Assembly: GCA_902812445.1 (NCBI GenBank)
Contig: CADDZF010000007.1
Coordinates: 1-47,244, forward strand
DNA: 47,244 nucleotides
Source: Methylococcaceae bacterium
Lineage (GTDB): Bacteria > Pseudomonadota > Gammaproteobacteria > Methylococcales > Methylococcaceae
Direction of reading: 5' to 3'
In this document: in pieces, positions 1 through 47,244 of the stretch
How the letters are laid out: each line of letters starts with the position of its first letter
How positions within the stretch are numbered: the first letter of the stretch is position 1
Notes under the pieces: model-generated
Database searches by the model: none
The model's input: the letters and a program-made list of their open reading frames with translations, nothing else
Told to the model about the DNA's origin: nothing
Program-made: the position numbers and the translations under genes

Positions 1-1
1 A

Positions 2-367
2 GGCAGGGAACTCATCGTCTTGCAGTTGCACCGGCGGGACGGCAGCGGCGAGCCGGTCAACAGCGGCTTGTGGATCGAAAAGGACGGCAGCGCGCGCTCC
101 CTTGGCCGCGATGAGCTGATCATCGCGGAAACCGGCGACTGGATTAGTCCGGTGGACGGCGCTCACTACCCGACCCGCTGCCGAATCCGTCTGCCGGGCG
201 AACGCATGGAGCTGAATATCGCTCCGCTGCTGGCTAATCAGGAGATCAATCAATCGCTGCGCGCCTGGTCGGGCGCCGTGGCGGTCGACGGCAGTCGGGA
301 CGGCATGGCCATGCACGGGAGCGGCTACGTCGAACTCAGTGGCTATGGACGGTCTAAGCGGAATTGA
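2..367 (+). CDS. AttH/CrtC-like lipocalin-fold protein, C-terminal part
   Basis: The reading frame is open from the left edge of the window, so the start lies outside and only about the last 121 residues are present. The visible part has the late-barrel pattern of the AttH/carotenoid 1,2-hydratase family: a GRELIVLQLHRRDG strand, 'SGLWIEKDG', 'YPTRCRIRLPG' and the terminal 'GSGYVELSGYG' signature. Members are usually exported proteins or lipoproteins, often encoded beside an FtsX-type ABC permease that would lie just left of this window; that context is inference. The substrate cannot be judged from this fragment. The ATG at position 20 is internal, not the real start. Confidence 0.75.
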   Translation, partial: GRELIVLQLHRRDGSGEPVNSGLWIEKDGSARSLGRDELIIAETGDWISPVDGAHYPTRCRIRLPGERMELNIAPLLANQEINQSLRAWSGAVAVDGSRDGMAMHGSGYVELSGYGRSKRN

Positions 368-388
368 TACTCTTCGGGAGCACCGGTC

Positions 389-1810
389 ATGTTTTTAGGA
401 AAGCCTACAGCGAGGGCGGAAGTCCTGATCATGCTAGCTTTGCTGTTGATGGCCTGCGAGAGGAGCGAAACGCCGGCACCTTCAAGCTATTCGCCGCCGG
501 GTCCCGTGCCAAAGGAAGCGCAGCGCCCGGGCGATCCGCAAAAAGGCTACGACGCCCTGGTCAACAAGGCGTATCTTACCTGCGGCGTGCCATATGCGGC
601 CTATAAAAAGAACGCGCCGCCGCCTGCAGTGTCCGAACGCTTGCCGGGACGCCGCGGCAGGAACGCCGAGCTGCCGTACAACCGCACCTTCTACGTCGCG
701 CCGGATGGCGTCGAGTTGGTGGTGGACAACTGTCTCAGCTGCCATGCCGGCACCATCAACGGCCAGCGGGTCGTGGGGCTGGGCAATGAATCGCTGGATT
801 TTACCGGCGATCTTTCGTTTCCCGTCGAGAGCGTAGGGGCGCTGGTGGAAAACGAGCAGGAGGCGGCGGCGTGGAAACGTTGGGCCGATATCATGCGCAC
901 CATCGCGCCCTATATGCAAACCGATACCGTGGGCGTGAATCCGGCGATCAATCTCACTTTCGCCCTCATTGCGCACCGCGATCCCGAAACGCTTGCCTGG
1001 TCGGAGCAGCCCTTGCTCGAGCCGCCGCCGGTGAAGCCGGCACCCGTGAGCGTGCCGCCGTGGTGGCGTCTGGCGAAGAAAAACGCGCTGTACTATAGCA
1101 CGGAAGGGCGCGGCGATCAGGCGCGCACCATGATGCTGGGGGCGATTCTCTGTGCCGACGATCTCGCCACGCTGAAGGCGATCGACGCCTACGCGCCGGA
1201 CATCCGCGCCTATTTCGCCTCCATCAAGCCGCCGGCTTATCCGTTTCCCGTCGACAAGGCTCTCGCCGAGCGGGGCCAGGCAGTGTTCGAGACCACCTGC
1301 TCCGTTTGCCACGGCACGTATGGCGATGCGTGGACCTATCCGAATCAGGTCGTCGGCCTCGCGGAGATCGGCACTGATCCCGTGTTGGCGACGGTTTCCA
1401 CCAACGGCCAGACCGACCGCTTCCAGCGCTGGTTCAACCAATCCTTCTTCGGTGAGCTGGCTCGCGCCGCGCCCGCGCCGGGCTACATCGCGCCGCCCCT
1501 GGACGGCGTCTGGGCCACGGCGCCTTTCCTGCACAACGGCTCGGTGCCCACGGTAGCGACTCTGCTCGACAGCAGCCAGCGGCCCCGCTACTGGACGCGC
1601 TCGTTCGATTCGAGCGATTACGACCCGGCCGCTCTGGGCTGGAACTACACCGCGCTGCCTCACGGCAAGGACGGCGAGACCGATGCGGGCAAGCGCAAGC
1701 TCATCTATGACACCTCTTTGCCCGGCTACTCCAACCAGGGGCATATCTTCGGCGATGGGTTGACGCATGACGAGCGCAAGGCGGTGCTGGAGTATCTAAA
1801 GACGCTCTGA
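389..1810 (+). CDS. Di-heme c-type cytochrome lipoprotein (CcP/MauG/RoxA-like superfamily)
   Basis: A 473-residue exported cytochrome. The N-terminus has basic residues, a hydrophobic stretch and a lipobox L20-M-A-C23, so it is probably anchored to a membrane as a lipoprotein. Two CXXCH heme c sites are visible: C115-L-S-C118-H119 and C304-S-V-C307-H308. The C-terminal third carries 'LDGVWATAPFLHNGSVPT', a motif typical of the di-heme peroxidase/MauG and rubber-oxygenase (RoxA) group. It is shorter than RoxA (over 600 residues), so rubber cleavage should not be assumed; a periplasmic redox role is the safe call. A GGGAG box 8 nt upstream of the ATG supports this start. It follows the AttH-like gene after about 20 nt and may be co-transcribed. 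A 428-residue antisense frame over it is a high-GC shadow. Confidence 0.8.
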   Translation: MFLGKPTARAEVLIMLALLLMACERSETPAPSSYSPPGPVPKEAQRPGDPQKGYDALVNKAYLTCGVPYAAYKKNAPPPAVSERLPGRRGRNAELPYNRTFYVAPDGVELVVDNCLSCHAGTINGQRVVGLGNESLDFTGDLSFPVESVGALVENEQEAAAWKRWADIMRTIAPYMQTDTVGVNPAINLTFALIAHRDPETLAWSEQPLLEPPPVKPAPVSVPPWWRLAKKNALYYSTEGRGDQARTMMLGAILCADDLATLKAIDAYAPDIRAYFASIKPPAYPFPVDKALAERGQAVFETTCSVCHGTYGDAWTYPNQVVGLAEIGTDPVLATVSTNGQTDRFQRWFNQSFFGELARAAPAPGYIAPPLDGVWATAPFLHNGSVPTVATLLDSSQRPRYWTRSFDSSDYDPAALGWNYTALPHGKDGETDAGKRKLIYDTSLPGYSNQGHIFGDGLTHDERKAVLEYLKTL

Positions 1811-1881
1811 TGAGACGGGCGTATAACTAAGGCCAGCACAAGCTGAAGGTAAGGGAGAGTTTCGTTGTTGCGTTCATAAAA

Positions 1882-2037
1882 TACCTTATTATTATTCCGG
1901 CCCGAAAATACCTTCCTGGTATTTCGGGCCATTGCCAAGGCCGATACACGCCCGGCCTTGGCTCACGCGGCTTGGCGCCGCGCTTTCGGCTCCCTGACCC
2001 TTTATTAACCCGGCCTATTTCAGGGCCGGATTAATAA
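1882..2037. repeat. 156-nt structured repeat, copy A (MITE/REP-like)
   Basis: Aligned by eye without gaps to 32795-32950, with about 12 substitutions in 156 positions. Near-perfect terminal inverted repeats are visible: TTATTATTCCGGCCC at 1889-1903 and GGGCCGGATTAATAA at 2023-2037, 14 of 15 positions complementary. Three stem-loops follow each other: 1899-1930 (13-14 bp, one bulge), 1934-1962 (10 bp) and 2004-2035 (about 13 bp). A weaker fourth stem near 1966-1981 exists only in this copy. The element begins 72 nt after the cytochrome stop and ends 73 nt before the stop of the convergent cusA-like gene. I see no target duplication and no reading frame in it. It could be a miniature transposable element, a bidirectional terminator or processing signal, or both. 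Confidence 0.9.
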
Positions 2038-2109
2038 GCGTTATGGTTGAAGATAAGTTTCGACTTTGGATCGCTATGAGTCAGTTGTTGTCTGCGCGGC
2101 TGACACCTC

Positions 2110-5100
2110 CTATTTTCCGTCATCATGATGGACAAAATCGCGGTGGTCACCGGCTCTCCGGTTTCCTCGTCTCACCGAATATTCTTTAATCAGCGCATAA
2201 AGCGCCGGAATCACGATCAGCGTCAGCAGCGTCGAGGACACCATGCCGCCCACCATCGGCGCGGCGATGCGGCGCATTACTTCCGAACCGGCGCCCGCGC
2301 CCCACATGATCGGCAACAGGCCCGCCATGATCGCTACGACGGTCATCATCTTGGGTCGGACCCGCTCCACCGCACCTTCCCTGATGGCGGCGTAAACGTC
2401 GGAAACGTTCAGCCGTTCGCCGGCGGCTTGTCGTTGCACTTTCCGCTTGTCGAGCGCCTGATCCAGGTAGATCAGCATGACCACACCGGTCTCCGCCGCA
2501 ACGCCCGCCAAAGCGATAAAGCCGATGGCGACCGCGACGCTGAAGTTGTAGCCCAGCCAGTACATCAGCCAGACGCCGCCCACCAGGGAGAACGGCAGCG
2601 ACAGCATGACGATGAGCGTCTCGCCGATGCGCCCGAAATTGAGATAGAGCAGCACTAAAATGATCAGCAGAGTCAGCGGCACCACGATCTGGAGCGTCGC
2701 CTGGGCTCTCTCCATGTACTCGAACTGGCCGCTCCAGGTAATGTAATAGCCTGGCGGAAATTTCACCCGCTCGCGCACCGCCGTCCGGGCGTCGGCCACG
2801 TAGCCGCCGATGTCGCGCCCGCGGATATCGATGAAGACATAGGCGGACAGCAGGGCATTCTCGGTGCGGATGGCGGGCGGGCCTTGGCTCAATTCTATCC
2901 GCGCAAGTTGCCCCAAGGGAATCATGGCGCCGGAAGGCAGCGGAACTAGCACCTGGCTGGCGATCGCTTGCGGCGATTCGCGCAGTGCGCGGGGATAGCG
3001 CACGCTCACGCCGTAGCGCTCGCGCCCTTCAACGGTCGTCGTGACGGTCTCTGCGCCGAGCGCGGAGGCGATCACGTCCTGCAGATCGCCCACGCTCAGG
3101 CCATAGCGGGCCAGCGCGGTGCGGTCGGGTTCGATGGTCAGGTAATAGCCGCCGGTGGTGCGCTCGGCATACGCGCTAGTGGTGCCCGGTACGGTTTCGA
3201 CGACCGCTGCGATCTCTGTCGCTAGCCGCTCGATTTCATCCAGATCCTTGCCGAACACCTTGATGCCGATCGGCGTTCGGATCCCGGTGGACAGCATATC
3301 GATGCGGTTCTTGATCGGCATGGTCCAGGCGATGCTGACCCCCGGCATCTGCGTCGCCCGGTCCATTTCGGCGATGAGCTTTTCGGTGGTCATGCCCGGA
3401 CGCCACTGCGCTTCCGGCTTCAGGTTGACGAGGGTTTCGAACATCTCCAGCGGCGCCGGGTCGGTGGCCGTGGCGGCGCGGCCCGCCTTGCCGAATACCG
3501 AGGCGACTTCCGGAAAACCCTTGAGGATGCGGTTGTGCGTCTGCATCAGCTCCGCCGCCTTGGTCACCGACATTCCCGGCAGGCTGATGGGCATAAACAG
3601 CAGCGTGCCTTCATTCAGCGTCGGCATGAATTCGCTGCCCAGCTTCGACATGGGATAGAGCGAAAGAGACAGGATCGCCGCGGCGACGAGGAGAGTCGTT
3701 ATTTTCCAGCGCAAGACCAGCCCGATGAGCGGCTGGTAAATGAAGACCAGCAGGCGGTTGACCGGGTTTTTGTACTCCGGCACGATGCGCCCGCGGATGA
3801 ACAGCCGCATGAGCACCGGCACCAGCGTCAGCGACAGCAGCGCCGATCCGGCCATGGCGAAGGTCTTGGTGTAGGCGAGCGGCTTGAACAAGCGGCCTTC
3901 CTGCTCTTCCAGCGCGAACACCGGCAGAAACGAGACGGTGATGATCAATAGGCTGAAGAACAGGGCGGGGCCGACTTCCCGCGCCGCCCGGATCAGAATG
4001 GCGAGCCGGTTGGCACCGGGCTCGGCCCGTTCCAGGTGCTTATGGGCGTTCTCGATCATCACGATGGCGGCGTCCACCATGGCGCCGATGGCGATGGCGA
4101 TACCCCCGAGGCTCATGATGTTGGAGTTGATCTGCAGCGCGTGCATGACGATGAAGGCGATCAGGACGCCGATCGGCAGCATGATGATGGCCACCAAGGC
4201 GCTGCGCACATGAAACAGAAAAACGATGCACACCAGCGCGACGATGAGAATTTCCTCGATCAGTCGGGTGCGGAGGTTAGCGATCGCGCGCAGGATCAGC
4301 TCCGAGCGGTCATAGACGGCTTCGACCGACACGCCCGGGGGCAGGCCGCTTGCGATTTCGCCCAGCTTGTTCTTGACGTTGCGGATCACCTCCAGCGCAT
4401 TCTCGCCGTAGCGGGCCAGGGCGATCCCCGAGACGACTTCTCCGTCGCCGTTCAGCTCGGTGAGCCCGCGCCGCTCGTCCGGCCCCAGTTCCACCCGGGC
4501 CACGTCGCGCAGCAGCACCGGTGTGCCGCTTACGGTTTTGACCACCAGCCGTTCCAGATCGTCGATGCCGCGCAGATAACCCCGGCCGCGCACCATGTAC
4601 TCGGTTTCCGCCATCTCGACCACGCGGCCGCCCACGTCGCGGTTGCTGGCGCGAATCACCTGGCTGATGGCGGCCAGGGAAATGCCATACGCCTGCAGCT
4701 TGCGTGGGTCGACGATGACCTGATACTGCTGCACGAAACCGCCGACGCTGGCGACTTCCGCCACGCCGTGCGCCTTGGTGAGCTGAAAGCGGATGAACCA
4801 GTCCTGCAGGCTGCGTAGCTCCGCCAGCGTATGCTGTGCGCCCAGCACGGCATACTGATACACCCAGCCTACGCCGGTGGCGTCCGGCCCGAGACCGGGC
4901 GTGACGCCCCGCGGCAGCCGGGTGGCGGCGAAATTCAGGTATTCCAGCACTCGCGAGCGCGCCCAGTAGACGTCGGTGGCGTCCTCGAAAATGACGTAGA
5001 CGAACGAGGCGCCGAAGAAGGAGAATCCCCGCACGACTTTGGAGCGGGGCACGCTCAGCATGGCGGTGGTGAGCGGGTAAGTGACCTGATCCTCGACCAC

Positions 5101-5277
5101 CTGCGGTGCTTGTCCCGGGTATTCGGTATAGATGATCACCTGGGCGTCGGACAGGTCGGGCAGGGCGTCGAGCGGCGTTTTCAGGACGGCGTAGACGCCG
5201 GCGGCCACGATGACGACCGTCGCCAGCAAAACCAAAAAAACGTTCCGCGCCGACCATTCGATAATGCGCGCCAGCAT
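2110..5277 (-). CDS. cusA: Heavy-metal efflux RND pump, CusA-type inner-membrane subunit
   Basis: A full-length 1055-residue HME-RND transporter, the proton-driven pump of a tripartite exporter for monovalent copper/silver. It starts with a transmembrane helix and the porter-domain pattern 'TPLDALPDLSDAQVIIYTEY', and has the proton-relay helix 'GAMVDAAIVMIENAHK'. The periplasmic cleft contains 'DPAPLEM' and 'NRIDMLSTG', the places of two methionines of the CusA copper-binding set, which favours Cu/Ag over the Zn/Co/Ni (CzcA) group. The third methionine was not confirmed. The start follows the cusB-like stop by one base, behind a strong GGAGGGAGG ribosome site. It is the last gene of the minus-strand operon, and repeat copy A lies beyond its stop. 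Confidence 0.9.
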   Translation of the reverse strand: MLARIIEWSARNVFLVLLATVVIVAAGVYAVLKTPLDALPDLSDAQVIIYTEYPGQAPQVVEDQVTYPLTTAMLSVPRSKVVRGFSFFGASFVYVIFEDATDVYWARSRVLEYLNFAATRLPRGVTPGLGPDATGVGWVYQYAVLGAQHTLAELRSLQDWFIRFQLTKAHGVAEVASVGGFVQQYQVIVDPRKLQAYGISLAAISQVIRASNRDVGGRVVEMAETEYMVRGRGYLRGIDDLERLVVKTVSGTPVLLRDVARVELGPDERRGLTELNGDGEVVSGIALARYGENALEVIRNVKNKLGEIASGLPPGVSVEAVYDRSELILRAIANLRTRLIEEILIVALVCIVFLFHVRSALVAIIMLPIGVLIAFIVMHALQINSNIMSLGGIAIAIGAMVDAAIVMIENAHKHLERAEPGANRLAILIRAAREVGPALFFSLLIITVSFLPVFALEEQEGRLFKPLAYTKTFAMAGSALLSLTLVPVLMRLFIRGRIVPEYKNPVNRLLVFIYQPLIGLVLRWKITTLLVAAAILSLSLYPMSKLGSEFMPTLNEGTLLFMPISLPGMSVTKAAELMQTHNRILKGFPEVASVFGKAGRAATATDPAPLEMFETLVNLKPEAQWRPGMTTEKLIAEMDRATQMPGVSIAWTMPIKNRIDMLSTGIRTPIGIKVFGKDLDEIERLATEIAAVVETVPGTTSAYAERTTGGYYLTIEPDRTALARYGLSVGDLQDVIASALGAETVTTTVEGRERYGVSVRYPRALRESPQAIASQVLVPLPSGAMIPLGQLARIELSQGPPAIRTENALLSAYVFIDIRGRDIGGYVADARTAVRERVKFPPGYYITWSGQFEYMERAQATLQIVVPLTLLIILVLLYLNFGRIGETLIVMLSLPFSLVGGVWLMYWLGYNFSVAVAIGFIALAGVAAETGVVMLIYLDQALDKRKVQRQAAGERLNVSDVYAAIREGAVERVRPKMMTVVAIMAGLLPIMWGAGAGSEVMRRIAAPMVGGMVSSTLLTLIVIPALYALIKEYSVRRGNRRAGDHRDFVHHDDGK

Positions 5278-5278
5278 G

Positions 5279-6724
5279 CTACCTCCCTCCGTGATTGGCA
5301 GGATGGGGCGGTGACGGTGTTCCGGCCGCGGGTTCCTCGCCTCGGCCGGACGCGGTAAAGCCGTCCAATGCCGCTTTCAGATTGCTCTCGGCATCGATCA
5401 GGAAGTTCGCGCTGATCACCACATTTTCGTCGGCGCTCAAGCCGTCCAGCACCTCCACGAAGTCATCGCCGCGCATGCCGAGCCGGACGGGCCGGGGTTC
5501 GAACCGGCCTTCGCCGCGATCGACCAGAACGTAGGTGCGCCTGCCGCTGTCCAGGATGGACGATTCGGGAACGGCGAGCGTCCGGCGCGCGCGTTCGGTC
5601 AGTTCGACGCGGGCATACATCATCGGTTTCAGCAGGCCTTGCGGATTGGCCAGCTCGATACGGACTTTGACGGTGCGGGTCTGCGGATCGAGCGTGGGAT
5701 AGATGAACGTCGCCTTGCCGTCGAAGGTCCGTCCGGGATAGGCATCGAGCGTCACGCGGACGCTTTGGCCTGCCTTCACCGAGCCGATGTCCTGTTCGAA
5801 TACGTCGGCGAGCACCCAGACCGTGGACAAATCGGCGATCCTGAACAGGACTTCCCCGGCCGTGGCGCGCATGCCGGCGATGGCGGTCTTTTCCATCACC
5901 ACGCCGGAGGCCGGCGAACGGACGACCAAGGTGCGCCGCACCGCGCCCTGTCGCTTCAGACGCTCGATCTCCGCTTGCGAAATACCGAGGTTCCGCAGGC
6001 GCTCGAGACTTCCCTGCGCCAAATCCTCCATCCCGGTTTGCGCCCATTGCTTGCCTCCTACAAGCGCGCTCGAGCTTTTCCTGGCGGCGAGATATTCGCG
6101 CTGCGCCGAAACCAGCTCCGGGCTGTACAGCTCGAACAACGGCTGTCCCCGCGACACCGTCTGGCCGGTCGCATTGACGTGGAGTCTTTCGATATAGCCG
6201 TCGAACTTGAGCGTCACCGTGTACAGCCGCCGCTCGTCGGCCTCCACGATGCCGACCGCGCGCACGCTGCGGGCGATGTCCCGCTCCGCCGCGGCCGCTG
6301 TCCTGACGCCGAGTTTCTGGATTCGCTCGGGACTGATCTTGAGCAGCTCGGCTTCGGCTGCCTCGTCCGCGTAGACGGGGAGGTAGTCCATGCCCATCGA
6401 ATCCTTCTTCGGAACCGGAGACGTGTCCGGCAGTCCCATCGGATTGCGGTAGTAAAGCACTTCCCGCGGCTTGTTCCCGGAATCATCATCTTTCGCAGCA
6501 TCGCCACTCTGCCCGGGCGCCGACTCGTAAACAGGCACATAGTCCATGCCCATTTCGTCCTTGGCGGGGACGGGCGAGGTCGCCGACGGATTCATCGGAT
6601 GACGGTAGAACAGCGGCTTTTCTTCGCGGGGCGCGACATCGGGCCGTTCCGAAGCGGCCCAATAGCCGGCCGCGGCGCCCAGGCCGGCTGCGATCAGCAT
6701 AGCTAGCGCGGTGACCTTGTTCAT
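5279..6724 (-). CDS. cusB: Periplasmic adaptor (membrane fusion) protein, CusB-type, with duplicated heavy-metal-binding domain
   Basis: A 481-residue adaptor linking the RND pump to the outer-membrane channel. Residues 5-23 form an N-terminal membrane anchor or signal. Two copies of the short heavy-metal-binding domain follow, at about residues 38-66 and 90-118, each reading YR(H/N)PM...TSPVP.KD.MGMDY.PVY. After that come the barrel-sandwich/lipoyl, hairpin and beta-barrel regions ('RSPASGVVMEK', 'ADVFEQDIGSVKAGQSVRVTLDAYPG'). Most homologues have one such metal domain or none, so the tandem copy is notable. Both copies lack the Cys seen in YxCPMHP versions and depend on Met/His. The start overlaps the cusC-like stop (ATGA) behind GGGAGG, so translation is probably coupled. 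Confidence 0.9.
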   Translation of the reverse strand: MNKVTALAMLIAAGLGAAAGYWAASERPDVAPREEKPLFYRHPMNPSATSPVPAKDEMGMDYVPVYESAPGQSGDAAKDDDSGNKPREVLYYRNPMGLPDTSPVPKKDSMGMDYLPVYADEAAEAELLKISPERIQKLGVRTAAAAERDIARSVRAVGIVEADERRLYTVTLKFDGYIERLHVNATGQTVSRGQPLFELYSPELVSAQREYLAARKSSSALVGGKQWAQTGMEDLAQGSLERLRNLGISQAEIERLKRQGAVRRTLVVRSPASGVVMEKTAIAGMRATAGEVLFRIADLSTVWVLADVFEQDIGSVKAGQSVRVTLDAYPGRTFDGKATFIYPTLDPQTRTVKVRIELANPQGLLKPMMYARVELTERARRTLAVPESSILDSGRRTYVLVDRGEGRFEPRPVRLGMRGDDFVEVLDGLSADENVVISANFLIDAESNLKAALDGFTASGRGEEPAAGTPSPPHPANHGGR

Positions 6725-8037
6725 GGCGCCTCCCGGCCGGCGGCGGCGGTCAGTCTGGCGAGTGCCTGATGAGCTTCCGCCAGCGCTTGCCAGTATTGCA
6801 TTTCATAGTCGAACAACGTGTTCTGGGCGCGGATCAGATTGAGAAAATCGACCTTGCTGACCTGGTAGGCGCCCAACATCGCTGAAACCGTCTGCTCGGC
6901 AGCCGGAATCGTATCGCTTTCGAACAGCCTGAGGCGCTCCCTAGCGCCCAGATAAGCGGCCAGCGCGGCATTGATGTCGGCCTGGATTTTGCGGACGGCG
7001 TCGTCCAGGGCGTATTTTTCCCGCAACAGCTCGCTGTTGCGCTGATCGAGGGCTTTCGCCTGTTTGCGGCCGGCGTAGAGCGGGAGGTTCAGACTCAGCC
7101 TGAAGCTGGCGAAATCGCTGCGGCTCAGACCGTTCGGCGCGCTCTGGCGGACGGCATAGCCCGCGCCCAGCTCGAAATCCGGGTAGTAGTCCTTCTCCGC
7201 CAGGTGTAACCGGCTGTGCGCGGCATCGATGGCTTTGCGCCGTTGCGCGAGCAGCGGACGCGTTCGTTCGGCGGACTGCTGCAGATCGGCTTCCGGGCGA
7301 ACGTCGGGAAGCTCGGTTTCAACCTGATCCGGCAGGTTGATCAGACTGCCTGCAGGGCGGTTGAGCAAGGCATTCAGGCGGGCGATCTCGGTATGGTGCA
7401 GGGTCAGGTGCGCCACTCTTTGCTGCGACAGCCGAGTCAATTCGAGCTTCGCCAGGAGAACGTCCTGCTGCAGACCTTCTCCCACCTCGTACTTGGTCCG
7501 GGCGATCTCGGTCAATTGTTTGAGGAGTTGTTCGGTGTCAAAAATGATCCGCAGCGAACGCTCTAGAGAGAACAGCTGCCACCAGCGGATTTTCACGTCA
7601 CGGGCGAGGCGCAGACGCGCTTCTTCCACCGTGTGCGCCGCCGCCTCGGCGTCGAGTTCCGCGGCCTTTTCCCTGAGCGCCAGTTTCCCGGGAAAAGGAA
7701 TTTTTTGGCTGACGCCCACCTCCAGCATCGTCATTTCGTCTTGGCGAAGATCGAAGCTGTCGGACGGCAGATTAAGGGCGTTGAAGCTGAGCATGGGATC
7801 GGGCAGGGCGCCTTCCTGCGCGGGAATCGCCGCCATGGCCGCCGCGCGCGCGCCGATTTCAGCGAGGCTAGGGTTGCCCTCCAGCGCCTGGGCGACGGCT
7901 CGATCGACCGTCATGATTTCCACAGCCGAAGGGTCTTGCTCTGCCGCTTCAAGTTGCAGCGGATAAATGCCGCTTATGAAAAGGACGAGTAAGGAAACGG
8001 AGCAATCCGCCGGCAGCAACCGGCTTGCAAAAGACAT
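6721..8037 (-). CDS. cusC: Outer-membrane efflux channel, CusC/TolC family
   Basis: A 438-residue outer-membrane efflux protein with an N-terminal signal peptide and two repeated OEP domains rich in heptad-like Ala/Leu/Glu helices, as in TolC. The ending 'FLNLIRAQNTLFDYEMQYWQALAEAHQALARL' region is typical of CusC/CzcC channels. I see no lipobox, unlike E. coli CusC. It would complete the tripartite exporter with the two following genes. An AGGAG box 7 nt upstream supports the ATG at 8037. The stop overlaps the start of the cusB-like gene by 4 nt. The preceding small gene stops 57 nt upstream on the same strand, so one transcript is likely. Confidence 0.88.
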   Translation of the reverse strand: MSFASRLLPADCSVSLLVLFISGIYPLQLEAAEQDPSAVEIMTVDRAVAQALEGNPSLAEIGARAAAMAAIPAQEGALPDPMLSFNALNLPSDSFDLRQDEMTMLEVGVSQKIPFPGKLALREKAAELDAEAAAHTVEEARLRLARDVKIRWWQLFSLERSLRIIFDTEQLLKQLTEIARTKYEVGEGLQQDVLLAKLELTRLSQQRVAHLTLHHTEIARLNALLNRPAGSLINLPDQVETELPDVRPEADLQQSAERTRPLLAQRRKAIDAAHSRLHLAEKDYYPDFELGAGYAVRQSAPNGLSRSDFASFRLSLNLPLYAGRKQAKALDQRNSELLREKYALDDAVRKIQADINAALAAYLGARERLRLFESDTIPAAEQTVSAMLGAYQVSKVDFLNLIRAQNTLFDYEMQYWQALAEAHQALARLTAAAGREAP

Positions 8038-8094
8038 GGCGCCTCTCCTGTCAGGAAACTGTTCAAAAACAAAACGCTTTCTGACGAAGAAGGG

Positions 8095-8523
8095 CTAATT
8101 CAAAAGGCTGCAGAACTGATAGATGAGAGGAACCGTCCGCTTGCTAAGGCGGAAGTCGGCCCGTTGGGAATTAAGGCGTGCGCGGGACGAGTCGGCAGTG
8201 AAAAGTACGCTGAAGAGGACCAGAGCGATCCAGAACACCGGCATCCACGAGCTGGATTTTTCGATGACGATGCCGTCATCGCTCCCGGCTAGCGCGGTGA
8301 AGCAAGGCTGCGAGGCGCAATCCTTAGGCGCTGGCGGATGATGATCGTCCGGACGATGTCCCGGCGCGGACGGCGCCGAACAATCCTGCATCACCACTTG
8401 GTCGACCTGTGCCGGCATGATGCAGCTCGTATAGAACACCGACGACAGCCAAGCGGCGATGAGAAACCCTGCCAGGGCGCGTATCCAGCATCGGTTGCGT
8501 CTGTATCGGAGCAGGCTCGGCAC
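8095..8523 (-). CDS. Small Cys/His-rich membrane protein at the head of the cus operon
   Basis: A 142-residue protein I cannot assign to a named family. It has an N-terminal signal or transmembrane segment (about residues 15-31) preceded by Arg residues, then an extracytoplasmic loop with several Cys (34, 48, 69, 74) and a 'DDHHPP' stretch, then a second hydrophobic segment near residues 94-109. The potential metal ligands and its position as first gene before cusCBA suggest a copper or silver chaperone or sensor role; that is inference from context only. The start is GTG with no clear ribosome site, and I see no better start downstream. A sigma70-like promoter lies about 40 nt upstream. Confidence 0.6.
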   Translation of the reverse strand: MPSLLRYRRNRCWIRALAGFLIAAWLSSVFYTSCIMPAQVDQVVMQDCSAPSAPGHRPDDHHPPAPKDCASQPCFTALAGSDDGIVIEKSSSWMPVFWIALVLFSVLFTADSSRARLNSQRADFRLSKRTVPLIYQFCSLLN

Positions 8524-8560
8524 GGTTTCAGGTAAAGGCGGCTTGTTAGCGTATCCCGCG

Positions 8561-8590
8561 AATTTAGCAATCCGGAGCCATGCTTGTCAA
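8561..8590 (-). promoter_or_regulatory. Sigma70-type promoter for the cus operon
   Basis: Read on the minus strand there is a perfect -35 box TTGACA (8585-8590), an 18-bp spacer and a -10 box TAAATT (8561-8566, 4 of 6 consensus). Transcription would begin near 8554, about 30 nt before the GTG of the first operon gene. The spacer is within the ordinary range and shows no CueR-type dyad, so a MerR-family activator is not indicated by sequence. Confidence 0.5.
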
Positions 8591-8768
8591 TCGGCTGCGC
8601 GTTACGGGTTGCGTTCTCGCGAGCCGGTGCTGAAGTTCACTGACCCGGCCAGTCTCATCGGTCTTCGCCGAGCTCCATCGCTTGACGGCCTGTTACCCCC
8701 GGCGCATGATCGGTCGCAGTGGACGCTTAGGTCCAGTTGCTTTGTTGCCCATCCTGACGAGGCTGGCC

Positions 8769-9449
8769 TTGAGTGAGCAGAATCACATACGGAATCGCGT
8801 GAACTTCGGAGACCTTCGCCGCGTAACGCCGATCAGCCGCAATTTTGGCTGCGATAGGGGCCGCCCCATCGACCGCTATTACATCGAAAACTTTCTCGCC
8901 GCGCACGCCGAGGACATCCGGGGCCACGTTCTGGAGTTCGGCGACCCGTACTATACGCGCCGCTTCGGCGGCGATCGCGTGACCCGCAGTGATGTGTCTC
9001 ATGTCCAGCAAGGTAATCCGCAGGCTACGCTAATCGCCGATCTGGCGAGCGCCGAGGACCTTCCCGCGGAGACCTTCGACTGCATCATCTGCACCCAGGT
9101 CCTGATGTATATCTACCCCATCGGGGACGCGATCCGAACGCTCCACCGTATCTTGAAGCCGGGCGGCATCCTCTTGGCAACCTTTCCCGGCATCAGCCAG
9201 ATCAGCCGGCATGATATGGAGCAGTGGGGCGAATACTGGCGCTTCACGACGCTTTCGGCAAAGCGCCTGTTCGAGCAGGCCTTCGACTCGGGAAATGCCC
9301 TCGTGCAGGGTCATGGCAATGTGCTGGCAGCGATCGCTTTCCTGCACGGCCTGACCGTCGACGAACTGCAGATGGAGGAGCTGGATTATTGCGACCCGGA
9401 TTATGAGCTGTTGATCAGTGTGAGGGCGCTTAAAGGGACCGTTAGCTGA
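8769..9449 (+). CDS. Class I SAM-dependent methyltransferase
   Basis: A Rossmann-fold methyltransferase of about 226 residues. It begins with the conserved lead-in 'VNFGDLRRVTPISRNFG', followed by 'GHVLEFGDPYYTRRFGG' (SAM-binding motif I region), 'FDCIICTQVLMYIY' and 'LKPGGILLATFPG', and ends 'LDYCDPDYELLISVRA'. This family is common in surface-polysaccharide loci, often as or beside glycosyltransferases, but no such neighbours are present and the substrate is unknown. I prefer the TTG at 8769, preceded at 6 nt by GACGAGG, because homology starts right after it. In-frame upstream starts at 8682 and 8706 have poor ribosome sites. The gene stands alone, divergent from the cus operon. Confidence 0.75.
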   Translation: MSEQNHIRNRVNFGDLRRVTPISRNFGCDRGRPIDRYYIENFLAAHAEDIRGHVLEFGDPYYTRRFGGDRVTRSDVSHVQQGNPQATLIADLASAEDLPAETFDCIICTQVLMYIYPIGDAIRTLHRILKPGGILLATFPGISQISRHDMEQWGEYWRFTTLSAKRLFEQAFDSGNALVQGHGNVLAAIAFLHGLTVDELQMEELDYCDPDYELLISVRALKGTVS

Positions 9450-9638
9450 TGAACCATTAGCTGATAAAGTATGCGGCCAAGGCAAGGGTTCCGTGATCGC
9501 CCTCATCCTTGGCAGGCAAATGTGACCGTGCAGGCAAGATTCGGCTGAAGCTCGGCGTTGCCGTGGCCGCGACTCAGCTTTGAGTGAGCGGCGCGCCCGC
9601 TTGATTAATGGCCGTCAAACAGGAAAAATAGGGCATCG

Positions 9639-12014
9639 TTGACTACTCGATCGGTTGCCTACTTGGCTGAAGCAGACAGAAAGACTTTACCCAATGATGT
9701 GGCGGCACAGATGCTTCGCGGCCTGCGCGAAGCGGCGTTACTGGTGTGCACCGCGGCCGCCGTGTTTTTCCTCATTTCGCTGATCACCTTTGATCTCGAG
9801 GATCCGGGTTGGACCCATAACGGCAGCGGCGAGCCGCTGCATAACGCCGGCGGCGTGGTGGGCGCGTGGCTGGCCGATGTTGCCCTGGCCGCGTTCGGCC
9901 TCATGGCTTACCTGTTTCCCCTCATGCTCGCTCGCTACGGCTATTCGCTGGTAAAGAGCAACAGGCGGACCGGCGCTTCCTTCCGTCTCGCCCTATGGAG
10001 CCTGAGCGGTTGCGGCATCGCCAGCGCGCTCTCGGCCGGCGCGGCGCTCGCGGATGTCTATCTGGCCCGTGTGCCGATCGCGTTACCGGAAGGCAGCGGG
10101 GGCATCATCGGGCATGAATTCGCCGATCGGACCGCCGCCGCATTCGGCCATGCGGGCGCATCGCTGCTAATGCTGGCCGCCTTGCTGGCCGGCATCACGC
10201 TATTTTCCGGACTGTCGTGGCTGAAACTCGTTGACTGGGCGGGGAAATTCACCTTGCTGGCCGTGACGCACGGCTCTGCCGGCTTCGTCCGCGCGCTCGG
10301 TGCGTTCGCGGGCCGCCTGTCGGCGCTCGAGCAAGCGCCCTCTGCAGGGGCGGCCAAAAGCAAGTCCCGGGCGGCGAGAGTCGAACCGGTGGTCAAGCGC
10401 ACCGTCGAATCGCCCCGGGGCGAAATCACTCAGGACACCGTCAAGGAAACGGTCAGGGAGATTATCAGAGGAATCGCCAAAAAAGCAAAGCCGACAGTCA
10501 GTTACGCAGAAGCCAGCCCGGCGCAATTGCCACCGCTGTCGCTACTGCACGAGTCCTCGACGCGGATCAAGGGTTATTCGAAAGCGGCGCTGGATGATAT
10601 CGCCCGCCAGGTGGAAAGCATCCTGCGCGATTTCGGTATCGCGGTAGAGGTCGTCGGCGTCGAGCCGGGCCCGGTCATCACGCGCTTCGAGATCCAGCCG
10701 GCGGCGGGCATCAAGGCTAGCCGCATCAGCGCTCTGGCGCGCGATCTCGCCCGCGCGCTTTCGGTGACCAGCGTCAGAATCGTCGAAGTGATTCCGGGCA
10801 AGTCGGTGATCGGGCTCGAGATTCCCAACGAGGAGCGCGAGATCGTGCAGCTCCGCGCCGTGCTGGCCTCGGATGACTATCAGCACACCCCTTCGCCGCT
10901 GACGCTGGTGCTGGGCAAGGACATCGGCGGCAATCCGGTCGCCGCCAATCTCGCCCGGATGCCGCATCTGCTGGTCGCGGGCACTACCGGCTCGGGCAAA
11001 TCGGTCGCCGTCAACGTGATGATCCTGAGTCTACTCTATAAGGCGACGCCGGATCAGGTGCGCCTACTCATGATCGATCCGAAGATGCTGGAGCTGTCGG
11101 TGTACGAAGGCATTCCGCACCTTCTGGCGCCGGTGGTGACCGACATGAAGGAGGCGGCCAACGCGTTGCGCTGGTGTGTCGCCGAGATGGAGCGGCGCTA
11201 CAAGCTGATGTCGCTGCTGGGCGTCCGCAATCTGGCGGGATATAACCAGAAAGTGCTCGACGCGGCCGCGGCGGGAGAGCCGATCATCGATCCCATGCAG
11301 GTGCCGGGACCCTTCGCAGAGGGCGAGGAAGCGCCCGCGCTGGAGCCGTTGCCGTGTATCGTCATCATCATCGATGAACTGGCCGACATGATGATGATCG
11401 TCGGCAAAAAGGTGGAAGAGCTGATCGCCCGCCTGGCGCAAAAAGCCCGCGCCGCCGGCCTGCATCTGATTCTGGCGACCCAGCGGCCTTCGGTGGACGT
11501 GTTGACCGGCCTGATCAAGGCCAACATTCCGACGCGCATCGCGTTTCAGGTTTCCTCCAAGATCGATTCGCGCACGATCATCGACCAAAGCGGCGCCGAA
11601 GCCTTGCTGGGCAACGGCGACATGCTGTTTCTGCCACCGGGTAGCGGCATTCCCGCCCGCGTCCACGGCGCTTTCGTCAGCGATCAGGAAGTGCATGACG
11701 TGGTCGACTTTCTGAAGAAAACCGGGCGAGCCCGCTATATCGAGGAAATCACCCGCTTCTCGGAAGAGGGCGGCGATACGCCCGGCGGCTACCGCGCGGA
11801 ATCGAGCGACGCGCTCGACGCCCTGTACGATGAAGCCGTGCGCTTCGTCACGGAATCCCGCAAGGCGTCCATCTCGAGCGTGCAGCGACGCTTCAAGGTG
11901 GGTTATAACCGGGCCGCCCGCATGATCGAGGAAATGGAAAACGGCGGCATCGTCGGTCCCGCCGAAACCACTGGCTCGCGCGAGGTGCTGGCGCCGCCTC
12001 CGCCGGAGGCGTGA
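9639..12014 (+). CDS. ftsK: DNA translocase FtsK
   Basis: The septal DNA pump that clears chromosomes from the division site and activates XerCD at dif. The 791-residue protein has the short-linker architecture. The N-terminus has several membrane helices (within about residues 28-200). A short linker and alpha/beta domains follow, then the motor with Walker A 'GTTGSGKS' (G448, catalytic K454) and Walker B '[14 protein letters not shown]'. The C-terminal winged-helix gamma domain (about 725-785, '[21 protein letters not shown]') reads KOPS sites. The start is TTG at 9639 with AGGG just upstream. It is followed 7 nt later by lolA, the usual ftsK-lolA-rarA order of proteobacteria. Confidence 0.95.
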
Positions 12015-12021
12015 TTTTCGC

Positions 12022-12765
12022 GTGACGACAGACGTTTACTCGGCCCGCCCGATGGGGCGCACGGTGCATTGCAAGGCCGGTGCGGATTCGAGTGCCGATT
12101 CGTCCTTGCGCCAACGCCGCGCGACGCTCGAGCAGCGTTCCCTGCCAGCAATTCGGCTATTGACTTTGTTGTTGTTCGCCTTGATGCAGACGGTACGGGC
12201 GGATGAGTCATCGCTCCGACGGCTGAACGCTTTTCTCGCGTCCGCGAAGACTTTGCAGGCCGATTTCTCGCAGACCCTGACCGATGCGAGCGGAAAGCCG
12301 CGGCAAACTACCAACGGCGTTTTTTATCTGCAACGGCCGGGTAAATTTCGCTGGGAGTATCAAAAACCTTACCAGCAGCAAATCGTTTCCAACGGTGGCA
12401 AGGTCTGGTTTTATGACGTCGACCTGGAGCAAGTCACCGCCAAGCGCCTGGACGCCGCCATCGGCTCGACGCCCGCCCTGCTGTTGAGCGGCGAGGCACC
12501 TCTGGAAAAAAACTTCATCATCGAGAAGCAGGGCACGGATGAAGGCCTCTACTGGATCAGGCTGCGGCCCAAGGCGGAAGAGAGCGGCTTCCAGTACGTG
12601 CTCATCGGACTTGACGGCGGACGCTTGAGCGGCATGGAACTGAGCGACAATTTCGGACAACTGACGCGCATCTATTTTTCCAACGTCAAAACCGGTATCC
12701 GGCTGGACGCAAGCCTGTTCGAGTTCAACCCGCCGCCCGGCGTCGACGTGTTCGAAGAGAAGTAA
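12022..12765 (+). CDS. lolA: Outer-membrane lipoprotein carrier protein LolA
   Basis: The periplasmic chaperone that takes lipoproteins from LolCDE to LolB at the outer membrane. The mature part shows the family pattern: '[12 protein letters not shown]', '[19 protein letters not shown]', '[15 protein letters not shown]' and the terminal '[14 protein letters not shown]'. The hydrophobic signal core ([16 protein letters not shown]) is preceded by an unusually long stretch of over 40 residues if the GTG at 12022 is used. A TTG at 12106 would give a normal signal peptide with an Arg-rich n-region but has no good ribosome site, so the start is uncertain. It lies between ftsK and rarA with only a few bases either side. 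Confidence 0.92.
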
Positions 12766-12769
12766 CGGA

Positions 12770-14098
12770 TTGGCCGATCCTACGACCTCACCCGGCAAAC
12801 CGCTGGCCGACCGTATGCGGCCGCAAACGCTGGATGAATACATCGGGCAAGAGCACCTCTTGGCGCCTGGAAAGCCGCTTTACGAAGCCATCAAAGCGGG
12901 GCGCCTGCATTCGATGATCTTCTGGGGCCCGCCCGGCAGTGGCAAGACCACACTGGCCCGCCTCATCGCCCACCACGCCCGCGCCCGGTTCATGCCGGTT
13001 TCAGCGGTGCTCTCTGGCGTCAAGGAAATTCGCGCTGCGGTCGCCGAAGCGAAAAGGCTGCTCGCCGAGCAGAATGGCCGCACCATCCTGTTTGTCGATG
13101 AAGTGCATCGCTTCAATAAAAGTCAGCAGGACGCCTTTCTCCCGCACGTGGAGGACGGCACCGTTTATTTCATCGGCGCGACGACGGAAAATCCTTCTTT
13201 CGCGCTGAATAATGCACTGCTCTCGCGGGCCCGCGTATACGTGCTCAAGACTTTGAGCGAGGACGATTTGCTGAATGTCATGGACCGCGCCCTGCGCGAT
13301 CCGGAGCGGGGGTATGGACGGATGACCGTGGATTTTCCCGCAGGACTCCGCCGCTGGTACGCACGGGCCGCCGACGGCGATGCGCGCAGAGCGCTCAACC
13401 TGCTCGAAATTACGATTGATCTGGCCGATCCAAGGGAAGGCCGTTCGATGATCACCGAAGCCCTGGCCAGACAGGTGTTGGCGGGAGGCGGTGGGCGCCG
13501 CTTCGACAAACAGGGCGAGGATTTCTACAATCAGATTTCCGCCCTGCACAAGTCTGTCCGCGGCAGCGCGCCCGACGCGGCGTTGTACTGGCTGTGCCGC
13601 ATGCTGGACGGCGGTTGCGACCCCCTTTACGTGGCGCGGCGCATCGTCCGCATCGCCTCGGAAGATGTCGGTAATGCTGACCCGCGCGCCCTGGAACTGA
13701 CGCTCAATGCCTGGGACGTGCAGGAGCGGCTGGGCAGCCCCGAAGGCGAACTCGCTCTGGCCCAGGCGGTGCTTTATCTCGCCTGCGCCCCGAAGAGCGA
13801 TGCTGTCTACGCCGCCTACAACGCCGCCCGGCGGGACGTCGCCGGCACCGGCAGCCTCGAAGTTCCCCTCCACCTCCGCAACGCGCCGACCCGACTGATG
13901 AAGGAGCTCGACTATGGCAAGGACTACCGTTACGCGCACGCTGAACCTGACGCTTATGCAGCCGGGGAAACCTATTTTCCGGAAGGCATGGCCAAACGAG
14001 AATATTACCAGCCGGTGCCGCGCGGCCTGGAGATCAAGATCGCGGAAAAACTCAAGTCACTGCGCGAACTGGACCGCAATAGACCGGGGCCGGCCTGA
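12770..14098 (+). CDS. rarA: Replication-associated recombination protein A (AAA+ ATPase)
   Basis: A 442-residue clamp-loader-like AAA+ ATPase that acts at stalled replication forks (also called MgsA). Motifs in order: '[17 protein letters not shown]', Walker A '[11 protein letters not shown]', Walker B '[18 protein letters not shown]', sensor 1 '[11 protein letters not shown]', the Arg-finger region 'LLSRARVY', and the C-terminal tetramerisation domain with '[21 protein letters not shown]'. Length is normal for the family. The start is TTG at 12770, 4 nt after the lolA stop with a GAAGAGAAG stretch upstream. It is the last gene of the ftsK-lolA-rarA group; the convergent merR gene follows. 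Confidence 0.95.
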
Positions 14099-14179
14099 CC
14101 GTGCGACCAAGCAGCCGATCGATACACCAGCGTGCGAGCGAATCGTCGAGAAGCGACAGATCAGCAAGCTGCTTGGCGA

Positions 14180-14590
14180 TCAGTCGCCGTTCTGCAGCGA
14201 GGCGATCAGTGGGCATGAGACACTGTCCTGGCGACTATGGCACTGGCGTATCAGTTGCGACAGCACTTCTTCCATACGGGCCAGATCGGCCAGACGGGCG
14301 CGCACGTCGGCGAGCCGGTGCGTCGCGATTCTGGCGGCCTCGGCACACTGCGCGCCGTCTTCCAGCTTCAACAACTGGCCGATTTCATCGAGAGTGAATC
14401 CCAAGCGCTGAGCGGACTTGATGAAACGCACGCGCCTTACGTCCGCGGCGCCATAGTGGCGGATTCCGCCCAGCGGCTTGTCCGGTTCCGGCAACAGACC
14501 TTTGCGCTGATAGAAACGAATCGTCTCGACGTTGACCCCAGCCGCCTTGGCGAAGGCGCCGATGGGGAAGCCCTCGGGGGTTGTTCTCAT
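14180..14590 (-). CDS. merR: Hg(II)-responsive MerR-type transcriptional regulator
   Basis: A 136-residue MerR with the winged helix-turn-helix ('[20 protein letters not shown]') and the dimer helix. The mercury ligands are Cys82, Cys117 and Cys126, the same numbering as Tn501 MerR, with the '[17 protein letters not shown]' metal loop. This separates it from CueR, ZntR and SoxR. It normally represses and activates a divergent merTPA promoter, but no mer transport or reductase gene lies in the window: upstream is the 3' end of an ABC exporter and downstream the convergent rarA. I found no mer-type dyad operator in the 88-nt upstream gap. The start is the ATG at 14590, with GGGAG upstream; the frame extends further but without homology. 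Confidence 0.88.
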
Positions 14591-14678
14591 GCGGTTCTCG
14601 CTCCCGTCGTTGTGAAGGCCGGGCGTGGCATAATTCACTTGAGTCCTCGCTCTGCTGCAGGTTCCAGGATTCCCCTGC

Positions 14679-16475
14679 TCAGGCGGCCAGTTGCAGCTCG
14701 GCGAGCCGTGCATAGAGCCCACCCGATTGCCTTAGCTCATCCGGCGTACCCATCTCGACAATTCGGCCGTGCTCCATGACGATGAGGCGATCGGCGCGCT
14801 GCACGGTTGCCAGGCGATGGGCGATGATGAGTGTCGTGCGGCCCTGCATGGCGGTCTCAAGCCCGCTCTGGACCCATTTTTCCGACTCCGCATCGAGAGC
14901 CGATGTCGCCTCGTCCAACAGTAGTAGTGGAGCATTCTTGAGGATCGCCCGTGCGATCGCGATACGCTGGCGCTGTCCGCCCGACAAGCGCACTCCCCGT
15001 TCACCCAAGAAGGTGTGGTAGGCTTCGGGCAGGCGGACGATGAACTCATCGGCGTGGGCGGACTTAGCCGCGGCGATGACTTCATCGTCACGGGCGCTGG
15101 ACCGACCGTAGCGGATATTTTCCAGCGCATTGGTCGAGAAAATCACCGCATCCTGCGGTACGATGGCGATCGCGCCGCGAAGTTCACTGAGCGCGAGCGA
15201 GCGCACATCACTGTCATTGAAGAGCACGCGACCCTGACCGGCGTCGTAAAAGCGCTGGATGAGCTGGAACACGGTGGTCTTTCCGGCGCCGGAAGGCCCC
15301 ACCAGGGCGATAGTTTCACCGGGCAAAATGTCCAGCGTGAAGCCCTCGAGCGCTGCCTGCTGGGGCCGGGAAGGATAACGAAAAGTCACCGCATCGAACG
15401 TGATCCGCGCCGCGCGGGGCTCGGGCAACTGCACGGGATCGAGCGGCGCTTGGATCGGCGAGCGCGCGTGCAGCAATTCCATCAGGCGTTCAGTTGCCCC
15501 GGCCGCGCGCATCACATCGCCCCACACTTCGGCCAGCGTACTGACCGCGCCGGCGACAATTACGGCGTAAAGCACAAAGGAGGTCAGTTGACCGGCCGTC
15601 ATCTCGCCTTCCATCACATAACGCGCGCCGAGCCAGAGCACGAACAGGATCGCACCGAACACGGCGACGATGATCTGCACGCTGGGGATGGACCGCCAAT
15701 AAGCCCGTCTCATGGCGGTCTTGAAGCCCGTCTCGACCAGACCGGTGTAGCGGCGCGACTCGTTCACCTCCTGGGTGTAAGCCTGCACCGTGGGCGCGGC
15801 ATTCAGCACCTCCCCGGCGACGGCCGAGGCATCGGCGAGACGATCCTGCGATTCACGCGAAAGTCTTCGCACCCGGCGCCCCAGCGCGATGAGAGGCAGC
15901 ATCAGACAGCCGAGCAAACCGAGATTGATCGCGAACAGCTTGAAGCTGGTCAACGCCAGCATCGCCATGCCACCCATCGCCTGCACTGCGCTGCGTAGGC
16001 CCATCGAAATCGATGAACCGACGACCGTCTGCACCAAGGTGGTGTCGCCGGTTAGCCGGGCGAGGACTTCGCCGGTTTGCAGGGTCTCGAAAAACTGCGG
16101 CGATTGGCGCAACACGCGGGTATAGACGGCGCTGCGAAGATCCGCTGTCACCCGCTCGCCGAGCCAGGTCACCAGATAATGCCGGCCTCCGGCCGCCATC
16201 GCCCAGAAAAGCCCGATTGCGAACAACAACAAAAAGCGCCACGGTAAGGCAGCTTCGGCTTTGTTTTCGCTAATTTGTCCTAGAAATCCTTTATCGATCA
16301 AGTCGCGGAAGGTCAGGGGTAGGGTGAGCAGTATCCCCGAGGCGAGACAGAGCAGCAGCAAAGCGAGTCCCACCCGACCGCGGTAAGGTGCCAGAAAGGG
16401 CCGTAAAGCGCGCAGCGCCGAGAGCTTGCGCGGCTTGGAAGGACGCTCTATCGAGGGCGCCATAGGCCCATTCAT
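14679..16475 (-). CDS. ABC exporter, fused permease and ATPase (MsbA/ABCB-like)
   Basis: A 598-residue half-transporter. Six membrane helices occupy about residues 30-310, and a nucleotide-binding domain follows with Walker A 'GPSGAGKTT', signature '[16 protein letters not shown]', Walker B '[12 protein letters not shown]' and the H-loop 'IAHRLATV'. It should act as a homodimer exporting a lipid-like or hydrophobic substrate. The sequence belongs with the bacterial ABCB group rather than true MsbA, and no neighbouring gene reveals the substrate. The ATG at 16475 has a weak ribosome site; ATG 16463 is an alternative. It is followed 88 nt later by merR on the same strand. Confidence 0.88.
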
Positions 16476-16779
16476 TTAGCGCACACTCGGTGTAAAGAAG
16501 TTGAAAATAGCCCTTTCCATCGCTGGATGGCATGGCGGGAATAGATGATCATGGGCAATTTGTCGGGGGGACGTTTCATTACGTGATAGTCACCGACAGT
16601 AACGACCTTCGGACGCGTGCTCCTTATTCCGCGTTACCCGCTCGGCTCGAAGGAGTAAAAAAATCGATCTTGCCGCTTTCAAGCTAGCGCAGCGTCATAC
16701 TCCGCGGTCCTCGGCCCCTTACGCTGAGTGGAGGCGGCCGGACAGACAGCAGCTCCTGAGGGAGGAAAAATGGTCTGTT
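16476..16779. other. Intergenic stretch between the lipoprotein gene and the ABC exporter
   Basis: About 300 nt without a supported gene. A short frame overlapping its right part (minus strand, stop at 16719) is out of frame with the real lipoprotein gene and has no homology signal. No clear terminator with a T-run was seen. Confidence 0.5.
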
Positions 16780-16968
16780 TCAGCGCTCTCTTGCAGGCCG
16801 CTGAGGCCCCATCCGGGGCGGCTGGGTGATTGTGCTCTTCTGAGCGCCCGGAAATACCATCGGATTCGGCGCGGGCGGCGCCGTTGTGCAGGCGGCCAGA
16901 TCAAAGAGTAACACGCTGCCAAGCAGAACAGTTAGACCAGCGTTTTTGCATTGCATCGTCATCCTCAT
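16780..16968 (-). CDS. Small lipoprotein
   Basis: A 62-residue protein with a textbook lipoprotein signal: Lys8, a hydrophobic core (residues 10-24) and lipobox L24-A-A-C27, followed by a Thr/Pro-rich tail of only about 35 residues. No family is recognised. Its ATG overlaps the stop of the upstream DUF2892-like gene (ATGA) and has a GGGAGG ribosome site, so it is very likely expressed and translationally coupled. It may be a small envelope accessory of that protein; this is inference from coupling only. Confidence 0.6.
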   Translation of the reverse strand: MRMTMQCKNAGLTVLLGSVLLFDLAACTTAPPAPNPMVFPGAQKSTITQPPRMGPQRPARER

Positions 16969-17459
16969 ACGTTCGCCCTCCCGCTAGCATTCGCGGCCCG
17001 ACCTCGGACAGCCTGGTAAACCTGTTCCGCGGCAAGCTGATCGATTTGACCGGTGATTACCGGCACATCGCGGAAGTCGCCCCGCAGGGCGTTCAGAGCG
17101 TAGCGTTCACTGTCGATCTCGCTGCGAGTGCGGACGCCCAGGCGGCGAAACAGCGGCAGCGGCGGACACCAACCCTCCAGGGCGTGCTGTAGTAAAAATC
17201 CTGCGACCACCCCTGGGAGCACAAACCAGCGCCGGTCCATGCTGGCGCCCAGCACCGTGCCCAGCAGACTGACGGCCGCGGCATTTGTTTCCAACGTCCT
17301 CTCGATATCCCACTCGCGGTCCAGCTCGCCAAGGCGCCGTTCGATGGCAGCCGGACCGGCGGCAGCATAAAGCGCGATGTTGTCCTGGATTTGGCGGCGG
17401 ATCTTTTCATTGACGGACGCCGCGGTATGGCGCGCGACGCGTTGTGTGGAAGCGATCAT
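16965..17459 (-). CDS. DUF2892-like membrane protein
   Basis: A 164-residue protein of unknown function. The N-terminal half is predicted helical and charged. The middle holds two short hydrophobic segments around 'VSLLGTVLGA' and 'FVLPGVVAGFLLQHAL', followed by the conserved 'GWCPPLPLFRRLGVRTRSEID' region typical of proteins annotated as DUF2892. It probably sits in the inner membrane. The ATG at 17459 has an AGGGG ribosome site. It overlaps the following small lipoprotein gene by 4 nt. Family assignment is by recognition of the C-terminal motif and is moderately sure. Confidence 0.65.
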   Translation of the reverse strand: MIASTQRVARHTAASVNEKIRRQIQDNIALYAAAGPAAIERRLGELDREWDIERTLETNAAAVSLLGTVLGASMDRRWFVLPGVVAGFLLQHALEGWCPPLPLFRRLGVRTRSEIDSERYALNALRGDFRDVPVITGQIDQLAAEQVYQAVRGRAANASGRANV

Positions 17460-17927
17460 CGACGTACCCCTTTATTTCTCGCACTTGCGGTGTCCTAAGT
17501 GGCGGCAGACCATACGCAAGCAGCCGATCTGGCGCGGACGCTCGAGGTGCATCGCAAGCGTGTCGTTAATGCTTGATTTTCAAGCAAGGAAAGTGCCGGA
17601 GAGTTGCCGCCCGCCAGGGAACGCTAGACGTGAGATAGCAAGCAGCAAATGCTGGGAAAAGCACCGTCCTCAGAGAATAACGATTCGGCGTAACGATGGA
17701 TGGTTGTAAAAATTACCTCATGATTGTCAATCTTACACGTTTATCGGGTCGACGGGCCCGTCAGAAAGCGGAATGGCAATGCGTTATCGATCGTGCCGGC
17801 GTCGATGATCTGGTATATTATTGAGATTTATTGAATCCCGCGCTGGTCTCTAATGTAGAGTACGCTCGGCTCGGCGCTTAACATCATTCGGCAGCCTCCC
17901 TTTTCACATCGATCGACCCGCATCTTA
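17460..17927. other. Intergenic region upstream of gyrA
   Basis: A relatively AT-rich 468-nt divergent gap between the DUF2892-like gene and gyrA. On the minus strand a TTGACA (17725-17730), 16-bp spacer and TACAAC (17703-17708) could be a promoter for the leftward pair, at a long distance of about 245 nt. On the plus strand an AT-rich TATATTATTGAG stretch around 17813-17825 may belong to the gyrA promoter, but no well-spaced pair of boxes stands out. Short frames here look non-coding. Confidence 0.35.
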
Positions 17928-20495
17928 ATGTCTCAATTCGCCAAGGAAGTTATCCCCGTCAATCTCGAAGACGAGATGAAACAATCGTATCTCGATTACG
18001 CGATGAGCGTGATCGTCGGGCGCGCCCTTCCTGATGTGCGGGACGGCCTGAAGCCGGTGCACCGACGGGTGTTGTACACGATGCACGAGCTCGGCAATGA
18101 TTGGAACAAGGCGTATAAAAAGTCGGCGCGCGTGGTCGGCGATGTCATGGGTAAGTATCACCCGCACGGCGATGTGGCGATTTACGATACCATCGTCCGC
18201 ATGGCGCAGCCGTTCTCGCTACGCTACATGCTCATCGACGGCCAGGGCAATTTCGGCTCGGTGGACGGCGATCCGCCAGCGGCCATGCGTTATACCGAGA
18301 TCCGCATGGCGCGCATTGCGCACGACTTGCTGGCCGATCTCGACAAGGAAACCGTCGACTTTGTCCCCAACTACGACGAATCGGAACGCGAACCGACCGT
18401 TTTGCCAACGCGCGTCCCCAACCTCTTGATCAATGGCTCCGCCGGCATTGCGGTCGGCATGGCGACCAATATCCCGCCGCACAACCTGACCGAGGTCATC
18501 GACGCCAGCCTGATGCTGATCGAAAACGCGGATGCCGGCATTTTGGAGCTGATGCAATACATCAGCGGTCCCGATTTCCCCACCGCCGGCATGATCAACG
18601 GCGCGAGCGGCATACGCGAAGCCTATCTGACCGGCCGCGGCCGCATCTATATGCGGGCGCGCTGTCATTTCGAGACGATCGACGACAGTAGCCGGCAGAG
18701 CATCATCGTGACGGAGTTGCCTTACCAGGTCAACAAGGCAAGACTTCTGGAAAAAATCGCCGAGTTGGTCAAGGACGGCAAAGCGGAGGGCATCAGCGGT
18801 CTGCGCGATGAATCGGATAAGGACGGCATGCGCATGGTGATTGAATTGCGTCGGGGCGAGGTCGCCGAGGTGGTGCTGAACAATTTATATCAGCAGACTC
18901 AGCTGCAGAGTGTGTTCGGCATCAATATGGTGGCGCTGCTGGATGGCCGGCCGCGCTGCCTGAATCTGAAGGAGATACTGGCGGCCTTTCTGGATCACCG
19001 GCGCGAAGTGGTCACTCGCAGGACGGTGTTCGACCTGCGCAAGGCGCGCGAGCGGGCGCATATCCTGGAAGGGCTGGCAGTGGCGCTCGCGAATATCGAT
19101 GAAGTCATCGATCTGATCAAGACCTCGCCGAGTCCCGCCCAGGCGAAGGAAAGTCTGGTCGGCCGCACGTGGCGTCCCGGCATTGTCGCGACACTGCTGG
19201 AACGGGCGGATGCCGCTCGTTCACGGCCGGACGATCTGCCTGTGCTCAACGGCATGAGGGAAACTGGCTACCAGCTCTCCCCGGCCCAGGCGCAGGCGAT
19301 ACTCGACTTGCGCCTGCACCGGCTGACCGGGCTCGAGCAGAATAAAATCGTCGACGAGTATAAGGAGCTACTGACCAGGATCGATGAACTGCTGGCGATT
19401 CTCGCGAGCGACACCCGTCTGATGGAGGTTGTGCGCGATGAACTGATCGCCATTCGCGATCAGTTCGGCGACAAGCGCCGCACCGAGATACTGGAGGATC
19501 ATCTAGACCTTTCCCTGGCGGATTTGATCAGCGAGGAAGACGTCGTCGTGACCGTCTCGCACGATGGCTATGTGAAGTCTCAGCCCCTGGATGCCTACCG
19601 GGCGCAACGGCGGGGCGGGCGCGGCAGGGCGGCGATGGCCACCAAGGAGGAAGACTTCATTGACAAGCTGATGGTCGCCAATACGCACGATACGATCCTG
19701 TGCTTTTCCAGCTCCGGCAAGGTGTACTGGCTGAAAGTCTATGAACTGCCTGTCGCCAGCCGGATCGCGCGCGGCAGGCCGTTCATCAACCTGTTGCCGC
19801 TGGAAGACGGCGAACGCATCAATGCGATTCTGCCGATACGCGAATTTAATGCAGACCGCTTTGTGTTTATGGCGACCGCCTTGGGTACGGTGAAAAAAGT
19901 AACGCTGACTGAATTCGAGCGTCCGCGTCCGAGCGGCAAGATCGCCATCGATCTGAGAGAGGATGACCGCTTGGTAGATGTCGCCATTACTGACGGTCGC
20001 CAGGACATCATGCTGTTCAGCAGCGCGGGCAAGGCGGTCTTCTTCCCGGAAGAGCAGGTGCGGGCCATGGGGCGCACCGCCGGGGGCGTGCGCGGCATGA
20101 GCCTGCAGAAAGGCGAGCGGGTCATCGCCCTCATCATCGCGAGCGAGGGCACGGTATTGAACGTGACCGAAAATGGCTACGGCAAACGCACGCCGCTACC
20201 CGATTTTCCCCGCCACCGGCGTGGGGGTCGGGGCGTCATCGCCATCCAGACCACCAAGCGGAACGGCGCCGTAGTTGGCGCCACGCTGGTCGGCGAACAA
20301 GATGAGGTCATGCTGATCACCGATGGCGGCACGCTGGTACGGACGCGCGTTGATGAAATTTCGCTCCAGGGCAGAAATACCCAAGGTGTCACTGTCATCC
20401 GACTGAGCCATGGCGAGAAAGTCGTCGGCATCGACCGGATTGCCAGCCTGCCGGGCGAGGCCAGCGACGAGGCGGCCACGCGCGCTCCGTTGTAA
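17928..20495 (+). CDS. gyrA: DNA gyrase subunit A
   Basis: The 855-residue breakage-reunion subunit of gyrase, which introduces negative supercoils together with GyrB. The catalytic Tyr122 is in 'AAMRYTEIR', and the GyrA box 'QRRGGRG', needed for DNA wrapping, is at about residues 560-566, followed by the six-bladed beta-pinwheel. Numbering matches E. coli around the quinolone pocket. There the sequence is GD-V83-A-I-Y-D87: Val replaces the usual Ser83 while Asp87 is kept. The C-terminus ends soon after the pinwheel, without a long acidic tail. It is followed 29 nt later by serC, so part of the gyrA transcript may continue into the biosynthetic genes. Confidence 0.97.
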
Positions 20496-20524
20496 TTTAA
20501 CTGCTTAACTGAGGATATTGATCG

Positions 20525-21607
20525 ATGTCACGTGTATACAATTTCAGCGCGGGCCCGTCGATGTTGCCTGAATCCGTACTGCAACGCGCTCGGGAAGAAC
20601 TGCTCGAATGGGGAGAATCCGGCATGTCGGTGATGGAAATGAGCCACCGCGGCAAGGAATTTTCCGGCATCGCCAAAAAAGCGGAAGCCGATCTCCGGGA
20701 GCTTCTGTCGATTCCTGCCGATTACAAGGTGCTTTTTCTACAGGGCGGGGCGACCAGCCAGTTTGCCATGGCGCCGATGAACTTGTTGCGCGGCAAAAAG
20801 AAAGCCGGCTATGTGGCGACCGGACTCTGGTCGGAGAAAGCCATTGCCGAAGCGAAGCTGTTCTGCGACGTGCAAGTCGTCGCCAGTTCCAAGCAGAACC
20901 ATTTTACGTCCATTCCAGTGCAAGCGGGTTGGCAGATCGACCGCGAGGCCGCCTATCTGCATTACACCTCGAACGAGACGATCGGCGGTGTCGAATTCGG
21001 CTTCATACCCGAGTCCCTCGGACTGCCCCTAGTCTGCGACATGTCCTCGAACCTGCTGTCGCGCCCCCTGGACGTCAGCCGTTTTGGACTGATCTACGCG
21101 GGCGCGCAGAAAAATATGGGGCCTGCCGGTATCACCGTGGCGATTCTCCGCGACGACCTCCTAGGAGAAACCGTGCCGGGGACGCCCACCATGTACGATT
21201 ATCAAAAGCAGGCGGAAAACGGTTCGATGTTGAATACGCCGCCGACTTATAACTGGTATTTGACGGGACTGGTCTTCGAATGGATCAAAAACGAAGGCGG
21301 GCTTGCCGCGATGGAGGCGCGGAACATCCGTAAAGCCGCCAAGCTGTACGCCGCCATCGACGCCTCGCGGTTCTACTCGAACCCAATCGAGCCGGCTAGC
21401 CGTTCGCGCATGAATGTACCGTTCAGGCTGGCCGACAGTGCGATGGAAAAGCTGTTTTCGACAGAAGCCAAGGCGGCCGGATTGGTCGGCCTCGAAGGCC
21501 ATCGCTCGGTCGGCGGCATGCGGGCAAGCCTTTACAACGCCATGCCCGAGGCCGGTGTGGACGCGCTAATCACATTTATGGCTGAATTTGAACGCACGCA
21601 TGGCTGA
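20525..21607 (+). CDS. serC: Phosphoserine aminotransferase
   Basis: A 360-residue PLP enzyme that converts 3-phosphohydroxypyruvate and glutamate to phosphoserine, and also serves pyridoxal phosphate synthesis. Family hallmarks are 'YNFSAGPSMLPESVLQ' at the N-terminus, 'MSVMEMSHRGKEF', 'LFLQGGATSQFAMAPMNLL', the PLP lysine K196 in 'YAGAQKNMGPAG', and the end 'GGMRASLYNAMPEAGVDAL'. Length is standard. A GAGGA box lies upstream of the ATG, and a doubled TTAACTG occurs in the short gap after gyrA. It heads the serine/aromatic/histidine run. Confidence 0.97.
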   Translation: MSRVYNFSAGPSMLPESVLQRAREELLEWGESGMSVMEMSHRGKEFSGIAKKAEADLRELLSIPADYKVLFLQGGATSQFAMAPMNLLRGKKKAGYVATGLWSEKAIAEAKLFCDVQVVASSKQNHFTSIPVQAGWQIDREAAYLHYTSNETIGGVEFGFIPESLGLPLVCDMSSNLLSRPLDVSRFGLIYAGAQKNMGPAGITVAILRDDLLGETVPGTPTMYDYQKQAENGSMLNTPPTYNWYLTGLVFEWIKNEGGLAAMEARNIRKAAKLYAAIDASRFYSNPIEPASRSRMNVPFRLADSAMEKLFSTEAKAAGLVGLEGHRSVGGMRASLYNAMPEAGVDALITFMAEFERTHG

Positions 21608-21623
21608 AGTAATAGCGAAAAGT

Positions 21624-22787
21624 ATGTACAAGATTCTGACGTACAATAATATTTCAGTCGCCGGTCTGGAGCGTTTGCCGCGCGACAAATATGAAATCGC
21701 CTCCGAGATACAGCATCCTGACGCCATCTTGCTGCGCTCGCAGGATCTGCACGATGTGGCCATTCCCGAGTCGTTGAAAGCCGTCGGTCGTGCCGGCGCC
21801 GGGGTCAACAATATACCGGTGCCCCAGTATTCCGAGCGCGGCATACCGGTATTCAACGCACCGGGCGCCAACGCCAACGCGGTGAAGGAGCTAGTGATCG
21901 CCGGAATGCTGCTGGCTTGTCGTAACATCTGCCCGGCCTGGGATTATGCGAACCACCTTGACGGCGATGACGCCGCCTTACATGCCCAGACGGAGAAGGG
22001 CAAGAAGCAGTTTGCCGGCTTCGAGCTGGCCGGCAAAACGCTGGGCGTTTTGGGCTTGGGCGCCATCGGCGTCCGAGTGGCCAATGCCGCGATCGCGCTC
22101 GGCATGCGAGTGATCGGTTACGATCCTTTGATCACCGTTGACAGCGCCTGGCAACTCTCGTCTACCGTAGCCAAGGCCTCCAGCGTGGATGACCTCATCG
22201 CGCGGGTGGATTTTTTAACCCTGCACGTCCCGCTGAACGAGCAGACGCGCAAGCTGATCAATGCTGCTCGCATCAATCTGATGAAGAAACAGAGCGTGCT
22301 GCTCAATTTCTCGCGCGCCGGCATCGTCGATGAAGAAAGCGTCTGCGCTGCCCTGGATGCGGGTAAGCTCTATGCGTATGTATGCGATTTTCCGAGCCGT
22401 CGACTGAAGGGCAATCCTCGCGCCATTGCGCTGCCTCATCTGGGCGCTTCCACACGGGAGGCTGAAGAGAATTGCGCCATCATGGTGGCTGAGCGGGTTC
22501 GCGATTATCTGGAAAACGGCAACATCCAGCACGCGGTCAACTTTCCGGACGTCCTCATGCCGAGGACCGAGGGCTATCGCTTGGGCATCGCCAATGCCAA
22601 TGTGCCGAGCATGGTAGGCCAGATCTCCAGCTGCTTGGCCGAGGCCTCCCTGAACATCATCGATCTGTTGAATAAGTCCAGAGGCGAAGTGGCGTATACG
22701 CTGATCGATGTCAGCGCCAGGATACCGCAACAAACGCTCGATCAGATACGCGCGATCAACGGCGTGTTATCCGCCCGCGTCATGTAG
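21624..22787 (+). CDS. serA: D-3-phosphoglycerate dehydrogenase (with C-terminal ACT domain)
   Basis: An NAD-dependent D-2-hydroxyacid dehydrogenase of about 387 residues catalysing the first step of serine synthesis, fitting its place just after serC. It has 'GRAGAGVNNIP', the NAD motif 'GVLGLGAIGVRVANAA', the Arg of 'NFSRAGIVDEE' and the His of 'LPHLGAST', then an ACT domain ('GQISSCLAEASLNIIDLLNKS'). The usual catalytic Glu position reads 'DFPSRRL' instead of 'FPNEEL'. As I recall, close proteobacterial relatives share a similar DFPS form, so it is probably a subfamily trait. I use ATG 21624, where homology begins; starts at 21588 and 21600 would overlap serC. Confidence 0.9.
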   Translation: MYKILTYNNISVAGLERLPRDKYEIASEIQHPDAILLRSQDLHDVAIPESLKAVGRAGAGVNNIPVPQYSERGIPVFNAPGANANAVKELVIAGMLLACRNICPAWDYANHLDGDDAALHAQTEKGKKQFAGFELAGKTLGVLGLGAIGVRVANAAIALGMRVIGYDPLITVDSAWQLSSTVAKASSVDDLIARVDFLTLHVPLNEQTRKLINAARINLMKKQSVLLNFSRAGIVDEESVCAALDAGKLYAYVCDFPSRRLKGNPRAIALPHLGASTREAEENCAIMVAERVRDYLENGNIQHAVNFPDVLMPRTEGYRLGIANANVPSMVGQISSCLAEASLNIIDLLNKSRGEVAYTLIDVSARIPQQTLDQIRAINGVLSARVM

Positions 22788-22830
22788 CTATGTGCCTTGC
22801 AGCGCTCAGGATTCTTTACGGTCGGTAGCG

Positions 22831-23919
22831 ATGGCGTCCCTTGAAACCGAGTTTTCATTGCTGCGCAAGAAAATCGATGAGGTCGACGATGAAATCCTCG
22901 CGCTGCTCAGCCGGCGCGGTAAACTCGCCGTGGAAGTCGCCGGACTCAAACGGGAGGCGGGGGAGAATGACTGCTTCTATCGTCCCGAGCGTGAGGCCGA
23001 AGTCCTGCGTCGGATAAGGGACAACAATCCGGGACCTTTGACCGATGAGGCGGTGGTACGCTTTTTTCGCGAGCTGATGTCAGCCTGCCTCGCGCTGGAG
23101 AAGCCGATGTCGGTAGCCTACTTGGGGCCTGCAGGCACCTTCACCCAGCAGGCCACTTACAAGCATTTCGGTCACGCCATAGAAGCGCTGCACCTGCCAA
23201 CCATCGACGAGGTTTTTCGCGCGGTGGAAGGGGACCATAGCCAGTTCGGCGTCGTGCCGGTGGAAAACTCCACCGAAGGGGTGGTGACGCACACGCTGGA
23301 CAGCTTTTTGAACTCGCCCCTGTTGATTCTCGGTGAGATCGTCCTGCGAATTCACCATAATCTCATGAGTAAGTTTTCTGATTTGAAGGGAATCAAGGAA
23401 GTTTTCTCTCATCAGCAATCGCTCGCCCAGTGTCGCGAATGGCTGGACCGCTATTTGCCCCATGCCAACAGAGCCAGCGTCAGCAGCAATGCCGAAGCCG
23501 CGCGGCTGGCAGCAATCACGCCGCACAGTGCTGCCATTGCCGGCGAGGTCGCCGCACAATTGTATGGAATGGACATTCTCGAAAAGAATATCGAGGATGA
23601 ACCGGACAACACGACGCGGTTTTTGGTCATCGGCCGCCAGCCGGTCGCGAGTACGGGTAACGACAAAACTTCGCTCTTGATTTCCATTCCCAGTTATCCG
23701 GGGGCGCTGTACAGCGCCTTGGCGCCATTTGCGCGCTATGGCATCAGCATGAGCAAGATCGAATCGCGGCCATCACGCCAAGGCACCTGGGATTATGTCT
23801 TTTTTATCGATGTAGAAGGGCATCGCGAAGATCCCAACGTGGCCAAGGCCCTCGCTGCGCTCGAAAAACAGGTCAAGATACTGAAGATTCTCGGTTCTTA
23901 TCCCCGAGCGGCGTTGTGA
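22831..23919 (+). CDS. pheA: P-protein: chorismate mutase / prephenate dehydratase
   Basis: A bifunctional enzyme of 362 residues that turns chorismate into prephenate and then phenylpyruvate. The N-terminal AroQ chorismate mutase domain spans about residues 5-90 ('LRKKIDEVDDEILALLSRR'). The dehydratase domain starts at 'AYLGPAGTFTQQA' and includes 'VPVENSTEGVV' and 'DNTTRFLVIG'. The C-terminal ACT domain has the phenylalanine-binding 'SKIESRPSRQGTWDYVFFID' region, so feedback inhibition by phenylalanine is expected. The ATG at 22831 fits the family start; the longer frame from 22708 overlaps the PGDH gene and lacks homology. Confidence 0.96.
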   Translation: MASLETEFSLLRKKIDEVDDEILALLSRRGKLAVEVAGLKREAGENDCFYRPEREAEVLRRIRDNNPGPLTDEAVVRFFRELMSACLALEKPMSVAYLGPAGTFTQQATYKHFGHAIEALHLPTIDEVFRAVEGDHSQFGVVPVENSTEGVVTHTLDSFLNSPLLILGEIVLRIHHNLMSKFSDLKGIKEVFSHQQSLAQCREWLDRYLPHANRASVSSNAEAARLAAITPHSAAIAGEVAAQLYGMDILEKNIEDEPDNTTRFLVIGRQPVASTGNDKTSLLISIPSYPGALYSALAPFARYGISMSKIESRPSRQGTWDYVFFIDVEGHREDPNVAKALAALEKQVKILKILGSYPRAAL

Positions 23920-23984
23920 CTTCCATCCAGCATGCCGGCGCCATTTTGAAGATCACCCTGACAGTGCACCGCGTTTTTTGACCA

Positions 23985-25106
23985 ATGACAATGAACATCG
24001 ATTACCTGGCTGCCCCCGGCGTGCGCGGGCTCAAGCCTTATCAACCCGGCAAGCCCATCGGTGAGTTGGCCAGAGAACTGGGGCTGAAGCAGATCATCAA
24101 GTTGGCGTCCAATGAGAATCGCTTGGGCCCCAGCCCGAAAGCGCTGGACGCCATCCGGGCCGGCTTATCCGAAATCGCGCTGTATCCTGATGGCAGCGGC
24201 TTCGAGTTGAAGGCCGCGCTGGCCGCAAAGCTCGGCGTGGAGGCGCGGCAGATTACCCTAGGCAATGGCTCGAACGATGTCATCGAACAATCCGCCAAGG
24301 TTTTCCTGTCACCGTCCCATACCGCCGTCTTTTCCGCACATGCCTTCCTGGTCTACCCGATCGCAACCCAGGCGGTTGGCGCCAAGGCGGAGGTCGCGCC
24401 GGCGCACGACGGCTCGCGCGGCCCGCGTTACGGCCATGACTTGAATGCCTTGGCGGAGCGGATTACAGGGCAGACGCGCATCGTCTTTATCGCTAACCCG
24501 AATAACCCGACCGGGACGTATCTTAAGCGCGATGAGCTTGGGCGATTTATCGCCGCGCTACCCACGCACGTGATCGCCGTTGTGGATGAAGCTTATTTCG
24601 AATATGTGGAGGCCGAGGATTATCCGGACGCCATGGAATGGCTGCCTCAGTTTCCCAATCTCATCGTGACGAGGACCTTCTCCAAGGCCTATGGATTGGC
24701 GGGTCTTCGCATCGGCTACGCGGTATCGAGCACGGAGATCGCCGATTTGCTGAACCGCGTGCGCCAGCCCTTCAATGTCAACGCGCTGGCTCTGCTCGCG
24801 GCGGCAGCGGCTTTGACCGATGATGCGCATCTAGTCCACTCGCTGCGTCTGAATCGGCAGGGTTTGAACCAGCTCGGCTCGGCCTTTGCAGAGAGGGACT
24901 TGCCGTTCATTCCCTCGGTGGCCAACTTCCTTGCAGTGGACCTCGGGCGGCCGGCAGCTTCCGTCTATGAAGCTCTGCTGCGTCAAGGCGTGATCGTGCG
25001 TCCCCTCGCCGGCTACGGCTTGCCGAATCATCTTCGTGTGACCGTCGGCAGTGCGGAAGAGAATAGACAATTTCTCGGGGCGCTCGATCGCGTACTGGCT
25101 CTATGA
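23985..25106 (+). CDS. hisC: Histidinol-phosphate aminotransferase (HisC2 type)
   Basis: A 373-residue class II PLP aminotransferase. Features are 'LASNENRLGPSPKAL', 'LGNGSNDVIE', 'ANPNNPTGTYL', 'VVDEAYFEYV', the PLP lysine K234 in 'TFSKAYGLAGLRIGY', and 'RVTVGSAEENRQFLGAL' near the end. In the N-terminal motif Arg replaces the usual Pro of NENPLGPS. Its place between pheA and tyrA suggests it also or mainly transaminates phenylpyruvate/hydroxyphenylpyruvate or prephenate, as known for aromatic-operon HisC paralogues; that is inference. The stop overlaps the tyrA start by ATGA. Confidence 0.93.
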   Translation: MTMNIDYLAAPGVRGLKPYQPGKPIGELARELGLKQIIKLASNENRLGPSPKALDAIRAGLSEIALYPDGSGFELKAALAAKLGVEARQITLGNGSNDVIEQSAKVFLSPSHTAVFSAHAFLVYPIATQAVGAKAEVAPAHDGSRGPRYGHDLNALAERITGQTRIVFIANPNNPTGTYLKRDELGRFIAALPTHVIAVVDEAYFEYVEAEDYPDAMEWLPQFPNLIVTRTFSKAYGLAGLRIGYAVSSTEIADLLNRVRQPFNVNALALLAAAAALTDDAHLVHSLRLNRQGLNQLGSAFAERDLPFIPSVANFLAVDLGRPAASVYEALLRQGVIVRPLAGYGLPNHLRVTVGSAEENRQFLGALDRVLAL

Positions 25107-25978
25107 TCGAGCGGCTCTGCATCATCGGCGTTGGACTCATCGGCGGCTCCATCGCCCGCGCGGCGCGCGCCCAGGGGTTGTGTCGGGAGATTATTGGTGC
25201 CGACAGAGAACCGGATAACCTGAGGAAAGCCCGCGAGCTCGGCGCTATCGATGTTGCTTACGCTGACATCAGGGAAGCCGCCAGGATGGCCGATTTTGTC
25301 GTGATCGCCACGCCCGTAGGCGCGTGCGCGGCGATCTTTAATGATCTGCGCAGCGTCTGGCGCCCGAAGGCGATCTACACGGATGCCGGGAGCACGAAAT
25401 TCAGCGTGATCAAGGCGGCGCGGCGGGCGTTCGGGGGTGAAGTGCCGGCCAACTTCGTGCCCGGCCATCCGGTCGCTGGAGCCGAGCAAAGCGGCATTGG
25501 CGCGGCGGTCTGCGATCTGTACGTGGGCAAGCGCGTCGTGCTGACACCGCTTTCCAACACCAGCCCGGCGGCCTTGGCAGCGGTTTCGGCATTTTGGAGC
25601 GCGATGGGTGCCAAGGTTTCGGAAATGGACGTCCTCCATCACGATCGCGTACTGGCGGCGACTAGCCATCTACCGCATGTGCTCGCCTATGTTTTGGTGC
25701 ATATGCTGGGCAAACGGGATGAAAAAGAGGAGATTTTTCAGTATGCGGCGGGCGGTTTTCGGGATTTCACGCGCATTGCATCCAGCGATCCGAAAATGTG
25801 GCTGGATATCTGTATGGCCAATCGAGCGGAGATCACGCCTTTGATACAACAGTTGAAAAACGAACTGGATACCGTGCTCGACATGCTGGACGACAACCGC
25901 TCCCAAGAGTTGTTTGATTTCTTCAGCTGTGCCAAACAGGCGCGCCAACGCTTTCTCGATCTCATCGAAAATAAATGA
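25103..25978 (+). CDS. tyrA: Prephenate dehydrogenase
   Basis: A 291-residue NAD(P)-dependent dehydrogenase in the tyrosine branch, without a fused chorismate mutase or aroA domain. The dinucleotide motif 'CIIGVGLIGGSIARAAR' is at residues 6-22. It is followed by 'VVIATPVGACAAIF', 'TDAGSTKFSVI', the substrate region 'FVPGHPVAGAEQSG' and 'LAATSHLPHVLAYVL', which carries the catalytic His. Both ends overlap neighbours by ATGA (hisC before, aroA after), so the three are translationally coupled. Confidence 0.95.
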   Translation: MIERLCIIGVGLIGGSIARAARAQGLCREIIGADREPDNLRKARELGAIDVAYADIREAARMADFVVIATPVGACAAIFNDLRSVWRPKAIYTDAGSTKFSVIKAARRAFGGEVPANFVPGHPVAGAEQSGIGAAVCDLYVGKRVVLTPLSNTSPAALAAVSAFWSAMGAKVSEMDVLHHDRVLAATSHLPHVLAYVLVHMLGKRDEKEEIFQYAAGGFRDFTRIASSDPKMWLDICMANRAEITPLIQQLKNELDTVLDMLDDNRSQELFDFFSCAKQARQRFLDLIENK

Positions 25979-27297
25979 ACGCTTCCATTTCATTACATGC
26001 CGAGCCGGGCGGGTCCCTGCGCGGGGAAACGCGCGTTGCCGGTGATAAGTCCATCTCTCACCGGGCGATCATGCTGGGTTCGATCGCACAAGGCACGACG
26101 CGCGTCAGGGGTTTTTTACAGGCCCAGGACTGTCTTGCGACCATGGATGCATTCCGCGCGATGGGCGTTGCCATCGAAAGTGCTGAAGCGGGCGATTTGG
26201 TCATTCAGGGTGTGGGCCTGCGCGGCCTCAAAACGCCTAAACGGCCGCTCTATCTGGGCAATTCGGGCACCTCCATGCGCCTTTTGTGTGGTTTGCTGGC
26301 CGGTCAAGCGTTCGATGCCGTGTTGACGGGAGACGCTTCGCTCATGCGCCGGCCGATGCAGCGGATCACCGAACCGTTAACGAAGATGGGCGCTTGGATT
26401 ACAACGGCCGAGGGGGGGCGGGCGCCGCTCCGTATCCGAGGCGGCCAGCAATTGAAGGGAATTCGCTATGCCATGCCGGTGGCGAGCGCGCAGGTTAAAT
26501 CCTGTTTATTGCTGGCGGGCCTCTATGCAGAAGGCGAGACTTGCATCATCGAACCGGCGCCGAGCCGCGATCACAGCGAACGCATGCTGGAAGCGTTCTC
26601 CCACCCGGTACGGCGAGCCGGCAATAGCATTTGTGTCGCCCCTGGAGGAAAATTGGCCGGGACCGATCTCGATGTGCCCGGTGATCTTTCCTCCGCAGCG
26701 TTCTTTCTGGTGGGCGCCGCCATTGCCGACGATTCGGACGTGACGCTGCGCCACGTCGGCATCAATCCCACCCGTACCGGCGTCATTGAACTAATGCGCC
26801 TGATGGGTGCTCGTATCGAAGTCCTTAACCAGCGCCGCGCGGGCGATGAGCCGGTTGCGGACCTGCGTGTCAGGTCGAGTCATCTGCGGGGCATTCAGAT
26901 ACCGGAGGATCTGGTGCCGTTGGCAATCGACGAATTTCCGGCATTGTTTATCGCCGCGGCCTGCGCCACAGGGGAAACGCGGCTTTCCGGCGCCGGAGAA
27001 TTGCGGGTCAAGGAGAGCGACCGTATCCAGGCTATGGCGGACGGTTTGCAGGCGCTCGGTATCGATGCTCAGCCAACCGTTGACGGGATGATTATTCGGG
27101 GCGGTCTGATCGACGGCGGACGCATAGATTCGCACGGCGATCATCGCATCGCCATGGCTTTTTCCATTGCCGCTCTGCGGTCAAGCCGTGCGATTGAAGT
27201 CAAAGATTGCGAGAACGTCAACACATCCTTTCCTAATTTTGTCGAACTGGCGAACCGCCTCGGGCTGCGCCTGCACGTTTGCCACAGCTCAGCTTAA
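25975..27297 (+). CDS. aroA: 3-phosphoshikimate 1-carboxyvinyltransferase (EPSP synthase)
   Basis: A 440-residue enzyme joining shikimate-3-phosphate and phosphoenolpyruvate. Diagnostic motifs are 'GDKSISHRAIMLGSIA', 'LGNSGTSMRLLCGLLAG', 'VGINPTRTGVIELM' and 'ELRVKESDRIQAMADGL', with 'DGGRIDSHGDHRIAMAF' near the end. The length is typical and all domains are intact. It starts inside the tyrA stop (ATGA) and is followed by cmk after 33 nt, the order aroA-cmk-rpsA known from many proteobacteria. Confidence 0.97.
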   Translation: MNASISLHAEPGGSLRGETRVAGDKSISHRAIMLGSIAQGTTRVRGFLQAQDCLATMDAFRAMGVAIESAEAGDLVIQGVGLRGLKTPKRPLYLGNSGTSMRLLCGLLAGQAFDAVLTGDASLMRRPMQRITEPLTKMGAWITTAEGGRAPLRIRGGQQLKGIRYAMPVASAQVKSCLLLAGLYAEGETCIIEPAPSRDHSERMLEAFSHPVRRAGNSICVAPGGKLAGTDLDVPGDLSSAAFFLVGAAIADDSDVTLRHVGINPTRTGVIELMRLMGARIEVLNQRRAGDEPVADLRVRSSHLRGIQIPEDLVPLAIDEFPALFIAAACATGETRLSGAGELRVKESDRIQAMADGLQALGIDAQPTVDGMIIRGGLIDGGRIDSHGDHRIAMAFSIAALRSSRAIEVKDCENVNTSFPNFVELANRLGLRLHVCHSSA

Positions 27298-27330
27298 GGG
27301 GTCAGCCACCTCGTCAACAACAAACCAGCT

Positions 27331-28002
27331 ATGAATATTGGCATTCCGGTTGTCACGATCGATGGTCCGAGCGGGGCGGGCAAAGGCACCGTTAGCCGCG
27401 CCATTGCCAAACGGCTCGGCTGGCATTATCTCGATAGCGGCGCGATCTATCGGGCGCTGTCGGTTGCGGTAGTGCAAAGGAACCTTCTTCCGGACGATGT
27501 CGGTCAAATCGCTCGGGTCGCGAAAGAGCTGGATCTGGCCTTTGGCTCTGACGAAACGGTCGCCGTGTTGCTGAATGGAACCGACATCACTGATCAGATT
27601 CAAAGCGAACGGTGTGGCAATCTGGCTTCCAGAATCGCGGCGTATCCCGCCGTTCGGCGCGCGCTGCTGCAGAAACAGCGGGAATTTCAAAAAGCGCCTG
27701 GTCTGGTTGCTGACGGACGCGATATGGGTACGGTCGTGTTTCCGCACGCCAAAACCAAGATATTTCTCACCGCCAATCCCAAGATACGCGCGTTGAGGCG
27801 TTATAAGCAGTTGAAAGAGAAAGAATTTGATGTTAACCTAGAAAACTTGATGAAGGAGCTTGCAGAAAGGGATCGACGGGATAAGGAGCGCACCGAGGCG
27901 CCGTTGCTGGCAGCCAAGGATGCCATACTCATCGATTCTTCTGCAATGACGATAGCGGAAGTTATTGACAAGTGCCTGCATCTGATTGCAAGCGGTCGAT
28001 AA
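27331..28002 (+). CDS. cmk: Cytidylate kinase
   Basis: A 223-residue kinase phosphorylating CMP and dCMP. It has the P-loop 'DGPSGAGKGT' (about residues 11-20), 'LDSGAIYRALS', the CMP-binding insert, 'VADGRDMGTVVFPHA' and the lid region 'RYKQLKEKEF...ERDRRDKERTEAPL'. It sits in the classical spot directly before rpsA. The ATG at 27331 is chosen because the P-loop follows at the normal distance. Confidence 0.96.
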   Translation: MNIGIPVVTIDGPSGAGKGTVSRAIAKRLGWHYLDSGAIYRALSVAVVQRNLLPDDVGQIARVAKELDLAFGSDETVAVLLNGTDITDQIQSERCGNLASRIAAYPAVRRALLQKQREFQKAPGLVADGRDMGTVVFPHAKTKIFLTANPKIRALRRYKQLKEKEFDVNLENLMKELAERDRRDKERTEAPLLAAKDAILIDSSAMTIAEVIDKCLHLIASGR

Positions 28003-28025
28003 CTCGAGTAGCTTTTCCCCGGTGT

Positions 28026-28046
28026 TGCGAGCGATTTTTGCTCGCA
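28026..28046 (+). promoter_or_regulatory. Stem-loop in the rpsA leader
   Basis: TGCGAGC (28026-28032) and GCTCGCA (28040-28046) form a perfect 7-bp stem with a 7-nt loop in the 109-nt gap between cmk and rpsA. No T-run follows, so it is not an intrinsic terminator. In E. coli, S1 represses its own mRNA through structured leader hairpins; this stem could play that part, which is inference from position. Confidence 0.35.
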
Positions 28047-28111
28047 GCGATTGTAAAATTTAACATTCATGGTGGGTCGGGAGGTAATCTTCTCCGACCA
28101 AAGAAGAACGT

Positions 28112-29788
28112 ATGATGAGCGAAAGCTTTGCAGAACTGTTTGAAGAAAGTTTGGCCAAATCGGAAATGCGTCCTGGAAGCATCGTCTCCGGTACGGTAGT
28201 CGATATCGGCAACGACGTCGTGGTCGTCAATGCGGGTCTGAAATCGGAAGGGGCTATTCCCAAATGGCAGTTTCTGAGCCCGGACGGGGAGCTTGAAGTG
28301 CAGGTCGGCGATCACGTCGAAGTCGCGCTGGATATGCTGGAAGATGGTCTCGGCGCTACCTTGCTGTCGCGCGACAAGGCGAAAAGGCAGAAAGTCTGGC
28401 AGGACTTGGAAAAGGCTTATGAGAACAATGAGAACGTCGTTGGCCGTATCACCGGCAAGGTGCGCGGCGGATTCACGGTGGCAATAGGCGCACTCCGCGC
28501 GTTTCTGCCGGGTTCACTAGTCGATGTGCGACCGGTGCGAGATACCTCTTTCCTGGAAGGCAAGGATATCGAATTCAAGGTCATCAAAATCGATCAAAAG
28601 CGCAATAATGTCGTCTTGTCCAGGCGTGCCATCGTCGAAAGCGAATACAGCGCCGAAAAAGAGTCTTTGTTAGAGAGTCTCCAAGAGGGCGCCGTTATTG
28701 CTGGCGTGGTGAAGAATCTGACGGATTATGGCGCCTTTATCGATTTAGGCGGCATCGATGGTTTGTTGCACATTACCGATATGGCCTGGAAGCGCGTTCG
28801 CCATCCATCTGAAGTCGTTCACATCGGTCAGGACATCAAAGTCAAGGTGCTCAAATACGATCGGGAGAAAAATCGCGTTTCGCTGGGCCTCAAACAACTC
28901 GGCGAGGACCCCTGGTTGAATATCTCACGGCGTTATCCGGCCGGCACCCGCTTGTTCGGCAAAGTCAGTAATTTGACCGACTATGGTTGCTTTGTGGAGC
29001 TCGAGGAAGGCGTCGAAGGCTTGGTGCATGTCTCTGAGATGGATTGGACCAACAAGAACGTCAACCCCGCCAAGATCGTTCAGCTAGGCGATGAGGTTGA
29101 AGTCATGGTGCTAGATATCGACGAGGAGCGTCGCCGGATTTCACTCGGCATGAAACAGTGCAGGCCGAATCCTTGGGAAGAGTTTGCCGCGACGTACAAG
29201 AAAGGGGATAAGGTCAAAGGTCACATCAAATCGATCACCGATTTTGGCATTTTCATCGGGCTCGAAGGCAATATCGACGGTCTCGTCCACCTTTCGGATA
29301 TCTCTTGGACGGTACCCGGGGAAGAAGCGATTCGCCGTTATAAGAAAGGCGATGAAGTCGAAAGCGTTATTCTGGCGATCGATTCGGAGCGCGAGCGCAT
29401 ATCGCTGGGTATCAAACAACTGGAACAAGATCCGTTTCAAAATTATCTTGCAACGCACGAGAAAGGCGCGGTCGTTAACGGTGTCGTCAAAGAGGTTGAC
29501 GCCAAGGGTGCGGTGATCGCGCTAGCAGATAGCGTTGATGGCTATTTGCGGGCATCCGAAATTCAGCGCGATCGACTCGAAGACGCGCGTGCGCAGCTTA
29601 GTGTGGGCGATCAGATTGAGGCTAAGTTCATTGGCGTCGACAAGAAGAACAAGACCATTTTGCTGTCGATCAAGGCCAAAGATCAGGAAGAAGAAGCTAG
29701 CGCGATCAAAGATTATTCACAGCAAGTAACTGGGGGGACGCCTACCCTGGGTGATATATTCAAAGAACAGATGGAAGATAAAGGCTAA
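28112..29788 (+). CDS. rpsA: 30S ribosomal protein S1
   Basis: A 558-residue S1 protein with six S1 RNA-binding domains. Domains 1-2 bind the ribosome and domains 3-6 hold mRNA ('[27 protein letters not shown]', '[27 protein letters not shown]' and '[27 protein letters not shown]' are successive repeats). The N-terminus '[14 protein letters not shown]' matches gammaproteobacterial S1. Two ATG codons are adjacent (28112 and 28115); either could be used, and an AAGAAG stretch lies just upstream. Followed by ihfB after about 70 nt, as in E. coli. Confidence 0.97.
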
Positions 29789-29856
29789 GGTAAACAAGGG
29801 GGTGTACGCTTTTATATGGCCTTTGGTATATACCTTTTGGTATTTGGAAATTGACG

Positions 29857-30186
29857 GTGACTAGATCAGAATTAATCGAGTTGCTAGCCAAGAGGAACAG
29901 CCATCTTGCCTACAGAGATATCGAGATGGCGGTAAAATACATGATCGAGCATATGAGCGAAGCGCTTGCAACAGGGGATAGAATCGAAGTCCGCGGTTTC
30001 GGGAGCTTTTCCTTGCATTACAGGCCACCGCGTGTAGGGCGCAATCCGAAAACCGGAGATTCGGTTAACCTCGTCTCCAAGTTCGTTCCTCATTTTAAAC
30101 CGGGAAAAGAACTCCGGGACAGGGTGAATAATGCTGTGGATAAGCGAAGCGCTAACAGCACGTATAGCGGTGAACATTCGAACTGA
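29857..30186 (+). CDS. ihfB: Integration host factor subunit beta
   Basis: A 109-residue DNA-bending protein of the HU/IHF family, acting as a heterodimer with IhfA. It begins with '[13 protein letters not shown]' and carries '[23 protein letters not shown]', whose Pro inserts between base pairs, and '[14 protein letters not shown]'. A short Ser-rich tail of about 15 residues follows the normal end. The GTG at 29857 with GGAAA 6 nt upstream gives the family start; the TTG at 29851 would add two residues. The 60-nt gap before it is AT-rich and contains a perfect palindrome GGTATATACC (29825-29834) and a doubled TTTGGTAT. Confidence 0.95.
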
Positions 30187-30432
30187 ATGGGGGCGCAACT
30201 CATCAACTCGTGATCCATCGGCCAAATCGAGCGCCCTTGTCGAGAACATTGAGCCGACACTTGACCAGGTCGCGACCGGAGGTGGCTACGGTATTTGCAT
30301 GAGGACGCTTCCTTCAAAGCTCGGCCATGCAAAACCTAACAAGATAGCGCGTTCCACGCTTCAATAAACTGCTTTCATCGGACTACAAGAACGCCGTAAC
30401 GTGCAAATCCCACCGTTTGCTAAGTTCGCTTA
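30187..30432. other. ihfB-lapB gap lacking lapA
   Basis: The 246-nt spacer where lapA is usually encoded. The only frame (78 residues, from 30131) overlaps ihfB, lacks the two transmembrane helices of LapA and has no homology signal, so I treat the gap as non-coding. Confidence 0.5.
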
Positions 30433-31587
30433 ATGTTGGAAATATTGGCGCTCCTGTTGCCAGTAGCCGCTGCATCCGGGTGGTACGCCGCCCGAAAGCA
30501 TTATATCCAAAAACACCCTATCGATCAGCCCAAAAGCCATCGACAAGCCGTCCATCAAGGCCTGAACTACCTTCTAAGCGAAAAATCGGACGAGGCGCTC
30601 GAGGCACTCAGCAATTTGCTGATTACGGATTGTGAGACCATCGAGACTCATATTGCGCTCGGTAATTTATTCAGGACCCGGGGCGAAGTAAAGAAAGCCA
30701 TCGATGTTCATCAAAATCTCATTAAACAAACGGCGCTGAGCGAGAGCCAGCGCGCCAGCGTGCTGTTCGAAGTAGGAATGGATTATATGTCCGCCGGTCT
30801 ATTTGATAGGGCGGAAAACATTTTTAAGGATTTGACGCAGCGGAATTCACATCATCAATCCGCCCTCGAACAGCTATTACAGCTTTATCAGCAGGAAAAA
30901 AATTGGCATGGGGCGATTGAGTGTACTGCCGCGTTAAAACGGATAAACCGGGTTCCACGCGGAGAAACTACTGCACAGTTTCATTGCGAGCTGGCTTGGG
31001 AAGCGATGCAGGCGGAGCGCCCTCGAGAAGCTGTCGATTACGTGAAACAGGCCCTTAAGGAAGATCCGAAATGCGTCCGGGCTACATTGTTGCAGGCTCA
31101 GATTGAATTGCGCGATAGCCGCTTCCAGGCCGCCTTTCACACCCTAAAGCGTGTTGAATCCCAAGACCCCGCCTACCTAACCGAGATCATGCAACCCTTA
31201 CTGGAATGTAACAGACATCTGGAAGACATCGATGCATTGATCGCTTATCTGGAATATTTACATCGCCACTATCAAGTCAATAACGTTTCCCTCTATCTAT
31301 CCAATTTGATCAATCACAAAAGAGGCATCAATGCGGCCATACAGTTTATGCTCGAGCTAGTGCGCGACAATCCTAACCTGATGGCGTTGAGCAATTTGCT
31401 TAATCTGTTGATCACACGAGCGGAAGGAGAAGATCGATTTATTCTGATCAGGTTGAATGAATCGCTGAGCCAAATGTTGGCAGGCAGGTTGGACTATCAA
31501 TGCTCGCAGTGTGGTTTTGCGTGCTCCGAGATGCACTGGCGTTGTCCCTCTTGCCTGTATTGGCAATCTGTCAAACCTGTCCGCTAG
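30433..31587 (+). CDS. lapB: LPS assembly protein B (LapB/YciM)
   Basis: A 384-residue inner-membrane TPR protein that regulates LpxC turnover with FtsH and links to LPS transport. It has an N-terminal membrane helix (residues 2-20), a series of TPR helices (about 40-340), and a C-terminal rubredoxin-like metal site CSQCGF...CPSCLYW. It lies 246 nt after ihfB. In most gammaproteobacteria the small lapA gene occupies that gap and is coupled to lapB; here no LapA-like frame is visible. The ribosome site before the ATG is weak. Confidence 0.93.
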   Translation: MLEILALLLPVAAASGWYAARKHYIQKHPIDQPKSHRQAVHQGLNYLLSEKSDEALEALSNLLITDCETIETHIALGNLFRTRGEVKKAIDVHQNLIKQTALSESQRASVLFEVGMDYMSAGLFDRAENIFKDLTQRNSHHQSALEQLLQLYQQEKNWHGAIECTAALKRINRVPRGETTAQFHCELAWEAMQAERPREAVDYVKQALKEDPKCVRATLLQAQIELRDSRFQAAFHTLKRVESQDPAYLTEIMQPLLECNRHLEDIDALIAYLEYLHRHYQVNNVSLYLSNLINHKRGINAAIQFMLELVRDNPNLMALSNLLNLLITRAEGEDRFILIRLNESLSQMLAGRLDYQCSQCGFACSEMHWRCPSCLYWQSVKPVR

Positions 31588-31892
31588 TGACCTACGCTCG
31601 AGACGGCCATAGTATAGATTTTACCTAAGTCTCCAGCTCCACCCCGGTAAGCCGTTCATTCAAGCCGTCTGTCACCCGTAAAGGTGACAATACCTACGCC
31701 TCCTGTCTCGATACGTAGTGATCCTCCAGTTGTAATTTTCAAGGGGCAAAATGCGACTTGCGTGAGGTGCGATTTCGCTATCGAACGCCCGGTTTTCCGG
31801 TTAGCGTTTCTATAACTCGGCGGGCAGCGCTCGTCTGGGATTCAGCCAGCCGACCATTGATTGCTTTTGACTTACAGTGAAGGAGTCCTCTG
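31588..31892. other. Intergenic region with small inverted repeat between lapB and the nuclease gene
   Basis: About 305 nt with no supported gene. A perfect inverted repeat TGTCACC (31670-31676) / GGTGACA (31683-31689) with a 6-nt loop lies about 83 nt after lapB. No T-run follows, so it could be an operator or a weak hairpin. pyrF, the frequent follower of lapB, is absent. Confidence 0.35.
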
Positions 31893-32783
31893 ATGGGAAC
31901 ACGGATCAATCAGCTTCCGATCGTCAAAGTTATTGATGGCGATACGGTTAAAGTGCGCATCGACACTAAAGATGAGTCTCTGCGCCTTGCCTGTGTAGAT
32001 ACCGAGGAAAGCCAGCCAGGCGGCTCAAAACCGGTTACCAAAGCTGGCAAGGCCGCATCCGAAATGGCGAAAGCGTATTTCAAGACGCGGGATGGCAGTC
32101 TGGCGCACGTGGATATCGAGTTCGATACTGAGGATCCGGTCGAGGTCTGTCTGGTCAAACATCGCGATAACTATGGGCGGCTCCTGTGCTATGTCCATAA
32201 GGGAAAGGAAAATTATAACGTGAAGCTGGTACAGGAGGGTTGGAGCCCGTATTTTGTGAAATACGGTCGTTCGCGCATCTATCACGAATCGCTACTCCGT
32301 GCGGAAGCAGAGGCGCAGGCATGGGAGCGGCCGATCTGGGATCCTGGCTTCGACGCCGGCGGCCCTGCTCGCGATTATCGGGCATTGCTGCCTTGGTGGG
32401 GATTACGGGACTCGATCGTGCAAGATTTCCGTTTGGCCGATTCTGCCAATGTGCTGTCAGTGCGGCTCGATTATCAGAGGCTTCAAGCCGCCGCGAAGCA
32501 AAATGAGTCGGTAACGGTATTCTCCGATATTCAACAAGGCATCAAACCAAGACCGGGCGATGGAGCGCTAATCTACGCGGGTTCACCGGGTCAGCCGTTC
32601 AACTTGTGGATTCCTCGTGCCCGGGATGAAGACAGGATTCCGCTGGTACGGCTAATCAAAACGCGCTACGCCATCGAGGGCGGCCGCAACTACGTCTATG
32701 TCAGCGGCCACGCCGAAACGTTCAAGGACATTCCGCAAATCGTCCTGACCGAACTCGGTCAACTTTCCGATTTGCCGCCATAA
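31893..32783 (+). CDS. Staphylococcal-nuclease-like (TNase) protein without signal peptide
   Basis: A 296-residue protein whose first ~150 residues form an SNase domain. All catalytic positions can be matched to staphylococcal nuclease: Asp17 in 'VIDGDTVKV', Arg31, Asp36 and Glu39 in 'LRLACVDTEES', and Arg96 in 'DNYGRLLCYV'. It therefore probably cuts DNA and/or RNA with calcium. Unlike secreted nucleases there is no signal peptide, so a cytoplasmic location or non-classical export is implied. Residues ~165-296 form a second domain I do not recognise. A strong AAGGAG box precedes the ATG. It stands alone between lapB and repeat copy B. Confidence 0.85.
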   Translation: MGTRINQLPIVKVIDGDTVKVRIDTKDESLRLACVDTEESQPGGSKPVTKAGKAASEMAKAYFKTRDGSLAHVDIEFDTEDPVEVCLVKHRDNYGRLLCYVHKGKENYNVKLVQEGWSPYFVKYGRSRIYHESLLRAEAEAQAWERPIWDPGFDAGGPARDYRALLPWWGLRDSIVQDFRLADSANVLSVRLDYQRLQAAAKQNESVTVFSDIQQGIKPRPGDGALIYAGSPGQPFNLWIPRARDEDRIPLVRLIKTRYAIEGGRNYVYVSGHAETFKDIPQIVLTELGQLSDLPP

Positions 32784-32794
32784 AACCGCCCCAT

Positions 32795-32950
32795 TACCTT
32801 ACTATTATTCCGGCCCGAAAATACCCCCCTGGTATTTCGGGCCATCGCCAAGGCCGGTACACGCCCAGCCTTGGCTCACACGGCTTGGCGCCTCGCTTTC
32901 GGCTCTCGGACCCTTTATTAACCCGGCCTAATTAAGGGCCGGATTAATAA
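32795..32950. repeat. 156-nt structured repeat, copy B (MITE/REP-like)
   Basis: Second copy of the element at 1882-2037, same orientation and same length. The 3' terminal repeat (GGGCCGGATTAATAA, 32936-32950) is identical, and the 5' one (32802-32816) differs by one base. The three shared stem-loops are kept: in stem 1 only the loop differs (TTCC to CCCC), in stem 3 two loop bases differ, and stem 2 loses one closing pair (CGGCC to CAGCC). The fourth stem of copy A is destroyed by two changes. It begins 12 nt after the nuclease stop. Confidence 0.9.
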
Positions 32951-32967
32951 AGACGGTTCAGCGATCC

Positions 32968-33257
32968 CTATCTCTTGATTGCCATGGCTAGCCATGAATC
33001 GGCGGGTCGAAGAAGCATGCCTGAGTATGTCCGGTCGATCGCCACCTTGTCCTTGAGCCGATAGATTTTCGATTTTTCAAGCCCTGCTTTCGCTCTGAGC
33101 GCCAAATCGAGCGAGATTTTCTCAGGGATGTATGGCTGAGGCAGGTTGACCGCAACCCCCCCTTGCTTTGCCGGCCACATTACCCAAAAATGGTCTTGTG
33201 GTGTCAGTAACAGCTTGTCTAAATAAAGAAATCGATCGATCGTAGCTCTGTTGACAG
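32968..33257 (-). pseudogene. Unrecognised open frame, possible gene remnant
   Basis: The C-terminal ~90 residues of a longer minus-strand frame (open to 33492) have protein-like composition ('LDKLLLTPQDHFWVMWP', 'NLPQPYIPEKISLDLALRAK') but match no family I know. The upstream half of that frame runs out of frame over a transposase-like tail, and its start would leave only 5 nt before smc, so I do not believe the full 174-residue version. It may be the 3' end of a gene broken by an insertion sequence, or chance. Confidence 0.25.
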
Positions 33258-33422
33258 TTACCGAGCCCAAACGAGGGCGGTGACAAACTGAAGAAACCCC
33301 GTGCAAGTGCGGGCACTTTGCTCGAAGCGGGAAACCACCGGCCGATAGCCTTGAGCTTGCGCGAGCAGCGCTTGAAGACACAATTCCTGTCGCCGCTCCG
33401 AAAAGCCGCGAAGTTCCCCTTT
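33258..33422 (-). mobile_element. Remnant of a transposase 3' end (IS5-like)
   Basis: On the minus strand, in the frame ending at the TAA at 33258-33260, about 54 codons read '...QALLAQAQGYRPVVSRFE', then 'QSARTCTGFLQFVTALVWAR' and stop. This matches the C-terminal pattern of IS5-type DDE transposases (RR-V-RxE...GFLxxACAxIxxR). The frame is closed upstream by a TGA at 33423-33425, and no catalytic part or complete terminal repeats are seen, so only a decayed fragment remains. Identification rests on pattern recognition of a short segment. Confidence 0.45.
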
Positions 33423-33497
33423 TCACCGCATAATGTCGACAGAACCAAGTCATCCTGCACGAATAAGCATACGACTTAGCCAGTATCTCCACCCCTC

Positions 33498-36400
33498 ATG
33501 CGACTAGACAGAATCAAACTCGCGGGTTTCAAGTCTTTTGTAGATCCCACCACTTTGATGCTCAAGAGCAATCGGGTAGGCATCGTCGGTCCGAACGGCT
33601 GTGGCAAATCCAATATTATCGATGCCGTGCGTTGGGTGATGGGCGAGAGTTCGGCCAAACATTTGCGCGGCGAGACGATGGCGGACGTCATTTTCAATGG
33701 TTCATCTTCGCGCAAGCCGGTCGGTATGGCGTCGGTCGAATTGATTTTTGATAACAGCGGGGCCCCAACGCCGAGCCCCTATGCGAGTTACCAGGAAATC
33801 TCGATCAAGCGGCAGGTTTCACGGGACGGGCAGTCGGTCTATTTGCTCAATGGCTCCCGCTGTCGCCGCAAGGATATTATCGACATTTTTCTGGGCACGG
33901 GCCTCGGTGCGCGCAGTTACGCCATCATCGAACAGGGCACGATATCCCGCCTCATCGAAGCCAGGCCGGACGAGTTGAGGGAAGTCATCGAGGAAGCGGC
34001 CGGTATTTCCAAATACAAGGAGAGGCGACACGAAGCCGAAATTCGCATGCGGCATACGCGAGAAAATCTCGACCGGCTGCAGGACTTGCGCGATGAAGTG
34101 GCGAAACGACTCGACCAGCTCCAGAGGCAGGCGCAAAAAGCAGAACAATACGCGGAGCTGAAACAGCAACAACGGCGCCTGAGGCAGGAAGTCCTGGCGC
34201 TGCGCTGGCGGAACTACAATCTCCTTTACCAGCGAGATCAGGCTGATATAGCCGAGATCGAGCAGGCGCTCGATGCCTTAGCGGCAGAACAACAGCGCTG
34301 CGATGAGTCTTTGCATGAGGCCACAGAGCAACAGCAAGCCCTGCAGCGAACACTGAATACGCAGCAAGGGCGGTTTTATGCATTGAGCGGGGATATCAGC
34401 CGTCTCGATCACACCATCAAACATGCCCAGAAGCTGAGCGAGGAGAAGCATCGGGAACTGGAGCGTCTAGCAGCGGAAAATAAGCGATTACTGTCCGATC
34501 ACCAGCAGGATAAGCAGCAGGTGGAAACCATTCGGCAGGAATTGACGGCGGCCGATGCCGACTATCGGCAGGCGCAGGCGAAGGAAAGTCGTCTGCTACA
34601 AAGCAGGATAGATGCAGAGCGATCCGCTGCACTCTGGCGTGAGAGCTGGGATCAATTGAAAAATAAACTGGCCGGGTTCACGCAACAGGCCGAAGTGCAG
34701 CGCGCGCGCATACGCCAGCTTGAAGATCAAATTCGTCAATCCAACACAAGGCACGAGCGGCTCATAGCCGAGCAGCACGAGTTGGAGAAACGCTTGACGA
34801 ATGAGACGACACATGAACTTACCGAAGCGGTGGCTGAGCTAACAGCGACCCGCAACGCGCTCCAGGTCGAACTGAAAGCGCTCAGCCAGGCCATCGCCGA
34901 GCACACCGCTCGGTTAAGCAAATATCGGCTGCAATTGAACCGAATCCGCCACGAATGGCACCCCTTGCGAGGAAGAATCGCGTCACTCGAAGTGTTGCAG
35001 TGTCACGCGATGGGCAAGGATAAAACCAGGTTGACCACATGGCTGGACGCTCTGAAGTTGGGAGACGTACGCCGCTTGGCTGAATATTTGGCTGTCTGCC
35101 CGGGCTGGGAAACGGCGACCGAAAACGTGCTTAATGTTCATTTGCAGGCAGTTTGTCTGGAGGACGCCGGTCAGGTCGTGCCCCACTTGACCGATCTTCC
35201 GGAAGAGACGGTCGCTTTTTTTGAAATGCGGCCGTGCTCGCGATCTGATGAAACGACCGTCGAAGCCAAAAAGCTGATCGACCACATTCAATCGCCCTGC
35301 AACCTACAAGCTTTGCTGTCCGGCGTATACTGCGCGAACGATGTGCCCAGCGCCAGAGCGCTCTGCGCCCGTCTTAAGGAAGGTGAATCGGTCGTCACGC
35401 CCGATGGCACTTGGCTCGGACCCGGCTGGATCGTGTGTAACAAAAAGGCTGACGGCAAGGCGGGCATCCTCCAGCGCGAGCGTGAATTGCGCGACTTGAA
35501 AGTGCATGAGCGAACGCTTGAGGCGGAGTGCGGAGTGTTGGAACAGCAATCGTGCGCCGCCGAGCAAACGCTGAAGTCAGCGGAAATCCGGCGGGAAGAA
35601 CTGCAGCGAAGGGACCGTCAGATCGGCAGCGAACTCGCACGCGAAAAAACCACGCTCGGCGTCGCGTTGGTGCGGCGCGAACAGACGGAAAAACGCCTGG
35701 TCCAGCTCGATAGCGAACTTAAGGACAGCCTGGCAACCCGATCGCTCAACGCCGAACAACGAGCTGAAGCAGAGAGGCTGCTGCTGCAGGCGGATCGCTC
35801 GATCGCGCAGCTCGCGCAGGAAGAGCTCGCTTTGAGCGAACGCCAGCGAGCCGTAGACGCGCGGTTGCAACAGGCCCGATCGGCTTACGAGGAGGCGCGT
35901 GCCGAGACGCACCGATTGAGCAGTTGCCTGGACACGCTGAAATCGTCCGAATCCTTTGCATTGAAGCAAATGGCCCGGGCCCAGCACCACTGCGAGGAGA
36001 CTGCCGAAAGGCTGATAGCGCTGGAAGGTCAGCTCGCCGAGACTGGATCGCTCGATCGGGAGGTGAGCGAACTTGAAAGGCTCATCAGCGAGCGATCCAC
36101 CGTCGAGCAGGCGCTATCAGACACGCGAAGTCAGTCGAGCGAAGCGGAGGCGGCGATTCGTGTGTGGACGGAACGGCGCATTAAATTGGAGCACGACCTT
36201 GACGAGCGTAAGCAACAACTCGCTCGGTTACGCCTACAGCAGCAGTCGACCGCGGTTCGCCAACAGACAGTCTGTGAACAATTGGAAGAGCTCCAGGCGA
36301 CGCCGGAGCAGATTTTGGCCGGTCTCGAGGAAGAGGCGGATGATCAGCGCTGGCAGGAAAGAATCAATCAAGTGGGCGAAAAGATTGCGAAGCTCGGCGC

Positions 36401-37013
36401 GATCAATTTGGTAGCGATAGAAGAATTCAAGAGCCAGACGGAACGCCTGCAGTTTCTCGATCAGCAGCACCAGGATTTGACTCAATCCATGGCGATGCTG
36501 GCGCAGGCGATACAGAAAATAGATGGAGAATGCAAGGCGCGGTTTAGGGAAACGTTCGACCGCATCAATGCCGGACTCAATACCATGTTCCCGAAGTTAT
36601 TCGGAGGTGGTGAGGCCTATCTGGAATTGGACGACCGCGATTTGCTCGAAACCGGCGTCAGCATCATGGCCCGGCCGCCCGGTAAGCGTAATGCCTCCAT
36701 CCACCTGTTGTCCGGGGGTGAGAAGGCATTGACCGCCGTGGCATTGGTTTTCGCGGTGTTCGAGCTCAATCCGGCGCCCTTCTGCCTGCTCGATGAAGTG
36801 GACGCGCCGCTCGATGATGCGAACGTCGGCCGCTTTAGCCAGTTGGTGAAAGATATGTCGGAAACGGTACAATTCCTTTTCGTTTCGCATAACAAGGCCA
36901 CTATGGAGATCGCCGAACACTTGACCGGCGTCACGATGAAAGAGCCGGGCGTGTCTCGCATCGTGGCAGTAGACATCGATGAAGCGGTAAAGCTGGCAGT
37001 AGTGCGAGGTTGA
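33498..37013 (+). CDS. smc: Chromosome segregation ATPase SMC
   Basis: A 1171-residue condensin subunit. The N-terminal ATPase half has Walker A 'GPNGCGKSNIIDAVRW' (about residues 32-47). Long Gln/Glu/Arg-rich coiled coils flank a hinge at roughly residues 500-640. The C-terminal half has the signature 'LLSGGEKALTAVALVFA' and Walker B 'FCLLDEVDAPLDD'. Many gammaproteobacteria use MukBEF instead; the presence of SMC places this organism among the lineages that keep the ancestral system. ScpA/ScpB are not in the window. The ATG at 33498 is the family start ('MRLDRIKLAGFKSFVDPT'). It is followed directly by zipA. Confidence 0.96.
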   Translation: MRLDRIKLAGFKSFVDPTTLMLKSNRVGIVGPNGCGKSNIIDAVRWVMGESSAKHLRGETMADVIFNGSSSRKPVGMASVELIFDNSGAPTPSPYASYQEISIKRQVSRDGQSVYLLNGSRCRRKDIIDIFLGTGLGARSYAIIEQGTISRLIEARPDELREVIEEAAGISKYKERRHEAEIRMRHTRENLDRLQDLRDEVAKRLDQLQRQAQKAEQYAELKQQQRRLRQEVLALRWRNYNLLYQRDQADIAEIEQALDALAAEQQRCDESLHEATEQQQALQRTLNTQQGRFYALSGDISRLDHTIKHAQKLSEEKHRELERLAAENKRLLSDHQQDKQQVETIRQELTAADADYRQAQAKESRLLQSRIDAERSAALWRESWDQLKNKLAGFTQQAEVQRARIRQLEDQIRQSNTRHERLIAEQHELEKRLTNETTHELTEAVAELTATRNALQVELKALSQAIAEHTARLSKYRLQLNRIRHEWHPLRGRIASLEVLQCHAMGKDKTRLTTWLDALKLGDVRRLAEYLAVCPGWETATENVLNVHLQAVCLEDAGQVVPHLTDLPEETVAFFEMRPCSRSDETTVEAKKLIDHIQSPCNLQALLSGVYCANDVPSARALCARLKEGESVVTPDGTWLGPGWIVCNKKADGKAGILQRERELRDLKVHERTLEAECGVLEQQSCAAEQTLKSAEIRREELQRRDRQIGSELAREKTTLGVALVRREQTEKRLVQLDSELKDSLATRSLNAEQRAEAERLLLQADRSIAQLAQEELALSERQRAVDARLQQARSAYEEARAETHRLSSCLDTLKSSESFALKQMARAQHHCEETAERLIALEGQLAETGSLDREVSELERLISERSTVEQALSDTRSQSSEAEAAIRVWTERRIKLEHDLDERKQQLARLRLQQQSTAVRQQTVCEQLEELQATPEQILAGLEEEADDQRWQERINQVGEKIAKLGAINLVAIEEFKSQTERLQFLDQQHQDLTQSMAMLAQAIQKIDGECKARFRETFDRINAGLNTMFPKLFGGGEAYLELDDRDLLETGVSIMARPPGKRNASIHLLSGGEKALTAVALVFAVFELNPAPFCLLDEVDAPLDDANVGRFSQLVKDMSETVQFLFVSHNKATMEIAEHLTGVTMKEPGVSRIVAVDIDEAVKLAVVRG

Positions 37014-37015
37014 CG

Positions 37016-39825
<2,810 letters not shown>

Positions 39826-40136
39826 ATCGTGGGCGGCACCGTCTATCGTCCCGTCTATCTGGCATTTGCTTCCCCATCGTTCGGTTGTTCGGCCCTGTGA
39901 TGAGGGTGTTTTGGGCCGCGGCGCCCATCGCTAGGGCGCTGCCCCACGGACGCGAAAATCGGGCGGGTCACGATTGCGCCTCGGGCTTTTAGCTGCTAGC
40001 ATGGAGCCAAAGCCAGCCCGTTGCTCGATCTTGCTAGATCGGATTCGGCTCCCCCGCTGACACGTTTTGCAACGTGTTACTCGCATTCGAGCTTGCTGAC
40101 TTAAGGCGCTCAAGCGTTATTACGGCTGGATGCGGG
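39826..40136. other. Intergenic region after ligA with a hairpin
   Basis: No supported gene. A perfect stem ACACGTT (40060-40066) / AACGTGT (40071-40077) with loop TTGC is present but not followed by a T-run, so it is at best a weak terminator. CGATC/GATCG flanking TTGCTA just upstream forms a second, short stem. Confidence 0.35.
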
Positions 40137-40382
40137 ATGAGAAATTCAATAAGAAGAATGTATGAGAGGCTGCCTATCCGGACATTTCTGGGTGGGCCGC
40201 TCGGCTTTTTGGCGTGGAGCATATCCGGCGCGAGCGCCATCGCGATCGCGATCTGGGGACTAGAAGCCGTCGCGTTACCCCTGTTAATGCTGAAAACCGC
40301 ATCTTGGGGAATATGGGGATTTGGCGTAGTTCGCCAGTCACGCGAGTCAAGAGCGCGTGATCGAAAAATGCAAACCGGCTAA
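40137..40382 (+). CDS. Possible small membrane protein
   Basis: An 81-residue frame with a basic N-terminus (MRNSIRRMYERLP), two predicted hydrophobic segments ('FLGGPLGFLAWSISGASAIAIAIWG' region and 'VALPLLMLKTASWGIWGFG') and a charged tail, so it has the shape of a real two-helix membrane protein. It has no recognised family and no convincing ribosome site; an ATG at 40158 is another start. The longer frame from 40074 has no support for its extra N-terminus. Uncertain. Confidence 0.35.
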   Translation: MRNSIRRMYERLPIRTFLGGPLGFLAWSISGASAIAIAIWGLEAVALPLLMLKTASWGIWGFGVVRQSRESRARDRKMQTG

Positions 40383-40459
40383 TATCCGGCCGTTGCAGCT
40401 CGCTCTGGTCGGTCCTTTATCGGCACATGTCTCAGGATGCCGTAACCCGCCAGTCGATG

Positions 40460-40921
40460 CTACTTGTCTCTGTCTGCCGGGCTAGAACCGTCCGGCATGC
40501 GCTCGCCTGAATATCGATTGTCAGGATCTCCGGGCTCTGGCTTCTTCTGCTCGCTCCAGGCCACCAGCGCCGCGCCCGCTACGATAAGAATGACGCCGCC
40601 CCACCGCAGCGCGGTGATTTCCTCGTGCCGGACGAACCGTGCCGCGAATACCGTGATCACGAAGCCCAACGAAGTCAGCGGCCAGATGAGGCTGACATCT
40701 CGTTGCGAGAGCAGATACAGCAGGATGCCGAAGAACAGCACCAAAAACAGGACGCCCAGCAGAATATGCTTGTTGGTTACGCCATGAGCAATCAGGCGAC
40801 CCAGCGCGCTCGGGGTAAACTGCTTCACCTCGCCGATTTCGTGTAAGCCATGACTCAATAGCACGACGCCGACAGCCTCCAGCACCAGGCCGATTAACAG
40901 GACCGTGAGAACTTTTAGCAT
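40460..40921 (-). CDS. Small EamA/SMR-like membrane protein
   Basis: A 153-residue protein with four membrane helices, half the size of full DMT transporters. TM1 contains Glu15 ('IGLVLEAVGVVLLSHG'), at the place of the essential Glu of small multidrug-resistance proteins. The second half, 'DVSLIWPLTSLGFVITVFAA' then 'RWGGVILIVAGAALVAWSE', is the EamA-type repeat end. It probably dimerises. The substrate is unknown, and the polar tail (last 25 residues) looks disordered. It is a single gene, with no obvious operon partner. Confidence 0.8.
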   Translation of the reverse strand: MLKVLTVLLIGLVLEAVGVVLLSHGLHEIGEVKQFTPSALGRLIAHGVTNKHILLGVLFLVLFFGILLYLLSQRDVSLIWPLTSLGFVITVFAARFVRHEEITALRWGGVILIVAGAALVAWSEQKKPEPGDPDNRYSGERMPDGSSPADRDK

Positions 40922-41036
40922 GTCGTCAACCGTAGGTTTGGAGTGAAGGCTCCTGCGGGGCGGAGAGCTTCATGCCGCATCAGCGCGAAAGACGTTCCTA
41001 CCCTGTTCGCGCCCTGTTCGCGGACCAAGACTGTTG

Positions 41037-42365
41037 CTACTCGGGCGCCTCAATGCTGGCCTCTCGTTTGCCCGGCACTTTGCCATCGAGGACGCAGGCG
41101 ACGCTCATATCTCCCATCAAATTGACCATGGTCCGGCAGCGGTCGAGGAACCAGTCCACCGGTAAGAGAAAGGCCACGTACTCGGTCGGCAGTCCTACCG
41201 CTTGAAACACGAGGACCATGGTGACGAGACCGGCTTCCGGGATCCCCGGCGCGCCGACTGAGGCGAGTACTGCCATCACGGCAATGACAGGCTGCTGCGC
41301 GAGAGGAAGCGGGTGACCCAGTGCCTGGGCAATGTACATCGGCCCCATGGCCTCATAGAGCGCCGTGCCATCGTTATTGAAATTACTGCCAACGAGCGCG
41401 CCTAGTGACGCCGATTCCTCGCGCAGCCCGATATTTTCCCTAAGGCACGTAAAATTCAGGGGCGCTGTGGCCGTCGAACTGGCCGTCGAGAAAGCGGTGA
41501 TCAACGCCTCTGCCCCACCACGGAGGAACTGCATTGGGCTGACCCAGGACTGAAAATGAACGCGCAGGAGGTAATAACACGCTTGCAGGAAGAGCGCGAG
41601 CAACACCGCCGCGATGAATCCCAGCAACGAGACAAACGGATTCAACCCCTGAGTGGCCACGACATTGGTAACGATACCGAACACCGCAAGGGGTATCAAG
41701 GCGATGATCCAATGCAGCGCTATCAGAAGAGCGCTATAAAGGGCTTCAAAGAAGCCAGTTATGGACTGGATACCGATCTCGCCATTTTGCGTCTGCTGTT
41801 CTCGCACGCGGCGCAGCGCGATGCCAAGCCCTAGAGCGATCACGATGGCGGGGATTATCTCCTGGCGCCCGGTCTCCCAGTTCGGCACCAGCGATCCCAC
41901 AAAACTCTCCGGTATCTTCTTTTTCAGCTCCTCCCACATATCGAGTGACGGAAGACTATAGCTCGCCGGCTCGAGCGCGGCGAACCGCCCGGGTGCGATT
42001 ACATTGCCGACGAGTAGTCCGATCGCGATCGCGACGAGCGTATTGGTCAGGAGTAAGCTGAACAGCCGCTTTCCGGAGCGCGCGTTGACCTTCGCTTTTA
42101 GCAATACGTGGACGATGGCGACGAAGATGAGGGGCAGAGCGATCATGGTGAGAAGCCGCAGGATCAGTTTGCCGATATCCGCAAAGTACTTGCCAACGGC
42201 CGACGCTTCTGCCTCCGGAACGGTATGATTGATGAAGAAACCGGCGGCGATGCCGAGCAACATGGCACCGACGATACGGGCATACAGCGGAGTGCGCCCC
42301 CACCATGCCAGGAAACCGCGCCGGGCGGTTACGCCGGGTAAACGATTGGCAGCGTTACGGTCCAT
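41037..42365 (-). CDS. Dicarboxylate/amino acid:cation symporter (SDF/GltP-DctA family)
   Basis: A 442-residue secondary transporter of the glutamate-transporter fold. Visible hallmarks are the serine-rich HP1 'AFSTASSTATAPLN', TM7 'NNDGTALYEA' (the NMDGT position), HP2 'ASVGAPGIPEAGLV' and TM8 'DWFLDRCRTMVNLMGD', which carries the Asp, Arg and Asn that bind acidic substrates. Dicarboxylate or glutamate/aspartate uptake with H+ or Na+ is therefore likely. The N-terminus begins with a polar stretch before TM1. The gene seems monocistronic. Confidence 0.88.
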   Translation of the reverse strand: MDRNAANRLPGVTARRGFLAWWGRTPLYARIVGAMLLGIAAGFFINHTVPEAEASAVGKYFADIGKLILRLLTMIALPLIFVAIVHVLLKAKVNARSGKRLFSLLLTNTLVAIAIGLLVGNVIAPGRFAALEPASYSLPSLDMWEELKKKIPESFVGSLVPNWETGRQEIIPAIVIALGLGIALRRVREQQTQNGEIGIQSITGFFEALYSALLIALHWIIALIPLAVFGIVTNVVATQGLNPFVSLLGFIAAVLLALFLQACYYLLRVHFQSWVSPMQFLRGGAEALITAFSTASSTATAPLNFTCLRENIGLREESASLGALVGSNFNNDGTALYEAMGPMYIAQALGHPLPLAQQPVIAVMAVLASVGAPGIPEAGLVTMVLVFQAVGLPTEYVAFLLPVDWFLDRCRTMVNLMGDMSVACVLDGKVPGKREASIEAPE

Positions 42366-42913
42366 CGTTATTGTGCGGTCCGCTGGATCCCGATCATCGC
42401 ATAGCGGCGCCCGTCGAGGTAGAACCCGTTCCAGTATCCGGGGCGCCGCGCTGCACCAGATGAGTCATGAGCTCTCAATTGTGGCATGATCGCTAAGATG
42501 CTCCGGCACATCGTCGCATCATACGCCCGTTCGGGTCGCGATACAGCACCGCTGTTATCAACCATCTTTGGCCGGTCTTGCCCGTACCGGGCATTCGCGG
42601 CTCGCTCCTGGCGAACACACCGTGCAGCGCGCCGAAGGCCAGATTGTCGCACCTAGCCTGCCACAGCTTAAGTAAGCGATTTTTAACCGGATCGGTGGGC
42701 CGACGCATCCTTTCAACTAAGCTAGCGCTCCGAGTGAAAGCCTTCATGCGGTGAGCAGAGAGAGCGCGCACGCATGTCGCCATGGCGTCCTCCCGGGCTG
42801 CTCAAGGCTCACTTCGCTCAAATCGTTCTACGCTGTTAGAGAGGGATTTCGTTGTCCGAAAAGAAGGCTCTCGGATTTGACGGCGGTGCGGCAACCGTCG
42901 CTGAGAAGGGCAG
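42366..42913. other. Gap between clpX2 and the symporter gene
   Basis: About 550 nt. Short minus-strand frames (96 residues from 42783, 94 from 42652) have Arg-rich, shadow-like composition and no recognised motifs. I see no gene, and no clear sigma54 (-24/-12) promoter by eye. Confidence 0.4.
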
Positions 42914-44260
42914 CTAGGACCGCGCCTGTATCTGCAGCGCTTCGTCGGCGCGCTGTGCGGGCTCCGTTGAACTGGCGGAAAACGGTGCTATCCCCGATGC
43001 AACCATTTTTACCTCCGATCTGCCGTCAATGGCGTCCTCATTGACAACGCAGCGTTTAACGTTGGACAGGGAGGGAATGTCAAACATGGGCTTGCGCAGG
43101 ACATGCTCCAGGATACCGCGCAGTCCACGGGCGCCGGTATCGCGCTCGATGGCTTTCTTGGCGATGCGCGTAAGGGCTTGCTCGGTGAATTCGAGTTCCA
43201 CGCCTTCATAGGCGAACAGCTTCTGGTACTGGCGGATAAGCGCATTCTTGGGTTCGGTCAGAATACGGATCAAGGCCTCCTCATCCAGCGGTTCGAGCGG
43301 AGCCAGAACCGGAAGGCGGCCGATCAGTTCGGGGATGAGGCCGAAGCGGCGCAAGTCCTCGGGCTGAGTTTCGTTAAGGAGTGCTTCGAGTTCCGGTTTC
43401 TGGCTGTCGCCGACCGGGCTGGCGTGGAAACCGATGCCGGCATCGTTCGGTGTGAGGCGCTTGGCGACGTGCTTCTCCAAGCCGGGGAACGCCCCGCCGG
43501 CGACAAAGAGGATATTGCGCGTGTCGATGACCGCCTCGTCGCTGTTACCTTCGCGTTGTTTTTTTCCCTTGAGCGAGATCTTGACCTGGGAGCCTTCTAC
43601 TAGGCGCAGCAAAGCCTGCTGCACGCCTTCGCCCGAAACATCGCGCGTATTGATCTGCAATTCCGGGCTACGCGCCAGTTTATCCACTTCGTCGAGATAG
43701 ACGATACCCCATTCGGCCTTTCCTATATTGCCTTCCGCCACGTCGAGCAGCCGCACCAGAATGTTTTCGACGTCGTCTCCGACGTAGCCGGCTTGGGTCA
43801 AGGTCGTGGCGTCGGCCACCACGAACGGCACGCCGACGATCTTCGCCAGGGTCGCGGCCAGCAAAGTCTTGCCGGTACCGGTCGGGCCGATCAGCGGGAT
43901 ATTGGATTTGCCGAGTTCGACGTCATTGTGCATATCATTACTGCAGGCGGCATCACCGCTCTCGTGCCTGAGGCGCTTGTAGTGGTTGTATACCGCAACC
44001 GCGAGGATTTCCTTGGCGAGTTCCTGGCCGACCACGTAGCTGTCAAGCGTCTTCTTGATTTCAGCCGGCTTCGGGATCGAACCTTGCAGCTCGCTGAGGA
44101 CGCGCCGGCGTCCCCAGTTGGTGACAACCTGATCGGCGAGTTTGACGCAGGCTTCGCAGATCGCCCCTTCCGCGCCCGCGATGAGCGGAATGGACGGCTT
44201 CTGTTCGACTCCACAAAAGGAACAGTGTGTATGGCCGGAGGATGGGGTTTCGCTACTCAT
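42914..44260 (-). CDS. clpX2: nif-associated ClpX paralogue (AAA+ unfoldase)
   Basis: A 448-residue ClpX. The zinc-binding domain has Cys13, Cys16, Cys35 and Cys38. Walker A 'GPTGTGKT' is at 125-132, the pore loop GYVG at 158-161, Walker B 'IVYLDE' at 186-191, and the IGF loop that docks on ClpP at 276-278, so it can probably partner with ClpP. Its place after nifM matches Azotobacter vinelandii, where clpX2 closes the nifUSV-cysE1-nifWZM cluster and is thought to help turnover of nitrogenase assembly factors. The housekeeping clpX would be elsewhere with clpP. The start ATG overlaps the nifM stop (ATGA); a longer frame to 44305 exists but lacks homology. Confidence 0.92.
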   Translation of the reverse strand: MSSETPSSGHTHCSFCGVEQKPSIPLIAGAEGAICEACVKLADQVVTNWGRRRVLSELQGSIPKPAEIKKTLDSYVVGQELAKEILAVAVYNHYKRLRHESGDAACSNDMHNDVELGKSNIPLIGPTGTGKTLLAATLAKIVGVPFVVADATTLTQAGYVGDDVENILVRLLDVAEGNIGKAEWGIVYLDEVDKLARSPELQINTRDVSGEGVQQALLRLVEGSQVKISLKGKKQREGNSDEAVIDTRNILFVAGGAFPGLEKHVAKRLTPNDAGIGFHASPVGDSQKPELEALLNETQPEDLRRFGLIPELIGRLPVLAPLEPLDEEALIRILTEPKNALIRQYQKLFAYEGVELEFTEQALTRIAKKAIERDTGARGLRGILEHVLRKPMFDIPSLSNVKRCVVNEDAIDGRSEVKMVASGIAPFSASSTEPAQRADEALQIQARS

Positions 44261-45135
44261 GATCTGCACTCTCCCGCGTGCGGGGGTTTCAGGTTGGCGA
44301 TCCATTGGCGACGGCGGTTTTCCTGGATGCGCTCGATGAGGAGCGCGCGAATCTGTGGCGCAGCTTTTTCCATGGAAATGCTCTCCGGATGCCGGATACC
44401 TTTACACAACAATAGATGGAATCCCATCTCCGATTCCAGCACCTGACTGATCTGACCGACGCGCAATTCGAACAAGGCTTCCTCAAGCGCGGGATAGAGC
44501 TGACCGCGCCGCACGAGACCGATGCGTCCAGCCCGCATGGCCGTCGGGCACTCGGAGTTTTTCTGCGCCAGTTCCCCGAACAGTTTGGGCTTCTGCACCA
44601 GCCGCTCGGCGATTCGCTCGATTCGCTCCCGTGCGCGCGTGCGGGTATTTTCCGGAAAGTCGTCGTTGATACTGATCAGTATGTGATAAGCCTCGCGCCG
44701 CTCAGGCAATTGAAACGTATGCAAATGGGCGTGGTAGTAAAGGGCGATATCGACGTCGCTGACGTCCCCGCTGCCGGCGGCGACCGTTTTGAGCACGGCG
44801 TTCACCTTGCACTGCCGCGCCAGCGCCCGTTTCAGAGACGGCTCATCCAGATCGTTATTTCTAAGGGCGGATTGAAACGATGCCTCATCAGCATAGCGCG
44901 TGCGGATTTCCCCCACCGCTCGATCGACGGCTTCATCGCTGATGCTCACCCGGGACGCTTCCGGTGCGTTGAGAATGCGATTTTCGATCACGGCCTCCCG
45001 TTGCGCTTGCCGCCGCGTCTGTTGCAGCTCGTGCGCAGCGAGCTCGGCGGGCGGCTTGTCGAACAATGCCTGGGCCGCCCGTAAAACCATGTACGGCATC
45101 TCTGCCGGGAGAGCGGACCGCCTAGCGATGTCCAT
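44257..45135 (-). CDS. nifM: Nitrogenase maturation peptidyl-prolyl isomerase NifM
   Basis: A 292-residue protein with a helical N-terminal domain (about 1-140) and a parvulin-type PPIase domain (about 147-246: 'EAYHILISINDDFPENTR', 'FGELAQKNSECPTAMRAG', 'GRIGLVRRGQLYPALEEALF'). It is needed for folding of the nitrogenase iron protein NifH. No signal peptide is present, as expected for the cytoplasmic NifM and unlike SurA/PpiD. It overlaps the 3' end of nifZ by 14 nt and clpX2 by ATGA. Confidence 0.93.
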   Translation of the reverse strand: MDIARRSALPAEMPYMVLRAAQALFDKPPAELAAHELQQTRRQAQREAVIENRILNAPEASRVSISDEAVDRAVGEIRTRYADEASFQSALRNNDLDEPSLKRALARQCKVNAVLKTVAAGSGDVSDVDIALYYHAHLHTFQLPERREAYHILISINDDFPENTRTRARERIERIAERLVQKPKLFGELAQKNSECPTAMRAGRIGLVRRGQLYPALEEALFELRVGQISQVLESEMGFHLLLCKGIRHPESISMEKAAPQIRALLIERIQENRRRQWIANLKPPHAGECRS

Positions 45136-45602
45136 TGCAAGCCTCGTTGCTCGCTTGCTCAGTGACCGGCGATAGTGCGCTTTCCGGCACTAGCAGGGTG
45201 CGGCCCGGAAAGCGGACATGGTATGAGACCCGCTTGGAGTCCGCTTCACGGATCACCTTGAGAATCTCCCCTTCGGCGCCTTGGGGCGCGATGATTTCAC
45301 CGCGCACGGCGAGGCTGATCTGACTCGAAACCTTGTCGCGAAATTCGAAGCGACTCGGCGTCCAAGGTGCATCGGCGGGGATCAGTTCTTCTTCCCGGCA
45401 GCCCACCAGACGCTGTTCCTCAATGAAATGCACCGAGTAAATGACCTGGGTCCTGCAGGAAAGTGCCCACGTTGACCACATAGCCCACGCTGCCTCGTCG
45501 CACCAGAAAATCGCCGGTATCCATACCAGGATACGTGCCGTCGTTGCGGACGTTGCGAATGACCCGCACCGCAACCCCGTAATTGTAGCGCTGCGCATTC
45601 AT
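45122..45602 (-). pseudogene. nifZ: nifZ, interrupted by a +1 frameshift
   Basis: NifZ helps P-cluster formation on the NifDK protein. The N-terminal part is read from the ATG at 45602 ('VRVIRNVRNDGTYPGMDTGD', then 'VNVGTFLQD'). The rest lies in another frame starting at 'VIYSVHFIEEQRLVGCREEEL' and running to a stop at 45122, including the second SH3-like repeat ('EIIAPQGAEGEILKVIREAD'). The break is at the GGG run 45448-45450 on the plus strand: removing one base restores the continuous family sequence 'GTFLQDQVIYSVHF'. Everything else is intact, so the lesion is either a recent mutation or a homopolymer sequencing error. Joined length is about 160 residues, normal for NifZ. Confidence 0.88.
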
Positions 45603-45611
45603 GGCGGCGCA

Positions 45612-45926
45612 TCACTTCAGAATATCGCCGACGGGGACGAACGTGGTTTGCGGCTCGTGCATGTGGAAGACCTTAAACACTTTCTCGGTGAGCGCATCGG
45701 ACTCCACGAAATCCCGGTAGGCCCGCGCCATCAACCGGCAGTGGACCGCCCGTTTGGCCTCTTCATCCTCCGGCATCGAGTCGGCGCCTTGCGCCAAGTA
45801 ATCGTGAAAACGCTGCAGAATGTGTAGTCGATTCACGTGCACCACGCCGGGGTCATATTCCAGTCCGAAGTAAGTGAGAATATCTTCCGCCGATTCGAGC
45901 GTTGCCAAATCTTCTTCCAGACTCAT
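45612..45926 (-). CDS. nifW: Nitrogenase-stabilising/protective protein NifW
   Basis: A 104-residue NifW. The family pattern is clear: 'LATLESAEDILTYFGLEYDP', 'VVHVNRLHILQRFHDYL', and 'HEPQTTFVPVGDI' at the end. It binds the nitrogenase MoFe protein and protects it from oxygen or helps its maturation. The length is typical. It stops 9 nt before nifZ and follows the TPR-like ORF by about 25 nt. Confidence 0.95.
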   Translation of the reverse strand: MSLEEDLATLESAEDILTYFGLEYDPGVVHVNRLHILQRFHDYLAQGADSMPEDEEAKRAVHCRLMARAYRDFVESDALTEKVFKVFHMHEPQTTFVPVGDILK

Positions 45927-45951
45927 GGGTTTAACTCCTCGTCATAAATGA

Positions 45952-46467
45952 TCAGGTAGGCGCGCTGTGCCCGCCCAGCTCTACGTCTTCGATCACTTGC
46001 AGCAGTTGCCTGGCGCCCAGTCGGTTCTGACTGTCCAGCTCGGTCAACTTGCGCAAGATAGCCTTGCCCTCTTCATGTAGGCCGAGGCGCAGTTTCAGAT
46101 ACGCGACCGCCTTCAGGGCTAACAGATAAAAGCGCAGCATCGCCATTGAATGCAACGCCGCCCGGCCGATGTGGAGCTCGCTGAGCATTCGCCAGTCCAG
46201 TGGAAAGGACAGCTTTCGGGCCGATTTCGCGAGGACGCGATCGGCGATATTGAGGGCGTCGTTCAAACGGTGCTGATAATAGTAAAAGCGGTAGAGTGCC
46301 ACTAATACAGTCAGCGAGTCGGGCGCCCTGGAAAGGGCTTCGCGTAGCGGGTTTTCTGCCGAGCCTTCCGCGTATCGGCTGGCCGCGAGCCGGATGAGAT
46401 CGCTCACCCCTGGGGCGAGGGATTCCTCGAAATAAAGGCTCTGTCCTTCGAAATCCAAAAGGTCCAT
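45952..46467 (-). CDS. nif-cluster TPR-like protein of unknown function
   Basis: A 171-residue, all-helical protein. The central part 'PDSLTVLVALYRFYYYQHRLNDALNIADRVL' and the later 'AVAYLKLRLGLHEEGKAILRKL' are TPR-like pairs. There is no signal peptide or cofactor motif. An ORF of this type sits between cysE1 and nifW in Azotobacter-like nif clusters, so it probably serves nitrogenase assembly as a protein-binding scaffold, but its function is unproven. It starts immediately at the cysE1 stop (0-1 nt gap), implying coupling. Confidence 0.8.
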   Translation of the reverse strand: MDLLDFEGQSLYFEESLAPGVSDLIRLAASRYAEGSAENPLREALSRAPDSLTVLVALYRFYYYQHRLNDALNIADRVLAKSARKLSFPLDWRMLSELHIGRAALHSMAMLRFYLLALKAVAYLKLRLGLHEEGKAILRKLTELDSQNRLGARQLLQVIEDVELGGHSAPT

Positions 46468-47190
46468 TTATGCTCTCGCAACGGGCTGAACACGCGAGGC
46501 GGTCGCCTGATTGTGACAGGTGTCGTCGGCCTCGCAGGCACCACAGGCGGTTTCGTTGCGGAACCTGTCGCTAAGCTGCTCTTCCAGCTTGTCGAGCCGA
46601 TCCATGAGGCAGGCCAGGGCCTTGCCAACGGGGTCCGGAATGAGGTGGTGATCGAGATTTATGCCGCGCGAGGGTTGGATCTGGACGCCCTTGCGCTGAA
46701 TGATCCGGCCCGGAATGCCGACCACCGTACAGCAGGGCGGCACATCCTTGGTGACTACCGAATTCGCCCCAACTCTGACTTGATCGCCGAGGATGATAGG
46801 TCCCAGTATTTTTGCACCGGCGCCGATCAGGACGCCATTGCCGATCGTGGGGTGGCGTTTTGCCTTATTCCAGGACGTGCCGCCCAGGGTCACTCCATGG
46901 TAAAGCGTGACATCATCGCCGATCTCCGTGGTCTCCCCGATCACCACGCCGGCACCATGATCAATAAAGAAGCGCCTGCCAATGTGGGCGCCGGGGTGGA
47001 TATCCACGTTCGTCAGCCAGCGTCCGAAGAACGCAAGCCACCGGGCCGATAGCTTCCATCCTGCGGTCCACAGGAAATGGCTGACGCGATAGAGCAATAT
47101 GGCGTGAACCCCAGGATAGGTCAGGAGAATTTCGATTCGGCTGCGCGCGGCGGGATCGCGCTCGAAGACGCAGCCGATGTCTTCCCACAT
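46468..47190 (-). CDS. cysE: Serine O-acetyltransferase, nif-linked CysE1 (NifP)
   Basis: A left-handed beta-helix acetyltransferase making O-acetylserine for cysteine, here thought to boost sulfur supply for nitrogenase Fe-S clusters. The N-terminal part is short ('[21 protein letters not shown]'), followed by '[16 protein letters not shown]', the catalytic '[31 protein letters not shown]' region and hexapeptide repeats to 'GIPGRIIQ'. The C-terminal tail is Cys-rich ('[11 protein letters not shown]') and could bind metal or be regulatory. The start is probably ATG 47190; the frame is open to the window edge (ATG 47229, GTG 47244), so a slightly longer N-terminus cannot be excluded. Confidence 0.9.
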
Positions 47191-47244
47191 GCGCGCCGCC
47201 AGTGGCCCGCCCAGACATTTTTGCGCCATGAAGATGCTCACCAC

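Follow-up and report, generated by a model that had tools for sequence, protein, structure and literature searches.

The closest described counterparts of the repeat analyzed here come from other bacterial hosts. RUP of pneumococcus is a 107-bp, non-coding, intergenic sequence of about 100 copies with ends like those of IS630-Spn1 and a TA target (PMC2229807), and the Correia/NEMIS elements of Neisseria, about 155 bp long, or about 107 bp in their shorter form, have long inverted ends, a terminal TA and transcripts that form stem-loops (PMC2229807). Promoters, an IHF site and a role in mRNA processing have been reported for Correia elements (PMC10969869). ERIC and other enterobacterial repeats are intergenic and carry terminal inverted repeats of 7 bp and a terminal TA, with no related insertion sequence (IS) named for them (PMC2229807). 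An open-access literature search for miniature inverted-repeat transposable elements (MITEs) in Methylococcaceae found no description, and an Rfam scan of the window, by which we mean the whole 47,244-nt stretch of Methylococcaceae DNA under analysis, returned no match at the gathering score, in agreement with an earlier note on this DNA that had recognized no known family. The note had likened the repeat to Correia/NEMIS in size and form, a comparison that was right in kind, namely to a small non-coding mobile element present in many copies.

Delimitation of the element and its ends

Two copies of the repeat lie in the window and align without gaps at 92% identity, at the places and with about the identity that had been reported. 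The span first given to them (1882-2037 and 32795-32950) was correct as to place and slightly too long: the outermost base at each end of that 156-nt repeat is flanking target, and the element proper measures 147 bp counting the TA at each end (Table 1). Just outside the left end, TACCTTA (window 1883-1889 and 32796-32802) is common to the two window copies only, a match that may be due to chance or to a weak site preference.

The end repeats, TTATTATTCCGGCCC and GGGCCGGATTAATAA, match each other as inverted repeats at 14 of 15 positions, which bears out their description as near-perfect, and exact end matches numbered 64 in the genome against none for a reversed-pattern control. The flanks of 52 copies from the same genome had little in common beyond a pyrimidine on the left and a purine on the right; the base preceding TATTATTCC was a pyrimidine in 45 of the 52, and the base following the right TTAATA was a purine in 43 of 44. 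The typical length of the MITE is about 146 bp, and shorter forms of about 105-135 bp occur in the same genome. Some reading frames extend without a stop to about 47 codons at most, but indels separate the copies and none of the frames is conserved as a gene.

Table 1 Features of the two window copies (positions in the window).
Feature	Position	Strand	Basis
MITE copy 1, including TA at each end	1890..2036	+	Copy alignment, own-genome search, flank comparison
MITE copy 2, including TA at each end	32803..32949	+	Copy alignment, own-genome search, flank comparison
Left terminal inverted repeat, copy 1, TATTATTCCGGCCCGAAAATACCTTCC	1890..1916	+	Family consensus matches right end of G013 IS630 element at 21/27
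Right terminal inverted repeat, copy 1, inward reading TATTAATCCGGCCC	2023..2036	-	End-match search, comparison with IS ends
Left terminal inverted repeat, copy 2	32803..32816	+	End-match search
Right terminal inverted repeat, copy 2	32936..32949	-	End-match search
Hairpin 1, copy 1	1899..1930	+	Predicted fold; kept across genera
Hairpin 2, copy 1	1934..1962	+	Predicted fold; compensated changes between lineages
Hairpin 3, copy 1	1966..1982	+	Predicted fold
Hairpin 4, copy 1	1986..1997	+	Weak in this copy; other genera have a strong form, GGGGCA/TGCCCC
Hairpin 5, copy 1	2003..2036	+	Internal end-repeat copy facing right end; unit also matches alone elsewhere in genome

Copy number and distribution

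Far from being a two-copy repeat, as it had appeared from the window, the element is present in about 55 copies in its own 3.2-Mb Methylococcaceae genome. A search with a window copy as query recovered 40 places, nearly all at full length, and a covariance-model search, the course that the earlier note had recommended, recovered 57 places with scores of at least 85 bits, along with shorter fragments. We count about 55 copies and not 57 because at least one pair of contig-end matches, with an identical left flank (L094 on contig C140 and L105 on contig C126), is probably one copy seen at two contig ends. The right 34-50 bp of the element were also found alone in this genome.

Nine of 61 genomes contained the family (the own genome and close relatives), and a survey of 311 genomes of the order found it in 12. 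Eleven of these 12 belong to the window's own taxonomic family, one of them having a 21-bp match only; the twelfth, from another family, has a match of 26 bp that could have arisen by chance. Among 369 genomes sampled from the class, long matches occurred only in the own genome and in G008, and two others contained stretches of 29 and 36 bp. Three genomes of one related genus, G021, G014 and G026, had 69, 44 and 31 matches, respectively (E cut-off 1e-6), G003 had at least 12 copies, and the exact left end was present in records under the name 'Methylococcaceae bacterium isolate 8'. Searches with the element gave no match in plasmid, phage or viral collections.

Empty sites and duplication of the target

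The joined flanks of 15 copies from the genus of G021, G014 and G026 were searched against four genomes of that genus. Orthologous sites lacking the element, which the earlier note had proposed looking for in sister strains, were found in sister species. Three insertions had clean empty sites, in which a single TA stands in place of the two at the occupied site: L132 against G021 (empty GTCTT-TA-ATGCAGC, occupied GTCTT-TA...TA-ATGCAGC), L134 against G014 (empty CTCGAGCAT-TA-ACCGG) and L123 against G014 (empty ATTG-TA-ATTATGG, with an identical ATTG-TA-ATTATG in G026). L131, compared with G030, is likewise empty, with a damaged left end, and makes a consistent fourth locus; the junctions of L130 and L122, where the relatives are too diverged, gave no confident reading. 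Insertion sites follow YTAR as a rule, and comparison of occupied with empty sites indicates that each insertion added the element and duplicated the TA. Because a G021 copy and a copy from another species, G026, are 97% identical and the occupied sites differ among species of one genus, the spread was recent enough to separate species.

Two other repeats were encountered in these flanks. The right flank of L125 (G026) contains GGATGGGTAGAGCGAAGCGAAACCC, a different repeat of very high abundance that matched dozens of places in G014, G021 and G026. The left flank of L128 (G014) contains another short one, about 45 bp long (query 2696-2744), which matched many places in G030.

A full-length IS630-family relative

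The DDE_3 transposases of seven genomes were surveyed. G013 contains an intact IS630-family IS of 1116 bp in five identical copies, with ends TATTAACCCGGCCAAATAATACCGTAC and TATTAACCCGGCCATAAAATACCGTAC and a transposase of 345 aa that scored 238 bits against the NCBIfam IS630 model (cut-off 100) and contains Pfam DDE_3. The ends of our element agree with those of this IS at 17-21 of 27 positions, the right ends over the first 13 nt unbroken and the left end at 20-21 of 27. Agreement at 19 of 27 in a fixed register has a chance near 1e-6, a value that assumes equal base likelihood and is uncorrected for the several IS ends looked at. A second, decayed IS630 element with similar ends (TATTAACCAGGCCCCAAAATAG) is also present in G013.

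The search of the own genome for an intact IS with matching ends yielded only relics and one contig-end fragment in a single copy, in which contig C111 ends inside a related IS630 element, with the end TATTAACCCCGGCC followed by 61 residues that share 77% identity with the G013 transposase. On the same contig, at 9145-10036, a decayed IS630 transposase adjoins the inward-facing end of the contig-cut element. G003 gave no DDE_3 match though copies are present, so the enzyme there would be lost, unassembled or of another kind.

Predicted fold and its conservation

Copy 1 and the family consensus are predicted to form five back-to-back hairpins, two more than the three stem-loops first described, and the two strands of copy 1, treated as single-stranded DNA, both fold much better than shuffled sequences (z of -7.0 and -8.2). 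Most genome consensuses form the five-hairpin chain; in that of G002, built from 4 copies, the minimum-energy fold departs from it in the middle, and hairpin 4 is weak in the own-genome consensus. The stems are also not generally untouched between the window copies, as had been claimed for stems 1 and 3, given that two changes in copy 2 (G to A and G to T) break hairpin 3 and alter the fold. Two variants of the interior were seen in the own genome: hairpin 1 of L029 (contig C33) has its interior inverted relative to most copies, and the region of hairpin 4, which lies between hairpins 3 and 5, contains either CTTTCGGCTC or CCGGGCATC. These alternatives look as if they had been swapped between subfamilies, and CCGGGCATC resembles the form of other genera.

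Among 36 sequences, 10 pairs were changed on both sides, against 4.6 in shuffles and 5-9 with slid pairing. The clearest compensated changes are those of hairpin 2 (A-T to C-G between lineages; C-G to T-A in G003; A-T to T-A in G008), but the G002 and G030 consensuses break pairs in it. Changes within genomes are mostly breaking; in the own genome 158 of those in stems disrupt pairing and 52 preserve it, variability is 0.068 at stem positions against 0.048 in the rest, and there is no deficit of mutations at paired positions. Stem variability was clearly lower only in G003 and G026. Since stem changes mostly break pairs and variability in the stems is not clearly reduced, the fold is not maintained in each individual copy of the own genome, and the selection on structure deduced earlier from two copies was not upheld there. 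The comparison gives modest evidence for a possible constraint on the fold of source copies. That the five-hairpin chain is under selection on source copies across genera, the MITE depending on its interior fold and not on the ends alone, seems to us rather unlikely; folded single strands or transcripts might in that case, for example, join in transposition or protect the element.

Origin of the element and competing explanations

The repeat is short and non-coding, with terminal inverted repeats, TA duplication and many dispersed copies, as expected of a MITE, and it has ends in common with an IS630-family IS, that of G013, as expected of an IS630-derived one. We consider it, with a probability of about 0.9, to be a MITE with IS630-family ends that is moved in trans by the IS630-type transposase of a full-length relative. 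This DDE transposase would bind the ends (TATTAWYCCGGCC..AAATACC) and move the element, and insertion at YTAR sites would duplicate the TA. Comparison of genomes shows that the element is multicopy and keeps its ends, that the TA was duplicated at insertions with an empty counterpart, and that a related genome carries an intact IS with matching ends; movement of these copies by an IS630-class transposase is the best explanation of these findings. The hairpins, if they matter, would best be explained as serving the spread of the element, for example in excision or through folding of source-copy transcripts or single strands, and not the host. Against this explanation stand the imperfect match to the G013 IS ends, the state of the own genome's only close IS630 relative, contig-cut and in one copy, and the at least 12 copies in G003, which is yet without a DDE_3 match.

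Back-to-back hairpins and many, mostly intergenic copies would also suit a REPIN- or BIME-like element moved by a REP-associated tyrosine transposase (RAYT), with the hairpins as the recognized units. However, RAYT/IS200-type enzymes insert without TA duplication, and the TA duplicated at empty sites largely refutes such an origin; ends shared with an IS630-family IS are not expected of a RAYT either, and we hold this origin to be most improbable. The shortness of the repeat, taken alone, would agree with a degraded relic of repeated tandem or phage-derived DNA that is no transposable element, but its sharp ends and the lack of matches in phage, plasmid and viral collections speak against this, and the empty sites refute it, leaving it a negligible probability.

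The recurrence of the hairpins in most genome consensuses, the compensated changes in hairpin 2 and the superior folding of both strands could instead reflect a host-useful structured RNA or mRNA 3' element (a terminator, a stabilizer or an RNase III site) that spread by mobility and was then kept for its fold. Its stems, though, change within genomes mostly by breaking pairs, insertions vary between sister species, and the two window copies had no match to a sigma-70 promoter or an intrinsic terminator. Orientation to genes is likewise unbiased: simple ORF calling, which is approximate, placed the copies between gene pairs in 9 ++, 16 --, 8 convergent and 8 divergent arrangements, so that the position 3' of plus-strand genes noted for the window copies is no rule. 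We regard a host function of this kind as very unlikely; a role in mRNA processing, by analogy with Correia, is possible. The window also encodes, on the plus strand (389-1807), a cytochrome-like protein that resembles Rox rubber dioxygenases and a di-haem peroxidase family, with scores below all curated cut-offs.

Comparison with known systems

The IS630-related MITE adds to Methylococcaceae an abundant, evolutionarily recent repeat, undescribed in the open-access papers searched and in Rfam, and defines it along with the family of transposases probably responsible for its movement, an aid to annotation and strain comparison in methanotrophs. Because genome consensuses mostly keep the hairpin chain while single copies decay freely, the family also makes it possible to ask, as a natural test, if the spread of a MITE depends on its interior.

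The G013 IS resembles the element in end sequence and in its YTAR-like sites at most copies, and differs in carrying a transposase gene and at 6-10 of 27 end positions. ERIC is similar in being intergenic with terminal inverted repeats and a terminal TA, whereas its repeats are of 7 bp and the cited source names no related IS for it, and an IS relative was found here. Compared by description alone, Correia/NEMIS are alike in size, shorter forms, inverted ends and terminal TA, but possess a 24-bp Neisseria end repeat, and promoters are reported for them, to which the two Methylococcaceae window copies had no match. RUP with IS630-Spn1, compared by described features alone, shares the non-coding nature, IS630-family-like ends and TA target, and by this analogy the Methylococcaceae element would work in the same way; RUP has another host and another length, and the five-hairpin interior and the range over several genera belong to the Methylococcaceae element. 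The latter is best classed as a new IS630-related MITE family of Methylococcaceae, of a well-known kind and unusual mainly in that nearly all of it folds, as predicted, into five side-by-side hairpins kept across several genera.
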